In this document: positions 1-64,000 of the stretch, in pieces
Position numbering within the stretch: position 1 is the stretch's first letter
Layout: each line of letters begins with the position of its first letter
Source: Gemmata massiliana
Lineage (GTDB): Bacteria > Planctomycetota > Planctomycetia > Gemmatales > Gemmataceae
Length of the DNA stretch: 64,000 bases
Assembly (NCBI GenBank): GCA_000531095.1
Contig: HG799465.1
Span: 445,908-509,907, forward strand
Direction of reading: 5' to 3'
Notes under the pieces: generated by a model
What the model was told of the DNA's origin: nothing
What the model saw: the letters and a program-made list of their open reading frames with translations, nothing else
The model's database searches: none
Position numbers and translations under genes: made by a program

Positions 1-82
1 CGGTGAGCTTGTGGAGCTTGTTGGCGGTTTCGATCCGAGGGTCGGGTACGTCCGCGAACACCGTGGTCAGTGCAAGGGGCAT
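1..82 (-). CDS. ISAs1-family transposase, N-terminal fragment (runs off the window)
   Basis: The first 27 codons read MPLALTTVFADVPDPR then IETANKLHKLT. The V(P)DPR motif followed by a basic, helix-forming stretch is the N-terminal signature of ISAs1/H-repeat DDE transposases (DDE_Tnp_1-associated domain). An AGGAGG ribosome binding site sits seven bases upstream of the ATG. The catalytic DDE part lies beyond base 1. It would mobilise the element whose tip is at about 156. Confidence 0.75.
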   Translation of the reverse strand, partial: MPLALTTVFADVPDPRIETANKLHKLT

Positions 83-156
83 CGGGCATCCTCCTGATAC
101 CCTCGGTGTAGACGTAAACGCCTATATCGTCAGCAGTTCATAGTGCGCACGCCCTG
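1..156. mobile_element. Right end of an ISAs1-type insertion sequence
   Basis: The window opens inside an insertion sequence. A transposase start lies at 82 on the minus strand. The sequence up to about 156 ends in GCCCTG; read outward-in this is CAGGGCGTGCGCAC, compatible with the CAGGG-type tips of ISAs1 elements. Immediately after it an unrelated reading frame begins without a start codon. The exact element end and the 8-10 bp target duplication are inferred, because the other end lies outside the window. Confidence 0.6.
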
Positions 157-836
157 CGCTGTACCCTCAGCGTTGCGACCTGTCACTCGGCGGCCAGTGG
201 CTGTCGTACTTCGCGCTGAAGACCGACTCGGCGTGGCCGGCGGGGGAAACGTACAACGCGGTTTCGCGGTTACCCTGGCTGAAGGCCCTGGCAGCGTGGC
301 GGGAGGCCGGGACGTGGAGCCGGGGGTACCATTTCGTGGCCGACACCAGTGTTTGGGACGTCGGTACCCCCACCGTCGGCGACGCGGCGGTTTGCAGGAC
401 GCTGCGCGGTATGGGGCGCACCGCACCAGCGCAGTTTGCAACAGAGCGCCGGCGGGGATGGCGAGAGGCGGCAGCGACCCGGGAGCGGGAGCCGGACGAC
501 GTGTGGGACGAGCGCCGGGAGGTAGTCATGGAGAAGGTCGCACCGGCCAGCCGCCACGTCGTACTCTCTGTGCGTGGTAAGTTCGAGGCGTTCCGGACGG
601 CACCCGATTTGTGGCCCCCGCACCCCGCCCCGTATGCGCTGACCCGGAGCGGCCGTGTTGAGACTCTGACGGGCGTGCAGTGGGCCGATTGGACCTACGA
701 GGGCCACTTGGCGACCGCGACGGGCCGGACGCTCCGAATCCTGGACACGCAGCGCGGTCGCGTGGTGAGTGAAACACGGCTGGCGGACGAGGAACCTCGG
801 CCGGGTCCGGCGCCCGAGTGGGCCAACGAGTGGTAA
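157..836 (+). pseudogene. 3' part of an unidentified gene truncated by the insertion sequence
   Basis: An open frame with no start codon begins at the insertion-sequence tip and runs to TAA at 834-836, about 225 codons. It contains WLSYFALKTDSAW, SRLPWLKALAAWREAGTW and later GVQWADWTYEGHLATATG, with protein-like composition and high-GC codon use. The first in-frame ATG is at 336, well inside the frame, so the original start lay left of the insertion. The middle is charged (many R and E), possibly a linker. I do not recognise the family. The 5' half should lie on the far side of the element. Confidence 0.6.
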
Positions 837-961
837 CGACGAATCACTCGAACAGATCCGAACCGTACTTCGCGGGCACTTATGGTGCGTTCGCCCTGTA
901 CACGGGATGCCCCGCTCCCTCGCGGTCGCGGCCCGGTGGTCGCTATGCGGATCACAAAACG

Positions 962-1007
962 AGCACGCGCGGTTTGCCCAGAAAACTCCGGACGAACCGC
1001 GCGTGCT
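962..1007. terminator. Bidirectional hairpin between convergent genes
   Basis: A perfect 13-bp stem (AGCACGCGCGGTT at 962-974 with its complement at 995-1007) with a 20-base loop. It lies between the truncated plus-strand frame ending at 836 and the minus-strand gene ending at 1049. There is no clear T-tract, so termination is inferred from position. Confidence 0.5.
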
Positions 1008-1048
1008 AACGACCGCGTGAAGGGTGTTCCGCTACCTCGGGCGCGGAA

Positions 1049-3204
1049 TTACTTCTCGACGGCCGGCACGTCCTGGAAGACGGCCTCGCTGTGGGTGACA
1101 GTGACCCCGTTCTGGCGGTAGGTCACCGACCCGTACTTGCGGAAGATTTTCAGGGCGCCGATCACTTTCCGGGCCACCTCTTCGTTCTGTTTCGCGTCGC
1201 CCCCCGGCGCGGCCGCGCGGAGACCGAAATCGACCCACGGGGCGGCCGTGTCGACCATCCCGGCCCAGTTGAAGTAGAACGCCGAGTCCGCGGTCTTGCG
1301 CGCGAACGGCGCGAGCCCGGACGCGAGCGGCGTTTCGGTCAGGAGCCGGTCGGCGTGGCCGCGCGACAGGGCCAGAACCGCGACTTTGTCCGAGAGCCCG
1401 CCGGTCGGCTGGAACTGCTCGTCCACCCCCAACCCGGCCGGGATCGGATAGTGCGCGAAAGTTCGTCCCCCCTTGGTCTCGACCTTCGGCCGCGGGATTT
1501 CAAACTCCGGAATCGACCCCGGCGGCGCCAGTTCCCGCGCCTTGCCCAGCAGCTTGTTGGCGCCCGCGAGGTACCCTTCCAGGGCCTTTTCGAGCTTCTC
1601 CCGGTCGCTCACCCCGACTACGATGCCGAACTCCGGCAGGGGCATCGGCCGGTCGGTCGGCAGCGCGGCGTGCCACTGCTTGCTGGACCACTTGGCGTCG
1701 AGGACCACGGCCTCCTGCCCGTCCGCGAGCGCCGGCAGCCAGAGCCGCTCGGTCACGTCGCTCAACTCTTGCAGCACCGGGTAAATCTCCTGGCGCACCG
1801 ACTTGATGATCGGCTCGGCGTCCGGCGCCTTGGCGATCGCGACCTTTTCGACGTGGCCCGCGATGATCTTGGCCCACTTGACCGCCGCCCGGTAGTCGTC
1901 GACCGTGGTGCCCGAGCGCCACACGGCCGCCATCAACGGGTCGCCACCGAGGTGGTTCAGCAGCGTGAGCGGGCGCGACTCGCCGGCCGCGGCGGGCGAG
2001 TAGTCGTGGGCGTAGGTCTCCCACCCGCGCGCGGTGCGGAAGCTGAACGAGGTCGCCGCGCCCGGCTTCGTGATGTCCTTGGCGATCGATTTCAGCAGCG
2101 CTTCGCCGTCTTTTTCGATCGCTTTCCGCACGTCGTCGGGCAGGTCCGCGTGTTCGAGCCCCGCCTTGAGCACGTCCCCGTAAGCCGTCACGTCTTCGGC
2201 GGTGACGCCGGTCGCGCGCCGGACCGCGGCGCTGGTGTAGCCGACGGCCGTCAGCGGCTTCCCGGCGAGTTCCGCCAGCGGCTTGAATTCCGGCAGCCCC
2301 GCGAGCTTGGGTCCGGGGCCGCCGAACTTGGCCAGTTGGTCGGTGGACGGGCCGACGGCGACCAGCAGATAGCCCTGACGCACCCCGATGGAGACGGTCA
2401 GTTTCAGCCCCTTGAGGTGCTTGATAAGCGGGGCGAACTCACCCTCCTTCTCCTCGAACATGGCGATCGGCACCTGGTCCCAGGGGATCAGCGACCCGTC
2501 GAGTTCGAGCACGAGGAACTCGTCCCCGTCCACCGTGGCGCGCTTCGACCGCCCTTTGAGGGGGGTGTCGGCGAGCGCCCCGGCGCGATCAGGTACGTGA
2601 GGTTGTACGCCCCGTCGACCTTGGCCGCGTCGCTCACCTTGAACCCGATCAGCAGCTCCGGAACCCGCACCCGCTCCGGGCGCTCGGCGAGCCCCTGGAG
2701 GACGATCCGAACACGGGCCGTGTTCGGGTCACCGCCTTGCCCCAACAGTTTCTGGAGAGCGGGGCCGTATCGCGCCCCGCCGGCGAGTTCCTGCCCCAAA
2801 GAGAGCAGGTCGCCCGTGCCGGCCCCGGTGGAGACGAAGACCTCGTGCGAGGCCGCGTCCAGCAAGAGCCCGAGCAGTTCGGCGTTGGCCGGCTCCGCCA
2901 GAAACGCCCGCAGCGCGGCCGCCTCGTTATTGCCCGGCTCGGAGAACTTCTCCATAGCCTTCTTGCGGAGGTCTTTCACGACCGGGTCGTTCCACAACTG
3001 CTGCCACGCGCGGCTGCGACCGAGCAGCTCGATCGTTTCGCCGAGCCGGAGGACCGAGTGGTAGGTCTCGGCGGTGGCAGGTACCTTGTGGAGTGCCGTG
3101 GTAGGGGCGGGGTCGGCGGCCCGCACCGGTCCCGTGGCGGCAACGGGGAGCGCGGCGGCGAGCGCGAAACAGAGCGGGATTCGGTAGCGCACGAAGGCGA
3201 ACAT
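1049..3204 (-). pseudogene. Secreted protein of unknown function, split by a one-base frameshift
   Basis: The N-terminal part (3204 down to about 2590) has a signal peptide (MFAFVRYRIPLCFALAAALP, cleavage near ATGPVRAA) and a helical region. The C-terminal part continues in another frame with DGDEFLVLELDG, SIGVRQGYLLVAVG and repeated alpha/beta segments to the stop at 1049. Adding one G in sense CTGATC near 2590 joins them smoothly as ...NLTYLDRAGALADTPLKG..., about 718 residues. An alternative start is 18 bases upstream (3222). The layout recalls large planctomycete secreted proteins of the DUF3352-like type, but I cannot name the family. The break may be a real mutation or a base-calling error. 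Confidence 0.6.
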
Positions 3205-3351
3205 TGTGAGGCCCCAAAACACGTCGGATTGGTACGGACCGGACGGGCGTCATTGTATCGGCCGACCGAGACGATCTCGTTCATAAAGTCCATTTTCTCT
3301 TCGGAGCGATCGACCGTGTGAACGACCGTGCCGCGTGCCCGCGTCAGATCT

Positions 3352-3636
3352 CTAAACGGTCGGCCGGAACGAGCACGTCGAGAGTGCTCCCGGGACCGAT
3401 CGACGACCGAACCACACGGCCCGGACGGGCGACGCGCGTGCGCCGCTACCTAGAGGGGCGAATCGCTCCTCCGTGATCGCAACCGGCGTTTTGGCGGTGA
3501 TGAATTCCCGCAGCGCGGGTGGCGTGTGTTTCAGATCGAACAACTTCAGGACGGCCGCTTCGATCATACCGTCCTGCTTCGGAACCGCGTCCCAAATGGA
3601 CACCATCAACACGAGACATAGTTTCGCTACGGCCAT
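3352..3636 (-). CDS. Possible small hypothetical protein
   Basis: A 94-codon frame with a start in GCC-ATG context. The first 60 residues look protein-like (MIEAAVLKLFDLKHTPPALR), while the last third is basic and low in information. No clear ribosome binding site and no recognised family. It may be a decayed remnant: it lies in a roughly 900-base stretch with an AT-rich island and palindromic repeats. Confidence 0.25.
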   Translation of the reverse strand: MAVAKLCLVLMVSIWDAVPKQDGMIEAAVLKLFDLKHTPPALREFITAKTPVAITEERFAPLGSGARASPVRAVWFGRRSVPGALSTCSFRPTV

Positions 3637-3669
3637 GCCACCAGTCCCTCGCCGTCAGTGCGGGCGCCC

Positions 3670-3760
3670 AATTGATATATTTTTGAAAGATTGATTAATC
3701 TCTCAATAAATAAATATACTTCCAATTGAAAATATAAACAAATAAATATCGCCACTGCTA
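3670..3760. other. AT-rich island
   Basis: About 90 bases dominated by A and T (runs such as TTGATATATTTTTGAAAG and AATAAATAAATATAC) inside otherwise GC-rich DNA. No gene. It could be a promoter-dense or curved region, or a trace of foreign DNA. Confidence 0.5.
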
Positions 3761-3823
3761 CGACTACTCGCCTTCGCGCTGAACGGGTTCCGAAAACAGA
3801 TGCTCTGCCCATTTGAGCTGCGG

Positions 3824-3850
3824 GCGCAGGGCGCGGTTTGCGCCCTGCGC
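3824..3850. repeat. Perfect 11-bp hairpin
   Basis: GCGCAGGGCGC at 3824-3834 pairs perfectly with 3840-3850 across a GGTTT loop. It is followed by AAATC rather than a T-tract, so it is not a typical rho-independent terminator. Confidence 0.5.
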
Positions 3851-3895
3851 AAATCAACTCGATTCGCTATGCTTTTATCGCGCATGCAGTTGTGA

Positions 3896-4036
3896 ACAAA
3901 TCTTGCTGTGTTGAATTGATGCGTTTGATTCTTGGTTTGGTGGCACAGACCTCTGATTTGTGGAGGCGCTCACACAGGCCAGAGGCCTGTGCCACGAACA
4001 CAAAACGCAAGTTTTCAACACAGCAAACAAATCTGT
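3896..4036. repeat. Imperfect long inverted repeat (MITE-like)
   Basis: The arms at 3896-3955 and 3980-4036 are imperfectly complementary over nearly 60 bases. They share TTGCTGTGTTGAA, TGCGTTT and GTGGCACAG-CCTCTG blocks around a 24-base centre. The core GTGGCACAGACCT recurs at 29744-29756, so part of it is dispersed. No coding sequence inside. Confidence 0.55.
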
Positions 4037-4128
4037 CACCGATTCCCTCGACGGTTCTGAAAACCGGGATTCGCACGAAATTCGTTCCGCGGTCAGCGTA
4101 TGATCCCCCTATCCGCGCGGACGACACC

Positions 4129-4917
4129 ATGACGCGAATTCACCACCTGAATTGTGGCACGCTGCACGCCCCACCGAACCCGGCCGCGTCGTGTCACTGT
4201 TTGCTCCTGGAAGACACGAACGGGCTGGCGCTCGTGGATACGGGAATCGGCCTCGCTGATGTGCGAAAGCCGCTCGAACGAATCGGGCAACCGCTCATCG
4301 ACATCGCCGGGTTCCAGTTTCACGAAGATCAAACGGCCATGCGCCGGGTCGAGGAACTCGGGTTCCGCCCGGTCGATGTTAAACACATTGTTGTGACGCA
4401 TTGCGATCCGGATCACACCGGGGGACTGGCCGACTTTCCGCACGCGACCGTTCACGTCGCAGCGGAAGAACAAGCGAACGTGGAAACGGGCCACTGGCGC
4501 TACTTGCCCGCGCACTTCGCGCACGGCGTTCGGTGGCGCACTCACGCGCCGAGTTCGGACGTGTGGTTCGGTTTGGAAGCCCGGCGCCTGGACCTCGGGT
4601 TCGCGTCCGAAGTGCTACTCGTGCCGCTGTTCGGGCACACGCTCGGGCACTGCGGGGTCGCTGTGCGACAAGGCGAGCACTGGGTGCTGCATGTGGGCGA
4701 TGCCTATTACCTGCGGGTCGAACTGGAACGCGATGACCACCCGGTATCGGCACTCACCACACAACGGGCGGACGATAACGCAAAGCGCGTCGCGAGTCTG
4801 GAACACCTCCGGCGGCTGGCACGCGATCACTTCCGCGACATCGATATGCTCGGTTACCACGACTTCGGCGAGTTTCCGCATTCACCCGAATCACCCGCTT
4901 CCCGAACAGCACCATGA
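4129..4917 (+). CDS. MBL-fold metallo-hydrolase
   Basis: A 262-residue metallo-beta-lactamase-fold protein. The metal-binding motif VVTHCDPDHTGGL (HxxxDH type) is near residue 88, a second His motif HTLGHCGVAV near 178, an Asp in HVGDAYYL, and a C-terminal His in MLGYHDFGEF. The N-terminus (HHLNCGTLHAPPNPAASCHCLLLED) resembles quorum-quenching-lactonase and glyoxalase-like MBL proteins. The ATG at 4129 begins the domain; longer in-frame starts would enter the repeat region. Its stop overlaps the next ATG (ATGA), so it is co-translated with the acetyltransferase gene. The substrate is unknown. Confidence 0.85.
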   Translation: MTRIHHLNCGTLHAPPNPAASCHCLLLEDTNGLALVDTGIGLADVRKPLERIGQPLIDIAGFQFHEDQTAMRRVEELGFRPVDVKHIVVTHCDPDHTGGLADFPHATVHVAAEEQANVETGHWRYLPAHFAHGVRWRTHAPSSDVWFGLEARRLDLGFASEVLLVPLFGHTLGHCGVAVRQGEHWVLHVGDAYYLRVELERDDHPVSALTTQRADDNAKRVASLEHLRRLARDHFRDIDMLGYHDFGEFPHSPESPASRTAP

Positions 4918-5807
4918 CGACAATCGTTCGCCCGGTTCGTGACACAGATCGGGCCGAGTGGCTGCGTATGCGGCACGCGCTCTGGCCGGAAGGAACGGCG
5001 GACGAACACGCTGCCGAGATCGCGGACTATTTAAGCGGCCGCCTCCCGACCGAGTCCGGGTTGCTTCTGGCGTCTGCGGTATTTGTGGCGGAACGAGCGA
5101 GCGACGGGTTGTGCGGGTTCCTGGAAGCGTCCATTCGGACGTGCGCGGAGGGGTGCGAAACCAATCGCGTGGGGTACGTTGAAGGCTGGTTCGTGGACCC
5201 GGATGCGCGCCGGCGCGGGATCGGGAAACAGCTCATTGCGGCGGCGGAAGAGTGGGCTGCCGGACGCGGGTGCCGGGAAATGGCATCGGACGCTTACGTC
5301 GAAAACACTGTCAGCCGCGACGCTCATCGCGCGCTCGGGTTCACCGAATCGTGCCGGCTGGCCCACTTCAGCAAAACATTAGCCGGCTCGACAAGCGCCG
5401 ACCGCGCGATCGGTCACCGGCTCACGTTACTGACGGTTGCCCGGACGTTCGCAGTGTGCAAGTTGCCAGTCGGTTGTGCAATTCCGGCGTGGGTGACTGC
5501 CGCAGAGGGCTTGTTCTCGATTACCCGAACCGCGGCTGAGTTTTCTATCGTGCGTGCAGAGGATGCGGTGCCCGAGGACGTGCAGTGCGAGCGCGACTGG
5601 CGGTGCTTGCGGGTCGCGGGCGCGATGCCGTTCGCGCTGGTTGGTGTACTGGCCGCGCTCGCGGTTCCGCTCGCCCATGCTGGCATAAGCGTGTTCGCCG
5701 TTTCGACCTTCGATACCGATTACCTTCTGCTAAAAGCCCGTGACTTCGAGAACGCGGCCCGGACGTTGCAAGCGGCCGGACACGTTGTTGAAGTCGCGGG
5801 CGAGTAA
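4914..5807 (+). CDS. AAC(6')-type GNAT acetyltransferase fused to an ACT domain
   Basis: Residues 1-155 form a GNAT N-acetyltransferase close to aminoglycoside 6'-N-acetyltransferases. Visible features are RHALWPEGT near the start, LEASIR, the acetyl-CoA site VDPDARRRGIGKQLI, ASDAYVENTVSRDAHRALGF and AHFSKTL. After a short linker, residues about 168-295 match the ACT_7 type of small-molecule-binding domain (LTLLTVARTFAVCKLP, LAHAGISVFAVSTFDTDYLLLK). Such ACT domains often stand alone. Function is inferred as acetylation of an amine, possibly gated by an amino acid; drug resistance cannot be assumed. It overlaps the upstream MBL gene by four bases. Confidence 0.85.
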   Translation: MTTIVRPVRDTDRAEWLRMRHALWPEGTADEHAAEIADYLSGRLPTESGLLLASAVFVAERASDGLCGFLEASIRTCAEGCETNRVGYVEGWFVDPDARRRGIGKQLIAAAEEWAAGRGCREMASDAYVENTVSRDAHRALGFTESCRLAHFSKTLAGSTSADRAIGHRLTLLTVARTFAVCKLPVGCAIPAWVTAAEGLFSITRTAAEFSIVRAEDAVPEDVQCERDWRCLRVAGAMPFALVGVLAALAVPLAHAGISVFAVSTFDTDYLLLKARDFENAARTLQAAGHVVEVAGE

Positions 5808-5822
5808 CTCATTCTCCGCGGT

Positions 5823-6647
5823 TTACTTGCAGTTCTTCTCCACGAACGCGCGGAACGACTTGTTCAGCGGGTCCGCGTCGTTCACGAACTGGATGATGAT
5901 CGTGTAGTGATTGCGTTCCTTGCACTTGACGAGTTCGGTCGGGCTTTCGGCCTTCTTCAGTGCCGCGTGCATGTCTTCGGCCATCTTGTCGAGTTGCGGG
6001 AAGTCGTTGTCCGCATACGCGATGAAGAACGGCGGGTGCTTGCCGGCCGCGTGGGTCAGCGGGGACGCGAGTTTGCACACCTTCTCGTCCTTGCCAAACG
6101 GCCCGTCGAACACCCTTTCGCCCGCAATAATCCGGTACACACCACTCAACGACGCGACGCCCTTAATCTCTTTCGGGGAATGCTTTTCCGCCTTGAGGTA
6201 CTGCTCGTCCGTCACGAGTAGCGACACGAGGTGCCCACCCGCGGAGTGTCCGCACAGGAAGAGTTGCTCCTGCTTGCCGCCGTACTTCGCGATGTTCTCG
6301 GCCGTCCATGCGAACGCCTTCGCCACGTCCTCGATGTGGCCCGGGTGCTGCACTTGGGGCGACAGGCGGTAGTTGCAGATCACGCACCCGATACCGTCGG
6401 CCGCGAGGGACTGACCGAGGGACGCATAGATGTTCTTGTTGCCGCTCTTCCAGCTCCCGCCGTGGACGAACAGCACGGTCGGGAAGTCCTTTTTGCCCTT
6501 CGGAACGTACACGTCGAGGACGTGTCGCGCCTTGTCTGCCCCTTTGTCCGTGCGGTACGCGATGTCGGCGTGCTTCTCGAACAGAGCCGATTTGTCGTCG
6601 GCCGGTGCGCTGACGCCCAGAGCCGCCAGCACCCACAGTACGTTCAT
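5823..6647 (-). CDS. Secreted alpha/beta hydrolase (esterase/lipase)
   Basis: A 274-residue carboxylesterase of the BD-FAE/hormone-sensitive-lipase type. The start at 6647 gives a short signal-like segment (MNVLWVLAALGVSAPA). The oxyanion motif HGGSW lies near residue 63, nucleophile GHSAGG near 135, and the C-terminal acid/His region contains AYADNDFPQ and KERNHYTI. A longer frame starts 54 bases upstream but lacks a signal peptide. It converges with the acetyltransferase gene. The substrate is unknown. Confidence 0.85.
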   Translation of the reverse strand: MNVLWVLAALGVSAPADDKSALFEKHADIAYRTDKGADKARHVLDVYVPKGKKDFPTVLFVHGGSWKSGNKNIYASLGQSLAADGIGCVICNYRLSPQVQHPGHIEDVAKAFAWTAENIAKYGGKQEQLFLCGHSAGGHLVSLLVTDEQYLKAEKHSPKEIKGVASLSGVYRIIAGERVFDGPFGKDEKVCKLASPLTHAAGKHPPFFIAYADNDFPQLDKMAEDMHAALKKAESPTELVKCKERNHYTIIIQFVNDADPLNKSFRAFVEKNCK

Positions 6648-6763
6648 CGCGCTCGCCTCGTCGTCGAGTAGGGAGTCCAACTGGTGGTAATTGTAGCGCA
6701 CGATACCTCTCGGTGCGATGAAAGCTCACACCGAGATTAGATTCGCTCACCGGCACGGCAGAT

Positions 6764-7117
6764 TCAGCCGGCGAACACGCGGGAGTAGACTTCTTCGTTG
6801 AACCCGACCACGAGTGTCCGACCGACGCGGGCCGTTGGTGCCCGCAGGTTGCCCGTCGGCCCCATCAGGCGCGCGAGGAGCGTCGCGTCGTCGGGGCGGT
6901 CGTTCTTCAAGTCGAACGTCTCGACCTTCGGCCCTTTCATCGCGATGAGCGTGTCGATCCCGTCGAGCAGCGCAAGCGCATCGTCCGCACTGTAGCGAAC
7001 TTTGGTCGCGTTCACGGTTTCGGTCACGGCCACGGACTGGTGCCCAAGGAACCCCTGGGCTTTCTGGCACGTCGTTCAGGCACGCCGTTCGTAAAGCCAT
7101 TCGATCTGTTTGGACAT
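6764..7117 (-). CDS. ArsC-family thioredoxin-fold selenoprotein (UGA read as selenocysteine)
   Basis: From ATG at 7117 the frame reads MSKQIEWLYERRA, then TGA at 7078-7076, then TTCQKAQGFLGHQ and on to the stop at 6764, 117 residues in all. The UGA falls where the first Cys of the redox CxxC motif belongs, giving UTTC. The C-terminus (LMGPTGNLRAPTARVG, LVVGFNEEVY) matches ArsC/Spx-like proteins, of which planctomycete members are known as (seleno)proteins. A GAGGG ribosome binding site precedes ATG 7117, and a bacterial-SECIS-like hairpin follows the UGA. A GTG at 7033 would give a protein without the active site. A nonsense mutation remains possible; selenocysteine machinery is not in this window. 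Confidence 0.8.
7042..7060 (-). promoter_or_regulatory. Putative bacterial SECIS hairpin
   Basis: Fifteen bases after the UGA the mRNA reads GCCCAGG-GGUU-CCUUGGGC: a 7-bp stem with one bulged U and an apical loop starting with GG. Loop G residues about 23-24 bases after UGA fit the published bacterial SECIS rules (short upper stem, G in the first two loop positions, 16-37 bases from UGA). Confidence 0.6.
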
Positions 7118-7140
7118 CGGTCCCTCTGGAGTGGAAATCG

Positions 7141-7171
7141 GAAAGCCCGCGAACGCCGTTCGCGGGCTTTC
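7141..7171. terminator. Strong palindromic hairpin
   Basis: GAAAGCCCGCGAAC at 7141-7154 pairs perfectly over 14 bp with 7158-7171 around a GCC loop. A-run and T-run ends make it terminator-like in either direction. It lies 24 bases upstream of the selenoprotein ATG, so it could also be a leader structure. Confidence 0.5.
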
Positions 7172-7553
7172 CTGTGTAACCGATTCGCCGGTCTACTTCT
7201 GAACCTGGTTCGCGGAACGCTCACGGCACCGCCGGGCGGCGCGCCCCTGCGCATGCAGGAGAACCACGACCGGCGGGGTTGTTCCAGGCTCCTGCATGCG
7301 CAGGGGCGCGCCGCCCGAAAGCGGTGCTGGAACAGCGTTCCCCGAGACGCATGGCGTAGCAATCGCTCGGACGACGCAACATCGTCCTGCTGCAAAGCAG
7401 CGAGCTAAAACCGTACCGAATCCGTTGTGGGCGTTGTAGCCGAGCGGAGAGCGAGGGCAAGCGGCAGAAGAACCTAACCCCCTAACCCCCTTCCCTAAGA
7501 AGGAAGGGGGAACAGAACCAAATACACAGACCACCAAACTTCAATCGGCGGTT
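7172..7553. other. Non-coding interval filled with palindromic repeats
   Basis: No gene recognised. It contains the long inverted repeat at 7214-7341 and the start of a REP-like cluster at 7481. Confidence 0.6.
7214..7341. repeat. Long inverted repeat with 29-bp perfect inner arms
   Basis: The segment at 7233-7261 is perfectly complementary to 7289-7317. Outside this the pairing continues imperfectly (GGAACGCT at 7214-7221 with AGCGTTCC at 7334-7341, GCACCGC with GCGGTGC). The 27-base centre is non-coding. It looks like a mobile palindromic element. Confidence 0.65.
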
Positions 7554-7640
7554 TTAAGCCCCTCTCCGCTTAGGGGAGGGGTTGGGGAGGGGTTGCCTTT
7601 GTTGCTCCCCCTTCCCTTTAGGGAGGGGGCCAGGGGGGTA
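7481..7640. repeat. Cluster of GGGGAGGG/CCCCTCCC REP-like palindromes
   Basis: Three short hairpins in a row: CCCCCTTCC with GGAAGGGGG (7486-7510), CCCCTCTCC with GGGGAGGGG (7559-7581) and CTCCCCCTTCCC with GGGAGGGGG (about 7605-7630). The phosphoesterase reading frame runs into this cluster before stopping. Confidence 0.6.
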
Positions 7641-8537
7641 GGTCTTCGGTAACTCGAACTCGAACGTGTCTGTGTCCACGAACGTTCGCGTCGCCAGATC
7701 GTACACGCGACGTTGCCCCTTCAGGTGCCAGCCGTCGATGGTGTAGTCGTGGTAGCCCCACCGGCGCGTTTGCGTCGAACTCCCGGTGCAGATCGTCGGG
7801 AACGGCAGGTTCGGTGCGGCCGGTAGCATGTACCAGTGGTGCCGGTGCCCGTGCAACCACAAGCTCACGCCGCACTCGGCTGCGACGTCGCGTGCCGCGT
7901 GCCAGTCGTGGAGCCGGTGCCAGCGGGGTTCGACTTGGTGGCCCTCTTTCAAAAGCGGGTAATGACTCACGACGATGCGCGGGCCGGCGTCCAGCGTGGC
8001 GCACAGCGCGCGAAAGCGTTCGAGCTGCGGAACTCCGACGCGCCCGGTCGCGTCCCAGAAGAGGACGTTCGGCTTCGCGGAGTTGAGCGCGATCAGCCAC
8101 ACGTGCCCGACCTTCTGTGCGAACGGGTACGGGTGCGCGCGTACTCGCTGCCCTTGCTGCCACGGCGCGAAGGGCGTTTCAAAGAACCGGTCGCGGACCG
8201 AGCGCCGGATGTAGAGATCGTGGTTGCCCGGAACAGCGATCCCGGGCGGAAGGGCCGCATCACCCACACCGAGCCGCGTCGCGGCTTCGGCCATCTCGGA
8301 GGGGAAGCCGAGTGCGGTCGCGTCACCGGAGAACACGAGGTGGTCGAAATCTCGTGAAGCGAACTCGGTCCGGAGCGCGGCCGTGACGTCGTTCGCGTGG
8401 AAGAACCGCGAACCGCGCCCGAGCAGCCTCACGTTTACCAGGCCCGTGGTGCGCTTGTTGAACGTGTCCCGTACCCGCCAACCGAGTGGCCGGGCGGTCA
8501 AGTGGATGTCGCTGAAGTGCGCGAGTCGGATTGCCAT
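7554..8537 (-). CDS. Calcineurin-like metallophosphoesterase
   Basis: A 327-residue metallophosphoesterase. Metal motifs occur in order: DIHLT (D-x-H) near residue 10, FSGDAT (GD) near 71, PGNHDLY (GNHD) near 105, VVSHYPLL near 190 and GHRHHWY near 227. This is the Calcineurin_5'-nucleotidase/cpdA-like set for two metal ions. The start at 8537 (MAIRLAHFSDIHLT) places the first motif correctly; an upstream ATG adds 14 residues. The last 30 or so residues (PPGPLPKGKGEQQ, NPSPKRRGA) are encoded by repeat DNA and are probably not part of the fold. It is divergent from the SDR gene. Confidence 0.85.
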   Translation of the reverse strand: MAIRLAHFSDIHLTARPLGWRVRDTFNKRTTGLVNVRLLGRGSRFFHANDVTAALRTEFASRDFDHLVFSGDATALGFPSEMAEAATRLGVGDAALPPGIAVPGNHDLYIRRSVRDRFFETPFAPWQQGQRVRAHPYPFAQKVGHVWLIALNSAKPNVLFWDATGRVGVPQLERFRALCATLDAGPRIVVSHYPLLKEGHQVEPRWHRLHDWHAARDVAAECGVSLWLHGHRHHWYMLPAAPNLPFPTICTGSSTQTRRWGYHDYTIDGWHLKGQRRVYDLATRTFVDTDTFEFELPKTYPPGPLPKGKGEQQRQPLPNPSPKRRGA

Positions 8538-8665
8538 GTTCGGAAGTTGTCGTGCGGCCCCGGGCGGTACGGAATACAACCGACCACTGTAGGGTATCGC
8601 GGCGCGCGACCGGCGGCAGGTGCTTTCCGTTCCGCGCTCCGCACTCCGCGTTCCGCGTTGAGAGC

Positions 8666-9430
8666 ATGATTACTTACAACTTCTCCGGCAAAGTGGTTCT
8701 CGTTACCGGTAGCTCGCGCGGGATCGGCGCGGGCGTGCTGACCGCGTTCGCGCGGGCCGGCGCGACGTGCGTGCTCCACTTCTGGGACGACCCCGCGGGC
8801 GCGAACCGCAAGGACGCCGAAGCGCTGGCGGCCGAGTTCCGCGGGCTGGAGAGCAAGCCGCCGGTTCACATTTTCGCGGGCGACGTGCGCGACGCGGCCC
8901 AGGTCGAAGCCCTCATGAAGCAGGTGAAAGACCAGTGCGGCGGGCTGGACGTGCTCGTGAACAACGCGGGCATCATCAAGGACCGCACGCTAAAAAAGAT
9001 GACGCTCGACGAGTGGCACGCGGTCATTCAGACGAACCTCGACGGCGTGTTCCACTGCTGCAAGTACGGCACCGAGATCCTGCGCGACGGCGGGCGCATC
9101 GTGAACGTCGCGTCGGTCGCGGGACTGGTCGGCTTCCACGGCCAGACCAATTACGCCGCCGCGAAAGCCGGGGTCATCGGCCTCACGCGCGTGCTGTCGA
9201 AGGAACTCGCGCGCCGGCAGATCACCGCCAACGCGGTCGCGCCGGGCGTGATCCAGACGCCGATGCTCGGCGAGATCAAGCCCGAGGTCATGACCGAGTA
9301 CCTGAAGCAGATCCCCGCGGGGCGCCTGGGCAAGCCGGAAGACATCGCGAACGCGGTGCTGTTCCTCGCGACCGAGGAGAGCGGGTACATCACCGGGCAG
9401 GTGCTCCCCGTTACCGGCGGCTGGGTGTGA
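8666..9430 (+). CDS. SDR-family 3-oxoacyl-ACP reductase (FabG-like)
   Basis: A 254-residue short-chain dehydrogenase. The cofactor motif VLVTGSSRGIGAG starts near residue 11, then NNAG near 95, catalytic Ser in NVASVAG, and YAAAKAG (YxxxK) near 157. The C-terminus ITGQVLPVTGGWV is typical of FabG-type reductases in fatty-acid synthesis. A full fatty-acid gene cluster is absent, so the precise substrate is open. The start at 8666 begins the Rossmann fold; the upstream frame is not protein-like. Spacing to the next gene is 64 bases. Confidence 0.85.
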   Translation: MITYNFSGKVVLVTGSSRGIGAGVLTAFARAGATCVLHFWDDPAGANRKDAEALAAEFRGLESKPPVHIFAGDVRDAAQVEALMKQVKDQCGGLDVLVNNAGIIKDRTLKKMTLDEWHAVIQTNLDGVFHCCKYGTEILRDGGRIVNVASVAGLVGFHGQTNYAAAKAGVIGLTRVLSKELARRQITANAVAPGVIQTPMLGEIKPEVMTEYLKQIPAGRLGKPEDIANAVLFLATEESGYITGQVLPVTGGWV

Positions 9431-9494
9431 TTTCTGGCCGGGCGCCCGGCGGTGAGGTAAGCTGAACCGACTCGATACTCTGGAACCAATCTCC

Positions 9495-10571
9495 ATGAAA
9501 CGACACGTAACGCGCGGCCTGGTGGCGCTGGGACTGGTGACACTGGCGGCCACGGTGAGCGCGCAGACCGTCCCGGACACGGTCGAAGTGCGCAACCGCA
9601 AGGACGGCACCACGAAGACTTACTCCGGGCAGTTGAAGGCCGGCCCCGCGGGGTTCCAGGTGTTCAGCGGGGAGAAGCTCGAGAAGGCCACCGAAGCGTT
9701 CGCGCCGGACGACATCCTCAAGGTCGCGATCGGCGATTTGCCGGGCGTGGAGCGGAACGCCTTCAACGCGGCGAAGACCAAAGAAGACAAGAAAACCGCG
9801 AAGGATTACGCGGAAGCCACCGAAGGGTACAAGGCACTCATCAAGCCGGGCCTCGCGGAGCGGAGCAAGCGCCACCTGGAGTTCCGGATCGCGAGCGTGA
9901 AGCAGAAGCTCGCGGACGACCTCGAGGGCGACGCCTGGGCCAAGGCCGTGGACGCCGCGATTCTCAACTGGAAAGAGTTCTGCGACCTCTACTGGGCCGC
10001 CCCCGGGTGGGAACTGTGGCCCGCGACGCGGGCGATGACGCGCCTCCAGATCGAGCGCCGGAAGTACAGCGACGCGGCCTCCGCGTGGTCGAAGCTGAAG
10101 GGCGCCGCGGACCTGCCGCCCGAAGCGAAGCTCGAAGCCGCCCTCCAGGAGATCGACGGCCGGATTCGCGGTAAAGAGTACGCGGTGGCCGCGGGCGCGG
10201 CGGAAGACCTCATGAAGACCGCCACGGGCGCGCGCAAGGAGCGGCTCGCGATTTATCACCTGACCGCAAAAGAGGGGGGCAGCGGAAAGTACCAGGAGGG
10301 CATCGACAAGATCAAAGCCGAAATGGACAAGTCGAAAGACCCGTCCGTTCACGCCACCGGGTTCGCGATGACGGGCGAACTGTACCTCGCCGCCGGCAAG
10401 CCCCGCGACGCGATGTGGGCGTACCTGTTCGTGGAAACGGTCGAGAACCAGGACAAGGAAGAGGTGTTCAAAGCGGTTTCGCGCCTCACCGAAATCTTCG
10501 AGACCCAGATGGACGAGGAGCAGACCAAGAAATACCGCGAGAAAATCAAACGCTCCCGCGGCACGCTGTAA
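9495..10571 (+). CDS. Secreted TPR-like protein of unknown function
   Basis: 358 residues with a clear signal peptide (MKRHVTRGLVALGLVTLAAT ending near VSAQ). The mature part begins with a small beta segment (VEVRNRKDGTTKTYSG) and continues with paired helices resembling tetratricopeptide repeats (YAEATEGYKALI, WAKAVDAAILNWKEF, YSDAASAWSKLKG, PRDAMWAYLFVE). Lys/Glu-rich and probably periplasmic. Similar secreted TPR-like proteins are common in planctomycetes; no specific function can be assigned. Confidence 0.75.
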   Translation: MKRHVTRGLVALGLVTLAATVSAQTVPDTVEVRNRKDGTTKTYSGQLKAGPAGFQVFSGEKLEKATEAFAPDDILKVAIGDLPGVERNAFNAAKTKEDKKTAKDYAEATEGYKALIKPGLAERSKRHLEFRIASVKQKLADDLEGDAWAKAVDAAILNWKEFCDLYWAAPGWELWPATRAMTRLQIERRKYSDAASAWSKLKGAADLPPEAKLEAALQEIDGRIRGKEYAVAAGAAEDLMKTATGARKERLAIYHLTAKEGGSGKYQEGIDKIKAEMDKSKDPSVHATGFAMTGELYLAAGKPRDAMWAYLFVETVENQDKEEVFKAVSRLTEIFETQMDEEQTKKYREKIKRSRGTL

Positions 10572-11010
10572 TTAGCCAGAGGACAGAAACGGGTGCGCTC
10601 AAGCCCCGTTAGGGGCGGAGGCGAGTAGCCAGGGGTGGAGCGGAGCGCAACCCCCTGCGCGGGCTCCCGCGAACCCGGATAGCGTGGTGCCTCGTCGCGA
10701 CGCCCGTATTTTTTACACTCCCCGGTCCGCCAGGGGTTGCGCTCCGCTCCACCCCTGACTACTCACCTCCGCCCCTAACGGGGCTTGAACACCTCTAGCC
10801 TCTGCCTTTTGTCCTCTGCCTTTTGCCCTCTGCCTTCTGATCTCTGCCCTCTATCTCTCGCCCTAACTCCTTACCCCTTCCGATTCTTCTACCTGTTCGC
10901 ATTACCGCGCCCCAATTCCCCATCTTCCCGTGTCTTTGGATTGTCGCGGTTTGGCTGGCGGGGTAAACTGTGCAAAGATTGCCCGTTGTTGTCGGTACGA
11001 GGCGATTTGC
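10572..11010. other. Non-coding interval with an inverted repeat and low-complexity tract
   Basis: After the TPR-like gene lie the inverted repeat at 10599-10788 and then a pyrimidine-rich degenerate tandem tract (variants of CTCTGCCTTTTG, about 10795-10860). No gene or RNA recognised. Confidence 0.55.
10599..10788. repeat. 190-base inverted repeat with about 58-bp arms
   Basis: The left arm 10599-10657 and right arm 10731-10788 are complementary over nearly their whole length with only a few mismatches. They share TCAAGCCCCGTTAGGGGCGG and AGGGGTGGAGCGGAGCGCAA blocks. The 73-base centre has no frame. It has the form of a non-autonomous palindromic element. Confidence 0.7.
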
Positions 11011-11430
11011 ATGTGGGCGCTTTCCCTTCTCGCGGCCGAAGACCCGTTGACGCGACCGGAAATTATTTACGGTGTCGCCGGCCTTGTGGGTGCGATGCTC
11101 GTCGGGGCCATCGCCATTTCGCTCACGGACAAGTGGCGCAAGCGGGCCACGGCTCCGGCACACGATGCGACGGACATGCTCACCAATTACCGTGACATGT
11201 ACGAACACGGCGAGATCACGGAAGCGGAATACACGGAACTGCGGCGCAAAGTGGCGGACAAGGTGAAGAACGCGCCCGCACCGGTCGCCCCCCCGCAGCC
11301 CGACCCGTCCGGGCGCCCCGATCCCGCGAAATTCGCGATCCCCGCGCCGCCCGATTCCGGGGCGAAAACCGAGCCACCCGCGCCGCCCGCGGTGCCGCCC
11401 GAATCGCCCCCAACACCAGGAGCCTCCTAA
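11011..11430 (+). CDS. Single-pass membrane protein with SHOCT-like segment
   Basis: 139 residues. A hydrophobic segment (IIYGVAGLVGAMLVGAIAIS) is near residues 18-38. It is followed by a short amphipathic motif NYRDMYEHGEITEAEYTELR resembling SHOCT-like oligomerisation segments, then a Pro-rich tail. The start at 11011 precedes the membrane segment. Function unknown. It is transcribed toward clpX, 220 bases away. Confidence 0.65.
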   Translation: MWALSLLAAEDPLTRPEIIYGVAGLVGAMLVGAIAISLTDKWRKRATAPAHDATDMLTNYRDMYEHGEITEAEYTELRRKVADKVKNAPAPVAPPQPDPSGRPDPAKFAIPAPPDSGAKTEPPAPPAVPPESPPTPGAS

Positions 11431-11650
11431 CTGGTGCTCCGGGCAGAACCCGTACCACTAGCCGGGCAGTCGGCGCGATTGCGCCTGTTCTCCGGTTCTC
11501 GCGCGACTCGACTCCTACCCGGCGGTATGATTAGGCTGAAGTCGAGGAGCCGACGGCTTCTCGCGAACGACCGACCCAGTGCGGGGACCGAGCCTCTTCC
11601 GCACGCCGCGAAACAACAATCCATCCGGCACCACCAGATCGGGGAGCCCA

Positions 11651-12949
11651 ATGCCTTCGGACCGCACCACCGGTGACTCTGGCGGACGCCGCCCACCCGG
11701 AACCGCCGGCCGCAACCGCAACGCATATTGCTCGTTTTGCCGCCGCAGCCACCGCGACGTCGGCCCCCTCGTCGAAGGACCGGGCGACGTCTACATCTGC
11801 GGCGAGTGCATCGAGCTGTGCCAGTCGATCATCGACCAGGAGAAGAAGCGCCGCGGCCCGGCCAAGGCGTCCACCTCCAACACGCCGGCCCCGCGCACCA
11901 TTAAAGAGAAGCTCGACGGGTACGTGATCGGGCAGCAGCGCGCGAAGAAGGTGCTCTCCGTCGCGGTCCACAACCACTACAAGCGCCTCAGCCTCGACGC
12001 CAGCAGCCGGCACGAGGTCGAGATCGAGAAGAGCAACATCCTCTTCGTCGGCCCGACCGGGAGCGGCAAGACGCTCCTCGCCCGCACGCTCGCGAAGATC
12101 CTCGACGTGCCGTTCGCGATCGGCGACGCGACCACGCTCACCGAGGCCGGGTACGTCGGCGAGGACGTCGAGAACCTGCTCCTCAAGCTGCTCCACGCCG
12201 CGGATTTCGACATCGAAGCGGCACAGCGCGGCATCATCTACATCGACGAAATCGACAAGATCGCGAAGACGAGCCAGAACGTCTCGATCACCCGCGACGT
12301 GTCCGGCGAGGGCGTGCAGCAGGCCCTCCTGAAGATGCTCGAAGGGACCGTGAGCAACGTGCCCCCGCAGGGCGGGCGCAAGCACCCGGAGCAGCAGTAC
12401 ATTCAGGTCGATACGTCGAACATCCTGTTCATCTGCGGTGGGACGTTCGTCGGCCTCGAGGACATCATCTCGCGGCGCCTGGGGCGCAAGTCGATCGGCT
12501 TCGGCGCGGTCGACAAGGAGCACCGGGAGAAGTCGCTGGGCGAGCTCCTGAGCCAGGTCACCGCCGACGACCTGATCGAGTTCGGGATGATCCCGGAGTT
12601 CGTGGGCCGGTTGCCGGTTCTGGCCCCGCTCGACCCGCTCGACGAGGAAGCGATGCTCCGCATCCTCACCGAACCGAAGAACGCGCTGGTGCGGCAGTAC
12701 CAGAAGCTCTTCGAGATGGAAGGCGCCGAGGTCGAGTTCGAGATCAACGCGCTGAAAGAGATCGCGCGGCTGGCGAAGGCCCGCGACACGGGCGCACGCG
12801 GGCTGCGGGCCATCGTGGAAGACGTGATGCTCGACGTGATGTACGACCTGCCCGAAATGGAACACAAGGGCAAACACGTCATCACCGCCGAAGTGGTCCG
12901 CGGGGAGCGCAAGTTGGGCGAGAAGAAGCCCGGCAAGAAGAGCGCGTGA
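11651..12949 (+). CDS. clpX: ATP-dependent Clp protease ATP-binding subunit ClpX
   Basis: 432 residues, the usual ClpX length. The N-terminal zinc-binding domain has YCSFCRRS and CGECIELC (four Cys). Walker A is VGPTGSGKT near residue 137, Walker B is [12 protein letters not shown], the RKH pore-loop region is [11 protein letters not shown], and the sensor-2 arginine lies in ARGLRAI. It unfolds substrates and feeds them to ClpP, which is not encoded here. The start at 11651 gives the normal distance to the zinc finger. A terminator follows directly. Confidence 0.95.
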
Positions 12950-12971
12950 GTATCGGGGGAGGGTGAGCAAC

Positions 12972-13011
12972 GAGCGCCCGCGGGTCGGACCCCGCGGGCG
13001 CTCTCGTTTTT
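12972..13011 (+). terminator. Rho-independent terminator of clpX
   Basis: A 13-bp GC-rich stem (GAGCGCCCGCGGG at 12972-12984 with 12991-13003), a 6-base loop, then TCGTTTTTG. It is 22 bases after the clpX stop. Confidence 0.85.
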
Positions 13012-13442
13012 GTGTCTTCAACGGCCGCAGGGATTCCCGATAGCGAACTGCGTCATTTTTCTGCGCTTCCGGACTTCGCCAGAAGCGCTGAATGAATACG
13101 CCGAAACTATTTGTATCCCTTTGTCCACTAGCGTATAATTTGTTTGTGGACACCGGACGTGGCACTTGCTGCGCTGCGAAATGACGCTCGACGAGCAAAA
13201 CTCGTGGACGGATCTGGGCCGAAATCACAAAAATGTTAGCCGTTATTGGCCGCTGACAAGGGGTATTTAAGCAGCAACAAACCCGAAGCTACTGAAACAA
13301 CGGATGTTACGTCACCGGAAAAGATCACGGCCCGATGCAATGTACCCGCTCTTCCCGAAACGTTAGCAATTGTTACTTTCGGTCGGAGAGCGAGCCAGAA
13401 CTGAGATCGAAACGGCCACTTCAACATCGTGCAAGTGCGAGT
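13012..13442. other. Gene-free interval upstream of the Uma2 gene
   Basis: No coding frame or RNA recognised. It is less GC-rich than its surroundings and carries a 25-base sequence shared with 29802-29826. It probably holds the Uma2 promoter, but no confident -35/-10 pair was picked. Confidence 0.45.
13352..13376. repeat. 25-base sequence shared with 29802-29826 (inverted)
   Basis: The reverse complement of this segment matches 29802-29826 at 24 of 25 positions. The common core is GTAACAATTGCTAAC followed by TTTCGGGAA. Both copies lie in intergenic DNA. Confidence 0.6.
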
Positions 13443-14084
13443 ATGAACATTCGCTTTCAGCCGCCCGTGCGAACCGTCGCCGATCTGCTCCACCGCCTCG
13501 GGGACATTCCGGCGGACCGCGTCCGGTTCAACCCGGTTCCGGGCACCGCGACCGTTGAAGACCTCTTGCGCGACGAAAACCGCCGGTGCGAACTGGTCGA
13601 CGAAACTCTCGTGGAGAAGCCAATGGGGGTCCGAGAACCGCTCCTCGCGATCTACCTGGGCGAGTTAATCGGCCCGCTCGTGCGGCGACAGAACCTCGGA
13701 ATCCTGACCGGAGCGGACGGAACTTACGAACTGCTCTCCGGTCTGGTCCGGTTGCCGGATCTGGCTTTTGTTTCGTGGGACCGCTTACCGGGCCGGCGCC
13801 TCCCGGACGAACCGGTGCCGAACGTCATACCGGACCTGGCCGTGGAAGTGTTAAGCGCGAGTAACACGCTCGGCGAGATGGCCCGCAAGCGCGGCGAATA
13901 TTTCAAAGCGGGCGTGCGGCTCGTGTGGGAGATCGATCCGCGGGCGCGCACCGTTCGCATTTACTCGTCAGAAATTGCGTTCACCGATCTGACCGGGACC
14001 GATACGCTCGACGGCGGAACGGTTTTGCCGGGCTTCACTCAGCCGCTCGCCCAGTTCTTCGCGGAACTCGATCGCCACGGTTAG
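13443..14084 (+). CDS. Uma2-family (DUF820) putative endonuclease
   Basis: 213 residues of the Uma2/DUF820 family, a PD-(D/E)XK nuclease-fold family very abundant in planctomycetes and cyanobacteria. Key stretches are CELVDETLVEKPMG, the acid motif RLPDLAFVSWDRLPG, VIPDLAVEVLSASNT (D and E of the core) and the Lys region MARKRGEYFKAGVRLVWEID. The start at 13443 is the ATG directly before the conserved N-terminus. The biological role of the family is not established. Confidence 0.85.
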   Translation: MNIRFQPPVRTVADLLHRLGDIPADRVRFNPVPGTATVEDLLRDENRRCELVDETLVEKPMGVREPLLAIYLGELIGPLVRRQNLGILTGADGTYELLSGLVRLPDLAFVSWDRLPGRRLPDEPVPNVIPDLAVEVLSASNTLGEMARKRGEYFKAGVRLVWEIDPRARTVRIYSSEIAFTDLTGTDTLDGGTVLPGFTQPLAQFFAELDRHG

Positions 14085-14194
14085 AACGATTCGCGCCGTC
14101 GCGTGTGCTGGCGCTGTTCGTGTTGCACGCCGGGGCGATTCCGGGTCTACTCTGCCCACGTCCGGAGGACCGACTTGAGCGGAGAAATGAGAAC

Positions 14195-15466
14195 ATGACC
14201 ACATCACGGATGATGCTCGGTGTCGCGACGGGTTTTGCGCTGGTGCTCGCGATCGGATGTGGTTCAAAGCCAGAACCGGCTCCGGCACCGTCGAGCGCAC
14301 TGGAACCCGACCCAAAGCCGAACGATTCGTCGGCCGCCCCGGTAGCGCCCCTGGGGGGAAAAGAAGCACAAGCGCAGGCGCCGAAAATCCCCTGGGAGCT
14401 GGACGCGGACAAGCAGGTCGCCCCCGCCGCGCCCGTTCGCGGGATCATTGCGGGCGTCGACGTGACGCCCGAGGTCTCGGTCACGAGCGACGAACTAGCA
14501 TTTCGCCTGACGAAGCCCGGCGCGCCGATGCCGGAGCGGTCAGTATCGATCAAATTCCCGGCCGGCCAGCAATCCCTGGGGCGCAACTGGAAGGTGAAGG
14601 GGGGCGACGAGCCGGGACCGAAGGTGCCGGAAGTGTGGCTCGAAGTCCAGGGTCAACCGATCCACCTGCACCCGTCTGGGTATGCGATGACGCTCGAACT
14701 CGGCGCGCGCAAAGACGGGAAAGTGAACGGCAAGATTTACATCAGCTTACCGGACAAGGATCAAACGGTGCTCGCGGGCACCTTTGCAGCGGACTACACC
14801 CGCTTACACACGGAGAAACCCGGTTCGGACGAGGTGCCCTACGTCGCCGGTGAAGTGACCGTGGTCGGTGCACCCGCGAGTGCCGAACTGCGGGTCGCGT
14901 ATGCCGCGTTCTTGCCCACGGGACCGGTGGCGTTCAAGGAACTGCAACTCGCGCCCGATCCGCTGCCGATCGAACAGGCGCGATGGACGAGCGACAACGA
15001 GAAGCCGCGTTCCAGCACGCTGCTCCCCGGCGACGGCAAGGCGCGCCCGTTCCGCTACGAGCACGCGAAACTTCCGCCCGGTCGTTACCTGCTCTCGGCC
15101 GCCATCGCGGGCGGCCCGGCGGTGTGGAAATGGGTCGATGTTGCGGCGAATGGCGCGCTGACGGAGAACTTCACACTCGACGCATCGAAGACGGGCGGAC
15201 TCGAAATCACGGCGCCACAAGGCGCGACCGGCAAAGTGTTTCTCGCGCCCGCCGACGAACCGAATAGGCCGGCCCTGGACTCTCGACTGTTCGAGGGCAT
15301 CTCGATTCAGGTCGTGCGCACTGAAGTCGAAGTGATTAGTGGCAAAGCGATTGTGAAGAACCTCGGACCGGGTCGCTACGAGGTGCGTCTGGGCGACGAG
15401 CGCCGGTTCGTGGACGTTGTCGCCGGCAAGACCGCCGAAGTGAACATGACCCCGCCGAAGAAGTGA
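14195..15466 (+). CDS. Lipoprotein of unknown function
   Basis: 423 residues with a lipoprotein signal peptide (GFALVLAIGCGS; Cys near 24 is the lipidation site). A Pro/Ala-rich linker follows, then beta-rich domains, with a C-terminal carboxypeptidase-regulatory-like part (LPPGRYLLSAAIAGG, NLGPGRYEVRLGD). Probably exposed on a membrane facing the periplasm. No enzyme motif seen. A short G/A-rich leader (GGAGAAATGAGAAC) precedes the ATG at 14195. Confidence 0.75.
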   Translation: MTTSRMMLGVATGFALVLAIGCGSKPEPAPAPSSALEPDPKPNDSSAAPVAPLGGKEAQAQAPKIPWELDADKQVAPAAPVRGIIAGVDVTPEVSVTSDELAFRLTKPGAPMPERSVSIKFPAGQQSLGRNWKVKGGDEPGPKVPEVWLEVQGQPIHLHPSGYAMTLELGARKDGKVNGKIYISLPDKDQTVLAGTFAADYTRLHTEKPGSDEVPYVAGEVTVVGAPASAELRVAYAAFLPTGPVAFKELQLAPDPLPIEQARWTSDNEKPRSSTLLPGDGKARPFRYEHAKLPPGRYLLSAAIAGGPAVWKWVDVAANGALTENFTLDASKTGGLEITAPQGATGKVFLAPADEPNRPALDSRLFEGISIQVVRTEVEVISGKAIVKNLGPGRYEVRLGDERRFVDVVAGKTAEVNMTPPKK

Positions 15467-15481
15467 AGAACCTAACCCGGG

Positions 15482-15593
15482 GTGACCCCGAATGGGGTCA
15501 CAAAGGCATTTGACCTCGTTGGGGCGTGAATACCGTTCGTTGTTTTCGGACCCCAAAGGGGTCACCGGGAATAGCCCGGGGTTTCAACCCCGG
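15482..15593. repeat. Three short palindromes after the lipoprotein gene
   Basis: GTGACCCC-GAAT-GGGGTCAC (15482-15501), GACCCC-AAA-GGGGTC (15549-15563) and CCGGGGTTTCAACCCCGG (15576-15593). The first two share the GACCCC/GGGGTC core, suggesting dispersed REP-like units between convergent genes. Confidence 0.55.
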
Positions 15594-15619
15594 TGCGGAC
15601 CCACGTTTACAATTCGTTG

Positions 15620-15931
15620 TCAGAACGCGGCTTGCGACACGACCAGTTTGACGCCGGTCACGAAGTTCTTCACTTTCTCGCGGTACTCAGTCATGTGTGA
15701 TGTCGCGCTGTGCGCGTAAAGCGCCTCAACGCTCTCCCATTTTTCGACCACCGTCACCACGTTGTCGTGCGGGCCGTCCTGTACCGCGATCGTCGTCGGG
15801 ACATCGATCGTGGCTACGTACTCGATGCACCCGGCTTCCGCGCGCACGAGCGGCGTGACCCACCGGAACACTTCCAAATAGGGCTCGCGCACTCCGGGGT
15901 GGAGCGTGATCGTCGCAATAACGTGAATCAT
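15620..15931 (-). CDS. Antibiotic biosynthesis monooxygenase (ABM) domain protein
   Basis: 103 residues, a single ABM ferredoxin-like fold. MIHVIATITLHPGVREPYLE opens strand 1, AEAGCIEYVATID is in the middle, and VVEKWESVEALYAHSATSHM carries the conserved W-x-H pattern of the family. Such small dimers are quinol or heme oxygenases, or simple cofactor-free oxygenases; the substrate is unknown. The frame ends with a normal hydrophobic strand (GVKLVVSQAAF). Confidence 0.85.
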   Translation of the reverse strand: MIHVIATITLHPGVREPYLEVFRWVTPLVRAEAGCIEYVATIDVPTTIAVQDGPHDNVVTVVEKWESVEALYAHSATSHMTEYREKVKNFVTGVKLVVSQAAF

Positions 15932-15976
15932 TGGGTTCCTTGGCGTCTCTGCAAACGGGGAAGCAACCGAATTTGG

Positions 15977-16660
15977 TTATAGCGGGCCGGCGAGCGGCAC
16001 GAGCAGGTCTACGTCATCTTCGACCGGATCGTTTACCCGGGTACCGATCGGCCAGCACTTCATCTGGTCGGCCGGATAAGGCGTGAAGCGCGGGAGCAGT
16101 TTTTCGGGATTCGCCTCGTTCGGATCGAGCCACGCGGCGAAGTGCTCTTCGCCCACGACGACCGGCATCCGTTCATCCATCGGCTTCACCAGTGAGTTCG
16201 AGGGCATCGTCAGTACCGAGACCGTTTCAACCGGCCCACGGGGGCTGTCCCACCGGTCCCAGATGCCGGCACACACGAACACTCCACTACCCGACGGACG
16301 GAAGTAGTAAGGCTGTTTCCGCCGAAGACCCGGCTTCCAGCCGTAGAAGCCGCTCGCGGGAACCAGACACCGGCGCGACTGAAACGCACTGCGAAACGAG
16401 GGCTTTTGTGCCACAGTTTCGGATCGCGCGTTCACGAACCCTTCGTGGGCGGGATCGGTGTTCCAGTGGGGAACCAGTCCCCAGCGCAGGTCCGCTAGTT
16501 CGCGTGCGCCGTTCACCAGCCGCACAACGGGAACGTCGTGCAGTGGCGCGACATTGTACCGCGCCCTCGATAGCGACCGGGCGTTGTTCGCGCCGGGTGC
16601 CAGACCGAATAAAGCGGCAAGTTCCGATTCCGTGGCAGTAATGACGAGTCGCGCGGGCAT
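15977..16660 (-). CDS. SRAP/YedK-like protein lacking catalytic residues
   Basis: 227 residues with the SRAP (SOS response-associated peptidase, YedK/HMCES) fold: RYNVAPLHDVPVVRL, LRWGLVPHW, FVNARSETV, RRCLVPASGFYGW and ERMPVVV. In active members Cys2 crosslinks to abasic DNA, assisted by a Glu (GFYEW) and a His (IHDRMP). Here the start reads MPAR instead of MCGR, GFYEW is GFYGW (Gly107) and the His position is Asp162; Asn77 is kept. The start at 16660 aligns with the family N-terminus and no upstream Cys fits position 2. It may bind DNA without crosslinking. Confidence 0.8.
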   Translation of the reverse strand: MPARLVITATESELAALFGLAPGANNARSLSRARYNVAPLHDVPVVRLVNGARELADLRWGLVPHWNTDPAHEGFVNARSETVAQKPSFRSAFQSRRCLVPASGFYGWKPGLRRKQPYYFRPSGSGVFVCAGIWDRWDSPRGPVETVSVLTMPSNSLVKPMDERMPVVVGEEHFAAWLDPNEANPEKLLPRFTPYPADQMKCWPIGTRVNDPVEDDVDLLVPLAGPL

Positions 16661-16792
16661 AGGGCGTCCGGGTTGGTGTGAGGGCGCGGAGCATACCGCG
16701 CACCCGGTGGAGAGCCGATGTCGGTGGGGCGAACCCCGCAAGGGCGGGTTATTCGCTGTGAAACGCACCCGCGGCCCTTGCAAGTAGTGCCA

Positions 16793-16840
16793 CTACCCTC
16801 GCAGTTCCTTCACCGTGACGGGCTTCTTGACGTTCGACAT
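16793..16840 (-). CDS. Possible 15-residue mini-ORF
   Basis: ATG at 16840 gives MSNVKKPVTVKELRG and a stop. Composition and codon choice look natural and a GTG lies just upstream in frame, but there is no strong ribosome binding site. It could equally be a remnant of a longer gene. Confidence 0.2.
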   Translation of the reverse strand: MSNVKKPVTVKELRG

Positions 16841-16977
16841 TGCATTCACCCGTGGGAAAGGAACGGCGGGTTCCCACAATACCACCCGGGAGAACCGCAG
16901 GGTAACGCTTTCTCAGTTGCGTTCTCGTCTACCTGGTTCGACAATTTCTGCGTGTTCTCTCCAACCCGGAGCCTCTC

Positions 16978-17751
16978 ATGGCGAATAAGCGTTTAGTGAT
17001 TCTGGCGGCGGTCGGTGGGGCGGTCGCCGCGTTCGGCGTAATGACCGCGTGCGCGGCGCTGCAGCGGGAGTACAAGAGCGGGATCGTGTGGCCGGAACCG
17101 GCGGTGGTCACCCCCGGTAAGACGGACAGCGAACCGCCCTCGGACGCGACCGTGCTCTTCGACGGCAAAGATCTCTCGAAGTGGGCCAACGGCGACAAGT
17201 GGGAAATCAAGGACGGCTACGCGGTGGTGCAGAAATCGGACATCGTCACGAAGGACTCGTTCGGCGACTACCAGTTGCACGTCGAGTTCGCGACGCCGGA
17301 GAAGGTCAGCGGCAGCGGCCAGGGTCGCGGGAACAGCGGCGTGTTCCTGGCGAACCGCTACGAGGTGCAGGTGCTCGACTCCTTCGACAACAAGACGTAC
17401 TTCGACGGCCAGTGCGGGAGCCTCTACAAGCAGACGCCGCCGATGGTGAACGCCAGCAAGAAGCCGGGCGAGTGGCAGACCTACGACATCCTCTTCACCG
17501 CGCCGCGGTTCGACGAGGCCGCGAAGGAAGTGAAGGTTCTGACGCCCGGGTACGTCACGGTAATTCACAACGGCGTCGCGGTGCAGAACCACTTCGCGCT
17601 GCACGGCAACACGAACTACGACCGCCCGGCCGCCTACGAGAAGCACCCACTGAAGCAACCGATCCGCCTCCAGAACCACAGCAACCCGGTGAAGTACCGG
17701 AACATCTGGATTCGCGAGATCAAGGCCCTCGAAGGCAAGAAGCCGCAGTAA
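16978..17751 (+). CDS. Secreted DUF1080 (3-keto-disaccharide hydrolase-type) protein
   Basis: 257 residues. An N-terminal signal/lipobox-like region ([13 protein letters not shown]) is followed by a DUF1080 concanavalin-like beta sandwich: [74 protein letters not shown]. The family includes 3-keto-glucoside hydrolases and is greatly expanded in planctomycetes. The ATG at 16978 follows a GGAGCC leader. A hairpin terminator follows. Confidence 0.85.
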
Positions 17752-17760
17752 CGGCTCGGT

Positions 17761-17786
17761 AGTGCCCGACTTCGAGGTCGGGCACT
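17761..17786. terminator. Hairpin after the DUF1080 gene
   Basis: AGTGCCCGAC at 17761-17770 pairs perfectly with 17777-17786 around a six-base loop, ten bases after the stop. No T-tract follows. Confidence 0.5.
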
Positions 17787-17888
17787 GGCTCTGCCCCGCT
17801 GGTCGCAGGGTGTTTGTGCGGCGGGGTAACGTCGGTGAAGTTTTTGGTCCTGCGACCCCGATTAACCCTGAAACGACAAGGAACGACG

Positions 17889-18959
17889 ATGGCGGCGTGG
17901 AACGGACACTTGGCGACACTGGTGGGAGTGATCGCGGTTGTTTGTGGCGGGTGCCAACCCCAGGGAACCGGGTCGACGACCGCAGCGACTGCGAGCACGC
18001 TTACGAATTCACCCCCCAAAGAACCTCCGCCCATCAAGCCGAGTGACGCGCCCGAAACGTCTGCTCCGAAGCCCGCCGCGTCCGGTCCGGCCCCAGTTGT
18101 CAAACTCACCGTTGGCAAAGAGCCGAACTACGTCAACCTGATCCCAAAGGACGCGCCACCGACCCCGAAGTTCTCGCCGCTGGACAAGAAGCCGGGCTAC
18201 CTCCGCGGATACGTCAAGGACGCGGCCGGGAACCCGCTCCAGGGAGCGTATATCGGGGTTCGGTCGACGCTCATCGGAGGTCGGTACTCCGGCGCGAGCG
18301 CGGAGTCGGACGAGAAGGGGTACTACGAGGTCCAGGTGCCGCAAGGCGCGGCCCACTTCTACGCCGCCGGATACACCGTCGATTACGCCGACGGCCGCGC
18401 CGCCTTGACTCTCCACCCGGCCGACGGCAAACTCACCTCGTTCGCTTCCGTCGACGGGTCGGTTGAGAACTTCGTGCTCTGGACCTACGGAGTGGCGGAC
18501 AAAGACAAGATGAGCGAGAACCCGAGCTACCGGAGCAACTTCTACGGCGGCTCGCTGTACATTGGGCACCACGTCGACGATCCTGGCGATGCGCTGGGCC
18601 AACCGCACAATCTGAAAACCGGAACGGAGATCGAGATCACGCTGACCCCGGCAGGAAAGCTTCTGGACGGGAGCATTGGGAAGAAATTCGTGATTAAGAA
18701 GGCGGTGTTCAGCACCGGGTTCTCGATCAACAACATCCCCGTGGGTCAGTACCGGCTGACCGTAAAGCGAGCGGACGGTCAACCGCTGCGAACGAAGCTG
18801 AACAAACCTCGCGGACTGACATTCGGGATCGCCCCAGAAGAAACCACGGAAAGCGCGATTCTCTCGCTGCATCCAGGTGGGGCAAAAGCGGGGATGGCGA
18901 CGCCGGGACGCGGGAACTGGGAAGCCGTCGAGGTCTACGTCGAAATTCCGAAGAAGTGA
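17889..18959 (+). CDS. Lipoprotein with carboxypeptidase-regulatory-like domain
   Basis: 356 residues. The signal peptide ends in a lipobox (VIAVVCGGCQ). A Pro/Thr-rich linker leads to a carboxypeptidase regulatory-like (transthyretin-like) domain: GYLRGYVKDAAGNPLQGAY, SDEKGYYEVQVPQG. A second beta-rich region ends with VEVYVEIPKK. The plan resembles the lipoprotein at 14195-15466, so the two may be paralogues. Cell-surface location is inferred; function unknown. Confidence 0.75.
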   Translation: MAAWNGHLATLVGVIAVVCGGCQPQGTGSTTAATASTLTNSPPKEPPPIKPSDAPETSAPKPAASGPAPVVKLTVGKEPNYVNLIPKDAPPTPKFSPLDKKPGYLRGYVKDAAGNPLQGAYIGVRSTLIGGRYSGASAESDEKGYYEVQVPQGAAHFYAAGYTVDYADGRAALTLHPADGKLTSFASVDGSVENFVLWTYGVADKDKMSENPSYRSNFYGGSLYIGHHVDDPGDALGQPHNLKTGTEIEITLTPAGKLLDGSIGKKFVIKKAVFSTGFSINNIPVGQYRLTVKRADGQPLRTKLNKPRGLTFGIAPEETTESAILSLHPGGAKAGMATPGRGNWEAVEVYVEIPKK

Positions 18960-19024
18960 CCGCGACTTCTGCGCCAACTTCGAGTCAGGGTTGACCGTGC
19001 GGGCGAGCGTACCGCGCCGCGTCG

Positions 19025-22018
19025 TTACGGCTTCCGCTCCCAAACCACGACCTCACCCACGCGCGGTGCAGCTTGACCGCCCGCGCGGTCGACCGGTGTG
19101 CCGCAGCCGGTTAGCAGGAAATTCCCACCGCTCGACCACACCAGCGACGAAACCGCCGTCTCTTCTGGCCCCAAGAGGTGACGGATCTCTGACCCATCTT
19201 TCGCAGCGAGTAGCACGATGCGCTCCGGACTTTTGCGGGCACCGAGATTGGCGGCGAGCGCAACGGTGTTGTCCTCGGGCAAAATTGCCAGTGCGTGAAC
19301 GCGACCAGCACCGTCGCCGTACTGCTTCCGCCACAGTTCTTTGTGGGTCCGCGCGTCCCACAAGATCACCGTTCCCTTTTCGTCTCCTGACGCGATCACA
19401 TCGCCGTCCTTCGACCACACAACACAGGTGATTCGCTCCGAGTGCCCGGTCAGTTCGACCTCTGATTCGGCTCGCCCCGGTTCCCACAGAACGACACAGC
19501 TCTTGTCTTGCTTGTGTCGAATCAGAGCGAGCTGTTTACCGTCTTTTGACCACGCGGCGCTCGCGGGCAGAACCGGCAGTGGCTTGCTCTCCTCCGGGCG
19601 CTCGCCAATGGAAATCGCTTCGCTCTCTTGGGCCAGATTCTGCACCTTCGTGGCGTACCCGTCACTGGCCGCGAGCCGCTTCCCCTCCGGGTGATACGCG
19701 AGCGTGTGCATCTTGCCGAATCGCACCACGATTTCGTTCTGGTCGTACCACGCGGCCGACTTGCCGGTCTCCACATCCAACCGCTTCACGTCGGTCGGTC
19801 CGGCAACGCACAGGTGCTTGCTGTCCGGGCTGTACGCGAGAGCAAGAACCGGCGCGTTCCCGTTCGTCGGCTTGTACGTCCACAACACCCTGCGCGTAAC
19901 CGTGTCCCAGCACGTGACGTTGGCGTCGGTCGCGGCGGCGAACGATTTGCCATCGGGCGCGATCGCAATGCCGTTCACGAGTGCCGCGTGGTCGGTCAGT
20001 ACGGAGGACTGGCTCCAATTGTGGCCCGCGGCGGGCTTGGGCGCGGGCTTCTCTGGTACAGAAAGAGCGAATACCCGCACTTTCCCGGTCAATTCGCCGA
20101 GCTTGGTGAGGTGATCGAAGTTCGCAAAAGCGGATGCGAGCGCCGTGCCGTCCGGGTGGAACGCGAGTGACGCGATCCCGGCAAACGGCCCGCCTACCGG
20201 GTGACTGGAGATTAGCTCCGGCTTCTTCGGGGGGCTTGCTGTCGACCAAACGAATATCTCTTCAGAGTAAACGTCCTTTCCCTTTCGCTCTTGCGGTTGC
20301 ACCACGGCTGCGGCCGTGTGCTTGCCGTCGACTGAAACCGCAACCGCCGCAACTCGCCCACCGAGCGTCAGGCGCGACTTCTCTTTGAACTTGACCGCAT
20401 CCCAGATGATGACGATCCCGTCGGCGTCGCCCGTAACGATCCACTTGCCGTCCTTTGACCACGCGGCCGAAACAACCGTCGCCTTGTGTCCTTCGAGGAG
20501 TTGATTCCCCGCACCCGAACCGGCCGCCCACGCCCACAGCACGTTCTTGCCCGTGGCCTTGTCGAGCGGCCCCGTCACCACCACCCGCTTGCCGTCCGGA
20601 GCGACCGCGAGCGGACCCGCATGCGGATCTGACGGCTGCTTGCCATTGGGACGCACCGGCAACGTGATCGTGGATACGTTCGGCCACTTCAGCCAACTCT
20701 TCACGGTAATCTCACGCGCGTCACCGAAGATTACCTTGCGGCTTGTGGCGACGAGCTGACCGTCGCTCAGAATCGGCGTGTCGGGGAAGAACGCGACCGC
20801 ATAAGGGGCACTCTCACGAACTTCGAGGGTGTCATTGGCCTTGCCCGTTAAGGCACCCAGGAACATTACACCGTCCTTCGTGGTAACGGCGAGTTCCTTA
20901 CCGTCGGGAACAACTGCGAGTGCCGCGAAGTGCCCCGCGCCCCGATACTCCCAGAGCTTCTTCCACGAAGCCACATCGTAGGCGTGAACGTGACCATCAG
21001 TTCCACCGACGAATAGCACTTTGCCGTCGGCCGAATACACAGCAGAGCCGCCGAGCCAGCCGGTCAGTTCGAGCACCTTCGCTTCTTTCCAAGAACTTGA
21101 AGCGGCCTTTGCATGCGGCTCAACCCCAGAAACGGTAGCGGCCCCGGTACCCGGTGGAGCGTTAGGTTCCGGGTGCGCGTACCAAGCGGGTGCGGTGGCG
21201 ACGACCGCGAGCAACACACCGACCGTGAGCACGGTCGTGACCAACTTCGTTGGAGTCGAGGAGAGACTTCGCATCACACCCTCTGCTAACGCGAGGACGG
21301 AATCGGAAACGCCACGACCGACAAACGAGCCGATCGTGACGGAAACGAGTTCAGCAGAAACGATTGACGGTGTAACAACGGCGACCAACCCGGCGGCGGG
21401 CAGCGCGACTCCGTGGCGCGCGAGCCGAGTTGCGAGCGCCTTGCGCCCGCGTGCGAGCCACGCCGCAACCGTGCCTTCTGCCCGATCGAGTTCGAGAGCC
21501 GCTTCGGAGCGCGTTTTGCCTTGCAAGTCGCACAGCACGATCGCCGCGCGGTGCGTGTCGGGCAGCGCAGCGAGTTCGGCATCGATGATCGCGCGCAATT
21601 CAGCGCGTTCGAGTTCGCCGGGAGCCGCACTTCCTGTGCTTGTAGGGGCAGAGCCCGCCGAAACGATCGCTGCCATTTCGCGCCTCCGCTGCCGAACAGT
21701 AGCCGTCTTCGATTTGCGTGCCGTGCGCACCGCGACGCCGTACAGCCATCCCCCAACCGCCCCAGGCGGGCGGATCGAGTTCGCCTTACGTGCGAGAACG
21801 AGAAATACCGCCTGGAACGCATCTTCAGCCGCGTGCGAATCGGCGAGTACCCCGCGACACACTCCCAGCACCATCGGTCCGTGCCGGTTCACCAGCTCCG
21901 CGAACGCGGACTCGCGGTCGACACCGTCAGGCGCAATCGCGCGGACCAGTTCGGCGTCGGTTCGGGGGCCACCGGGTTCGAGCCGGCTTATGACCCGGCG
22001 GACGGCAGCGACGGACAT
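19025..22018 (-). CDS. ECF sigma factor fused to membrane segment and WD40 repeats
   Basis: 997 residues. Residues about 20-100 are sigma region 2 (AFAELVNRHGPMVLGVCRGV, AEDAFQAVFLVLARK). Residues about 135-195 are region 4 (LPDTHRAAIVLCDLQGKTRS, AEGTVAAWLARGRKAL). A transmembrane helix follows (LVTTVLTVGVLLAVVATAP), then about ten WD40 blades (SAAWSKDGKWIVTGDADGIV, CVVWSKDGDVIASGDEKGTV). This is the ECF01-Gob-type architecture described in Gemmata; no anti-sigma gene is adjacent. The beta-propeller probably senses a signal outside the membrane and controls the sigma part by an unknown route. The start at 22018 has AGGAGG eight bases upstream. It is divergent from the regulator operon. Confidence 0.9.
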   Translation of the reverse strand: MSVAAVRRVISRLEPGGPRTDAELVRAIAPDGVDRESAFAELVNRHGPMVLGVCRGVLADSHAAEDAFQAVFLVLARKANSIRPPGAVGGWLYGVAVRTARKSKTATVRQRRREMAAIVSAGSAPTSTGSAAPGELERAELRAIIDAELAALPDTHRAAIVLCDLQGKTRSEAALELDRAEGTVAAWLARGRKALATRLARHGVALPAAGLVAVVTPSIVSAELVSVTIGSFVGRGVSDSVLALAEGVMRSLSSTPTKLVTTVLTVGVLLAVVATAPAWYAHPEPNAPPGTGAATVSGVEPHAKAASSSWKEAKVLELTGWLGGSAVYSADGKVLFVGGTDGHVHAYDVASWKKLWEYRGAGHFAALAVVPDGKELAVTTKDGVMFLGALTGKANDTLEVRESAPYAVAFFPDTPILSDGQLVATSRKVIFGDAREITVKSWLKWPNVSTITLPVRPNGKQPSDPHAGPLAVAPDGKRVVVTGPLDKATGKNVLWAWAAGSGAGNQLLEGHKATVVSAAWSKDGKWIVTGDADGIVIIWDAVKFKEKSRLTLGGRVAAVAVSVDGKHTAAAVVQPQERKGKDVYSEEIFVWSTASPPKKPELISSHPVGGPFAGIASLAFHPDGTALASAFANFDHLTKLGELTGKVRVFALSVPEKPAPKPAAGHNWSQSSVLTDHAALVNGIAIAPDGKSFAAATDANVTCWDTVTRRVLWTYKPTNGNAPVLALAYSPDSKHLCVAGPTDVKRLDVETGKSAAWYDQNEIVVRFGKMHTLAYHPEGKRLAASDGYATKVQNLAQESEAISIGERPEESKPLPVLPASAAWSKDGKQLALIRHKQDKSCVVLWEPGRAESEVELTGHSERITCVVWSKDGDVIASGDEKGTVILWDARTHKELWRKQYGDGAGRVHALAILPEDNTVALAANLGARKSPERIVLLAAKDGSEIRHLLGPEETAVSSLVWSSGGNFLLTGCGTPVDRAGGQAAPRVGEVVVWERKP

Positions 22019-22142
22019 CCGGCGCCCTCCTTGTGGCAACGACTCGAAGTGCGAAACGATCCGCCCCGAGTACGTTCTGTTATTGTTTGCCCACCGAACG
22101 AAAAATTGATGCAGTAAATTGCGGCGAACGCGGTCGGCGCTC

Positions 22143-22172
22143 TTGACTTTACTTTGCGTAGCAAAGTATACT
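22143..22172 (+). promoter_or_regulatory. Sigma-70-type promoter of the regulator operon
   Basis: TTGACT at 22143-22148, an 18-base spacer and TATACT at 22167-22172: an unusually good match to the vegetative consensus. It is 37 bases upstream of the ATG at 22209. The spacer is almost filled by a palindromic operator. Confidence 0.7.
22150..22168. promoter_or_regulatory. Palindromic operator TACTTTGC-GTA-GCAAAGTA
   Basis: Perfect 8-bp arms around GTA, lying between -35 and -10 and touching the -10 box, so a bound dimer would block RNA polymerase. The core CTTTGC-N3-GCAAAG recurs at 23284-23298 ahead of the ferritin-like gene. The winged-helix protein at 22795 is the obvious candidate ligand. 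Confidence 0.65.
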
Positions 22173-22208
22173 TTCGCGACCTCGAACCTCGTGGAGCGCA
22201 GCACACAC

Positions 22209-22802
22209 ATGGAAGTTCGCGACGCTCTCGACCAACTCGACCGCATCCACGATCAGCTCACCAAGAGTGAGGTGTACCGGGGATTTCGCGTACCCACCGT
22301 GGCGATGGTCGGCGCGCTGGGGTTACTCGCCGCGGTCGGACAACGGTGGGTCGTACCGGGCGGTGAGCCGCGAGCGTTCGTGTGGTACTGGTCGATCGTC
22401 GGCGGGATCGGCACGCTGCTCGGTTTCGGCGCCGCGATTCGTTCGTACCTGTTCCGCGAAGACGACTTCGAGCGCCGGCGCACGCGGCGTGTGATGGGGC
22501 AGTTCCTGCCGTGCGTGCTCGCCGGAGCACTGCTAACGGTCGCCTTCGCCCGAACCGATGGGTTCGTTCCGCTGCTGCCGGGAATGTGGGCGATCGTGTT
22601 CGGGTTGGGTGTGGTATCCGTCCGTCCGCACTTGCCGCGTGCGGTCGGGCTGATCGGAATCGTTTACGTGTTAGCGGGCGGCCTTCTGCTCGCGTGGCTC
22701 CCTCCGGAACCGTCGGGCTGGTGCGTCGGGGGCGTGTTCGGTATCGGGCACCTGGTCACCGCGCTCGCGCTGCAATCAACGAAGGAATACCACGATGACT
22801 GA
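22209..22802 (+). CDS. Multi-pass membrane protein
   Basis: 197 residues. After a helical head (MEVRDALDQLDRIHDQL) there are about six hydrophobic segments (VAMVGALGLLAAVG, WYWSIVGGIGTLLGFGAA, FLPCVLAGALLTVAF, AVGLIGIVYVLAGGLLL and others). No transporter motif. Its last codons overlap the regulator ATG by eight bases, so the two are translationally coupled. Pairings of a membrane protein with a HTH_34-type regulator are common in planctomycetes and acidobacteria; the membrane protein may sense for, or be regulated by, the repressor. Confidence 0.75.
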   Translation: MEVRDALDQLDRIHDQLTKSEVYRGFRVPTVAMVGALGLLAAVGQRWVVPGGEPRAFVWYWSIVGGIGTLLGFGAAIRSYLFREDDFERRRTRRVMGQFLPCVLAGALLTVAFARTDGFVPLLPGMWAIVFGLGVVSVRPHLPRAVGLIGIVYVLAGGLLLAWLPPEPSGWCVGGVFGIGHLVTALALQSTKEYHDD

Positions 22803-23211
22803 CCGCGAGAAACAACCCGAATCCGAAGACGCGGGCCGCTTCGCCTACGAGGGACTCGACCCCGTGCTGCACTCGAAGGCGCGCATCGGCATCCTAACCG
22901 CGCTGGCGACTCACCCGGACGGGCTGTCGTTCGCCGACCTCACGCGCCTGTGCAGCCTCACGGACGGTAACCTGAGTCGGCACCTGGACACGCTCGCCAA
23001 GACCGAGGACTCGAAGCCCGCACTGGTAAAGATCACGAAGACCTTCCAGAACCGGCGCCCGCTCACTACCGTCGTTCTCACCAGCAGCGGCCGTAAGCGG
23101 TTCCGCGAGTACCTCGCACACCTGGAACAAGTGCTCCACGACGCGGCCGAAGAAGCGGACGCCACAGACCCCGCAAAGGGCAAGACGCGCCCGGGGCTGG
23201 CGGGGGCATAA
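22795..23211 (+). CDS. Winged-helix transcriptional regulator (HTH_34/MarR-like)
   Basis: 138 residues. A winged helix spans about residues 25-105: LHSKARIGILTALATHPDG, SFADLTRLCSLTDGNLSRHL (recognition helix), KITKTFQNRRPLTTVVLTSS (wing), then a dimer-forming helix. This is the HTH_34 type that usually represses its own operon. Paired palindromes CTTTGC-N3-GCAAAG in front of this operon and of the next gene suggest autoregulation plus control of the ferritin-like gene. Confidence 0.85.
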   Translation: MTDREKQPESEDAGRFAYEGLDPVLHSKARIGILTALATHPDGLSFADLTRLCSLTDGNLSRHLDTLAKTEDSKPALVKITKTFQNRRPLTTVVLTSSGRKRFREYLAHLEQVLHDAAEEADATDPAKGKTRPGLAGA

Positions 23212-23283
23212 GCTCATTGACCTTTGCTGGACGGAAATCAACGGTTCGTGCGGGCAACAGCCCGCTTAATTTTTGCCCTTACA

Positions 23284-23298
23284 CTTTGCATTGCAAAG
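23284..23298. promoter_or_regulatory. Second operator CTTTGC-ATT-GCAAAG
   Basis: Same arms and same 3-base spacer as the palindrome at 22150-22168. It lies between the regulator stop (23211) and the ferritin-like start (23316), in the position of a promoter. Confidence 0.6.
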
Positions 23299-23315
23299 AA
23301 ATCTACAAATCCACA

Positions 23316-24182
23316 ATGGGGGCCGGTATGAGGAGCGCGATGTTGGAGGCTCTGACTCTGACCACCGAAAGCACGGGGCCAGTCGCATACGCGAACGCGG
23401 CACCCGTTGTTTGGACTTCGGCGGAGTGGGTCGCGTACTTCCGGCACAACGCGGCCAATCGGATGTCTGTACCGTGGGACGAAGGCGCTGGGGCGTCTCC
23501 GGAAGAACTGGCGGAGATCATCGAGTCGCTCCGCGCATGGCAACTCGGGGAAACGTCCGACGGTTCGCGTCTCATGAGAGCCGCTTCGCGATACGCGGTG
23601 CGAATGAACGATCCCGGCTTCGTGGATGCGATCCAACTATTCATCGCGGAAGAACAGCGCCACGGGGAGGAACTCGGCAAGTACCTCGATCTGGCCGGTG
23701 TGCCGCGAAAGGGGCGAGATTGGGGCGACACCGTGTTTCGGTGCTTTCGCCACCTACTGCACCAGATGGAAGTCTGGGCGACGACCGTGGTCATGGTCGA
23801 GTCGCACGCGATGCTGTACTACGCTGCCATTCGACGCGCAACCAGTTCCGGCGTGTTGCGTAAGATCTGCCACCAAATTCTGCGAGATGAAGTACCGCAC
23901 CTACGCTTCCAGTGCGAGCGCCTCGCCATCCTGCACCGCGAACGGAACCGGGTACTTTTGGCGCTGACAATGGGTTTCCATCGCGTGCTGTTTACCGGCA
24001 TCACGCTCGCGGTGTGGGTGGGACACCGGCGAGCGCTCCGCGCGGGAGGATTCACGTTCGGGCGGTTCTGGCGCTCGGCCTGGACACAGATGGGTAAGGC
24101 GTGGCGCGCGATGAATCCGCGTGCGTATCACTGGCCCGTTACTTCGAGAGCGCCGGGCGTGCTTTCAGCCCGCGCCGGATGA
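23316..24182 (+). CDS. Ferritin-like di-iron protein
   Basis: 288 residues. The core carries di-iron-type motifs on successive helices: AIQLFIAEEQRHGEELGKYL (ExxH), VVMVESHAMLYYAAIR (E) and ICHQILRDEVPHLRFQCERL (DExxH). A C-terminal hydrophobic stretch (VLLALTMGFHRVLFTGITLA) suggests membrane association. ATGs at 23316 and 23328 are both possible. The DExxH/ExxH set is known in ferritin-like oxidases and rubrerythrin relatives. It is probably controlled by the upstream winged-helix repressor. The 3' end overlaps the convergent lyase gene by 44 bases. Confidence 0.75.
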   Translation: MGAGMRSAMLEALTLTTESTGPVAYANAAPVVWTSAEWVAYFRHNAANRMSVPWDEGAGASPEELAEIIESLRAWQLGETSDGSRLMRAASRYAVRMNDPGFVDAIQLFIAEEQRHGEELGKYLDLAGVPRKGRDWGDTVFRCFRHLLHQMEVWATTVVMVESHAMLYYAAIRRATSSGVLRKICHQILRDEVPHLRFQCERLAILHRERNRVLLALTMGFHRVLFTGITLAVWVGHRRALRAGGFTFGRFWRSAWTQMGKAWRAMNPRAYHWPVTSRAPGVLSARAG

Positions 24183-25040
24183 TCCCGAGCACGTGTTCGC
24201 GCTCGGCTCCGGCGAGCGGCCGGCGGGGTTCCCGGACCCACTCGGGACGGAAACCGGCTTCCTGGATCATGAGCTTAATGTATGCACGAACTTCGGGTGC
24301 GTGTCGAGCTTCATCAGCGGCGCGGCCCACCGGTAGAGGCGCCGGGCCTCGTCCCACTTGCCCGCGCGCGTCAGTTCCCAGAGGCGCTGGTTCTCTTCGG
24401 GGAACGCGATCCCCGACCCCGCGATCCACCCATCAATCCCAAGGATCGAGGATTCGAGGATCAGGTCGTCCACCCCCGCGAAAACGGCCAGTCGGTCGCC
24501 GAGTGCGAGCCGAATCTCCGTCACCCGGCGCGGGTCGCCGGAGCTTTCTTTGATCGCGGCCAAGTTGGGGATGTCGGCGAACTCGGTGAGGCGCTCGGGT
24601 GTGACGTCGACGGTGTACGCGAGGGGGTTGTTGTAGAGCATCCACGACAGATCCGTCGCCGCGGCCACCGCGCGGAAGTAGCCGGCCGCTTCGCCCGGAT
24701 CGGCCTTGTACACCATCGGGGGCATAACCATAAAGCCTGATGCCCCGATCCGCGCACAATCCCGCACGTAGCGAACCGCGGCGCCGGTCGATGATTCCGC
24801 GACCCCCGCGACGACTGGCACGCGCCCGCCCGACACCCGGACGGCGTTCTCCACCACTTGCCGCTTCTCGTCCGGGTCGAGCGTCTGGTTCTCCCCGAGC
24901 GACCCACACACGACGAGCCCGCTCACCCCAGACGCGATGAGTGCTTCCAAATGGCGTGCCGTGGCCCCGAGATCAAGCGACTGGTCGGACCGGAACTGGG
25001 TCGTCACGGCCGGGAAAACACCGGCCCAGCGAACGCTCAT
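24139..25040 (-). pseudogene. DHDPS-family lyase, split by a one-base frameshift near its 3' end
   Basis: From ATG 25040 (MSVRWAGVFPAVTTQF) the frame shows a dihydrodipicolinate-synthase-type TIM barrel: VCGSLGENQTL, Tyr in MLYNNPLAY, Schiff-base Lys in LAAIKESSGD, and GSGIAFPEEN. After HPKFV at about 24284 it goes out of frame and stops at 24267. One added base restores YIKLMIQEAGFRPEWVREPR...LKARPALSK, stop 24139, about 300 residues. Family relatives include 1-pyrroline-4-hydroxy-2-carboxylate deaminase and 5-dehydro-4-deoxyglucarate dehydratase, both yielding alpha-ketoglutarate semialdehyde, which fits the dehydrogenase at 28184. It is divergent from an AraC regulator. Confidence 0.75.
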
Positions 25041-25161
25041 GAGATTTCCGTGGACGGAGGCAATGATTATTGGCAAAGCAGTATAATTTGTGAGCGAGCG
25101 CGGGGTCTTGACCGAGCGTTGACTCGGGGCTGTATTTCGCGCACAAATTGCGGAGTTTGCT

Positions 25162-25920
25162 GTGACCGGTTCCAGTCTCGTCACCGGGCTGTTCGGGCGC
25201 CTGGCAGAACCGTTCACCGCCGAGGGCGTGTTCGACTGTTTGGCCGGCGTCGTGTACTTCGTGAAGAACGAGCGCGCCGAGTATGTCGTTGTGAACCGCA
25301 CGCTGGCCGAACGGTGCGGCACACAGGACAAGCGCACGCTGCTCGGCAAAACCGCGGCCCAGGCGTTCCCTCCTCCGTTCGGGCGGTCGTTCTGGGAACA
25401 GGACATGCGGTTAATCGCGAGCGGGCAACCGGTCCTCAACCAACTCGAACTGCACCTGTACCCGACGGGCCTGACCGGGTGGTGTCTGACCAACAAGTTC
25501 CCGCTCCGGGGATCGGGCGACGTAATCGTGGGGCTTGTTGGCGTGTCCCACGATCTGCACCCGCCGAACGAGAGCGCGGAGGAGTACAACAGCGTGGCCG
25601 CGGCCGTTCGGCACGCGCGAGCGCACCTCGACCGGCGGCTGGTGACCGAAGATCTGGCCGTGATCGCCGGACTTTCGGCGTACCAGTTCGACCAGCGCGT
25701 GCGCCGACTGTTCCGGCTCTCGACGGGCCAACTGCTACTCAAACTCCGAATGGACTCCGCCGCCGAACAGTTGCGCGACACCGACAGCCCGGTGGTCGAA
25801 GTCGGGATGGGGTGCGGGTACGCGGACCAGAGCGCGTTCACGCGGCAGTTCCGCCGAACGACCGGCATGACGCCGGGCGAGTACCGCAGAACGTTCCGTC
25901 CTCTCGCCACCGATGAGTGA
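25162..25920 (+). CDS. AraC-family regulator with N-terminal PAS domain
   Basis: 252 residues from GTG 25162. Residues about 20-130 form a PAS sensor (GVFDCLAGVVYFVKNERAEY, LTNKFPLRGSGDVIVGLVGV). Residues about 150-250 form two AraC helix-turn-helices (LAVIAGLSAYQFDQRVRRLF and VVEVGMGCGYADQSAFTRQF ending GMTPGEYRRTFR). It is transcribed away from the DHDPS-like gene across a 121-base gap, so it probably controls that gene. AraC regulators accompany hydroxyproline-catabolism clusters in other bacteria. Confidence 0.85.
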   Translation: MTGSSLVTGLFGRLAEPFTAEGVFDCLAGVVYFVKNERAEYVVVNRTLAERCGTQDKRTLLGKTAAQAFPPPFGRSFWEQDMRLIASGQPVLNQLELHLYPTGLTGWCLTNKFPLRGSGDVIVGLVGVSHDLHPPNESAEEYNSVAAAVRHARAHLDRRLVTEDLAVIAGLSAYQFDQRVRRLFRLSTGQLLLKLRMDSAAEQLRDTDSPVVEVGMGCGYADQSAFTRQFRRTTGMTPGEYRRTFRPLATDE

Positions 25921-26008
25921 GGTGAACCCCGCCCGCAAGGGCGGCAGGTACAACCTCCACCGATCGCCCGCGCATGCACACCCACCGCCCTTGCGGGCGG
26001 GGTTCACT
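25921..26008. repeat. Dispersed palindrome, copy A
   Basis: The arm 25921-25944 (beginning GGTGAACCCCGCCCGCAAGG) matches the complement of 25985-26008 except for one base, around a 40-base centre. Copy B is at 33417-33494. It lies between convergent AraC and PEPCK genes, where it could also terminate transcription. Confidence 0.7.
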
Positions 26009-26018
26009 TGTTATCTCG

Positions 26019-27850
26019 TCACTCGGTTTGCAGTCGGCAGATCAAGAGCTCGCGCTCGTAGACCATCTCCGACGGGAGCCGGCTGTGCAGGTCGATGAAC
26101 AGTTCCTCGTGGTTGAGCACCTCGGCCCTCCACGCGACGCGGTCACACGATTGCAACTGGTCGAACGCTTCGCGCGAGAAGGATAGCCCCCGCCACTCGA
26201 TGTCCTCGTATTTGGGCATCCAGCCGATCGGCGTTTCGCGGCCCAGGGCGCGCCCGCGGACCCGATCCACGATCCACTTCAGCACCCGCATGTTGTCGCC
26301 GAACCCCGGCCACAAGAACCGGCCGGCCGAGTCCTTCCGGAACCAGTTGACGTGAAAGATCCGCGGCGTTTCCGACAGCGCCCGCTGCATCCGAATCCAG
26401 TGCCGGAAGTAGTCCCCCATGTGGTACCCGCAGAACGGGAGCATCGCCATCGGGTCGCGGCGCACCTTGCCGACCGCACCGCCGGCCGCCGCGGTCGTCT
26501 CCGAGCCGGTGGTGGCCCCGATATAAACGCCCGAGGTCCAGTTGAACGATTGGTACACGAGCGGGACCGTCGTCGCGCGCCGGCCGCCGAAGATTATCGC
26601 GCTGATCGGCACCCCCGCGGGGTCTTCCCACGCCGGGTCGATCGTCGGGCATTGTGAGGCCGGGGCGGTAAACCGGGCGTTCGGGTGCGCGGCTTTCGCG
26701 CCCGTCTCCTTCGCGAGTTCCGGCGTCCACCGATTCCCGCGCCAGTCGAGGCACTCGGCTGGCGGGTCGTCGGTCATGCCCTCCCACCACACCCCGCCCT
26801 CGGGTGTGAGCGCGACGTTCGTGAAAATGGTGTTCCGCGACAGCGCGGCCATCGCGTTCGGGTTAGTTTTCGCGGACGTGCCGGGCGCGACGCCGAAGAA
26901 TCCGGCCTCGGGGTTGATTGCCCGCAGTCGGTGGTCCGCGTCCGGCTTCAGCCAGGCGATGTCGTCGCCAACGGTCCAGACCTTCCACCCCTCGAACCCG
27001 GCCGGCGGGATCAGCATCGCGAAGTTCGTCTTCCCGCACGCGGACGGGAACGCGGCCGAGACATACGTCTTCTCGCCCTGCGGGTTCTCGACCCCCAGGA
27101 TGAGCATGTGTTCGGCCATCCACCCTTCGTCCCGGGCGATGTTCGAGGCAATTCGCAGCGCGAAGCACTTCTTGCCGAGCAGCGCGTTCCCGCCGTACCC
27201 GGACCCGTAGGACCAGATCTGGCGTGTTTCCGGGAAGTGGACGATGTACTTCTCCGCGTTGCACGGCCAGGGCACATCCGTCTGCCCCGGGGCGAGCGGG
27301 GCACCGAGCGTGTGCATACACGGCACCACGCGCTTCTCGCCCTTATCGATCTCCTCGAACACGGCGCGCCCGATCCGGGCCATGATTCGCGTGCTGACGA
27401 CGACGTAGGGCGAATCGGTGAGCTGGACCCCGATCTGGGACATGGGCGACCCGACCGGCCCCATGCTGAACGCCAGCACGTACATCGTGCGCCCGCGCAT
27501 CGCGCCGTCGAAGAGTTGCTTCAGCCGCTGCCGCATCTTGTACGGGTCTTCCAGTTGTTGGTCGGACCGGCGGCTTCCTTCGAGAAGGAGCAGACGAAAG
27601 TGCGGTCCTCGACCCGGGCGACGTCACTGGGGTCCGAGCGCGCGTAGTAACAACCGGGCCACAGTTCCTCGTTGAGCTTGAGGAACGTCCCCTTCTCCAC
27701 CATCTGCGCACAAAGAGCGTCGTACTCTTCCTTCGAGCCGTCCACCCAGTGGATGGCGGCCGGCTTGGTGAGCCGGGCCATCTTCTCGACCCATTTGAGG
27801 AGGTGGGTGTTCTCACTCAGTGCGTTCGCCGGGTCGCGGCCATTGAACAT
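26019..27850 (-). pseudogene. pckG: GTP-type phosphoenolpyruvate carboxykinase, split by a one-base frameshift
   Basis: From ATG 27850 ([22 protein letters not shown] upstream) the frame runs to [11 protein letters not shown] near 27550 and then shifts. Adding one G (TGGAAG to TGGGAAG) gives [20 protein letters not shown] and continues to the stop at 26019, about 610 residues, the normal family length. Motifs are [13 protein letters not shown] (P-loop), VGDDIAWL and [23 protein letters not shown] converts oxaloacetate to PEP in gluconeogenesis. Loss would be costly for growth on acids, so an error in the sequence is plausible; all other residues look intact. Confidence 0.85.
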
Positions 27851-28183
27851 GGGATCGATCTCCTTCACGGTCTGCTCGTCGCTCGGGTCAACAAAATGGT
27901 ACCCGATCGCAACCGTGGGCTTTGACGCGATTGAACACCCCGGGTGCGTTTTGCGCACAGTTTGACTGTTACGCCCACATTGGGCGGACGGTTCACTTAC
28001 CGCTACGCGATAGGCCAATACGCTTTTTCAGTGCTTCTGTTTTTCAGCATACCCCCGTAGCAGTTCGACGCCAACCGAAGACCACCCGAGCGAGAACTGT
28101 ACGAAAGTGGAAGACGCACGGGGCACTATTCCTCAATATGGAAACTGACTCCTCACGCTCATCACGAACCGGACCGGAACACT
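27851..28183. other. Divergent intergenic region between PEPCK and the aldehyde dehydrogenase
   Basis: Both genes read outward from here. The PEPCK ribosome binding site lies at its left edge. No RNA, repeat or convincing promoter pair was recognised. Confidence 0.4.
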
Positions 28184-29743
28184 ATGCAGCTTGAAGGTAA
28201 ATCACTCATTGGCTTTGCGACCTCGGACGGTGGAACCGCATTTCGCGCCGCGGACCCGAGCAGCGGCGAGTCTCTGGAGCCGGCGTTTCACAATGCCACG
28301 TCAGACGATGTGGCTCGCGCGACACAGCTCGCGCAAGCCGCGTTCGCCAGCTACGGACACGCGAGCGGGAAGCAAAAGGGCGCGTTCTTGCGCCGCATCG
28401 CCGAGGGGATTCTGGCCGCTCAGGACGCCATCGTGGAACGCGCGGGGCGCGAAACCGCCCTTCCCCAAGCCCGTCTCACCGGCGAAGTGGCCCGTACCGT
28501 CGGGCAACTGAGGTTGTTCGCCACGCTCGTAGAAGAAGGCTCGTGGGTCGATGCGCGTATCGATCACGGCGACCCGACCCGCGCTCCCATTCCGAAGCCG
28601 GACGTGCGCTCGATGCAGCGCCCACTCGGTCCGGTGGTGGTGTTCGGCGCGAGCAACTTCCCGCTAGCGTTCTCCGTCGCGGGCGGCGACACCGCTGCGG
28701 CACTCGCTGCGGGGTGCCCGGTCATTGTCAAAGCACACCCCGCACACCCCGGAACCAGCGAACTGGTCGGGCGCGTGATTCAGCACGCGGTGCACGAAAG
28801 CAACTTGCACGAAGGCGTGTTCTCCTTGCTCTTTGACGCCGGGCACGAGATCGGCCTCGCACTCGTGCGCCACCCGGTCGTGAAAGCGGTCGGGTTCACA
28901 GGATCGCGAACCGGTGGTCGCGCACTGATGGAAGCCGCTGCCGCGCGTGCTGTACCCATTCCGGTCTTTGCCGAAATGAGCAGCGTTAACCCGGTGGTGA
29001 TCCTGCCCGGCGCACTGACGAAAGATGTCAAGCCGCTGGCAACCGGCTTGCACGGCGCAGTGACGCTCGGCGTCGGGCAGTTCTGTACGAATCCGGGGTT
29101 GGTGTTCGTTCCGCAAAGCGCGGACGGCGACCGCTTCGTTGACGAACTAGCCACCCTCATCGGTGGCACCGCACCCGGTACGATGCTCACCGCGGGGATT
29201 CGGACGTCCTTCGCCGCGGGTGTGGAGCAGCTTTCCACCCGTGCCGAACCGCGCACCCGCGTCGCAATGGCTCCGAACCGCGCGGGCGCGGCCCTGTTCG
29301 TCACCGATGCGATCGCGTTGCGTGCGAAACCCGAACTCGCACACGAGGTCTTCGGCCCGTCCACGGTCGTCGTTCGGTACCGCGACGGCGCCGAACTGCG
29401 CGAGGCGCTGAACGGTCTTGAGGGGCAGTTGACCGCAACGGTCCACGCGACACCGGACGAGCTAGCTGCGAACGGGGATCTCGTAGCGCTCCTCGGGGAA
29501 AAGGCCGGGCGCCTGCTGTTCGGCGGGTTCCCGACCGGCGTCGAGGTGTGCCACGCGATGGTCCACGGGGGGCCGTACCCGGCCACCAGCGACGGGCGCT
29601 CCACATCGGTCGGTACGCGGGCGATCTCCCGGTTCGCGCGCCCGCTCTGCTGGCAGAACTTCCCCGACGCCGCGCTGCCCGATGAACTCAAGGAAGCCAA
29701 TCCGCTCGGCATCTCGCGCTTGGCGGACGGGAAACTCAGCTAA
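28184..29743 (+). CDS. Aldehyde dehydrogenase, alpha-ketoglutarate-semialdehyde type
   Basis: 519 residues of the NADP-dependent aldehyde dehydrogenase group that oxidises 2,5-dioxopentanoate (alpha-ketoglutarate semialdehyde). Motifs: RPLGPVVVFGASNFPLAFS near 147, KAVGFTGSRTGG (nucleotide loop), catalytic Glu in VPIPVFAEMSSVNPV, catalytic Cys in GVGQFCTNPGL and FGPSTVVVRY. The product 2-oxoglutarate enters the TCA cycle and, via the neighbouring PEPCK, gluconeogenesis. The DHDPS-like enzyme could supply the substrate. The start is the ATG immediately before MQLEGKSLIG. Confidence 0.85.
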   Translation: MQLEGKSLIGFATSDGGTAFRAADPSSGESLEPAFHNATSDDVARATQLAQAAFASYGHASGKQKGAFLRRIAEGILAAQDAIVERAGRETALPQARLTGEVARTVGQLRLFATLVEEGSWVDARIDHGDPTRAPIPKPDVRSMQRPLGPVVVFGASNFPLAFSVAGGDTAAALAAGCPVIVKAHPAHPGTSELVGRVIQHAVHESNLHEGVFSLLFDAGHEIGLALVRHPVVKAVGFTGSRTGGRALMEAAAARAVPIPVFAEMSSVNPVVILPGALTKDVKPLATGLHGAVTLGVGQFCTNPGLVFVPQSADGDRFVDELATLIGGTAPGTMLTAGIRTSFAAGVEQLSTRAEPRTRVAMAPNRAGAALFVTDAIALRAKPELAHEVFGPSTVVVRYRDGAELREALNGLEGQLTATVHATPDELAANGDLVALLGEKAGRLLFGGFPTGVEVCHAMVHGGPYPATSDGRSTSVGTRAISRFARPLCWQNFPDAALPDELKEANPLGISRLADGKLS

Positions 29744-30169
29744 GTGGCACAGACCTGTTTCTGGTGATGCCCCGCCTACAAGGGCGGGGCGTCTCCCGTC
29801 AGTAACAATTGCTAACCTTTCGGGAACCGCGATCGCCATTCGGAGTGAATTTTCGCCTCAAGCTATTACCAGTTCGATATTTCCGACTAACGGCCGCATC
29901 TGGATGTCAGTTGCATTTCGCTAACAAATGCTAAAATTGCCGCGATTTCGACTCACATCTCGTTAACACTTAGCCCGGTTTATCACCGAACTGCGCACCA
30001 ATTCGCACACCCCAAGAATCGCGGCACCAAATCTGTCCAATTGTATACGTCCACGAAGCATGGCTCCAAACATTTTTGGAGCGCCGTGAAAGATTTTCTG
30101 AAGACTGGTTTGGCTGGTGTGCGCGTGAGATGTGAAGGACGGCGGGACAAACAGGCGTCGGTCAGTCAA
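29744..30169. other. Gene-free interval with short dispersed repeats
   Basis: Holds GTGGCACAGACCT (shared with 3939-3953), a short GCCCCGCC/GGGCGGGGC palindrome (29770-29790) and the 25-base sequence at 29802. The rest (29830-30169) is relatively AT-rich; no gene or RNA recognised. Confidence 0.5.
29802..29826. repeat. 25-base sequence shared with 13352-13376 (inverted)
   Basis: Matches the reverse complement of 13352-13376 at 24 of 25 bases. Intergenic in both places. Confidence 0.6.
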
Positions 30170-30592
30170 TCACTTACCCGAACTCGGTCCTCGGTCGGGG
30201 GACGACAACAGGCTGCGCACACGGGCCAAAAGTGTCGTAAGGGCTATTGGGTCCGCGGGTTTGGTGAGGTGCAAATCGATACCCGCGTCTGCCGACCGGC
30301 GCCGATCGTCATCGGCCCCAAGCCCCGTGACGGCAACGACTACCGGCTGTTTACCGTTCAGTTGCGAGCGGAGTCGACGAGCGACTTCCCAACCGTCCAT
30401 CCCGGGAAGGCCGATGTCCAGGAGCACAACGTCCGGCGGGTTCGCCAGAGCCGCGAGGAGCGCATCCGAGCCGCACGACGCGACCCGCACCGCGTGGCCG
30501 CTGATGGTCAGCAAATCGGCGACCGATTCGGCCACGTCCAGCAAATCTTCGACCACGAGCACGGAAAGTGGGGGGCGCGGTGACTCATTCAT
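30170..30592 (-). CDS. Single-domain response regulator (CheY-like)
   Basis: 140 residues, a lone receiver domain. Acidic pocket VLVVEDLLDVAES, phospho-acceptor Asp in VVLLDIGLPGMDGWE, Thr in VVAVTGLG and Lys in LHLTKPADP. No output domain and no histidine kinase nearby, so it probably relays phosphate to a distant partner. The C-terminus has extra low-complexity residues (SSPDRGPSSGK). Confidence 0.9.
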   Translation of the reverse strand: MNESPRPPLSVLVVEDLLDVAESVADLLTISGHAVRVASCGSDALLAALANPPDVVLLDIGLPGMDGWEVARRLRSQLNGKQPVVVAVTGLGADDDRRRSADAGIDLHLTKPADPIALTTLLARVRSLLSSPDRGPSSGK

Positions 30593-30898
30593 CGTTCTTC
30601 GTCCTGAGCGGCCCCGTTGAGAGGTCGGGAGAGGCGTTCACTGCAGTAATACCCACTCAGGCTATCGAACCTTAACGATCGCGTCCCGTTCCCACCCGAT
30701 TGCGAGGCCGATGACAAGAAGGCTCAAAAACGACGCGAATCCAGGAAATCTGGGACTTCGGCGAGATTCCCAGGCATTCAGAGCCGAGAATCACCTCGAA
30801 ATCGATCGCACGTCTGACTGATTTTGCTGAAAACGACGTGATTTCGGCTGCACATTCCAGTAGCGAGCCTCGGAAGTTGGTGCCGCGGGTATCGTAGG
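30593..30898. other. Gene-free interval
   Basis: No frame of interest. A weak inverted repeat (CTGGGA with TCCCAG, about 30748-30772) is the only structure noticed. Confidence 0.35.
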
Positions 30899-31699
30899 TT
30901 ACCGCGGTGGGTCGGTATCTGCCGTGCGCGCGCGGACGGCGTTCATGGCCTCTCGGCCGCGCTGCTCACCCAGCACCCGAGCGATCTGCGTGTGTAGTCG
31001 CTCCAAGTCCGGGCCGGTTGGCACAGTGCCCCACAAGCAAATGCCCCCATCGGACCGCTGGTGAATCTCGACTCCGGCGAACGCCGGATCGGACCCCAGG
31101 ACCGGGGCGACAGCTCTCCACTCTTCTTCAACACGCGAGCTGTAGTTCCCTCCTTCGGAGACCATCAGTCCGCCCACCAAACCGGTGCCAAAACAACACC
31201 CGAATCCGAAAACGATGGCGGATGCGAGCACGATCGGACGCAAAGGTACGTCAATTCGAGCTTCGCGCGACTCGCGGCGCGCCCTTCGAGCGACGCGCCA
31301 GTGAACCCAGAACACGGCCGAAGAGACCATAAGCCCGAGACCGGATAACCAGATATCCCGCGTCCCGTACCGGCTCTCCAGTTGCAACTCCGCACGCCAA
31401 CTTCGCTCGCGCACTGCCGTTAAAGTCGCCTCCGGCGGCCGCGGTTTCTGGCCCCAGCGCCAAGTGTCTTCCCAATACCGTTCGTTCGTCTGGTGGCGAT
31501 TGTAGACCCAACGGTTAATCGTGTACTCGGGGGCTTCGCGCGCGATGATTCCGTGGCCGAGAAAGTACAGCGCGGCGGTGAAGCACACGAGCATCCCGAA
31601 GCACGCCACTAGCGCATACGATTCCAACAGCGACCGCCGTCCCATTGAAGTTCCCCGGGCCGAACCATTCGCTCGCTCACTTGTGAGGCGAGTTGACAT
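30899..31699 (-). CDS. Membrane protein with a BON-like C-terminus
   Basis: About 266 residues. Three hydrophobic segments: ALVACFGMLVCFTAALYFLG, IWLSGLGLMVSSAVFWVHW and VLASAIVFGFGCCFGTGLVG. A soluble tail follows (GVEIHQRSDGGICLWGTVPT, DLERLHTQIARVLGEQ), resembling a BON-type fold. The start is uncertain: 31699 (ATG), 31645 (ATG with GGGGA upstream) or 31825. No family recognised. Confidence 0.6.
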   Translation of the reverse strand: MSTRLTSERANGSARGTSMGRRSLLESYALVACFGMLVCFTAALYFLGHGIIAREAPEYTINRWVYNRHQTNERYWEDTWRWGQKPRPPEATLTAVRERSWRAELQLESRYGTRDIWLSGLGLMVSSAVFWVHWRVARRARRESREARIDVPLRPIVLASAIVFGFGCCFGTGLVGGLMVSEGGNYSSRVEEEWRAVAPVLGSDPAFAGVEIHQRSDGGICLWGTVPTGPDLERLHTQIARVLGEQRGREAMNAVRARTADTDPPR

Positions 31700-31998
31700 C
31701 TCAGTTCCAACAGGTGCAGTAATTGATTCAGATAGTACGGTGCTGTTGCGTGGAGGCGGAGCGACCTCCGAAGACAATGGCGGTTGGGTCGGCCGATTGG
31801 TAGTGGTGTCGTAGCGTGTGCGCAAGCAGATAATCGGGTGCGTTTCAAGCCACCAATCGGTGGAATGCCTCCGGGCAACGAACTATCTAAACGCTCGATT
31901 CCGTTACCGCACCCGATGTTGGCGACTACCTTGACGTTACGGTGCCGAGTGGTAATACTCAACCATCTATGGCCCATTCCGGGACGGAGTGAACAATC

Positions 31999-32310
31999 AT
32001 GCCCCACGTAGTCACCGCAAATTGTAACGATTGCAAGTATACCGACTGCTGCGTCGTCTGCCCGGTAGAGTGCTTCTACCAAGACGACAAGATGCTCTAC
32101 ATCGACCCGGAAGACTGCATCGACTGCGAAGCGTGCGTCCCGGAGTGCCCGGTCGAAGCGATCTACTCGGAACCGAACACCCCGTCCCAGTGGACGAGCT
32201 ACATCCAACTGAACGTCGAGCGCAGCGCCGCACTGAAGGCGGCCGGCGGCGACGCCCACATCACCGAAAAGAGTCCGGCCAAAGAAGGCCCGGATTGCAA
32301 GAAGAAATAA
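31999..32310 (+). CDS. Ferredoxin, 7Fe type
   Basis: 103 residues. Cys motifs CNDCKYTDCCVVCPVECF and CIDCEACVPECPVEAI are those of FdxA-type ferredoxins with one [3Fe-4S] and one [4Fe-4S] cluster. A Lys-rich tail ends the protein. Ferrochelatase lies 131 bases downstream on the same strand; it needs no ferredoxin in principle, so the pairing may be incidental. Confidence 0.9.
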   Translation: MPHVVTANCNDCKYTDCCVVCPVECFYQDDKMLYIDPEDCIDCEACVPECPVEAIYSEPNTPSQWTSYIQLNVERSAALKAAGGDAHITEKSPAKEGPDCKKK

Positions 32311-32313
32311 CCG

Positions 32314-32432
32314 GTCGAAAGTCGTAAAGTCGAAAGTCGTAAAGTCTGAAAACCGGATACGGGTTCGGCTCGAATCTTAAGCCGCTCTCCTCCGGTCTTT
32401 CGACATTACGACTTTAGGCCTTTTGACTTGAG
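32314..32432. repeat. GTCGAAAGTCGTAAA tandem copies and inverted partner
   Basis: GTCGAAAGTCGTAAA is tandemly repeated at 32314-32346, and inverted relatives (CTTTCGAC, TACGACTTTA) follow at 32397-32415. The region between could fold into a long hairpin between ferredoxin and hemH. Confidence 0.5.
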
Positions 32433-32441
32433 ACTCCTTCT

Positions 32442-33410
32442 ATGACTGGCCTCGTACTCATCCAGCTCGGCACTCCGGACCGCCCCACTTACGGCGGCCT
32501 CTTTCCCTACCTCCGCCAGTTCCTTTCAGACCCGCGGGTGATCGAAGTCCCGCGTGCGATCTGGCTACCGCTGCTCTACCTCCGCATCCTGCCGTTTCGC
32601 TCCGGGGCGTCGGCCGAGAAGTACAGCCGCATTTGGGACGCAAAGACCGGCTCGCCCCTTCTGCATTACACCTTGCGCCAGACGGAGTTACTGCAAGCAC
32701 ACTTCCCCAACAACCCGGTCCGGTTCGGGATGATCGTCGGGAACCCGCCGCTCCAAAACACGATCAAAGAAATGGTCGATAGCGGTGTGGACAAGCTCAT
32801 CGCGCTACCCATGTTCCCGCAATACTCCGCCACGTCCTTCGCCAGCGCGACCGATTCGCTCTTCAAGGCTCTCACGAAGGTGCGCCGGGTACCCGCGGTG
32901 CGCGTGGTGCCGCCGTACTATGACCGCCCCGGGTACCTCGACGCCCTCGAAGCGGTCGTTCGCGACGACCTCGCGAAACTCCCCTGGGAGCCGGAACACT
33001 TCGTCATCAGCTTCCACGGCATCCCGCAGAAGTACGCACAAAGGGGCGACCCTTACGCCACGCACGTCGTGCGCACCACGCAAGCCCTCGTCAAGCGGAT
33101 GGGCTGGGCGCGGAACCGCTGGACGCAGACGTACCAGTCGCGGTTCGGGCGCAGTGAGTGGCTGAAACCGTACACAGACGACGTGCTCACAGACCTTGCC
33201 AAGAAGGGCGTGAAGCGCGTGTACGTTGCGCTCCCCGGCTTCACCGCGGACTGCCTGGAAACGCTCGACGAGATCGGCAACGAGAGCCGCGAAATCTTCG
33301 AGCACGCGGGCGGCGAACACCTCAAAAGCGGCACCTGCCTCAACGATCACCCGAAGTGGATCGAGGGCATGGCCCGCATCCTCCGCGACGAGGGACACGG
33401 CTGGCTGTAG
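32442..33410 (+). CDS. hemH: Ferrochelatase
   Basis: 322 residues. Catalytic His in VISFHGIPQKYA, the conserved TYQSRFGRSEWLKPYTDDV, and PGFTADCLETLDEI with the metal-path acidic residues. It inserts iron into porphyrin at the last step of heme synthesis (protoheme or coproheme route). The N-terminus VLIQLGTPDRPTYGGLFPYL is the usual start. No other heme gene in the window. Confidence 0.95.
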   Translation: MTGLVLIQLGTPDRPTYGGLFPYLRQFLSDPRVIEVPRAIWLPLLYLRILPFRSGASAEKYSRIWDAKTGSPLLHYTLRQTELLQAHFPNNPVRFGMIVGNPPLQNTIKEMVDSGVDKLIALPMFPQYSATSFASATDSLFKALTKVRRVPAVRVVPPYYDRPGYLDALEAVVRDDLAKLPWEPEHFVISFHGIPQKYAQRGDPYATHVVRTTQALVKRMGWARNRWTQTYQSRFGRSEWLKPYTDDVLTDLAKKGVKRVYVALPGFTADCLETLDEIGNESREIFEHAGGEHLKSGTCLNDHPKWIEGMARILRDEGHGWL

Positions 33411-33416
33411 CTCCCC

Positions 33417-33494
33417 CAGGTGAACCCCGCCCACAAGGGCGGTGGGTCACGGTCGCAAGTTGTACCACCCGCCCTTGCGGGCGGGGTTCGCCTG
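33417..33494. repeat. Dispersed palindrome, copy B
   Basis: Arms 33417-33446 and 33464-33494 are imperfect complements sharing GAACCCCGCCC and AAGGGCGG with copy A at 25921. It starts six bases after the hemH stop, so it may act as that gene's terminator. Confidence 0.65.
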
Positions 33495-33589
33495 GGCGTG
33501 GCCCGTACTCGACTCCGAAGTGACTACGCGCGCCAGTTGATGGCCCGCGTATCATTCCAATAGCAACTCTCCGCACTTCGAGGCTCCAC

Positions 33590-34774
33590 ATGGATGCGTT
33601 CATCCTTTCCGCGGTCCGCACGCCGATCGGCAAGTTCCTCGGCGGGTTGGCCGAGCTTCCCGCGCCGAAGCTCGGGGCCATCGCCATCGCGGAAGCCCTC
33701 AAGCGTGCGCACGTGAAGCCGGAAGCGGTCGAAGACGTGATTATGGGCAACGTCGTCCAGGCCGGCGTGGGTCAAGCTCCCGCACGTCAGGCCGCGATCT
33801 TTGCCGGCCTGCCAGACACGATTCCTGCCCACACCACGAACATGGTGTGTGGGTCCGGGCTGAAAACGGTGATGCTCGCGACCCAGAGCATTCGCGCAGG
33901 GGACGCGAACCTCGTCGTCGCGGGCGGGATGGAGAGCATGAGCCGCGCGCCGTTCCTGCTCCAAGGCGTCCGGCAGGGCTACAAGTACGGCAATCAGACA
34001 ACTACCGACGCGCTCGTGAACGACGGGCTGTGGTGCGCGTTCGAGAACTGGCCGATGGGCGATGCCGCGGAGCACATTGCGACCAAGTGCGATGTCTCCC
34101 GCGCCGACCAGGACCGATTCGCCGCGCAGAGCCACCAGCGCGCGGCCGCGGCATGGGCGAGCGGCGCGTTCGCGGACGAAGTCGTACCCGTTCAGTTCCA
34201 GTCCGCGAACCCAAAGAAGCCGGTTCCGCCCGTGGAGAAGGACGAAGGAATTCGCCCCGACACGACGGCCGAAGGGCTAGCGAAACTGAAGCCCGCGTTT
34301 CGGCCCGACGGCACGGTCACTGCGGGCAACTCGTCGCAGCTCTCCGACGGCGCCGCGGCGGTCGTGGTCGCGTCGTCGCGGTTCGTGGAGACGAGCGGCG
34401 CGAAACCGCTCGCGCGGATTGTGAGCTACACCATGAGCGGTGTCGCACCGAAGGACATCTTCATCGCACCTGTAACTGCGGTACAAGCCGCATGCGCGAA
34501 GGCGAAACTCGCCGTGTCCGATATCGACTTGTGGGAACTCAACGAGGCGTTCGCGTCGCAAATGCTCGCGTGCGGTAAGGGACTGAAACTCGACGAATCG
34601 AAAGTGAACGTCCACGGCGGCGCGGTCGCGCTGGGGCACCCGATCGGTGCGAGCGGCGCGCGGGTGCTGGTCACGCTGGTTCACGCGCTCAAGCGACACA
34701 ACAAGCGCTACGGCTGTGCGTCACTGTGCCTCGGCGGGGGTAACGCGGTCGCGGTGATCGTGGAGCGCGTGTAG
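33590..34774 (+). CDS. Acetyl-CoA acetyltransferase (thiolase II)
   Basis: 394 residues. Nucleophilic Cys in TNMVCGSGLKTV (about 87), NEAFASQ motif near 320, catalytic His in GHPIGASGARV and second Cys in SLCLGGGNAVAV. It condenses two acetyl-CoA or cleaves acetoacetyl-CoA. No beta-oxidation or polyhydroxyalkanoate partner lies next to it, so its direction in the cell is open. Confidence 0.93.
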   Translation: MDAFILSAVRTPIGKFLGGLAELPAPKLGAIAIAEALKRAHVKPEAVEDVIMGNVVQAGVGQAPARQAAIFAGLPDTIPAHTTNMVCGSGLKTVMLATQSIRAGDANLVVAGGMESMSRAPFLLQGVRQGYKYGNQTTTDALVNDGLWCAFENWPMGDAAEHIATKCDVSRADQDRFAAQSHQRAAAAWASGAFADEVVPVQFQSANPKKPVPPVEKDEGIRPDTTAEGLAKLKPAFRPDGTVTAGNSSQLSDGAAAVVVASSRFVETSGAKPLARIVSYTMSGVAPKDIFIAPVTAVQAACAKAKLAVSDIDLWELNEAFASQMLACGKGLKLDESKVNVHGGAVALGHPIGASGARVLVTLVHALKRHNKRYGCASLCLGGGNAVAVIVERV

Positions 34775-34787
34775 CGGTTCATGCAAG

Positions 34788-34867
34788 AAGAGCTTTTGAC
34801 AGGATTAACAGGATAGACAGGATAAAGACAAGAAGAGAGTTTGTTCTTAATCCTGTCAAAAACTCTT
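34788..34867. repeat. Inverted repeat with ACAGGAT direct repeats
   Basis: AAGAGCTTTTGACAGGATTAA (34788-34808) pairs with 34847-34867 except at one base. Between them ACAGGATA/ACAGGATAA units repeat. Likely a hairpin after the thiolase gene. Confidence 0.6.
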
Positions 34868-34887
34868 CGCTACCGAGAGGTTCATGG

Positions 34888-35667
34888 ATGGACGAAGTAC
34901 GGAAGGGCGCGTCGCGCCGGTCGGACATCTCGCCCGAGCTACTCGCGCAACTGAACGCGGGGACAGCGCCGAGCGCGACGCTCAGCGAGGGGTTGGCCAT
35001 CGACTTCGCGACGCTGCTGGTCGCGGCGGTCCCGGACATCCCCACCGACTCGGTTGATGTCGTTCGCGAAATGGCCGGCGAGGGAATCACGCGGCGCATG
35101 GACGCGGTCGGTGAGTTGCTGCTGCGCCACCTCACGCTCGACGGTTTGCCGACGATCGCGGAGCACACGTCGGACACGGTTCGCGGGTGGGCGTGCTACG
35201 TCATCGGTCGCGCGCCGAAGCTCAAACTCAATGCGAAGCTCACACTGATCCGCCCGCTGGCCGACGACCGACACTTCGGTGTGCGCGAGTGGGCGTGGAT
35301 GGCGATCCGACCGCACCTCGCGAAGAACGTCGGCCACGCGGTGAAGGCGCTGGAGCCGTGGGTACGCGATCCGTCGCCGAACGTCCGCCGGTTCGCGAGC
35401 GAAGCCACCCGACCGCGTGGCGTCTGGTGCGCACACATTGAAGCACTGAAGCAGAACCCCGAGTTGGCCCTTCCGCTCCTGGAGCCACTCCAGGCGGACC
35501 CGGCGAAGTACGTTCAGGATTCCGTCGGCAACTGGCTCAACGACGCGGCCAAAAGCCAGCCGGCGTGGGTCAAAGCACTCTGCGCACGCTGGCAGCAGGA
35601 ATCCATCACCGACGCAACCGCGCGCATCTGTCAGCGGGCACTACGGAACGTGAGCGGAGGGAAATAG
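34888..35667 (+). CDS. AlkD-like HEAT-repeat DNA alkylation repair protein
   Basis: 259 residues of antiparallel HEAT-like helices typical of AlkC/AlkD proteins: SDTVRGWACYVIGR, DRHFGVREWAWMAIRPHLA, VRDPSPNVRRFASEATRPRG and YVQDSVGNWLNDAAKSQPAW. In AlkD, aromatic and Asp residues on such helices cradle the damaged base; the WAWM and NWLND motifs may serve that role. Glycosylase activity is inferred. The next gene starts two bases after the stop. Confidence 0.8.
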   Translation: MDEVRKGASRRSDISPELLAQLNAGTAPSATLSEGLAIDFATLLVAAVPDIPTDSVDVVREMAGEGITRRMDAVGELLLRHLTLDGLPTIAEHTSDTVRGWACYVIGRAPKLKLNAKLTLIRPLADDRHFGVREWAWMAIRPHLAKNVGHAVKALEPWVRDPSPNVRRFASEATRPRGVWCAHIEALKQNPELALPLLEPLQADPAKYVQDSVGNWLNDAAKSQPAWVKALCARWQQESITDATARICQRALRNVSGGK

Positions 35668-35668
35668 C

Positions 35669-35983
35669 GTGGCAATCTCGAAGAAGTATTCGCGTCGCAT
35701 CGTGGTCGATGGCGTCGCGTACCGGTGGAAGATTGCCCCAGAGCCCTGCTACGACCAAGGCTCTTGTGGGGAACTTGTGGTGCTCGTTTGGCGTGATGAT
35801 CGACCGAATGGCATTCTCTACCTGCGTGGCGGAGCAAGACCAGATAATTTGCACCGCGCACCGGGAGATATCGCTACCCCACGGCGCATCGCTCAGTCCA
35901 TTCGAGCGGCGCAGGAAAGTGGGTGGAATCCACTCGCACAACCGGCACTCCTTCGCGATCTTCAACCGCCAAACGAATCATGA
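35669..35983 (+). CDS. Small hypothetical protein
   Basis: 104 residues from GTG 35669, with GGAGG ten bases upstream and only one base between the previous stop and the start. Its first half reads as beta strands (RRIVVDGVAYRWKIAP, GELVVLVWRDD) and the C-terminus is helical (RRIAQSIRAAQESGWNP). It ends in an ATGA overlap with the next gene, so it belongs to the AlkD-like/receiver operon. Family not recognised. Confidence 0.7.
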   Translation: MAISKKYSRRIVVDGVAYRWKIAPEPCYDQGSCGELVVLVWRDDRPNGILYLRGGARPDNLHRAPGDIATPRRIAQSIRAAQESGWNPLAQPALLRDLQPPNES

Positions 35984-36402
35984 CTGCACCCGTCGTCCTG
36001 ATGCTCGAAGACGACGCAGAGCGGCTCGCCCGCTTCCATGCGACCGCGTCGCGCCTCGGAGTCGAGTTGATCTGGTGGCCCGACGCGCATCTCATGGTTG
36101 CGGAAGTGGGGCAGTTCTTACCTGCGGCGGCACTCGTCTCGCTCGATCACGACCTTGTACCAACTGGCCCGCGCGATCCCGGTGACGGATTGGACGTTGC
36201 GAAGCACCTCGCGGCACTTCAGCCCACTTGCCCGGTCATCATTCACACCAGTAACGGTACTCGCGGTGAAATGGTGGCGGGCGAACTCGAACTCGCGGGC
36301 TGGGAGCACCACCGCGTTCCGCCGTTCGGCGACGACTGGATCGAATCCGACTGGTTTCGACTTGTCAGGCGGCTGTTGCGGAACCGAAGCGAACCGAGGT
36401 AG
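35980..36402 (+). CDS. Receiver-like domain protein (cyclic-phosphate-processing type)
   Basis: 140 residues. A receiver-like fold with acid pocket VVLMLEDDAERLARF, LVSLDHDLVPTG at the phospho-Asp strand and PVIIHTSNGTRG where Thr/Ser is expected. The SLDHDL signature is that of the cyclic-phosphate-processing receiver group rather than classical CheY proteins. It overlaps the preceding gene by four bases. Activity is inferred only from family resemblance. Confidence 0.7.
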   Translation: MTAPVVLMLEDDAERLARFHATASRLGVELIWWPDAHLMVAEVGQFLPAAALVSLDHDLVPTGPRDPGDGLDVAKHLAALQPTCPVIIHTSNGTRGEMVAGELELAGWEHHRVPPFGDDWIESDWFRLVRRLLRNRSEPR

Positions 36403-36440
36403 GATTCATTACTGGCGAAATGCCAACCGAAAGGAACGCA

Positions 36441-36764
36441 ATGGGCACGATTCACGCGATCTACGAAGACGGTGTATTCAAACCCAAAGAACCCGTATCG
36501 CTGCCAGAATCTTGCGAGGTCGAATTTGAGTTGCGTGTGATCGCAGCACCAAACGCAACCGCCACACGACTGGAACAAGAGCTTGCTTGGCTCGCTAACC
36601 GCACTGACGCAGACAAAGAAGCCGCACGGGTCCGGCTTTCCGCTCTCACTCCCCCACCCGCACCGATTCCGGAAGGCAAGACACTTTCCGATATGGTTGA
36701 GGGTAAGTGGCCGGGTGACGAAACCGATGAACAAGTCCGCGCGGCCCTTGAGAGGCTGTCGTAG
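36441..36764 (+). CDS. Antitoxin, AF2212/DUF104-like
   Basis: 107 residues. MGTIHAIYEDGVFKPKEPVS followed by LPESCEVEFELRV is the characteristic beta-rich start of DUF104 antitoxins. The rest is an acidic helical tail that would wrap the toxin. AAAGGA precedes the ATG. The stop TAG overlaps the GTG of the PIN gene by one base. Confidence 0.8.
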   Translation: MGTIHAIYEDGVFKPKEPVSLPESCEVEFELRVIAAPNATATRLEQELAWLANRTDADKEAARVRLSALTPPPAPIPEGKTLSDMVEGKWPGDETDEQVRAALERLS

Positions 36765-37210
36765 TGACTGCTCCCTTATATCTCCTCGATACAAACGTCC
36801 TTGTACATTTCGTCCGCGCTTCTGCAGTTTGGGCACGGGTTCGCGACGTCTACCAGCCGCTCACGACAGATCCGCGACCAATCATCTCGGTTGTGACGGC
36901 CGGCGAAGTTCGGTCACTCGCTCTGCAGTGGAAATGGGGCCAGAAGAAGCTCGACCAGATGGAATTCGCCCTCGGCTTCTTCAAAGCGGTTACGATTCAC
37001 GAACCGGACGTTATTCGGGCCTACGCAACCATCGACGCATTCTGCGAGGAGAACGGCCAATCGCTCGGCAAAAATGACGTTTGGATCGCAGCGACTGCCG
37101 CGGTTACGGGAGCACGCCTTCTTACTACCGACCGCGACTTTGACCGCCTCAGCCCTTTGTTCCTCGAACGAGACTGGATCAACCCGGATACGAACACCAC
37201 CGACCCCTGA
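36764..37210 (+). CDS. PIN-domain toxin (VapC-like)
   Basis: 148 residues from GTG 36764. PIN-fold acids: LLDTNVLVHF near residue 9, SVVTAGEVRSLA (E), and NDVWIAATA with TTDRDFDRL near the end. Such proteins are Mg-dependent RNases, usually cutting tRNA or rRNA. Directly coupled to the DUF104 antitoxin, forming a complete type II toxin-antitoxin module. Confidence 0.85.
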   Translation: MTAPLYLLDTNVLVHFVRASAVWARVRDVYQPLTTDPRPIISVVTAGEVRSLALQWKWGQKKLDQMEFALGFFKAVTIHEPDVIRAYATIDAFCEENGQSLGKNDVWIAATAAVTGARLLTTDRDFDRLSPLFLERDWINPDTNTTDP

Positions 37211-37396
37211 CAAAGCGTCAGCCCTCCTCCCTCGGGCCGCCGCAATCCTGGCAGGAATGCTCACTTCACCGTGACTTGGCCTCAACGCAACTCTCAATCA
37301 ATTCAGCACTTCCAGCCGCGACCAAAGCCGGGCACGGTTATTGCATATACCGCGACACACAATTGGAGTTCGCGCTTCAAAGTCACAGGAGCCGCA

Positions 37397-37690
37397 ATGG
37401 GCCTGAAACCAATCGGCGACCGCATCGTTGTTCGCCGCGAAGCCGCTGAAGAGAAAACGGCCGGCGGGATTCTGCTGCCCGACAGCGCCAAGAACAAGCC
37501 CCAGCGCGGCACCGTCGTGGCCGTCGGTCCGGGCAAGCTCAAGCCGGACGGCACCCGCGCCGCGATGCAGCTCAAGGCCGGGGACAAGGTGCTCTTCACC
37601 TCGTGGGCCGGCGACGAGTTCAAGGACCGCGCCGCCGACGGCGAGATCCTCCTGATGCACGAAGGCGACGTGCTGTGCGTTCTCGGGTAG
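37397..37690 (+). CDS. groES: Co-chaperonin GroES
   Basis: 97 residues. MGLKPIGDRIVVRREAAEE, the mobile-loop region ETAGGILLP-like (KTAGGILLPDSA), GTVVAVGPGK and a C-terminal GEILLMHEGDVLCVL. It caps the GroEL ring. The ATG at 37397 is the conserved start; groEL follows 73 bases later. No CIRCE operator was found upstream. Confidence 0.95.
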   Translation: MGLKPIGDRIVVRREAAEEKTAGGILLPDSAKNKPQRGTVVAVGPGKLKPDGTRAAMQLKAGDKVLFTSWAGDEFKDRAADGEILLMHEGDVLCVLG

Positions 37691-37763
37691 CGTCCCGCGC
37701 CGAACCGCGACCGAACCATAAACCCAACACAAAACACTAAACACTCCCGACAGAGGTTTAAGC

Positions 37764-39401
<1,638 letters not shown>

Positions 39402-39440
39402 CCAACCCGCGGTCGCGAGACCGTAAGGTTCGGTAACAAC

Positions 39441-39480
39441 GATCGGCCCGGGTACTCAATTGTGAGTACCCGGGCCGATC
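39441..39480 (+). terminator. Long hairpin after groEL
   Basis: GATCGGCCCGGGTACTCA (39441-39458) pairs perfectly over 18 bp with 39463-39480 around ATTG. It is 39 bases after the stop; the following bases (GCATTTCGG) include a short T-run. Confidence 0.75.
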
Positions 39481-39677
39481 GCATTTCGGAGTTTGACGAG
39501 CCGCGACCGCGAGGGAGCGGGCAGCGACACCCAGCGCGTGAGAAGCAGAAGGAAGAGCCGCGGATAACGCAGATAACGCGGATTAAACAATGAGAGCGAT
39601 TTACAGTCCCTCAAGGACGAGCTTGGTTTGACGAGGTACGACCGCGCGGGAGCGAGAGTTCTTGTGATTTTGCGACT

Positions 39678-40379
39678 CTAGAACGACGGCGGCAGTTCAT
39701 ACGAAAGACCGGGCCACTCCTTTTCGAGCATTGCGACAGGAGGCCATCCATAAGGGTGCAAATGTTGCCCGCCCTCGACGCTCACCCCAACGACGCGATC
39801 GTCCTGAAACACGGGCGCGATTTCCGGATGTGTTTTCAGCTTCACACGGGTTATCGGTTGGGCCGCGAGAACCGCACGCCAATGTGCGAGCCAATCGCCA
39901 AACGTGCAGGTAACGCCATCAACGAAGCCGCGGTGCATAACTCCAGCGAGGCCGGTACAGGAGACGTTGATCTCGCCCCAATCGAGCACCACTTGGGTGA
40001 TTGCGGCCGGAATGGTCGGCAGCAGCCACACCGTCGCGGTTTGGTACAGAGCACGCTCGCGCTCGCGGAGCGCCTTGATTCGAGTCTTGAGTTGTTCCAG
40101 GCCGCTGTGATACGCGCGCAGTTCAGCGCACCGCTGGCAGTCGCCGCGCCACTCGAACAGGCGCCGGTGCCGCCCTGAGTTCCGCCGGCACTCGGGATCG
40201 TGCCAACTGAACAACCGAACCGGGCGTTCCAATACCGCGCGCTCGCATTGCACCCGGATGAACTCAGCGCGCTCGTGGCGGCCGCCTTCATCGAGCCAAT
40301 CAGCGTAGGCCAAGCGATGAACGTCCTCGACAGGTTCTGCCGCAATCGCGGCGAGCAGAGCGGTTTCTTCGATCGTCAC
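39678..40379 (-). CDS. TIGR02996-domain protein (Gemmata-type)
   Basis: 233 residues from GTG 40379. Residues 1-45 (ETALLAAIAAEPVEDVHRLA, YADWLDEGGRHERAEFIRVQ) are the TIGR02996 repeat-companion domain found many times in Gemmata. The middle is Cys/Arg-rich (WHDPECRR, GDCQRCAELR, possible metal site) and the C-terminus is an unrelated beta-rich region. Function unknown; convergent with groEL. Confidence 0.8.
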   Translation of the reverse strand: MTIEETALLAAIAAEPVEDVHRLAYADWLDEGGRHERAEFIRVQCERAVLERPVRLFSWHDPECRRNSGRHRRLFEWRGDCQRCAELRAYHSGLEQLKTRIKALRERERALYQTATVWLLPTIPAAITQVVLDWGEINVSCTGLAGVMHRGFVDGVTCTFGDWLAHWRAVLAAQPITRVKLKTHPEIAPVFQDDRVVGVSVEGGQHLHPYGWPPVAMLEKEWPGLSYELPPSF

Positions 40380-40658
40380 GCCACGTCCTCAACTCGTTCG
40401 GGAACGAGTCGCACGAACCGCTTCAGTCGGGTGCGGGATACCTATTCCACCTCAAGGCTCCCCTTCGGTCCACTGAAGCCCTTCGTGTTTCGTCGCGCTC
40501 CAGCGCTCCGCACCGTTACGGTGTTTGTAACCCTAATTGTTTCCGATTCAGGACGGACTTGTTTCAACGGAAAGGATTGATGATTGGGATTTGTACGCTC
40601 GATCGCGCAACACTGCCAACAGTCTCTCGGTCTCTGGTGACACCACTGATCGCACGCC

Positions 40659-41054
40659 TCATTCGGCCGGAATTGCTAGCTCGTCCACTACCTTCTCGAC
40701 ACCGACCGTGTTCTCGGCCACGCCGACCGCCAATCGTTTGATCCGCGCATCGGGTACCACGCCGCGGAGCGTCACCACGTTCCCCTCGGCTGTCACCTTG
40801 AACTCGACGCCCACGAACCGCTTGTCCGCGGCGAGCCGCGTGCGCACCGCGTCGTCGGCGTGCGTTGGCAGCCCCTTGCGTAGCGCTTCGATCGGCGCGG
40901 CGATGTTCACGTCTGGCGGAAGTGCCGCTTGTATCTTTCGGGCAGTGAGGCGCGACACGGCCGCGAGTTTATCGCCGTCGGACGCCTGGAACCGGCTCCC
41001 AACGAGCACCAGGAACAGCGCAACCAAAATAAGAACGGCCAAAAATTGACGCAT
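40659..41054 (-). CDS. BON-domain protein with N-terminal membrane anchor
   Basis: 131 residues. MRQFLAVLILVALFLVLVGS is a signal or membrane anchor. The rest contains a BON domain (VRTRLAADKRFVGVEFKVTA, GNVVTLRGVVPDARIKRLAV, VEKVVDELAI), a phospholipid-binding fold of the periplasm as in OsmY. It stands alone; 278 bases upstream are gene-free. Confidence 0.8.
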   Translation of the reverse strand: MRQFLAVLILVALFLVLVGSRFQASDGDKLAAVSRLTARKIQAALPPDVNIAAPIEALRKGLPTHADDAVRTRLAADKRFVGVEFKVTAEGNVVTLRGVVPDARIKRLAVGVAENTVGVEKVVDELAIPAE

Positions 41055-41190
41055 CGGAGCGACCCGAACGGAACGCGGGCGAATGCTCCAGTATGACCGA
41101 TACTCGGCGTCAGCGCAATTGGAGAGAAAGCAAACAACAGCCTCCCGCCACCGAAGTGGGAGAGTCGCTCGGTCCGTGAGGTGTAAAGGA

Positions 41191-41535
41191 TCAGGCCACG
41201 CGCACGGCCGCGGACTGGAGCGGCCAAAGAACCCGGCGCTCGATGTCGTCGGAATCGGCCTCGCAGCGCGTTTCCAGAAGGACCGTTGCGCGGTGCAGCA
41301 ATTTGTGCCGCACGAGCACGTCCTTCACAATTCGCAGGGCCACGTCGTGATCGGTCACGGACTCCAGGTAGACGCTCATGCGCCCGCCGTCGGTTTCGCC
41401 GCGCCCGGACTCGCCCGCATTTTCTGCCACAAGTGCCGCGTTGAAGTCACGCTCCAACTGCGTGCGCAAGTCGAACTCTTCGTCCGTCCCGAACGCGCCG
41501 GTAACGGGCAACTGCACGACTATCTCGAACGTCAT
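41191..41535 (-). CDS. Small hypothetical protein
   Basis: 114 residues from ATG 41535 with GGAGG nine bases upstream. It reads as a mixed alpha/beta protein (FEIVVQLPVTGAFGTDEEFD, LERDFNAALVAENAG, RMSVYLESVTDHDVALRIVK, HRATVLLETRC). No known domain recognised. A longer upstream frame contains no plausible protein. Confidence 0.65.
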   Translation of the reverse strand: MTFEIVVQLPVTGAFGTDEEFDLRTQLERDFNAALVAENAGESGRGETDGGRMSVYLESVTDHDVALRIVKDVLVRHKLLHRATVLLETRCEADSDDIERRVLWPLQSAAVRVA

Positions 41536-41663
41536 TGCGAGTCCCTCCATGACGGCGTGATGAGTGGGCTGTTTGGTGAAGATATCCGGGGGGAGCCGTG
41601 AAGGAAAGATACTTGAACGCGGAAGCCCGCGCTTCGCGCCGTACCCGAACGCGAAAACGAAAA

Positions 41664-41689
41664 GACCGGCGCCACCCGTGGCGCCGGTC
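41664..41689 (-). terminator. Terminator of the thioredoxin-like gene
   Basis: A perfect 12-bp stem (GACCGGCGCCAC with GTGGCGCCGGTC) with a 2-base loop, followed on the minus strand by TTTTCGTTTTCG. It is 20 bases past the stop at 41709. Confidence 0.8.
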
Positions 41690-41708
41690 CTCACCAGAAC
41701 GAACAGTG

Positions 41709-43526
41709 TTACTGTCCGCCCGCAATTTTGCCATCGATTTCGATCTGAACGGCCTGAACGATCTCCTTGGTCTTATCGTTTTGAACCAGGGCAATCACCT
41801 TCAGCGCCTTCATATCCATCGGGCGGTCCGCCTTCGGGAACGGCCGGGTCTTGGCGTACTCGTCGAGGTACTTCGTCAGTTCCTTGCGCACGTCGCCCAG
41901 GTCGGCCGTAACGGTCTGCTTGAACGCCTTGTCCTTGATCGCAACGCCGTCCACACCGCCCGGCATCGCGCGTACCACCTGGTGGTGGAACCGGAGTCGG
42001 TTCCCGCCGACGTACTTGATGTTCTCTTCGACGAGCAGCAGCCGGAGTTTCATGTCGTCGCCGGCGCCCTCGGTCACCTCGACCGAGATGTCGATCTTGT
42101 CGCCCGCGCGCGTGGCCCGGCCGCCGACCTTCGTCTCGACGGTTTTCTCCAGGAGCGGGTCGATGATGCCGCGGTATTGGGTGAACTTGCTCTCGGCGTT
42201 GGGCATGCCACCACCGCCCGCTGCCGCCGCCTTACCGTTGAAGAACGTGTTGGGAGTGCTGTTCACGTTGTAGAATTTCGCGCGGGCCACGGTGTCCGCG
42301 TTGGTCAGCGGGTCCGGTCCCGGAATGTGCAGGTGGTACTGGATCAGCAGGAGGTCGGTCGGCTTGTACGACTTCTGGAGCGCGTCGAACGCGACGTCCG
42401 CGGCCACGCACGGCGGGCACTGCGCGCCGGTGAACAGTTCCATCACGGCGACCTGGTTCGCGCTCTTGTCCTGGCGCCCGGCGAACGCGGTCGGCTTGAA
42501 CGGCGGGACCGTCTTCGCGTATTCCGCGTCGAGCACGAGTTCCAGTTTGGCGAGTTCGGCGGCCACGGTCTTCGCGGCGTCCGTCTTGCCGTTCTTCGTC
42601 AGCGCGAGTTGGTAGGCGGACAGAATCGTAGACCGCACCGCGGCCGAATCGTCCTGCGTCAGCACCTTCGCGGACGGCTCGATCGCGGCCAGCGCGACCG
42701 GTTCCAGCCCCTCTTGGGCGGCGAGCGTTTCGGCGACCCGCGCGAGCGTGACGCCCGTGTACAGCGGGCCGTAGGGGGCGCCCTGCTTCTGCACGATCTG
42801 GATGAGTTTTTTGGCTTCGTCGGCCGTCGTCTTCGTGCGCGCGGACATCGCGAGCAGGTTCACCGCGGCGTCGGACGCGGCCAGGGTGTCGGCGTGCTTC
42901 TCGACCACTTCCTTGTACAAGCCGGGGAGCTTTTCTTCGAGATCCTTGCGCGCTTCAGTAAACTCCTTCTGCAGTTCCTTCCGCTTCTCCTGATCCTTTT
43001 CTTGGATCATCTTGCCTTGCGCCGTCGCCACGCGACTGTTGAGCTGCTGGAGTTTCGTCATCGGTTCGGGCAGCGGCGTGCGAACGAAGAGCTCGCCTTC
43101 GAGCTTGTCCTTATCGGTCGCGGTCAGCTTGGCCCGGGTACGGAACGTGTCGGTGCCCGTACTCCCCAGGATCACCTTCCCGTCCGCCCCGCGAACCCCG
43201 ACGAACGCATGTTCGGTCGGAACTTGTCGCCCCCCAACGGTGCGCACCAGTTTGACGTTCAGCGCCACAGTCTTGTCCGTCACGCGGACGTCGCCCACGG
43301 TCGTTTCCGTGTTCTGCGGGGCGGCCAGAATGACGACCGACGGCTTCCCGGCGTTCGTCTCGATCTTCAGGATGCACACCGTCGACTCGCCACTGGCGGT
43401 CACGGTTGAGAGTTGCCAGTTGCCGGCAATGCCGCCCTCGGCGGCGATTGCACTCGGAGTGCGGTCCGTCGCTAGGAGCGCTGCAACAGCGACCCCGGCG
43501 AGCGCGAACAGTACGCGACGCAGCAT
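41709..43526 (-). CDS. Secreted thioredoxin-like protein
   Basis: 605 residues. Signal peptide MLRRVLFALAGVAVAALLAT from ATG 43526. An N-terminal beta domain (IAGNWQLSTVTASGESTVCI) and a long charged helical section (about residues 160-240, probable coiled coil) precede a thioredoxin-like region with VMELFTGAQCPPCVAADVAF (CPPC redox site) and YNVNSTPNTFFNGK (cis-Pro). This recalls Omp28-related thiol proteins. It ends the strand run that begins with the sulfur operon, but 135 bases separate it from the desulfurase. Confidence 0.8.
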   Translation of the reverse strand: MLRRVLFALAGVAVAALLATDRTPSAIAAEGGIAGNWQLSTVTASGESTVCILKIETNAGKPSVVILAAPQNTETTVGDVRVTDKTVALNVKLVRTVGGRQVPTEHAFVGVRGADGKVILGSTGTDTFRTRAKLTATDKDKLEGELFVRTPLPEPMTKLQQLNSRVATAQGKMIQEKDQEKRKELQKEFTEARKDLEEKLPGLYKEVVEKHADTLAASDAAVNLLAMSARTKTTADEAKKLIQIVQKQGAPYGPLYTGVTLARVAETLAAQEGLEPVALAAIEPSAKVLTQDDSAAVRSTILSAYQLALTKNGKTDAAKTVAAELAKLELVLDAEYAKTVPPFKPTAFAGRQDKSANQVAVMELFTGAQCPPCVAADVAFDALQKSYKPTDLLLIQYHLHIPGPDPLTNADTVARAKFYNVNSTPNTFFNGKAAAAGGGGMPNAESKFTQYRGIIDPLLEKTVETKVGGRATRAGDKIDISVEVTEGAGDDMKLRLLLVEENIKYVGGNRLRFHHQVVRAMPGGVDGVAIKDKAFKQTVTADLGDVRKELTKYLDEYAKTRPFPKADRPMDMKALKVIALVQNDKTKEIVQAVQIEIDGKIAGGQ

Positions 43527-43661
43527 GAGTAAGAACCTCGCGAGTACCGCTGGCGTTGAGAGGGGAATGTTCACCGGCGGAATGATAATTAGGGTAGCGT
43601 TTGCTTCGCGTGGTTCCAGTGTGAAGTTTTTTTGCGGCACAGAACACTTAACAGAGTCGGC

Positions 43662-44807
43662 TCACACGGTGCCGGTGATCTGCTTCAGTGCGTCAACGAG
43701 GTGGTCGATGTCGGCTTCGGTGTTGAACGCACCGGGGCTGACTCGCACGAGGCCGTCGGGAGCGGTACCGAAAGCCTTGTGAATGTACGGGGCGCAGTGC
43801 AACCCGGGCCGAACGGCAATGCTGAACGACTGATCGAGCAACCCTGCGAGTTCCGGCGCGGCGAGCACCTCGCACCGGAAGCTGAGCGCGCTCACCCTTC
43901 GTGCGGGGTCCGCGTGCCCGAAAAGCTCGAAACCGGGTAACTCGACCAGCGCGGCGCGGAGCCGCTCGCAGAGCGCCTGTTCGTGGCGGTGGATCGCCTC
44001 GACGCCCTTCTCTTCCACGAAATCCAGCCCCGCGACGAGCCCGACGACGCCGAGCACGTTCGGCGTGCCGCCTTCGAGGTGGTGCGGGAAGTCGGTCGGC
44101 TGCGTGGGCGTGAGCGAGTCTCCGCCGGTCCCGCCCTCGCGCCACGGACGCAGCGTGGCACGCGGACCGACGAACAGAGCGCCGGACCCGGTCGGCCCGA
44201 GCAGCGACTTGTGCCCCGGGAACGCGAGCAGATCGATGTTCGCGGCCTGGATGTCGAGCGGGAACGCGCCCGCGGTTTGAGCTGCGTCCACGAGGAACAG
44301 CAGGTCGTGTTCGCGCGCGATGCGCCCCACGTCCGCGATCGGTTGCACGGTGCCGAGCACGTTGCTCGCGTGCGTCATCGCGATGAGACGGGTCTTCGGC
44401 CCGATCGCGGCGCGGATCGCTTCCGGGTCGATGGTACCGCCCGCGTCGGCCGGCACGCGCGTGAGCGTGATGCGGTTCGCTTGCGCGAGCGCGACGAGCG
44501 GGCGCGACACGCTGTTGTGTTCGAGGTCGGTAGTGATGACGTGATCGCCGTCGTTCAGCACGCCCTTGAACGCCATGTTAAGCGCGTCGGTGCAGTTGAG
44601 CGTGAACGCCCAGCGGTCCGCGTCGCGCCCGTTGAAGAAGCGGTTGAGCCGGTGCCGGGCGTCGGACAGCGCGTGCTCGGACTCCAGCGCCATCTTGTGC
44701 CCGGAGCGCCCGGGGTTGGCGAGCGAGGTCCGCGCGAAGCGGTCCATCGCGACGTACACGCTCTCCGGCTTCGGGAAACTGGTCGCGGCGTTATCGAGGT
44801 AGATCAT
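43662..44807 (-). CDS. Cysteine desulfurase (class V aminotransferase)
   Basis: 381 residues from ATG 44807. IYLDNAATSFPKPESV is the classic start; PLP Lys in LLAFPGHKSLLGPTG, HASNVLGTVQPIADV, VDAAQTAGAFPLD, and the mobile Cys in VRPGLHCAPYIHKAF. It removes sulfur from cysteine as enzyme persulfide. It belongs to the TIGR01977-like group. Position at the end of the ThrC/MoaD/ThiF operon suggests it supplies sulfur for the carrier's thiocarboxylate. Confidence 0.88.
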   Translation of the reverse strand: MIYLDNAATSFPKPESVYVAMDRFARTSLANPGRSGHKMALESEHALSDARHRLNRFFNGRDADRWAFTLNCTDALNMAFKGVLNDGDHVITTDLEHNSVSRPLVALAQANRITLTRVPADAGGTIDPEAIRAAIGPKTRLIAMTHASNVLGTVQPIADVGRIAREHDLLFLVDAAQTAGAFPLDIQAANIDLLAFPGHKSLLGPTGSGALFVGPRATLRPWREGGTGGDSLTPTQPTDFPHHLEGGTPNVLGVVGLVAGLDFVEEKGVEAIHRHEQALCERLRAALVELPGFELFGHADPARRVSALSFRCEVLAAPELAGLLDQSFSIAVRPGLHCAPYIHKAFGTAPDGLVRVSPGAFNTEADIDHLVDALKQITGTV

Positions 44808-44817
44808 GAGATTAGAA

Positions 44818-45072
44818 TCAGGCGGTGCGGGCGGCGTGAGTGACATCAACGTGTCGGCGCGCCAAATCAACTGTGTAGTGGACCACGAGCGGTGGCACGC
44901 GCACGCGCCACAACCCTTCGGACAGATATTCACCGAGACCCAAAGGGTCGAGCGCCAAGAGTTGATCGACTAGCGCGGACGCGCGAGTAACGGCCGCTTG
45001 GTCCGATGCACCCGTCCAGACGTCGGCCAGTCCGTCGTCGGCCTCGGGTTGCCAATCGACCGTGAAATTCAT
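44818..45072 (-). CDS. RelE/ParE-like toxin
   Basis: 84 residues. MNFTVDWQPEADDGLADVW, a helical hairpin, LSEGLWRVRVPPLVVHYTVD and RHVDVTHA fit the RelE/ParE fold (short helices, then a four-stranded sheet ending in a basic strand). The ATG overlaps the antitoxin stop by four bases. Likely an mRNA interferase or gyrase poison; sequence similarity is weak. Confidence 0.65.
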   Translation of the reverse strand: MNFTVDWQPEADDGLADVWTGASDQAAVTRASALVDQLLALDPLGLGEYLSEGLWRVRVPPLVVHYTVDLARRHVDVTHAARTA

Positions 45073-45386
45073 GACGCCCCTTTCGGCCCATACGTGCCCG
45101 GGTCCGCTTGCTCGAGGCGATCCAGGAACGCCTTCGCATATTCGGCGTCGAACCGGCCGATGCGATCTTGTTCAGTTTGTAGGGCTTGCAGCCGCGCCTG
45201 GATCTGTACCCCGGAATACCGCGGGCCGGGCGTCGCGGCCCGGCGCTTGAGTTCCGCAATGAACTCGGGCGTCAGTACGGGATCGAGGCGGCCGACAACT
45301 CGACCCGCGGAGTCTTTTACTTCAACGGGCGCAACCGCCCCGGCCAGTTGCTTTGCCTGTTCTTCGGTCAGCACGATTTCTGGCAT
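45069..45386 (-). CDS. Antitoxin partner
   Basis: 105 residues. PEIVLTEEQAKQLAGAVAPV with VKDSAGRVVGRLDPVLTPEF resembles antitoxins that pair with RelE-like toxins; the C-terminus is charged and helical. It precedes and overlaps the toxin gene. The pair is inserted between the E1 gene and the cysteine desulfurase on the same strand. Confidence 0.65.
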   Translation of the reverse strand: MPEIVLTEEQAKQLAGAVAPVEVKDSAGRVVGRLDPVLTPEFIAELKRRAATPGPRYSGVQIQARLQALQTEQDRIGRFDAEYAKAFLDRLEQADPGTYGPKGAS

Positions 45387-45439
45387 GATTCACCTCCTGC
45401 CCCATCGTACCACGAGCGGCGGACGTCCGGCTACCCGGC

Positions 45440-46495
45440 TCAGTGCCCGACGTACTTCGCGTAAAGGGTACGAGCCTTGTCCGTTTCGCTCGTGCCCTTG
45501 ATGATCGCGCGCCCGTCCTCGAACACGGTGAACTCGTAGGGGTCGCCGTTCTCGGTGAGCTGGAACTTCAGCAGGAACTTGTTGTAGCTCACCTCGCCGG
45601 ACTGCTTCAGCACGCTCGCGAGGTACGCGAAGTCGAGCTTGCCCTTCACGCGGTGGCTCACCTGGACCGCGTTGCGCCCACACAGGGAGGTCGTTTGTGT
45701 GCCGTGGGCGCCGTCGAGCCACTCGAAGTTGCGCTTCGCGCAACACGGGCACTGCCCCTTACGCCCGGCCAACGGCGCTACCTTCACGCGCTTGTTCGTG
45801 TTCTCCCACACGTCGAGAATGAGCAACTCGCGGTTCACCGCGGCCTTGTTCCCAGACAGTAATTTGATCGCTTCCGTGGACTGGTAACTCGCGACGATGT
45901 TCACCGCGGGCGCCAATACGCCGGCGGTTTCGCAGGTGCCGGTTTCACCGGGCGCGGGAGCCGCTTCAAACACGCAGCGCAAGCACGGCGTTTCGCCCGG
46001 GATGATGGTCATGCTCATCCCCTGGCTGCCGACCGCGCCACCGTACACCCACGGCTTGTTGTGCTTGATGGCGACGTCGTTGATGAGGTACCGGATCTCG
46101 AAGTTGTCGCTCCCATCAAGGATGAGATCGGCACCCTCGCAGAACTCCTCGATGTTGGTGCGGTTGATGTCCGCGACGATCGGCTCCACCGTGACCGACG
46201 AGTTGATCTGCCGGAGCTTGGTGGCCGCGGCTTCTGCTTTGGGCAGGTTGTTCGTCACGTCGGACTCGTCGAATAGCACCTGGCGCTGGAGGTTCGACGG
46301 CTCGACGAAGTCGCGGTCGATGACGCGGACGAACCCGACGCCCGCGCGGACCAGTACGTTCGCGAGCACGGTGCCGAGTGCCCCGCACCCGCACAGCGTG
46401 ACGCGCGACGCGAGTAGCTTCTCCTGCCCGACCTTGCCGAGACCGGGGAATCGCATTTGTCGGGAGTAGCGTTCGAGCGGGTTGGTGTCGGTCAT
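45440..46495 (-). CDS. ThiF/MoeB-type E1-like adenylyltransferase
   Basis: 351 residues. YSRQMRFPGLGKVGQEKLL start; nucleotide loop VTLCGCGALGTVLAN, RVIDRDFVEPSNLQRQVLFD, LDGSDNFEIRYLIND, zinc Cys pairs in PCLRCVFE and GQCPCCAKR. A C-terminal extension of about 100 residues (GRNAVQVSHRVKGKLDFAYL, FLLKFQLTENGDPYEFTVFE) replaces the rhodanese domain of some MoeB proteins. It adenylates the Gly-Gly end of a MoaD/ThiS carrier for thiocarboxylation. The start at 46495 aligns with the family; upstream sequence does not. Confidence 0.9.
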   Translation of the reverse strand: MTDTNPLERYSRQMRFPGLGKVGQEKLLASRVTLCGCGALGTVLANVLVRAGVGFVRVIDRDFVEPSNLQRQVLFDESDVTNNLPKAEAAATKLRQINSSVTVEPIVADINRTNIEEFCEGADLILDGSDNFEIRYLINDVAIKHNKPWVYGGAVGSQGMSMTIIPGETPCLRCVFEAAPAPGETGTCETAGVLAPAVNIVASYQSTEAIKLLSGNKAAVNRELLILDVWENTNKRVKVAPLAGRKGQCPCCAKRNFEWLDGAHGTQTTSLCGRNAVQVSHRVKGKLDFAYLASVLKQSGEVSYNKFLLKFQLTENGDPYEFTVFEDGRAIIKGTSETDKARTLYAKYVGH

Positions 46496-46560
46496 GGGTA
46501 CGTTAAGTAGTAAGGGGGAGCGGTTCGCGCTCCCCCTTCGGTGTGGAGTCGGCGCAGCGC

Positions 46561-46902
46561 CTACTGACCTATTCCGTTTTCTTTGAGGAACTCTTGCAGG
46601 AAGCGCACGTGCTGTTTGGGCCACTTCTCGGTCTTCGCGAACCCGACAAGGGTGGCCATGTCCTCGCGGGCGCGGCGCAGGTCGTTGCCGTCGAGCCGCT
46701 GGAGGTACGACACGATGTAGTTCATCGCCTCTTCCGCGACCGCCGCGTTCAGCACCGCGGCCTCGGAGCCTTCGAGGAACACGTAAGCGTGGATCGCGGC
46801 GAGTAACAACGGGTGAACGCCGAGTTCCTCCGGGATCTCCGGGAACACCGCGGCCCCTTCGGGGGTCTCTTCGGGCTTCGCGTCCGGTGCTTCGTCGGCC
46901 AT
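46561..46902 (-). CDS. Small acidic protein in the sulfur-carrier operon
   Basis: 113 residues, helical and acidic (VFPEIPEELGVHPLLLAAIH, AVVLEGSEAA-like VFLEGSEAAVLNAAVAEEAM, LQEFLKENGIGQ). A segment NYIVSYLQRLDGNDLRRARE may bind a partner. Three bases from the upstream gene. No family recognised; operon position implies a role with the carrier/E1 pair. Confidence 0.75.
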   Translation of the reverse strand: MADEAPDAKPEETPEGAAVFPEIPEELGVHPLLLAAIHAYVFLEGSEAAVLNAAVAEEAMNYIVSYLQRLDGNDLRRAREDMATLVGFAKTEKWPKQHVRFLQEFLKENGIGQ

Positions 46903-46905
46903 CGT

Positions 46906-47187
46906 TCAACACCCAAGCTGGTTGACGAAGTGAACAACCTCGTCTTCGCCAATCAACACATCGGGTTCGTATCTCAGATCGTCGTTGCCGTCGTCCCGCC
47001 AGAGTCCGAACCAGCGTATTTCGTGTGGTTTCGCCGCCTCTGGATGTTTCAAGCGGAGCTGTGGGAACCGGGCCAGCAGCTCCGCCGTGATCGTCGGCCC
47101 CGTGTTCGCCTCGACGCGAATTGTCACCCAACGGGTACCGGTCACCGCACGGTCGAGGAACATTTCGGAGATGCTGACCACGGGCAT
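46906..47187 (-). CDS. Small protein in the sulfur-carrier operon
   Basis: 93 residues from ATG 47187, immediately after the moaD-like stop. VRGTRWVTIRVEANTGPTI-like strand (actual: GTRWVTIRVEANTGPTITAE), then WFGLWRDDGNDDLRYEPDVL and DEVVHFVNQLGC. Two Trp and a C-terminal Cys are notable. No family recognised. A GTG one codon earlier is the alternative start. Confidence 0.7.
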   Translation of the reverse strand: MPVVSISEMFLDRAVTGTRWVTIRVEANTGPTITAELLARFPQLRLKHPEAAKPHEIRWFGLWRDDGNDDLRYEPDVLIGEDEVVHFVNQLGC

Positions 47188-47190
47188 CAC

Positions 47191-47463
47191 TCACCCGCCG
47201 GCGACGGCCGGAATCAGCGCGAGAACGACGCCGTCCGTGACCGCGGTGTCCATCTCGTCGAGGTAGCGGATGTCCTCGTCGTTGAGGAACACGTTGATGT
47301 AGGGACGAATTTTGCCGTTATCGAACAACTTCGCCCCGAGTCCGGGGTACTGGCGGAGCAGGTCTTCGAGCGCGGCCTTGACCGTCGCTCCAGTCACTTC
47401 CACTTCCGCCTTCCCGCCCGATTGTTCCCGCATCGGTGTCGGGATCTGGATCTTGATCGCCAT
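47191..47463 (-). CDS. MoaD/ThiS-family sulfur carrier protein
   Basis: 90 residues of beta-grasp type. MAIKIQIPTPMREQSGGKAE opens strand 1-2, VKAALEDLLRQYPGLGAKLF is the central helix, INVFLNDEDIRYLDEMDTAV follows, and the protein ends ALIPAVAGG. The free C-terminal Gly-Gly is the site of adenylation and thiocarboxylation. AGGAGA precedes the ATG. Neighbouring E1 and cysteine desulfurase provide activation and sulfur. Confidence 0.9.
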   Translation of the reverse strand: MAIKIQIPTPMREQSGGKAEVEVTGATVKAALEDLLRQYPGLGAKLFDNGKIRPYINVFLNDEDIRYLDEMDTAVTDGVVLALIPAVAGG

Positions 47464-47621
47464 ATCTCCTCGTCGGTAATCAAACTCGTGCGTTACGGCC
47501 GGCGCGCGTGAAGCTCGGTACGCGAGCGCGTCGCTGGCCGTGAATCTTTTCATCTTACTTCGCGAAGGCGGGACCGGGAACGGCGAGCAGGTCAACTCCC
47601 GCTCGCCGGACACCTATCGCG

Positions 47622-48893
47622 TCATGCCAGCGCTGGTTCGGCGACTGCTTCGGCGGCCCCGGTGAGCGCCTCGAAGTCGACCAGCGTCGGCTTGATGATG
47701 GTCGGCTCGTCGATCGCGTCGAACACCGCGTCCTGGGTCTTCAGCCCGTTGCCGGTGATGCAGATCACGATCTCCTCGTTCCGCGGGATGCGGCCCGACT
47801 CGATGAGCTTCTTCGCCACGGCGAGCGTGGTCCCGCCGGCCGTCTCCGCGAACACGCCTTCCGTCTTCGCGAGGAGCAGCATCGATTCCACGATTTCGGC
47901 GTCGGTCACATCTTCCGCCCAACCGCCGCTGTCACGAATCAGCTTCGCGGCGAAGTACCCGTCGGCCGGGTCGCCGATCGCGAGGCTCTTGCAGATCGTG
48001 TTCGGCGTCTTGATCGGCTTGTGGCGCTCGCGGTTGCTCTTCACGCAGTCGCTGATCGGGTTACACCCGCTCGCCTGCGCGCCGTACATCTTTGTCGTCA
48101 CCGGGGCGTCAACGAGCCCCAAGCGGCTCAGTTCGGTGAAACCCTTGTGGATCTTGCCGATGAGCGCGCCGCCCGCCATCGGGCATACAACGTGTTGCGG
48201 GAACCGCCAGCCGAGGTCTTCGGCGATCTCGAAGCCGACCGTCTTGGAACCTTCGGCGTAGAACGGCCGCAGGTTCACGTTCACGAATCCCCAACCGTAC
48301 TTCATCACGATTTGAGTGCAGAGCCGGTTCACCTGGTCGTAGGTGCCGGACACCTTCACCACCTTCGCGCCGTAGAGCGCGGTGCCGTAGATCTTCACGC
48401 GCTCCAGGTCGGCGGGCACGAGGATGACCGTCTCCAGCCCCGCGGAGGCGCTGAGGGCCGCGACGCTGTTCGCGAGGTTGCCGGTGCTCGCGCACCCGAC
48501 CATCCGCATCCCGAGTTCGCGCGCCTTCGAGAGCGCGACCGACACCACGCGATCCTTGAACGAGAGCGTCGGGAAGTTGACCGCGTCGTTCTTGATCCAG
48601 AGACGCTCGACACCGAGTGCGTCCGCGAGCCGGTCGGCGCGGATGAGCGGCGTCCCACCGACTTGCGGGCCGACGGTCGGTTCGCCGTCGAGCGGGAGCA
48701 ACTCGCGGTAGCGCCACATGTTGCGGGGACGGGACGTGAATTTGGCCCGGCTGACGTTCGGTTTGATGCGGTCGTAATCGTAGGCGACTTCGAGCGGCCC
48801 GGAATCGTCCGGGCAGAAGAAGTTCGCGGCCTTCGGGTAGAGCTTGCCGCACACGCGACACTTCAGCCCCAGAACGAAGTCGTTACTCGCCAC
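47622..48893 (-). CDS. thrC: Threonine-synthase-like PLP enzyme, under a SAM riboswitch
   Basis: 423 residues from GTG 48893 (GAGG upstream). A Cys-rich head (CRVCGKLYPKAANFFCPDD) precedes a fold-type-II PLP core: PLP Lys in NFPTLSFKDRVVSV, phosphate loop GCASTGNLANSVAAL, and CPMAGGALIGKIHKG. Canonical ThrC converts O-phosphohomoserine to threonine. Here control by a SAM riboswitch and co-transcription with a sulfur carrier, E1 and cysteine desulfurase suggest that homocysteine, from O-phosphohomoserine and carrier thiocarboxylate, may be the product. Ordinary threonine synthesis with SAM control is the alternative. Confidence 0.85.
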   Translation of the reverse strand: MASNDFVLGLKCRVCGKLYPKAANFFCPDDSGPLEVAYDYDRIKPNVSRAKFTSRPRNMWRYRELLPLDGEPTVGPQVGGTPLIRADRLADALGVERLWIKNDAVNFPTLSFKDRVVSVALSKARELGMRMVGCASTGNLANSVAALSASAGLETVILVPADLERVKIYGTALYGAKVVKVSGTYDQVNRLCTQIVMKYGWGFVNVNLRPFYAEGSKTVGFEIAEDLGWRFPQHVVCPMAGGALIGKIHKGFTELSRLGLVDAPVTTKMYGAQASGCNPISDCVKSNRERHKPIKTPNTICKSLAIGDPADGYFAAKLIRDSGGWAEDVTDAEIVESMLLLAKTEGVFAETAGGTTLAVAKKLIESGRIPRNEEIVICITGNGLKTQDAVFDAIDEPTIIKPTLVDFEALTGAAEAVAEPALA

Positions 48894-48980
48894 AGCAGAA
48901 CCTCAGAGAAGAGAGACGCACGGACCGCATCACGCGGTAGAATTTCGTTTTGAGTGGGTGGGTTTGCTTAGCCAGAAGTG

Positions 48981-49050
48981 CCGCCGGGTTCGGCGGTTGT
49001 GGTGAGATAAGAGTACGGCGGGGCCATGAGCCCCGCGCGAGATCTTATCT
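48981..49050 (-). promoter_or_regulatory. Expression platform of the SAM riboswitch
   Basis: In the RNA, AGAUAAGA (49050-49043), which contains the 3' strand of aptamer helix P1, can instead pair over 8 bp with UCUUAUCU (49012-49005), enclosing a CGGGGC/GCCCCG hairpin (49019-49035). A second hairpin CCGCCG-AACC-CGGCGG follows (48996-48981). The two states are mutually exclusive, as expected for a switch. No U-tract is visible, so termination versus translation control is undecided. Confidence 0.6.
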
Positions 49051-49205
49051 TCCCCGGCCATACCGCTTCCCCCGTTGTTCGGGAGCCGCGGCGTTTGCCG
49101 GGCAGGAGTTAGCACCTGCATCGCGTGCCGCACGTCGGGAACGTGTAGCAGTAGACCGGTTGCTGTGGCGTCGTCGGGCCTGGCCCCTCAGCCACTCTGG
49201 ATAAG
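49044..49205 (-). promoter_or_regulatory. SAM-I (S-box) riboswitch aptamer
   Basis: In RNA sense it begins CUUAUCCAGAGUGGCUGAGG, continues GGCCAGGCCCGACGACGCCA then CAGCAACC, carries GGUGCUAACUCCUGC, and closes with GAAGAUAAG. These are the conserved S-box blocks: P1 CUUAUC/GAUAAG, AGAGnGG, GAGGG-GGCCCnAnGA, GCAACC and GGUGCUAA-UCC. Helix P4 is unusually long (CCCGGC/GCCGGG with inner stems). It senses S-adenosylmethionine and normally shuts off methionine and sulfur genes. The next gene downstream on this strand is the ThrC-like gene. Confidence 0.93.
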
Positions 49206-49313
49206 ATACTCACCAACTTAAGTTTTCAATAACGGCTGCGCACGCACAGCGCGTTGGAAGAAAGATACGGTACTTTCGCGAATACGGCAACAGCATTCGG
49301 GTGTTTTTCACGT

Positions 49314-50795
49314 TCAGGGCGCTTTGGACAACAGCTCTTCCTCTCCAGTCTCAGTCGCAACTCGTCGCATGAGCCCCTTCGCATCGAAATAGAGCCACTT
49401 TCCGTCACCACTGAACACCGGACCTGCCCTACCGACGCTATCCAACACGTCCAGCAATTGAAGGTCAATCCGATAAAGGCGCCGGCCATCGGCGACACGA
49501 ATCAAATCACAACGTCTACTACCAGCGGTGACACCAGCCAAGTAACGGCCGTCGGACGAAAGAGCAAGCCGACTGTACACACCGGATGGCCCGCCCGCGA
49601 CCGGAAATGCCCCGGTACGAACCCCGTCGTTGGTGCGGTGAAATGTCAGCTCACACGCCCCGTGCCCGGCCATAGAGCAAACTGCGATTGTCTTACCATC
49701 CGCGGACGCGGTGTAACTGGCTGCCCGATAGCTGAGATCTTTTAACCGCAACACCACAGGCGGTGCGTCTGACAACGGATCCCACGCTGCCAATTCTGGC
49801 CCCGAAGTGTCCCTCAAATCTCTGAGACTCACGACCCGTTTGAGCGCGGGAACGTAGGTCATGCCCCGGTTCATATCGAGTTCCTCTCGAGCGGGACTTT
49901 GCAATCCCTTCCTCTGCGCGACAGTTCCGTCCGTCCGGATCAGGAGGACCGTGCCACCATCGATCAGCACAAGTGCGGAACCGTCCTCCGTAAACGTCAT
50001 CGTCCCCACGAGAGGGGCGTCAGACGGAAGTTGAACCGCTTTCACGACCCGATTCGTTTCAAGAGAGAAAAACTCGACTTTGCGTTGAAGCAATGGACGA
50101 ACTGCGAGCAACGTACCATCAGGAGAAACGAGAGATTGGATTAGAGGGCCAGACAGCGGAGCGATTTTCAGTGGTTGGGTACGGAAATCCCAAACCCAAA
50201 CTTCATTTTCACGGGTGCGATCGGCTCCCTTTTCCAACCGGGCAGCGCCACCGATGACCATTCGCTTCCCGTCTCCAAGTAACGAAAACGAGCGAACCTC
50301 TCGGAACTCGGGTAGCTTAGGCGGGTCGACAGACGGGTTCGGGACGGCGGAACCAGGTTCGCCTGAACCGACCTCCTTTGCCGGAGGATCGGCGCTCGTG
50401 TTCGCCGGGGCATTGTCTTCGCTCTGACCACGGCTCATGTAGTAGACCGCGCCGGCCACCACACCGACCGTTATTACGAGGCTGAAAGCGGCGACCACGC
50501 CCACGACGACGTTTCGCGTTGTGCGCGATTCGCTCTCAGGCCCTGCGGCGCGTGACCGGTTCCGGCGAGGCCACTCGTCGTCTTCCACCACGATCTTCTT
50601 CCGCGCCCCCTTGCGCCCTGTACTCGCCTCAACCGGCGATTCATCCTCCACCACCTCGAAGGCCGGAACGTCCGCCACTGGTGCCGGAACCGCGAGCACC
50701 GTCTGGCACTTGGGGCACTTGACCTTCTTACCGGCCGCGGCGTCGGGCGCGTTCATCCGGGCCGAGCAACCGGGGCACGTGATGGGGATGGGCAT
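49314..50795 (-). CDS. Zinc-ribbon membrane protein with WD-like propeller
   Basis: 493 residues. The N-terminal zinc ribbon (ITCPGCSARMNAPDAAAGKK, CPKCQ) is typical of planctomycete proteins. A charged linker leads to one transmembrane helix (VVVGVVAAFSLVITVGVVAG), then a Pro-rich linker and a beta-propeller of degenerate WD-type blades (IQSLVSPDGTLLAVRP, RLALSSDGRYLAGVT, PVFSGDGKWLYFD). The propeller should lie outside the cytoplasm. Function unknown. Confidence 0.8.
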   Translation of the reverse strand: MPIPITCPGCSARMNAPDAAAGKKVKCPKCQTVLAVPAPVADVPAFEVVEDESPVEASTGRKGARKKIVVEDDEWPRRNRSRAAGPESESRTTRNVVVGVVAAFSLVITVGVVAGAVYYMSRGQSEDNAPANTSADPPAKEVGSGEPGSAVPNPSVDPPKLPEFREVRSFSLLGDGKRMVIGGAARLEKGADRTRENEVWVWDFRTQPLKIAPLSGPLIQSLVSPDGTLLAVRPLLQRKVEFFSLETNRVVKAVQLPSDAPLVGTMTFTEDGSALVLIDGGTVLLIRTDGTVAQRKGLQSPAREELDMNRGMTYVPALKRVVSLRDLRDTSGPELAAWDPLSDAPPVVLRLKDLSYRAASYTASADGKTIAVCSMAGHGACELTFHRTNDGVRTGAFPVAGGPSGVYSRLALSSDGRYLAGVTAGSRRCDLIRVADGRRLYRIDLQLLDVLDSVGRAGPVFSGDGKWLYFDAKGLMRRVATETGEEELLSKAP

Positions 50796-50898
50796 AATAG
50801 GGGAGCCTCGAGAAAAGAACGCGGGACGGCGGAACCTGCGTCAAAACGGATACGTCGTCGCGGCCTCGGCGACGTTCAGGGAACATTCGCAGCACGGT

Positions 50899-51339
50899 TC
50901 AGGCAGAAGCGGAAGCCGAACTCTCTTGACTCCGAGCGAGCAGTGATTCAACTACCCCGCGAACCTGCTTCGACTGAAGCACGCGCTTTACCAAATCTTT
51001 AAACTCTTGGGACGTCGATGCCTCCGGACGCCACTCCCGTTCTGTGTCGTAATGGTCGGCATCGGGCTCAAATATGGCGGCCTCAAGCGTCGCTGGGTAG
51101 GGCTCGTTTATGGCGTGTATTACGGTTAGCACCGTGCGGCGCTCGCCGCTGAGCGCCGGGGCGATCAATTGAAGCTCGTGAGTCACGCTCCTCTGCGAAG
51201 ATGCGGTCACCACCTCGGCTTCCAACAACCCGTGAGTCTTCGCGGACAGCGCTCCAGCTTGGATTCGCAATACGGCTAACGGCGACAGAATTTTCACGTC
51301 AAAATCGTCGGGCCAGTAGCTCGTCATCTCATCGGCCAT
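50899..51339 (-). CDS. Small hypothetical protein
   Basis: 146 residues from ATG 51339 with GGGGGA upstream. It reads DDFDVKILSPLAVLRIQAGA, LLEAEVVTASSQRSVTHELQ and TVLTVIHAINEPYPATLEAA, an alpha/beta composition, then a helical tail. Fifteen bases separate it from the upstream nuclease-like gene, so they are probably co-transcribed. No family recognised. Confidence 0.7.
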   Translation of the reverse strand: MADEMTSYWPDDFDVKILSPLAVLRIQAGALSAKTHGLLEAEVVTASSQRSVTHELQLIAPALSGERRTVLTVIHAINEPYPATLEAAIFEPDADHYDTEREWRPEASTSQEFKDLVKRVLQSKQVRGVVESLLARSQESSASASA

Positions 51340-51353
51340 GATTCCCCCGGCGG

Positions 51354-52172
51354 TCACCAGTCGAGTCGGAACACTAGCGGTAAGTGATCGGAACCACTTG
51401 CCGCGTCCGGTAGACCGTTGACAGTAAGCAACGTGTTCACACCGTCCGTGTCGGGAACGATCACGTCGCGAAGGTGATTCATCAGTTGCGCCCGCAACAA
51501 CACCTGATCGTAGGTGTTCCAAAAGTAGTTTACACTCCCAGAAGGGGAGCGATAGTAGGTGCCCGAGGGACCAGGGGTTCGGTCCCCGAGGGCGCCCCAC
51601 ATCGGGTTGTAGAAGAGCGGGTATTCGGTGCCCCGCACTTCGCGCTCGCCGCCCAATCGGGCGACCACGTCGCGGCTCATCGCGGCCTGAAGTCCGCCGG
51701 CCCAAACGACCGAACTCTCGAATGGGTTGGCGTTCAAATCGCCGACAACGATCGTGCGCTCGTGCCCCTGCTGGGTTTCTGTGGCGCGAATATTCGCGGC
51801 CAGTTGGTTCGCGACCAGCAGTTGGTCCATTTCGCCCGCGTGGAGCTTGCTCGGCAGGTGCGCAACGAACAACAAAAAAGCCGGGCGGCGGCCGATTTGG
51901 ACCCGGAACGTCAGCCACGCTTCGAGCGGATCTTGGTACAGAGCGTGCCAACGAGTGGTAGGCAGCCGCGTGTAAAGTTGAAGTCTCGAACCCGATCCCG
52001 GAACGAGGGCGAAAGAGCCTGTCCCCGTGGCGCCCAGCGCCGCTACGATCGTTGCGGGCGGTATGTGGCACTCTGCGAGTACCACCACGTCGGCCGCGTG
52101 CGCAACAACCAAGTTGCGCACGCGGTCCGAGAGTAGCTTCTTCTTAATGTTCCAGAACAGAAACGTAATCAC
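51354..52172 (-). CDS. Endonuclease/exonuclease/phosphatase-family protein
   Basis: 272 residues from GTG 52172 (AAGGA upstream). EEP motifs: FLFWNIKKK near the start, VVVLAECHIPP (catalytic Glu), FLLFVAHLPSKLH, TIVVGDLNANPFES (D-x-N) and the C-terminal SGSDHLPLVFRL (SDH). Metal-dependent phosphodiester or phosphomonoester hydrolysis. No signal peptide is evident, so it probably acts in the cytoplasm. The small gene downstream may be its partner. Confidence 0.85.
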   Translation of the reverse strand: MITFLFWNIKKKLLSDRVRNLVVAHAADVVVLAECHIPPATIVAALGATGTGSFALVPGSGSRLQLYTRLPTTRWHALYQDPLEAWLTFRVQIGRRPAFLLFVAHLPSKLHAGEMDQLLVANQLAANIRATETQQGHERTIVVGDLNANPFESSVVWAGGLQAAMSRDVVARLGGEREVRGTEYPLFYNPMWGALGDRTPGPSGTYYRSPSGSVNYFWNTYDQVLLRAQLMNHLRDVIVPDTDGVNTLLTVNGLPDAASGSDHLPLVFRLDW

Positions 52173-52189
52173 GGGCGATCCTTCGCAAA

Positions 52190-53071
52190 TCACGTCCCCA
52201 TGATGTTGTAACCGCAGTCCACGTAGAGGATCTGACCGGTCACGGCGCTGGCGAACGGGCTGCACAGGTAGAGGGCCGCGTTCGCGACCTCTTCCGGCTC
52301 GATCGGCCGGCGCAGCGGGGAGTGCTCGGCCGCGTGCGTGATGAGCTTGTCGAAGTCCGGGTTGATCGCCCGCGCCGCGCGACTGGCGTAGGGGCCGGCG
52401 GAGATCAGGTTCACGCGGACGTTCTTGTCGCCCACGAACCACGAGAGCTGCTTCGCGTCCATCTGGAGCGCGGCCTTGCACGTCCCCATGCCGCCCCCGT
52501 AGTGCGGGACCACCCGCTCCCCGGCGACGTAGGTCAGCCCCACCACGCTCGCCCCGCCCGGGCGGTTCGCCATGTGCGGCGCCGCCGCCCGAACCATGCT
52601 CACGAGCGAGTACGCCGAGATCCCCATCGCCTCGTGGTACGCCTTCCGGCTCGTCTCGATCAGCGACTTCTTGATTTCCGAGCTGAACGCGATCGAGTGA
52701 ATGAGGATATCGATCCCGCCGAACTCCTTCGCGACCGCGTCCACGGTGCCCTGGATCGAGTATTCCGGGAACTGCGCGTACCGGCGGTTGGTGCGGATCT
52801 CCTCCGGCACGTCGGCCATCGTGTCGTAGCTCGCGTCGCACGGGAACAGTTTGGCCGGCTTGAACTCGCTCCCGTCCGGCAGCAGGCGCGACTCCCGGTC
52901 CACGTCGCGGGTGAGCACCCCCTCGACGATCCCCATCACGCGCGGGTGGCACGCGAGCACGACCGTGGCCCCGGCCGCCTGGAGCGTTTTCCCGATGTAC
53001 CACGCGAAGCTAATGTTGTCGCCGACGCCGGAGACGAGTGCGACTTTGCCCGAGAGATTAATGGGGAGCAT
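52190..53071 (-). CDS. fabI: Enoyl-ACP reductase FabI, plant/chlamydial type
   Basis: 293 residues, longer than E. coli FabI (about 260). VALVSGVGDNISFAWYIGKT, an inserted segment around RDVDRESRLLPDGSEFKPAK, ILIHSIAFSSEIKKSLIET, and active site VVPHYGGGMGTCKAALQMD (Tyr-x7-Lys). The insertion and the YGGGM motif are those of plastid and chlamydial enzymes. It reduces enoyl-ACP in fatty-acid elongation. The start at 53071 (MLPINLSGKVALV) is chosen because it directly precedes the conserved strand. Confidence 0.92.
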   Translation of the reverse strand: MLPINLSGKVALVSGVGDNISFAWYIGKTLQAAGATVVLACHPRVMGIVEGVLTRDVDRESRLLPDGSEFKPAKLFPCDASYDTMADVPEEIRTNRRYAQFPEYSIQGTVDAVAKEFGGIDILIHSIAFSSEIKKSLIETSRKAYHEAMGISAYSLVSMVRAAAPHMANRPGGASVVGLTYVAGERVVPHYGGGMGTCKAALQMDAKQLSWFVGDKNVRVNLISAGPYASRAARAINPDFDKLITHAAEHSPLRRPIEPEEVANAALYLCSPFASAVTGQILYVDCGYNIMGT

Positions 53072-53091
53072 GAGAGCCTCTGAAAATGACA

Positions 53092-53122
53092 CGGCACGCG
53101 GACCGTTCTTGTCCGCGTGCCG
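53092..53122. terminator. Hairpin between the ABC pair and fabI
   Basis: CGGCACGCGGAC (53092-53103) pairs perfectly with 53111-53122 over 12 bp. Plus-strand side ends TTTTATT; minus-strand side continues TGTCATTTTC. It most likely ends transcription of the ABC permease gene. Confidence 0.65.
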
Positions 53123-53211
53123 TTTTATTGATCCGGTTCTGCGACGGCTTCCGCTCCTGGCTCCTACGCCCCGGCGCCGAGTACAAGTTCAAGCCGTACC
53201 CAAACGGTGGC

Positions 53212-54258
53212 CTAGCGCCAGCGGAAAATGCGAAGCGCGATCGCGAAACTGATACCGCCCCACAAAGTAAGCACGATCAGCGGGTGCGGGAGCGCCTCCC
53301 AACCGGCACCATCGTTCATGACCGCACGCAGCCCGTCGTTCAGCGCGGTAAGCGGCAGCGCCTGAATGAACGGCTGCATCCCCTCCGGGAACCGTGCCGC
53401 GGAGAAAAACACGCCCGAAAGCACGTACATCGGAAGCATGACCGCGTTCACCAGCCCCGCGACCGTTTCCATCGTGCGCGCGCGCGAACCGATGAGTAAC
53501 CCCAGCCCGGCGAACCCGGCTCCCCCGATCGCGACGAGCGCGAGAAAAACGAGCGGGTTCCCGCGCACGCGGATGTCGAACACGAGGTACGTGACCCCGA
53601 GCAAAAGCCCAATATCGATGAACGTGAAGATGAGCCGACTCAACATCATACTCAGCAGAAAATCGGACCGGCGCATCGGCGTCGCCTGGAAGCGCTTCAA
53701 GAGCTTGCGCACGCGCAGGTCACCGACCGCGAACCCCACACCGAACAACCCACCCCCGAGCAAGTTCATGCCGAGCAAGCCGGGGATCAGGAAGTCGATG
53801 TAGCGCCCACCCGGTTCAGTCACAGCGGTTTCGGTCGGGAGCGCCTGAGTCGGGTGCGCGGACCGTAACAGGGCGCGGTCTGCGGCGTTGCGCGCGAGCA
53901 CGCTTTCAGAGCGAGTCTCATCGAACAGGTACTCGTGACCGCCCGCGGTTCCCGGGCGCGGGATGACGATCACGTCCGTTTTCGACGTGCGGAGCCGCTT
54001 GCGGCTGGTCGCTTCGTCGTTGAACGCGACATTGAGCCCCGGATCGGCCCCGAGCTTCTCGCGCAACTTCTCGGCCGCGCTGGGGTTCGCCGGGTCGAAC
54101 AAGATGTCCACGTTCGATGCGGGCACGGGCTTCTCGCTGAACGCCATCCCGAGCACGCACGCGAGAATCAGCGGGAACCCGTACACCCAGAAGAGCGCCG
54201 CCGGCTCGCGGTAAAACTCGCGGAACCGGGCCAGCGTCAGTTGCCAGAGTGGAGACAT
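53212..54258 (-). CDS. ABC-2-type transporter permease
   Basis: 348 residues. An N-terminal helix (FWVYGFPLILACVLGMAF), a large extracytoplasmic domain (about 40-160) and five C-terminal helices (FLIPGLLGMNLLGGGLFGVG, LIFTFIDIGLLLGVTYLVFD, VFLALVAIGGAGFAGLGLLI, VNAVMLPMYVLSGVFFSAA, LIVLTLWGGISFAIALRIF). The ABC2_membrane_3/NodJ-like layout. It pairs with the upstream ATPase gene and would export an unknown substrate. Confidence 0.88.
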   Translation of the reverse strand: MSPLWQLTLARFREFYREPAALFWVYGFPLILACVLGMAFSEKPVPASNVDILFDPANPSAAEKLREKLGADPGLNVAFNDEATSRKRLRTSKTDVIVIPRPGTAGGHEYLFDETRSESVLARNAADRALLRSAHPTQALPTETAVTEPGGRYIDFLIPGLLGMNLLGGGLFGVGFAVGDLRVRKLLKRFQATPMRRSDFLLSMMLSRLIFTFIDIGLLLGVTYLVFDIRVRGNPLVFLALVAIGGAGFAGLGLLIGSRARTMETVAGLVNAVMLPMYVLSGVFFSAARFPEGMQPFIQALPLTALNDGLRAVMNDGAGWEALPHPLIVLTLWGGISFAIALRIFRWR

Positions 54259-54350
54259 AGTTCCGAGTTCCAGGTGCCCAGTTCCAGAGTTAAAAACACA
54301 CGTTCCGGTTCGAGTCGGTTTTCAACTCAGAACCTGGAACTCGGAACTAT
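54257..54350. repeat. Inverted repeat between ATPase and permease genes
   Basis: The 19-base arms ATAGTTCCGAGTTCCAGGT (54257-54275) and 54332-54350 are perfectly complementary around a 56-base centre. The ATPase stop lies inside the right arm and the permease start inside the left. Confidence 0.6.
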
Positions 54351-55296
54351 GATTCGTCGCGCAGGTGGCGCCCGGTAAGCGTTACGAACACGTCTTCGAG
54401 GGTTGCAGTGCGAGTCGTGAGGCCCGCGATCTTCACTCCGACCGTTCGCACAAGGTCGAGAAGTGCGGGAAGCGCGCGGTGCGGCTCGCTCGCGGTGATC
54501 GTAACGTGGTCGCCCTCTTCTCGCACCGAGTTCACGGTAGGCAGATTCGAGAGTTCGGCGGTTCGGGGGCGAGTTGAACTGGTCGGATCGATATCGAGAT
54601 CGATGACGTGCTCCCCACCAACGCGGGCGATCAGTTCCGCGGGCGTGCCGAGCGCGATCACCTTTCCGTGGTCGATCACCGCGACGCGGTCGCACAACCG
54701 CTCGGCTTCGTCCATGTAGTGCGTGGTGATAACGACCGTGCGCCCGCGGTCCTTGATCGAGCGAATCACGTCCCAGAGCTGGCGCCGGGATTGCGGGTCA
54801 AGCCCCGTAGTCGGCTCGTCGAGGAAGAGCAACTCTGGGTCGCCGACGAGCGCGGTGGCAACCGCGAGCCGCTGGCGCTGCCCACCGGAGAGCTTGTCGA
54901 CGTAAAGCGTTTGGCCTTCTCTTTCGAGGCTCACGCGGCCGATGGCCTTCGTTCCGGCGCGATGCCGACCGAGTAGAACGAGCGAAACAGCGTAACCGTT
55001 TCGCGCACCGTGAGTTTGTCCGAGAGCCGCGTTTCCTGAAGCGAGATCCCGATCTTGTTGCGGATCTCGGTGTCGTTTGTGCCCCACTTCAGCCCGAGGA
55101 TCTCCACCTCGCCCGCGGTCGGGTCGAGCAGCCCCTCGATGATTTCGAGGGTCGTGGTCTTTCCGGCCCCGTTGGGACCGAGCAGCCCGAAGCACTCCCC
55201 GACGTTCACCTCCAGATCGAGACCGCGCACGGCCTCGACCGGCGGTCGAGCGGGGTACGTCTTCACGAGGCCGCTAACGCGAATGGCAGGGATCAT
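54347..55296 (-). pseudogene. ABC transporter ATPase, split by a one-base frameshift
   Basis: From ATG 55296 (MIPAIRVSGLVKTYPAR) the frame shows Walker A GLLGPNGAGKTTTLEI and the Q-loop ISLQETRLSD, then shifts after SVGIAPER near 54957. One added G (CGAAGG to CGGAAGG) restores KAIGRVSLEREGQTLYVDKL and the signature KLSGGQRQRLAVATAL, Walker B LLFLDEPTTGLDP and H-loop VVITTHYMDEAE, to the stop at 54347, about 316 residues. As written both halves would be dead. It would power the neighbouring permease. Confidence 0.82.
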
Positions 55297-55418
55297 ACGT
55301 TCAGATTTAGGGAAACGGGAACGAAACGGTCACCGTTATGGGCGCGAGAAATGTAACCCGGTGCCAAATCCGTTCGGGGTCGGGCGACCGACACAGACAC
55401 CGCCGCGCACAATGAGGT

Positions 55419-56261
55419 TCACAGAAATCCGCGACGCGCCAAACACGCGAAGTCCATCCCCCACGCGACGCCGATGTGAAGCGCGGCGCCGAGCCAGACC
55501 GACCGCGTAACGAGGCTCATGAACCCGAGCACGACGCCCGCAATAATCGACGCGGTCGCTTCCGGCATGGGCTTACCGAAGTGAATGAGGACGTAGGGCA
55601 CGACCGAGACGAACACCGTGTACATGCCGAACCGGTGCTTGGTTCCGTGAATGATGAACCCGCGGAAGAAGAATTCCAGACTCACGAACTGTGCGGCGTA
55701 AGCAAGTTCCCATTTCCACAAGTCTTTCCGAACGTGCTCAGGCGAACCGAACCGAAAGAACGGGTACGTTTGCTGGAACCGGTCCTCGCCCGAGCAGACC
55801 CACACGAGCGGGACCATGACCAGCGTGAACAACACGTACAGCGGCCACGCATTGAGGACGCCGCGTAACTTCAGCCCGTAATCGGCCGGGCGCGCACGAA
55901 ACCCAATCGTGAGAACCAGTAGCGGAATGATCGCATACGTGAGGACCGCGATACCCGCCCACCACAGGCGGGCAGCGAGCTGGTCGCCGCTCCATTTGCG
56001 AAGTATCGCGTCGACCTCGGCGCCGGAATCCGGTCCACTGAACGTGGACGCCAGGAACCGGGCCGTTCCGAGCACCTGACCGGGGGTCGCGGTGTACTGC
56101 TGAAGCGTGAGGCAAATCGCGGCGGTGAGCAGAACCGTGGGCGTCTTCCAGTCGACCCGCCGGCCCTCGTCGGAAAGCCGGTACGCGAGCGACTCCGCTT
56201 CGACCCGACGGAGCGGCTCGCCGAACCACGTTTGCCAAACGTGCAGCAACAGTTTGGTCAT
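55419..56261 (-). CDS. CPBP-family intramembrane metalloprotease
   Basis: 280 residues with eight or so hydrophobic segments. CPBP/Abi motifs: FVSLEFFFRGFII (ExxxR; only the second Glu of the usual EE pair is present), YVLIHFGKP (FxxxH-like) and LGAALHIGVAWGMD. Members process prenylated or other membrane substrates; many have unknown roles. Upstream helices include PTVLLTAAICLTLQQY and IAVLTYAIIPLLVLTI. Confidence 0.8.
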   Translation of the reverse strand: MTKLLLHVWQTWFGEPLRRVEAESLAYRLSDEGRRVDWKTPTVLLTAAICLTLQQYTATPGQVLGTARFLASTFSGPDSGAEVDAILRKWSGDQLAARLWWAGIAVLTYAIIPLLVLTIGFRARPADYGLKLRGVLNAWPLYVLFTLVMVPLVWVCSGEDRFQQTYPFFRFGSPEHVRKDLWKWELAYAAQFVSLEFFFRGFIIHGTKHRFGMYTVFVSVVPYVLIHFGKPMPEATASIIAGVVLGFMSLVTRSVWLGAALHIGVAWGMDFACLARRGFL

Positions 56262-56337
56262 CGGCCCGAATCACCGCGGAGAACGAACGGGAGTGTCTGC
56301 GAAAGTGTACTGGCGCTCCGAGAAATGAGAAAGAGCG

Positions 56338-56928
56338 CTACTCTTTGCCGAGCACCAGATCCACCACCCAGCACCCGCGCACGTGCGGCCCCGGGCCGCG
56401 GCAGTGGTCCAGCACATCGGCACGGTCGCAGCCCGCGTCCTGGAGCGCGTCCGCCAGGATCGGCATCGCGCCGAACTCGCGCGACTCGTACATCTGCGCC
56501 GCCAGCGCGACAGCGGTCGAGGTGCGCCACGCGGAGGAGAAGGCGACGGGGCGGAACGGGTTGCCGATGACTTCGTGAATCAGCCTTAGTGGGTAATCGG
56601 CCAGAGTAGTATGATTGAACGCGACGAGCTTCCTCAACGCCTTCACCACGCCGTTTGTGTCGGTCGGCCACAAGATGTGAGCGAATCTCCAGTTCCCGGG
56701 ACGGGCGTAAAGCTCCGACTCGAATTCGTCCCACGGCCGCGGTCGGTCCGCTGCGGCTTCGATGAGGTCTTCACAGAGCTTCGCATCTCCGCTCTCAGGG
56801 AGGCGTTGCAGGCCGCGGACGAAAGCCGCGGCGATTAGTCGCATTTTCCGAATCGATGCGTGTTCTTGCACGACGAGAAACTGCCGCGGGTAGGCATCAT
56901 TCTCATTCAGCCATTCCGCTTCGGTCAT
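56338..56928 (-). CDS. Gemmata-specific MTEAEWL-family protein
   Basis: 196 residues. MTEAEWLNENDAYPRQFLVV at the start, ADYPLRLIHEVIGNPFRPVA in the middle and CRGPGPHVRGCWVVDLVLGK at the end form a family copied many times in Gemmata-like genomes, often near TIGR02996 proteins. Mostly helical; the conserved Cys/His near the C-terminus (DHCRGPGPH) may bind metal. Function unknown. Confidence 0.75.
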   Translation of the reverse strand: MTEAEWLNENDAYPRQFLVVQEHASIRKMRLIAAAFVRGLQRLPESGDAKLCEDLIEAAADRPRPWDEFESELYARPGNWRFAHILWPTDTNGVVKALRKLVAFNHTTLADYPLRLIHEVIGNPFRPVAFSSAWRTSTAVALAAQMYESREFGAMPILADALQDAGCDRADVLDHCRGPGPHVRGCWVVDLVLGKE

Positions 56929-56977
56929 CGGTTATCCCCGGAAACCGCTCCAGCATGACCGATCTGCGGCCACGGGT

Positions 56978-57853
56978 CTACTCATCGAACAAATTCGGCG
57001 GTTGCGGTGGATCGATCACCGTGAGGCCGGGCGTGTCGCGGAGCACCTTTTCGAGCCGCTTTGCGTTCGCGATCGCGTCCGGCATCCCCGCGCGCTGGTA
57101 CTCGTCGGCGGTGATCTCCAAACTTGTTTCCCGTGTACCCACGCAGTTGTTGAAGAAAATCAGTGCCTCGTCCGCGCGGCCCTTTTCGGCCGCGGTCTTC
57201 AGTCCCACAGCCCACTCGCGTAGCTCGGCCTCAGTGTAGTCGTAAGCGTAGCGCAGTTTACCGTCCTGATACCAGTTGTCGGCGTTCTGGGAATGGAGCC
57301 GAGCGTAGATGCGGCGGTTCGCGATTCGTAGGCCGCGCGGGAACAGTGTGGGAACGTCGGGGACACCTACACTCACCAGGTCCAGATCGACGTGCTCCAT
57401 CCACTCGCGCAAGTTCGGCGCGTTCCAGGACCGGTGCCGGAACTCTACCGCCACCCGGTGCGGCTTCAGTTGCGCGCCGACGTGCGTGATCCACGCGCGG
57501 TTGTCGGCAGTGTTATGGAACGCTTCCGGTACCTGGAAGATCAACCCGAGCGACTTCCCCGTCGCGACGAGGTGATCGGCGGCCTGTTTGAACGCCGGGA
57601 TGTCGTCGACCGACCTCTCGTGGCTCACGGACTTCGGCACCTTGAGCGTGTAGCCGAACCCGGGCGGCGACCGACGGGCCATCTTCGTGATCTGCTCGCG
57701 CGTCGGCGGGCGGTAGAACGACGAGTTGATTTCGACGGCCGCGAACCGCGTCGCGTAGTACGGCAGCATGTCGTGTTGTGTGGTGCCGCGCGGGTAGAAC
57801 CCGCCGACCCACGCGGGGTACGCATAGCCCGCCGTACTGATCCGAACGTTCAT
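56978..57853 (-). CDS. DUF72-family protein
   Basis: 291 residues, a TIM-barrel DUF72 protein: VRISTAGYAYPAWVGGFYPR, FAAVEINSSFYRPPTREQIT, FGYTLKVPKSVSHER, VAVEFRHRSWN and EALIFFNNCVGTRE. Such proteins are widespread and their reaction is not established; conserved Glu and Asn residues suggest a barrel enzyme related to xylose-isomerase-like folds. The start is the ATG before the first strand. Confidence 0.88.
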   Translation of the reverse strand: MNVRISTAGYAYPAWVGGFYPRGTTQHDMLPYYATRFAAVEINSSFYRPPTREQITKMARRSPPGFGYTLKVPKSVSHERSVDDIPAFKQAADHLVATGKSLGLIFQVPEAFHNTADNRAWITHVGAQLKPHRVAVEFRHRSWNAPNLREWMEHVDLDLVSVGVPDVPTLFPRGLRIANRRIYARLHSQNADNWYQDGKLRYAYDYTEAELREWAVGLKTAAEKGRADEALIFFNNCVGTRETSLEITADEYQRAGMPDAIANAKRLEKVLRDTPGLTVIDPPQPPNLFDE

Positions 57854-58025
57854 TCCGGTTTGTAGGTTGTGTACACAGAGTGGGCGAGAAGCTTATTCTA
57901 ACCGCACTCTGTCACGCACGGAAACTCGGTGAGCCAATGCGCACGCGCCGTTACGGTTCGGTTGCGCACCACCAATCACTCTCGCGGTTACACTGAGCAG
58001 ATCCACAAGCCCCCGGAGACCGTTC

Positions 58026-58715
58026 ATGTCTGCTCAGATGTTCGGCGAATTGCTTCCGAACGGCATCTCCATTCTCATCGGCATCTGTGTAACGCTGGTC
58101 GGGTTTCGCGTCTTCGGGAAGAAACCGGGCGTGAGCGAAGAAGCCGATCGGTGGCACGCGAAGACCGGGAAGTGGTTCAAGCTTATCGGCCCGGTGATCG
58201 TGCTCGGCGGCCTCGTGTCGCTCGTCGCAACGACCGGCAAAGGTTGGTCGCGGACGGCCGATGGTTGGAGCCGCCACACCACCACAGACGGAGCGTGCAG
58301 TGTCGAATTCCCGCACGCCCCGCAACACGATGTAGGTTCCGAGGGAGAGGAGGACCGACTCGTGGTATCTCTCTCGGACCGCAATGTGAATTATTCACTC
58401 ACGTTCTCGGATGTCCCGGAATGGAAAGACATTCCACTCGAAGAACAGTTCAACAGGCTCCGCGAGCACTATATGGGCAAGTCGTCGGGTAGCACGACGC
58501 CGTTGCTACTCGATGAGCACGTGCTCAACGAACACGGCTTCCCCGGTCACGAATACCACATCGCGGTCGGGCACCAGTTCGTCACGCGGATCAAGGTGTT
58601 CATCAACGGCTCGCGCGTCTACCGCGCCATCGCGGTGAACCCGCCCGATATCGAACTCGATCGCAAGTCCCAACGGTTCATCGACTCCTTCCGCTTCGAG
58701 ATCCGCAAGCCGTAA
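58026..58715 (+). CDS. Membrane protein of unknown function
   Basis: 229 residues. Two hydrophobic helices (GISILIGICVTLVGFRVFG and LIGPVIVLGGLVSLVATTG) flank a short loop. The extracytoplasmic part reads like PsbP/DUF-type beta domains (RHTTTDGACSVEFPHAPQ, VYRAIAVNPPDIELDR, FIDSFRFEIRKP). Not assigned to a family with confidence. Confidence 0.7.
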   Translation: MSAQMFGELLPNGISILIGICVTLVGFRVFGKKPGVSEEADRWHAKTGKWFKLIGPVIVLGGLVSLVATTGKGWSRTADGWSRHTTTDGACSVEFPHAPQHDVGSEGEEDRLVVSLSDRNVNYSLTFSDVPEWKDIPLEEQFNRLREHYMGKSSGSTTPLLLDEHVLNEHGFPGHEYHIAVGHQFVTRIKVFINGSRVYRAIAVNPPDIELDRKSQRFIDSFRFEIRKP

Positions 58716-58793
58716 TGCTAAGTGTTCTCTCTACGCCATCGCCATTTGGGTTACCGCACGGTACGATGCACACTCACCACTGAGAGTCGCACC

Positions 58794-59813
58794 ATGTCGA
58801 AAGCCAAGAAGCCGGTGTTGGCGAAGCTGTCCGACCTCCAGCAAGGGAATTACGTCGACTGCTTCGTGCAACTCGCGGAGAAGCAGCGCAAAACACTGGC
58901 GGACGGCAAACCGTTCATCACCTGTAAATATCGCGACGCCAAGCGCACCGTTGGCGCCGTGCCCATTTGGGGCGACGCGCCGCTGTTCGAGCCGGCTCTG
59001 GATTGGCAGGTCGGGCAGTTCTTCAAGGTGCGTGCGACCTACACCGAGCACGAAAAATACGGCCCGCAACTCGATGTCGAGCAGATTCGGCAGGTCGAGG
59101 ACCGCGACCGCACGGACGGGTTCAGTGAACTCGATTTCGTGGAGCGCTCCCGGCACGACCCGGCCGAGATGTTTGCGGAACTCGAAACCATCGTGAACGG
59201 CGAGATCGTCGACAGCCCGCTCCGCGTGCTCGTGCTGAATCTGCTCACCACACATGCCGCGACGCTCAAAACGCTCCCGGCCTCCACTCGACACTTCTAT
59301 ACGTTCGCGGGCGGCTGGCTCGAACACACGCTCTCGGTCACGCGCTCGTGTATCTGGCTGTCGGACCGGTACGCCGCACAGTTCCCTGAACTGAACCCGC
59401 CCCTCAATCGTGGGCTGGTGGTCGCAGCCGCTGTCCTGCACGACATCGGCCGGGTCCGCGGGGTGGACCTGCCGCCCGGCCAGCCCGGTCACGTGAATGT
59501 TCCCGGCGAGTTATTCGGGCACCTGTTCCTCGGCTACGACATGATCCGCACGGCCGCGCACACGGTACCCGATCTCGATCCCGAGCTACTCGACCTCCTG
59601 TTACACTGCGTCATCACTCCGCTGCGGCTCCCGGAGCGCGGGGCGTCGCGGTTCCCGTGCATCCCCGAAGCCCTGATCCTCCACCACGCGGACGAACTCG
59701 ACGGGAAGATGGAAATGCACGTCCGGTGCCTCACCCGCGACACCTCCGAAGGCCCGTTCACCGACCGCGACCCCATCCTCGGGCGCCCGCTGTTAAAAGC
59801 GCGCAAGGTGTGA
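58794..59813 (+). CDS. OB-fold/HD-domain 3'-5' exonuclease-like protein (YhaM type)
   Basis: 339 residues from ATG 58794. An N-terminal OB-like domain (LQQGNYVDCFVQLAEKQRKT, KPFITCKYRDAKRTVGAVPI, WQVGQFFKVRATYTEHEKYG) followed by an HD phosphohydrolase domain: GGWLEHTLSVTR (H), AAAVLHDIGRVRG (HD), LFGHLFLGYDM (H) and LHHADELDGKMEM (D). This is the YhaM/CBF1 arrangement, a 3'-5' exoribonuclease in Firmicutes. Nuclease activity is inferred. Confidence 0.88.
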   Translation: MSKAKKPVLAKLSDLQQGNYVDCFVQLAEKQRKTLADGKPFITCKYRDAKRTVGAVPIWGDAPLFEPALDWQVGQFFKVRATYTEHEKYGPQLDVEQIRQVEDRDRTDGFSELDFVERSRHDPAEMFAELETIVNGEIVDSPLRVLVLNLLTTHAATLKTLPASTRHFYTFAGGWLEHTLSVTRSCIWLSDRYAAQFPELNPPLNRGLVVAAAVLHDIGRVRGVDLPPGQPGHVNVPGELFGHLFLGYDMIRTAAHTVPDLDPELLDLLLHCVITPLRLPERGASRFPCIPEALILHHADELDGKMEMHVRCLTRDTSEGPFTDRDPILGRPLLKARKV

Positions 59814-59864
59814 CGGTATCTCTTGTCGCGAGAGAAGTGAAAGAACCAACCGCGGAGAACCCAC

Positions 59865-60359
59865 GTGAGCGCGACCGCAACGAGCCTTTACGACGTCCCC
59901 GTTACCACGATCGACAACACGCCGACCACACTGGAACAGCACCGCGGTAAGGTGCTGCTCGTCGTGAACGTCGCCAGTAAGTGCGGGTTCACCGGGCAGT
60001 ACAAGGGGCTGGAAGAACTGTACCGCAAGTACAAGGACCGCGGGCTGGTACTGCTCGGGTTCCCGTGCAACCAGTTCATGGCCCAGGAACCGGGCAACGC
60101 GGAAGAGATTCAGTCGTTCTGCTCGCTGAAGTACGACGTGACGTTCCCGATGTTCGCGAAGGTGGACGTAAACGGGAAGAACGAGCACCCGCTGTACTCG
60201 CACCTCAAGGACGCGGCTCGCGGTACGCTGGGAACGCGCGGCATCAAATGGAACTTCACCAAGTTCCTCGTGGACCGCGCCGGGAACGTGGTCGCGCGAT
60301 ACGGGCCGATGACCGCCCCGCACCAACTCACCGCCGATATCGAACGCCTGTTGGGGTAA
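59865..60359 (+). CDS. Glutathione peroxidase (Cys type)
   Basis: 164 residues from GTG 59865 (GGAG eight bases upstream). Peroxidatic Cys in NVASKCGFTGQYKGLEEL, then GFPCNQFMAQEPGNAEE (resolving region) and KWNFTKFLVDRAGNVVARYG (Trp and Asn of the catalytic tetrad). It reduces peroxides, probably through thioredoxin. The active site is Cys here, unlike the selenocysteine-type gene at 6764. The next gene starts four bases later. Confidence 0.95.
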   Translation: MSATATSLYDVPVTTIDNTPTTLEQHRGKVLLVVNVASKCGFTGQYKGLEELYRKYKDRGLVLLGFPCNQFMAQEPGNAEEIQSFCSLKYDVTFPMFAKVDVNGKNEHPLYSHLKDAARGTLGTRGIKWNFTKFLVDRAGNVVARYGPMTAPHQLTADIERLLG

Positions 60360-60363
60360 CGGA

Positions 60364-61038
60364 ATGAGCGACGAAGCCGGCTTCCTGAAAGCGATCGCAG
60401 ACCGACCGGGCGAGCGCGCCACGCGGCTCGCCTATGCCGATTGGCTGGAGGAGAACGGGCGCCCCCAAGAAGCTGAATTCCTGAAAGTGCAGTTCCAGAT
60501 CGAGGAAATGAACACCCGGCTCATCGAACTCGGCGGGCAACTCGATGCGAAGTGGCTGACTGCGATTGGAAACGTTCGTACCGAATCACTTCAGTTCACC
60601 TTGCGAACAAGGCGCGTACTCACGTTGTGCGAGCTACGACAGTGGGATTTTTATGCGAGTTTACTGGAAGATCGTTCGATGATCGAAGAGGTCCAGCGCA
60701 TTGTCGCAGAGGAAGAATCGCGACAGGGGCAGCGCCCTTATCTCATTCAGCACATCGAACAAGAAAGACCATCTTCGATTAAGCCACTGGAAATGCTACC
60801 TACAGATGGGTTATGGGAATTTCTACCTACAAGTGAGTCGTTGGGGGTGACGTTGCCTACGATCGTGTGCGTCGGACGGTTTCAATCATTCCAATCCGCA
60901 CGAACCCCAAACCAGAACGCCTCCGAACTCACAATCATCTGGTTTCAAGACGAGTACGCATTCCCAATTGATCCCGGTGTGCGCGAACAGATCCGCGCCC
61001 TTGACTGGAATCAGCACGCACATGATTTCAGTTGGTGA
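60364..61038 (+). CDS. TIGR02996-domain protein (Gemmata-type)
   Basis: 224 residues. DEAGFLKAIADRPGERATRL, AYADWLEENGRPQEAEFLKV is the TIGR02996 domain, paralogous to the one at 39678-40379. The remainder is a variable region with no known domain (VLTLCELRQWDFYASLLEDR, LTIIWFQDEYAFPIDPG). Its 3' end nearly touches the convergent WD40 gene. Function unknown. Confidence 0.8.
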   Translation: MSDEAGFLKAIADRPGERATRLAYADWLEENGRPQEAEFLKVQFQIEEMNTRLIELGGQLDAKWLTAIGNVRTESLQFTLRTRRVLTLCELRQWDFYASLLEDRSMIEEVQRIVAEEESRQGQRPYLIQHIEQERPSSIKPLEMLPTDGLWEFLPTSESLGVTLPTIVCVGRFQSFQSARTPNQNASELTIIWFQDEYAFPIDPGVREQIRALDWNQHAHDFSW

Positions 61039-61040
61039 CG

Positions 61041-62024
61041 TCACTTCACCGGCACGTCCCACAGCTTCACGGTGCCATCGCTGCCCGCGGAGACGAGCGT
61101 CTTGCCGTCCGGGGTGAACCCCACGCCGAACACGGCGCCGCGGTGACCGGTCAGCGTCTTCACTTCCGCACCGTCGGCCGCGGTCCACAACTTCACGATG
61201 CCATCTTCGTGACCGGTTGCCAGGAACTTACCGTCGCAATCGAACGCGACCGCCCGCGTGCCACCAGCGCTGCCCAGTTTCGGGCGCTCGGATTTGTCGG
61301 CCAGTGTCCACCACCGCGTGCCGCCCGTGGCAGCCGCCGCGAGTGTTTTACCGTCCGCAGAAACGGCCAAAGCGTAAACGCGGTGCTTCTCAACTGGCAA
61401 CGGACCAAGTGGTGCGCCGGTCGACCAGTTCCACAAGCGCACGCCACCATCCTCACCCGCAGAAGCCAGCGCCTTGCTGTCCGCGAACGCGAGCGCGTGA
61501 ATCCGTCGCGTGTGGCCCTTCAGAGTGCGAATCGGTTTCCCGTCCGGCACGGTCCACAGACGAACGATGTGATCGCCACCCGCCGAAGCCAGCGTTTTGC
61601 CATCCGGAGCGAACGCGACACATTCAACGGTCGCGTCCGAAGCGTTAATGACCGCGCCGGGCGTTCCTGTCGCCGCGTCCCACAGGCGCACGGTCCGATC
61701 GTCACCGCAGGAACTCAGTGTTTTGGAGTCGGGAGAGAAGGCGAGGCCGAACACCTTACCCGTGTGGCCTTCGAGTGTGAATTTCGTGGTGGTCGCACCC
61801 GCATCCCACACGCGGATCACTTTGTCTTCACCCGCCGCGGCGATCAGTGCCCCATCAGGTGACACCGCGACCACGCGAACGCTCCCACCCGCGCTCAAGC
61901 TGACGCGCTCCTGACCGCGTGGCCACAGCAGCCACACGCCAGCACCGACGAGAATAACGGGCAGGAAAAAAGTCGCGCCGCGAACCCATCCGCGGCGCGA
62001 AGACGTGGCAGTATCTGTGGTCAT
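61041..62024 (-). CDS. Membrane-anchored WD40-repeat protein
   Basis: 327 residues. One N-terminal transmembrane helix (GATFFLPVILVGAGVWLLWP), then seven WD40 blades each with the SPDG...GEDKVIRVWD pattern (VFGLAFSPDSKTLSSCGDDR, VECVAFAPDGKTLASAGGDH, VFGVGFTPDGKTLVSAGSDG). A complete seven-bladed propeller, probably outside the cytoplasm as a binding scaffold. The stop is two bases from the convergent gene. Confidence 0.88.
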   Translation of the reverse strand: MTTDTATSSRRGWVRGATFFLPVILVGAGVWLLWPRGQERVSLSAGGSVRVVAVSPDGALIAAAGEDKVIRVWDAGATTTKFTLEGHTGKVFGLAFSPDSKTLSSCGDDRTVRLWDAATGTPGAVINASDATVECVAFAPDGKTLASAGGDHIVRLWTVPDGKPIRTLKGHTRRIHALAFADSKALASAGEDGGVRLWNWSTGAPLGPLPVEKHRVYALAVSADGKTLAAAATGGTRWWTLADKSERPKLGSAGGTRAVAFDCDGKFLATGHEDGIVKLWTAADGAEVKTLTGHRGAVFGVGFTPDGKTLVSAGSDGTVKLWDVPVK

Positions 62025-62031
62025 AGATGGC

Positions 62032-62949
62032 TCAATAATCCCCGATCACTTCACCACCCGCGCGGGTTCCGAGCCGCTCCCAGGTTACCGGGTTGACCGT
62101 GTTCTGGATGACTCGCACGGACCCGTCGCACAGGAGGAAGTTCACGCCCTGCGTGTGGTTGCTGTTGGAGTCTTCGACGTGATCGAGTGCGTTGTTCGGG
62201 ACGCGCCCGTCGACCGCTTCTCCCGTGTTCGTCAGGCACAGCGTCGGCGGCCCCTCGAACTCGTAGGCCGGATTCAGAGGCGGATTCGCGCAACCGGTCA
62301 CCGCGCCCACCCACGTCGTTTGCGGCGACCGCTTGCTCCCGCGCTCACCGACCATGAGCGTGTTGCTCAGACCGTCGGTGATGTCGCCCGCACGAACCTT
62401 GCTGTTGCGGTACAGCACACCGTTAGCCGTGTCCGGGTACCCCGTTACCTCGAACGTGCCGCCCACACCGACGTAATTGGCAAACGCGACTGTCGTCAGC
62501 ACGGTGCCGCTCTCGTCCACCGCGTTGAACGTCGGCGAAGTCGGGTTGTCCGACGGGCACAGGAACACCGGGATCTGCCGCACGCGCGCCGAAGCGTTGG
62601 CAGAATCGCGGATGTCCAGGGCGTAGTTGATAGTGCGAGCGAGGTTGTCTTGCTCCAGATCGGGGAGCAATACCGCGGCCCACCCCCAGCCCGGCCCGGT
62701 ACCGTCACCGTTGGTCGAAGCGGCACCAGAGCTGAACCCCGCCGGGAACCGCTCCATCCGCGAATGGTAGCTGTGCATCGCGAGGCCGATTTGCTTCAAG
62801 TTGTTCTGACACTTCATCCGGGCCGCGGCTTCGCGCACCTTCTGCACGGCCGGCAAAAGCAACCCGATGAGGATCGCGATGATGGCAATCACGACCAGCA
62901 GTTCAATCAGCGTGAACCCGCGCGGCGACTTCGGATGATACTTCGACAC
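62032..62949 (-). CDS. DUF1559 pseudopilin-like protein
   Basis: 305 residues from GTG 62949 (GGAGG upstream). Type-IV-pilin-like prepilin signal [20 protein letters not shown], helix [20 protein letters not shown], then the DUF1559 body ([54 protein letters not shown]). The H-x9-G DUF1559 C-terminal motif [15 protein letters not shown] is intact. The family is expanded in planctomycetes; surface or secretion role inferred. An ATG eight codons upstream is a weaker start. Confidence 0.92.
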
Positions 62950-63054
62950 CGTATGACCTCCGCGAGCAATCAATAACCCTCAATACGAAGATACAGACAG
63001 AGTAGTTCAAAGTAAAACCGCTTTCGCCGATTTTATCCCCGGGTGGGGGGGTAC

Positions 63055-63210
63055 GGGCTCCCGCCCTGTGCTACGAACGCCGGCCGCTCCGCGGCGTGAA
63101 AGACATTGGCCTTCACCACATCGAGACCGTGGTGAAGGCCAATCAGAGTGCGAATCGGTGTTGCTTTTCGCCCCGGAGGGGCCGACTTCCGTAGCACAGG
63201 GCGGAAGCCC
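63055..63210. repeat. Nested inverted repeats
   Basis: Outer arms 63055-63075 and 63190-63210 match at 20 of 21 positions (core CCGCCCTGTGCTACG). Inside, ATTGGCCTTCACCAC (63105-63119) pairs perfectly with 63129-63143. No gene. Confidence 0.6.
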
Positions 63211-63232
63211 TGTGGCCCTATTGGAATTGCGG

Positions 63233-63991
63233 TTACTTCTTCGCGGGAGCGAGCAGCGCGTCAGCCTTCGTCGGGTTCTTCTGTACGTAGTCCGCGATGC
63301 CGTTGAAGAACTCCAGGAACTGCTCCGCCCCCTGCTCCGCCACGCGGGGGGCCGCTGGTCCGATCAGTCGCAGCGCCAGAGTCGCGGCCTTACTGTCGCT
63401 GACGAGGAAGACCTGCACGCTGGTGCTGAACGACGCGACGCCGTCCTTTGTCGCCTTCCGCGGGTGCGTGAGGATCGCGACCGCCTTCACCGGAACGGCG
63501 GGAGCGGCGGCGCCGGGCTTCACCTTACCCGTGGCGTACCACACGCGGCCGTCCTGGAACGTGCCGACCGTGCGCCACACGACCTCGCTGCCGTGCTCGT
63601 CGGTCCAGGCGAACAGCCCGTTCCCGGCGTCGGAAATGGGCACGGCCGGCACCTTCATCCGGTGCCACGCCGCCGCCACTCGGTCCGGGTGGTCGAACAG
63701 CCACTCGTACATCGAAACCGTACAGATGACGTCCGGAGCGCTCGCGCGAGTGGACACGGTCGGCTTCTGCACCACCTTCATGACGGCGTCGCGGTAGTCC
63801 GCGTGCACGATGTCGGCGAGGTTCACGCGGACCGCGCCGGCCGTGTTCGGAAGGGCCGCCGGCATCGCGGCCGGCATTGCGGGGGCCGGAGCACCCGGAT
63901 CGTCAGACACAGATACGGGGGGCGCGGCCTGCACCACTCCCGCCACCGTACCACCCAACAGCACGCCCAGTACCTTCGCAGGTCCGGTCAT
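63233..63991 (-). CDS. Secreted protein of unknown function
   Basis: 252 residues with signal peptide (KVLGVLLGGTVAGVVQAAP). After an Ala/Pro/Met-rich linker the mature part includes DVICTVSMYEWLFDHPDRVA, WHRMKVPAVPISDAGNGLFA and WYATGKVKPG, and a long C-terminal region ending in AEQFLEFFNGIADYVQKNPT. Probably periplasmic. No family recognised. AGGTG precedes the ATG at the window edge. Confidence 0.75.
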   Translation of the reverse strand: MTGPAKVLGVLLGGTVAGVVQAAPPVSVSDDPGAPAPAMPAAMPAALPNTAGAVRVNLADIVHADYRDAVMKVVQKPTVSTRASAPDVICTVSMYEWLFDHPDRVAAAWHRMKVPAVPISDAGNGLFAWTDEHGSEVVWRTVGTFQDGRVWYATGKVKPGAAAPAVPVKAVAILTHPRKATKDGVASFSTSVQVFLVSDSKAATLALRLIGPAAPRVAEQGAEQFLEFFNGIADYVQKNPTKADALLAPAKK

Positions 63992-64000
63992 TGGGCACCT

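Follow-up and report, generated by a model that had tools for sequence, protein, structure and literature searches.

Whether the UGA at the redox site of a small ArsC-like gene is read as a stop or as selenocysteine (Sec) is the question raised by this locus, which lies in a 64,000-nucleotide window (the whole stretch of DNA analysed here) from Gemmata massiliana. From ATG 7117 on the minus strand, preceded by AGAGGGACCG, the gene runs for 13 codons to the UGA and then for 103 codons up to the stop TGA at 6766-6764, and translation from 7117 to 6764 with the TGA as a residue gives MSKQIEWLYERRA-U14-TTCQKAQGFLG...RVFAG (Table 1). The sequence-only reading had held that the UGA takes the place of the first Cys of a CxxC motif (here UTTC) and that frame, start and ribosome-binding site are intact, and both statements were confirmed. 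It had also noted that standard gene calling would begin at GTG 7033 and lose the active site, which is exactly how the gene appears in the standard (table 11) ORF list. A strong hairpin directly upstream of the gene in the window, without a terminator-like T run, is also found 5' of the gene in four related genomes (G009, G011, G024 and G026).

Table 1. Positions in the window of the ArsC-like gene, its parts and its signals.
Feature	Position	Strand	Basis
ArsC-like (seleno)protein gene, 117 residues with U14	6764-7117	-	NF041106 match; stop TGA 6764-6766
In-frame UGA, codon 14 (candidate selenocysteine), first position of UxxC	7076-7078	-	TGA in 60 of 82 homologues, TGC/TGT in 21
Cys17 codon, presumed resolving cysteine of UTTC	7067-7069	-	at least 90% conserved
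Ribosome-binding-site-like AGAGGGA, 5' of ATG 7117	7121-7127	-	sequence
SECIS stem-loop, 8-bp stem, GUU apical loop 7052-7050	7042-7060	-	pairing and compensatory pairs in TGA genes
5' module, codons 1-33, with UGA and SECIS	7019-7117	-	55% identity to the Cys version of the closest relative
Gene body, codons 34-117	6767-7018	-	94% identity to the Cys version of the closest relative
5' intergenic hairpin GAAAGCCCGCGAACGGCGTTCGCGGGCTTTC	7141-7171	-	hairpin also in relatives

In profile searches, the read-through product matched the NCBIfam family NF041106 'ArsC family (seleno)protein' over the whole model (1-107 of 107) with 140.6 bits against a cut-off of 85, and Pfam ArsC with 26.9 bits against a cut-off of 24. 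Given this score, and the family's entry as the selenoprotein 'Arsenate reductase-like protein, UxxC' in a 2026 review (PMC13188914), the family is already known, as the sequence-only reading had stated; the window gene, above the curated cut-off across the full model and with a UxxC site, is a member with no difference in kind. ArsC-like and 'Arsenate reductase 2' selenoproteins have been reported from Desulfotalea, Desulfuromonas and the GOS metagenome (PMC1794560, PMC2398784). Compared by description, 'Arsenate reductase 2' shares the UxxC motif and ArsC fold of the window gene, whereas the GOS 'ArsC 1' carries UxxS instead.

AlphaFold2, for which the input comprised 70 window and locus sequences and U14 was modelled as Cys, returned a model with a pLDDT of 90.4, in which residue 14 stands immediately before helix 15-26. 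Among solved structures, the closest in sequence and fold were Spx, YffB and ArsC-like proteins (1rw1, Z 8.8, rmsd 2.5, 84 aligned; 3ihq, Z 8.8, rmsd 2.7, 88 aligned), and the thioredoxin-fold ArsC-like architecture is common to the window protein and to the non-seleno, Cys-containing Spx/MgsR and YffB. The protein nevertheless falls outside the Spx/MgsR family TIGR01617, scoring 31.9 bits under a cut-off of 75.05. No arsenate reductase equivalog was among the NCBIfam matches at E<=1, and the label 'arsenate reductase' is not justified for this gene. From the modelled fold and the motif, we infer a redox role for UxxC.

Of 95 Gemmataceae genomes, 82 carry a member of NF041106 above the cut-off; in a sample of 392 genomes from across the phylum the number is 80, mostly with exactly one TGA. 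Across the 82 aligned Gemmataceae genes, codon 14 is TGA in 60, TGC in 15, TGT in 6 and anomalous in one (G027, with TCT close to a contig end, which was excluded from the trees but tallied with the non-TGA genes, 22 in all, in the SECIS comparison). Exchange of UGA with Cys at a redox position, which the sequence-only reading had proposed to look for and which serves as a criterion for bacterial selenoproteins, is thus seen among the homologues (60 TGA and 21 Cys of 82). The 13 codons 5' of the UGA are conserved as well, and TGA stands at this codon in homologues from Phycisphaerae, Zixibacteriota and gammaproteobacterial MAGs.

The hairpin 3' of the UGA, GCCCAGGG-GUU-CCUUGGGC, has its apical loop 23 nt from the UGA and a local MFE of -14.2 kcal/mol, and it conforms to the bacterial SECIS model given in PMC13188914 (loop 3-9 nt, stem 4-16 bp, spacing 16-37 nt, MFE <= -7.5, and a G within the first two loop positions). 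The earlier claim of a SECIS-like hairpin at the right distance is therefore borne out. A hairpin of this kind proves nothing by itself, and its single-sequence significance is poor: its energy against shuffles gave z between -1.4 and 0, and of a sample of TGA triplets from the window, 26% are followed by a model-passing hairpin and 4% reach -14 kcal/mol.

When the 60 TGA genes (54 distinct rows) were compared with the 22 non-TGA genes, 91.2% of the cells of the 8-bp stem with GUU loop were paired in the former, with compensatory changes, against 43% in the latter, while stem registers slid along the alignment were 29-64% paired. The covariation score of the TGA genes was 0.234, a value that none of 500 shuffles attained (0.129 +/- 0.011). 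The column pair 21-35 alternates between UA, CG and GC, with a minimum of 8 changes along the gene-body tree. Its two partners are the wobble base of an Ala codon and the second position of a codon for Glu, Gly or Ala, a link for which constraints on the protein offer no easy explanation. With RNAalifold, the stem was recovered in TGA genes and was absent from the non-TGA genes, and the AQGFL(G/E) stretch encoded by the stem is mostly lost in Cys proteins. An alternative SECIS with a bulged U and a GGUU loop fitted less well (88.9% paired) and was rejected. The sole Rfam match in 6600-7300, His_leader on the other strand, was likewise set aside, its 23 bits lying below the gathering score of 49. 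Only the comparison of homologues lends the selenocysteine reading support beyond chance.

The sequence-only reading had proposed a search for the sel genes, which succeeded for three of them and in part for selB. A tRNA-Sec is present (72 bits, over the cut-off, with ARAGORN in agreement), SelA and SelD scored 549 and 383 bits in a profile search of the genome, both above curated cut-offs, and selB is present with its frame interrupted in the assembly, its GTPase domain and C-terminal remainder lying in different frames. Within selB (L022 1333-3556; contig C3, about 432,830-435,060), the two parts are separated by a repeat-rich insert between the GTPase domain and the next domain. An interspersed repeat, GAAGAACCTAACCCCC..., at 7467-7650 on the plus strand of the window belongs to a set of dozens of related genomic copies (74 matches, of which some are partial or overlapping), and similar sequence occurs in selB of this strain (G000) and of its nearest relative, G009. 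A phage-integrase-family gene (PF00589, 33 bits) is situated about 170 bp from that for tRNA-Sec (L023 2979-4453, contig C9), and by this adjacency selC may be an integration site. Genomes with the Sec version and those with the Cys version did not differ significantly in the presence of tRNA-Sec plus SelB (Fisher p 0.75), a lack of association that is expected if other selenoproteins exist and that lends no support. Six genomes of the genus with the Cys version (G009, G011, G015, G016, G018 and G022) retain tRNA-Sec and SelB, and therefore other selenoproteins should exist there. Formate dehydrogenase was considered as a further selenoprotein of the window genome and rejected, there being no in-frame stop among the matches listed.

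Insertion of selenocysteine at UGA 7078-7076 is very likely, in view of the conserved TGA, the covarying stem, tRNA-Sec, selA and selD, and a selB with an open frame in the nearest relative. SelB carrying Sec-tRNA(Sec) would bind the hairpin at 7060-7042 and insert selenocysteine at residue 14 of a 117-residue thioredoxin-fold protein of the ArsC/Spx superfamily (NF041106). Sitting where the first helix begins, the selenolate might then form a UxxC redox pair with Cys17, near the conserved Pro94.

Comparison of close relatives revealed a mosaic gene. Judged by SelB, with 96% identity, the Cys-type G009 is the nearest relative of the window strain, which is of the Sec type; between the two, identity is 90-93% in the flanks and 94% in codons 34-117, against only 55% in the first 99 nt. 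This 5' segment of the window strain instead resembles that of the Sec-type genomes G012, G024 and G026 (83-86%), while G009 and G011 have a common Cys-type segment (88%). Trees built from the DNA of 21 genes conflict: for the module, a single change separates Sec from Cys types (support 100/100), whereas the body requires four and places the window strain with G009 (98/98) within a clade that includes G011 (98/98). In AU tests, grouping of the window strain with G009 was rejected for the module (p 0.0001), and a single Cys clade was rejected for the body (p 0.0005), for which G009 with G011 to the exclusion of the window strain was not rejected (p 0.18); these p-values are somewhat optimistic because the groups were chosen after the identities had been seen. 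Extended to 81 genes, the analysis required 8 changes on the module tree and 15 on the body tree. A search of the window strain's genome for a silent Cys module elsewhere found no such copy.

The conflicting trees suggest an in-place exchange of the module with Sec and SECIS for a Cys module, and such an exchange of a short module is the simplest reading of the mosaic. The window strain against G009 is the clearest case; the second, G013 against G016, is messier, since the parts conflict in the trees but the flanks place G016 at another locus, so that it is not a clean case of exchange. Either Sec was regained in the window strain or Cys was acquired in G009. Taken as a whole, the explanation of Sec at U14 through SECIS and SelB, a UxxC redox pair and in-place module exchange is one in which we have high confidence, and the earlier interpretation as an ArsC-like selenoprotein is supported.

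That the UGA might be a real stop, leaving a pseudogene or just an 89-residue product from GTG 7033, would agree with the interrupted selB frame, with a hairpin that is not significant by itself and with TGC in the close relatives G009 and G011, but it is highly improbable given 60 homologues with TGA at this codon, conserved codons upstream of it and a covarying stem. TGC in close relatives together with decayed downstream sequence in this strain was one of the findings that the sequence-only reading had named as evidence against itself; the first was found, whereas downstream of the UGA the frame is open and conserved, the codons that differ from those of G009 comprising 10 synonymous and 6 nonsynonymous changes. 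Read-through of another kind, by a near-cognate tRNA or with TGA reassigned as in code 4, would equally let the frame go on beyond the TGA, yet it is hardly credible in a genome that encodes tRNA-Sec, SelA and SelD, for a gene whose own stop is TGA, whose SECIS stem is under selection and whose exchange partner is Cys at a redox position. A more substantial, though still unlikely, alternative is that the Sec gene was inherited by descent and selB was lately broken by a repeat insertion, so that Sec is no longer inserted. The insert does lie between inverted repeats (1842-1878 and 2089-2125 of L022) and brings a frame change and internal stops, and a genuine break would abolish Sec insertion in this strain. 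However, the insert also contains an N and long homopolymers, which make its reading frame unreliable; in G009 a related insert occupies this site and is read through in one open frame, and between these genomes the coding parts of SelB differ by 25 synonymous against 1 nonsynonymous and by 85 against 21 changes. The interruption more likely reflects a stretch that the assembly left unresolved than a real break.

As for the mosaic, it might have arisen without recombination, by fast point evolution after Sec/Cys conversion, with the SECIS holding the Sec modules alike. This is doubtful, although it deserves more weight than the alternatives above: the SECIS constrains codons 20-26 strongly (95-100% identity among near Sec relatives), and the pair G002/G003, with 0.84 for both module and body, resembles a simple point conversion. 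Against it, the module without the UGA codon and the SECIS stem still rejects the grouping of the window strain with G009 (AU p 0.002), 45% of sites changed in the 99 nt compared with 6% in the body, the intergenic DNA directly upstream of these 99 nt is almost identical, and one Cys allele is common to G009 and G011. Homologous exchange of a module of about 100 nt (codons ~1-33), by which Sec and Cys forms would interconvert, is accordingly favoured here as the probable route, with moderate confidence.

In the accessible parts of the earlier reports, Sec/Cys conversion is described without recombination (PMC1794560, PMC13188914), and the available text of the latter contains no mention, for the NF041106 family, of Gemmataceae distribution, SECIS covariation or a module mosaic. 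A literature search of incomplete coverage for recombination in Sec/Cys exchange returned nothing relevant. The module mosaic seems new, and a prior report elsewhere is possible.

A protein common to most Gemmataceae loses its active site under standard gene calling. Moreover, conversion of Cys to Sec requires that a UGA and a functional SECIS be present simultaneously; the module proposed to be exchanged holds both together, so that a lineage might regain selenocysteine in one step. If true, a short exchangeable segment with UGA and SECIS would be a simple one-step route to Sec, and this family, in which close relatives carry either a Sec or a Cys allele at a shared locus, makes the route testable.
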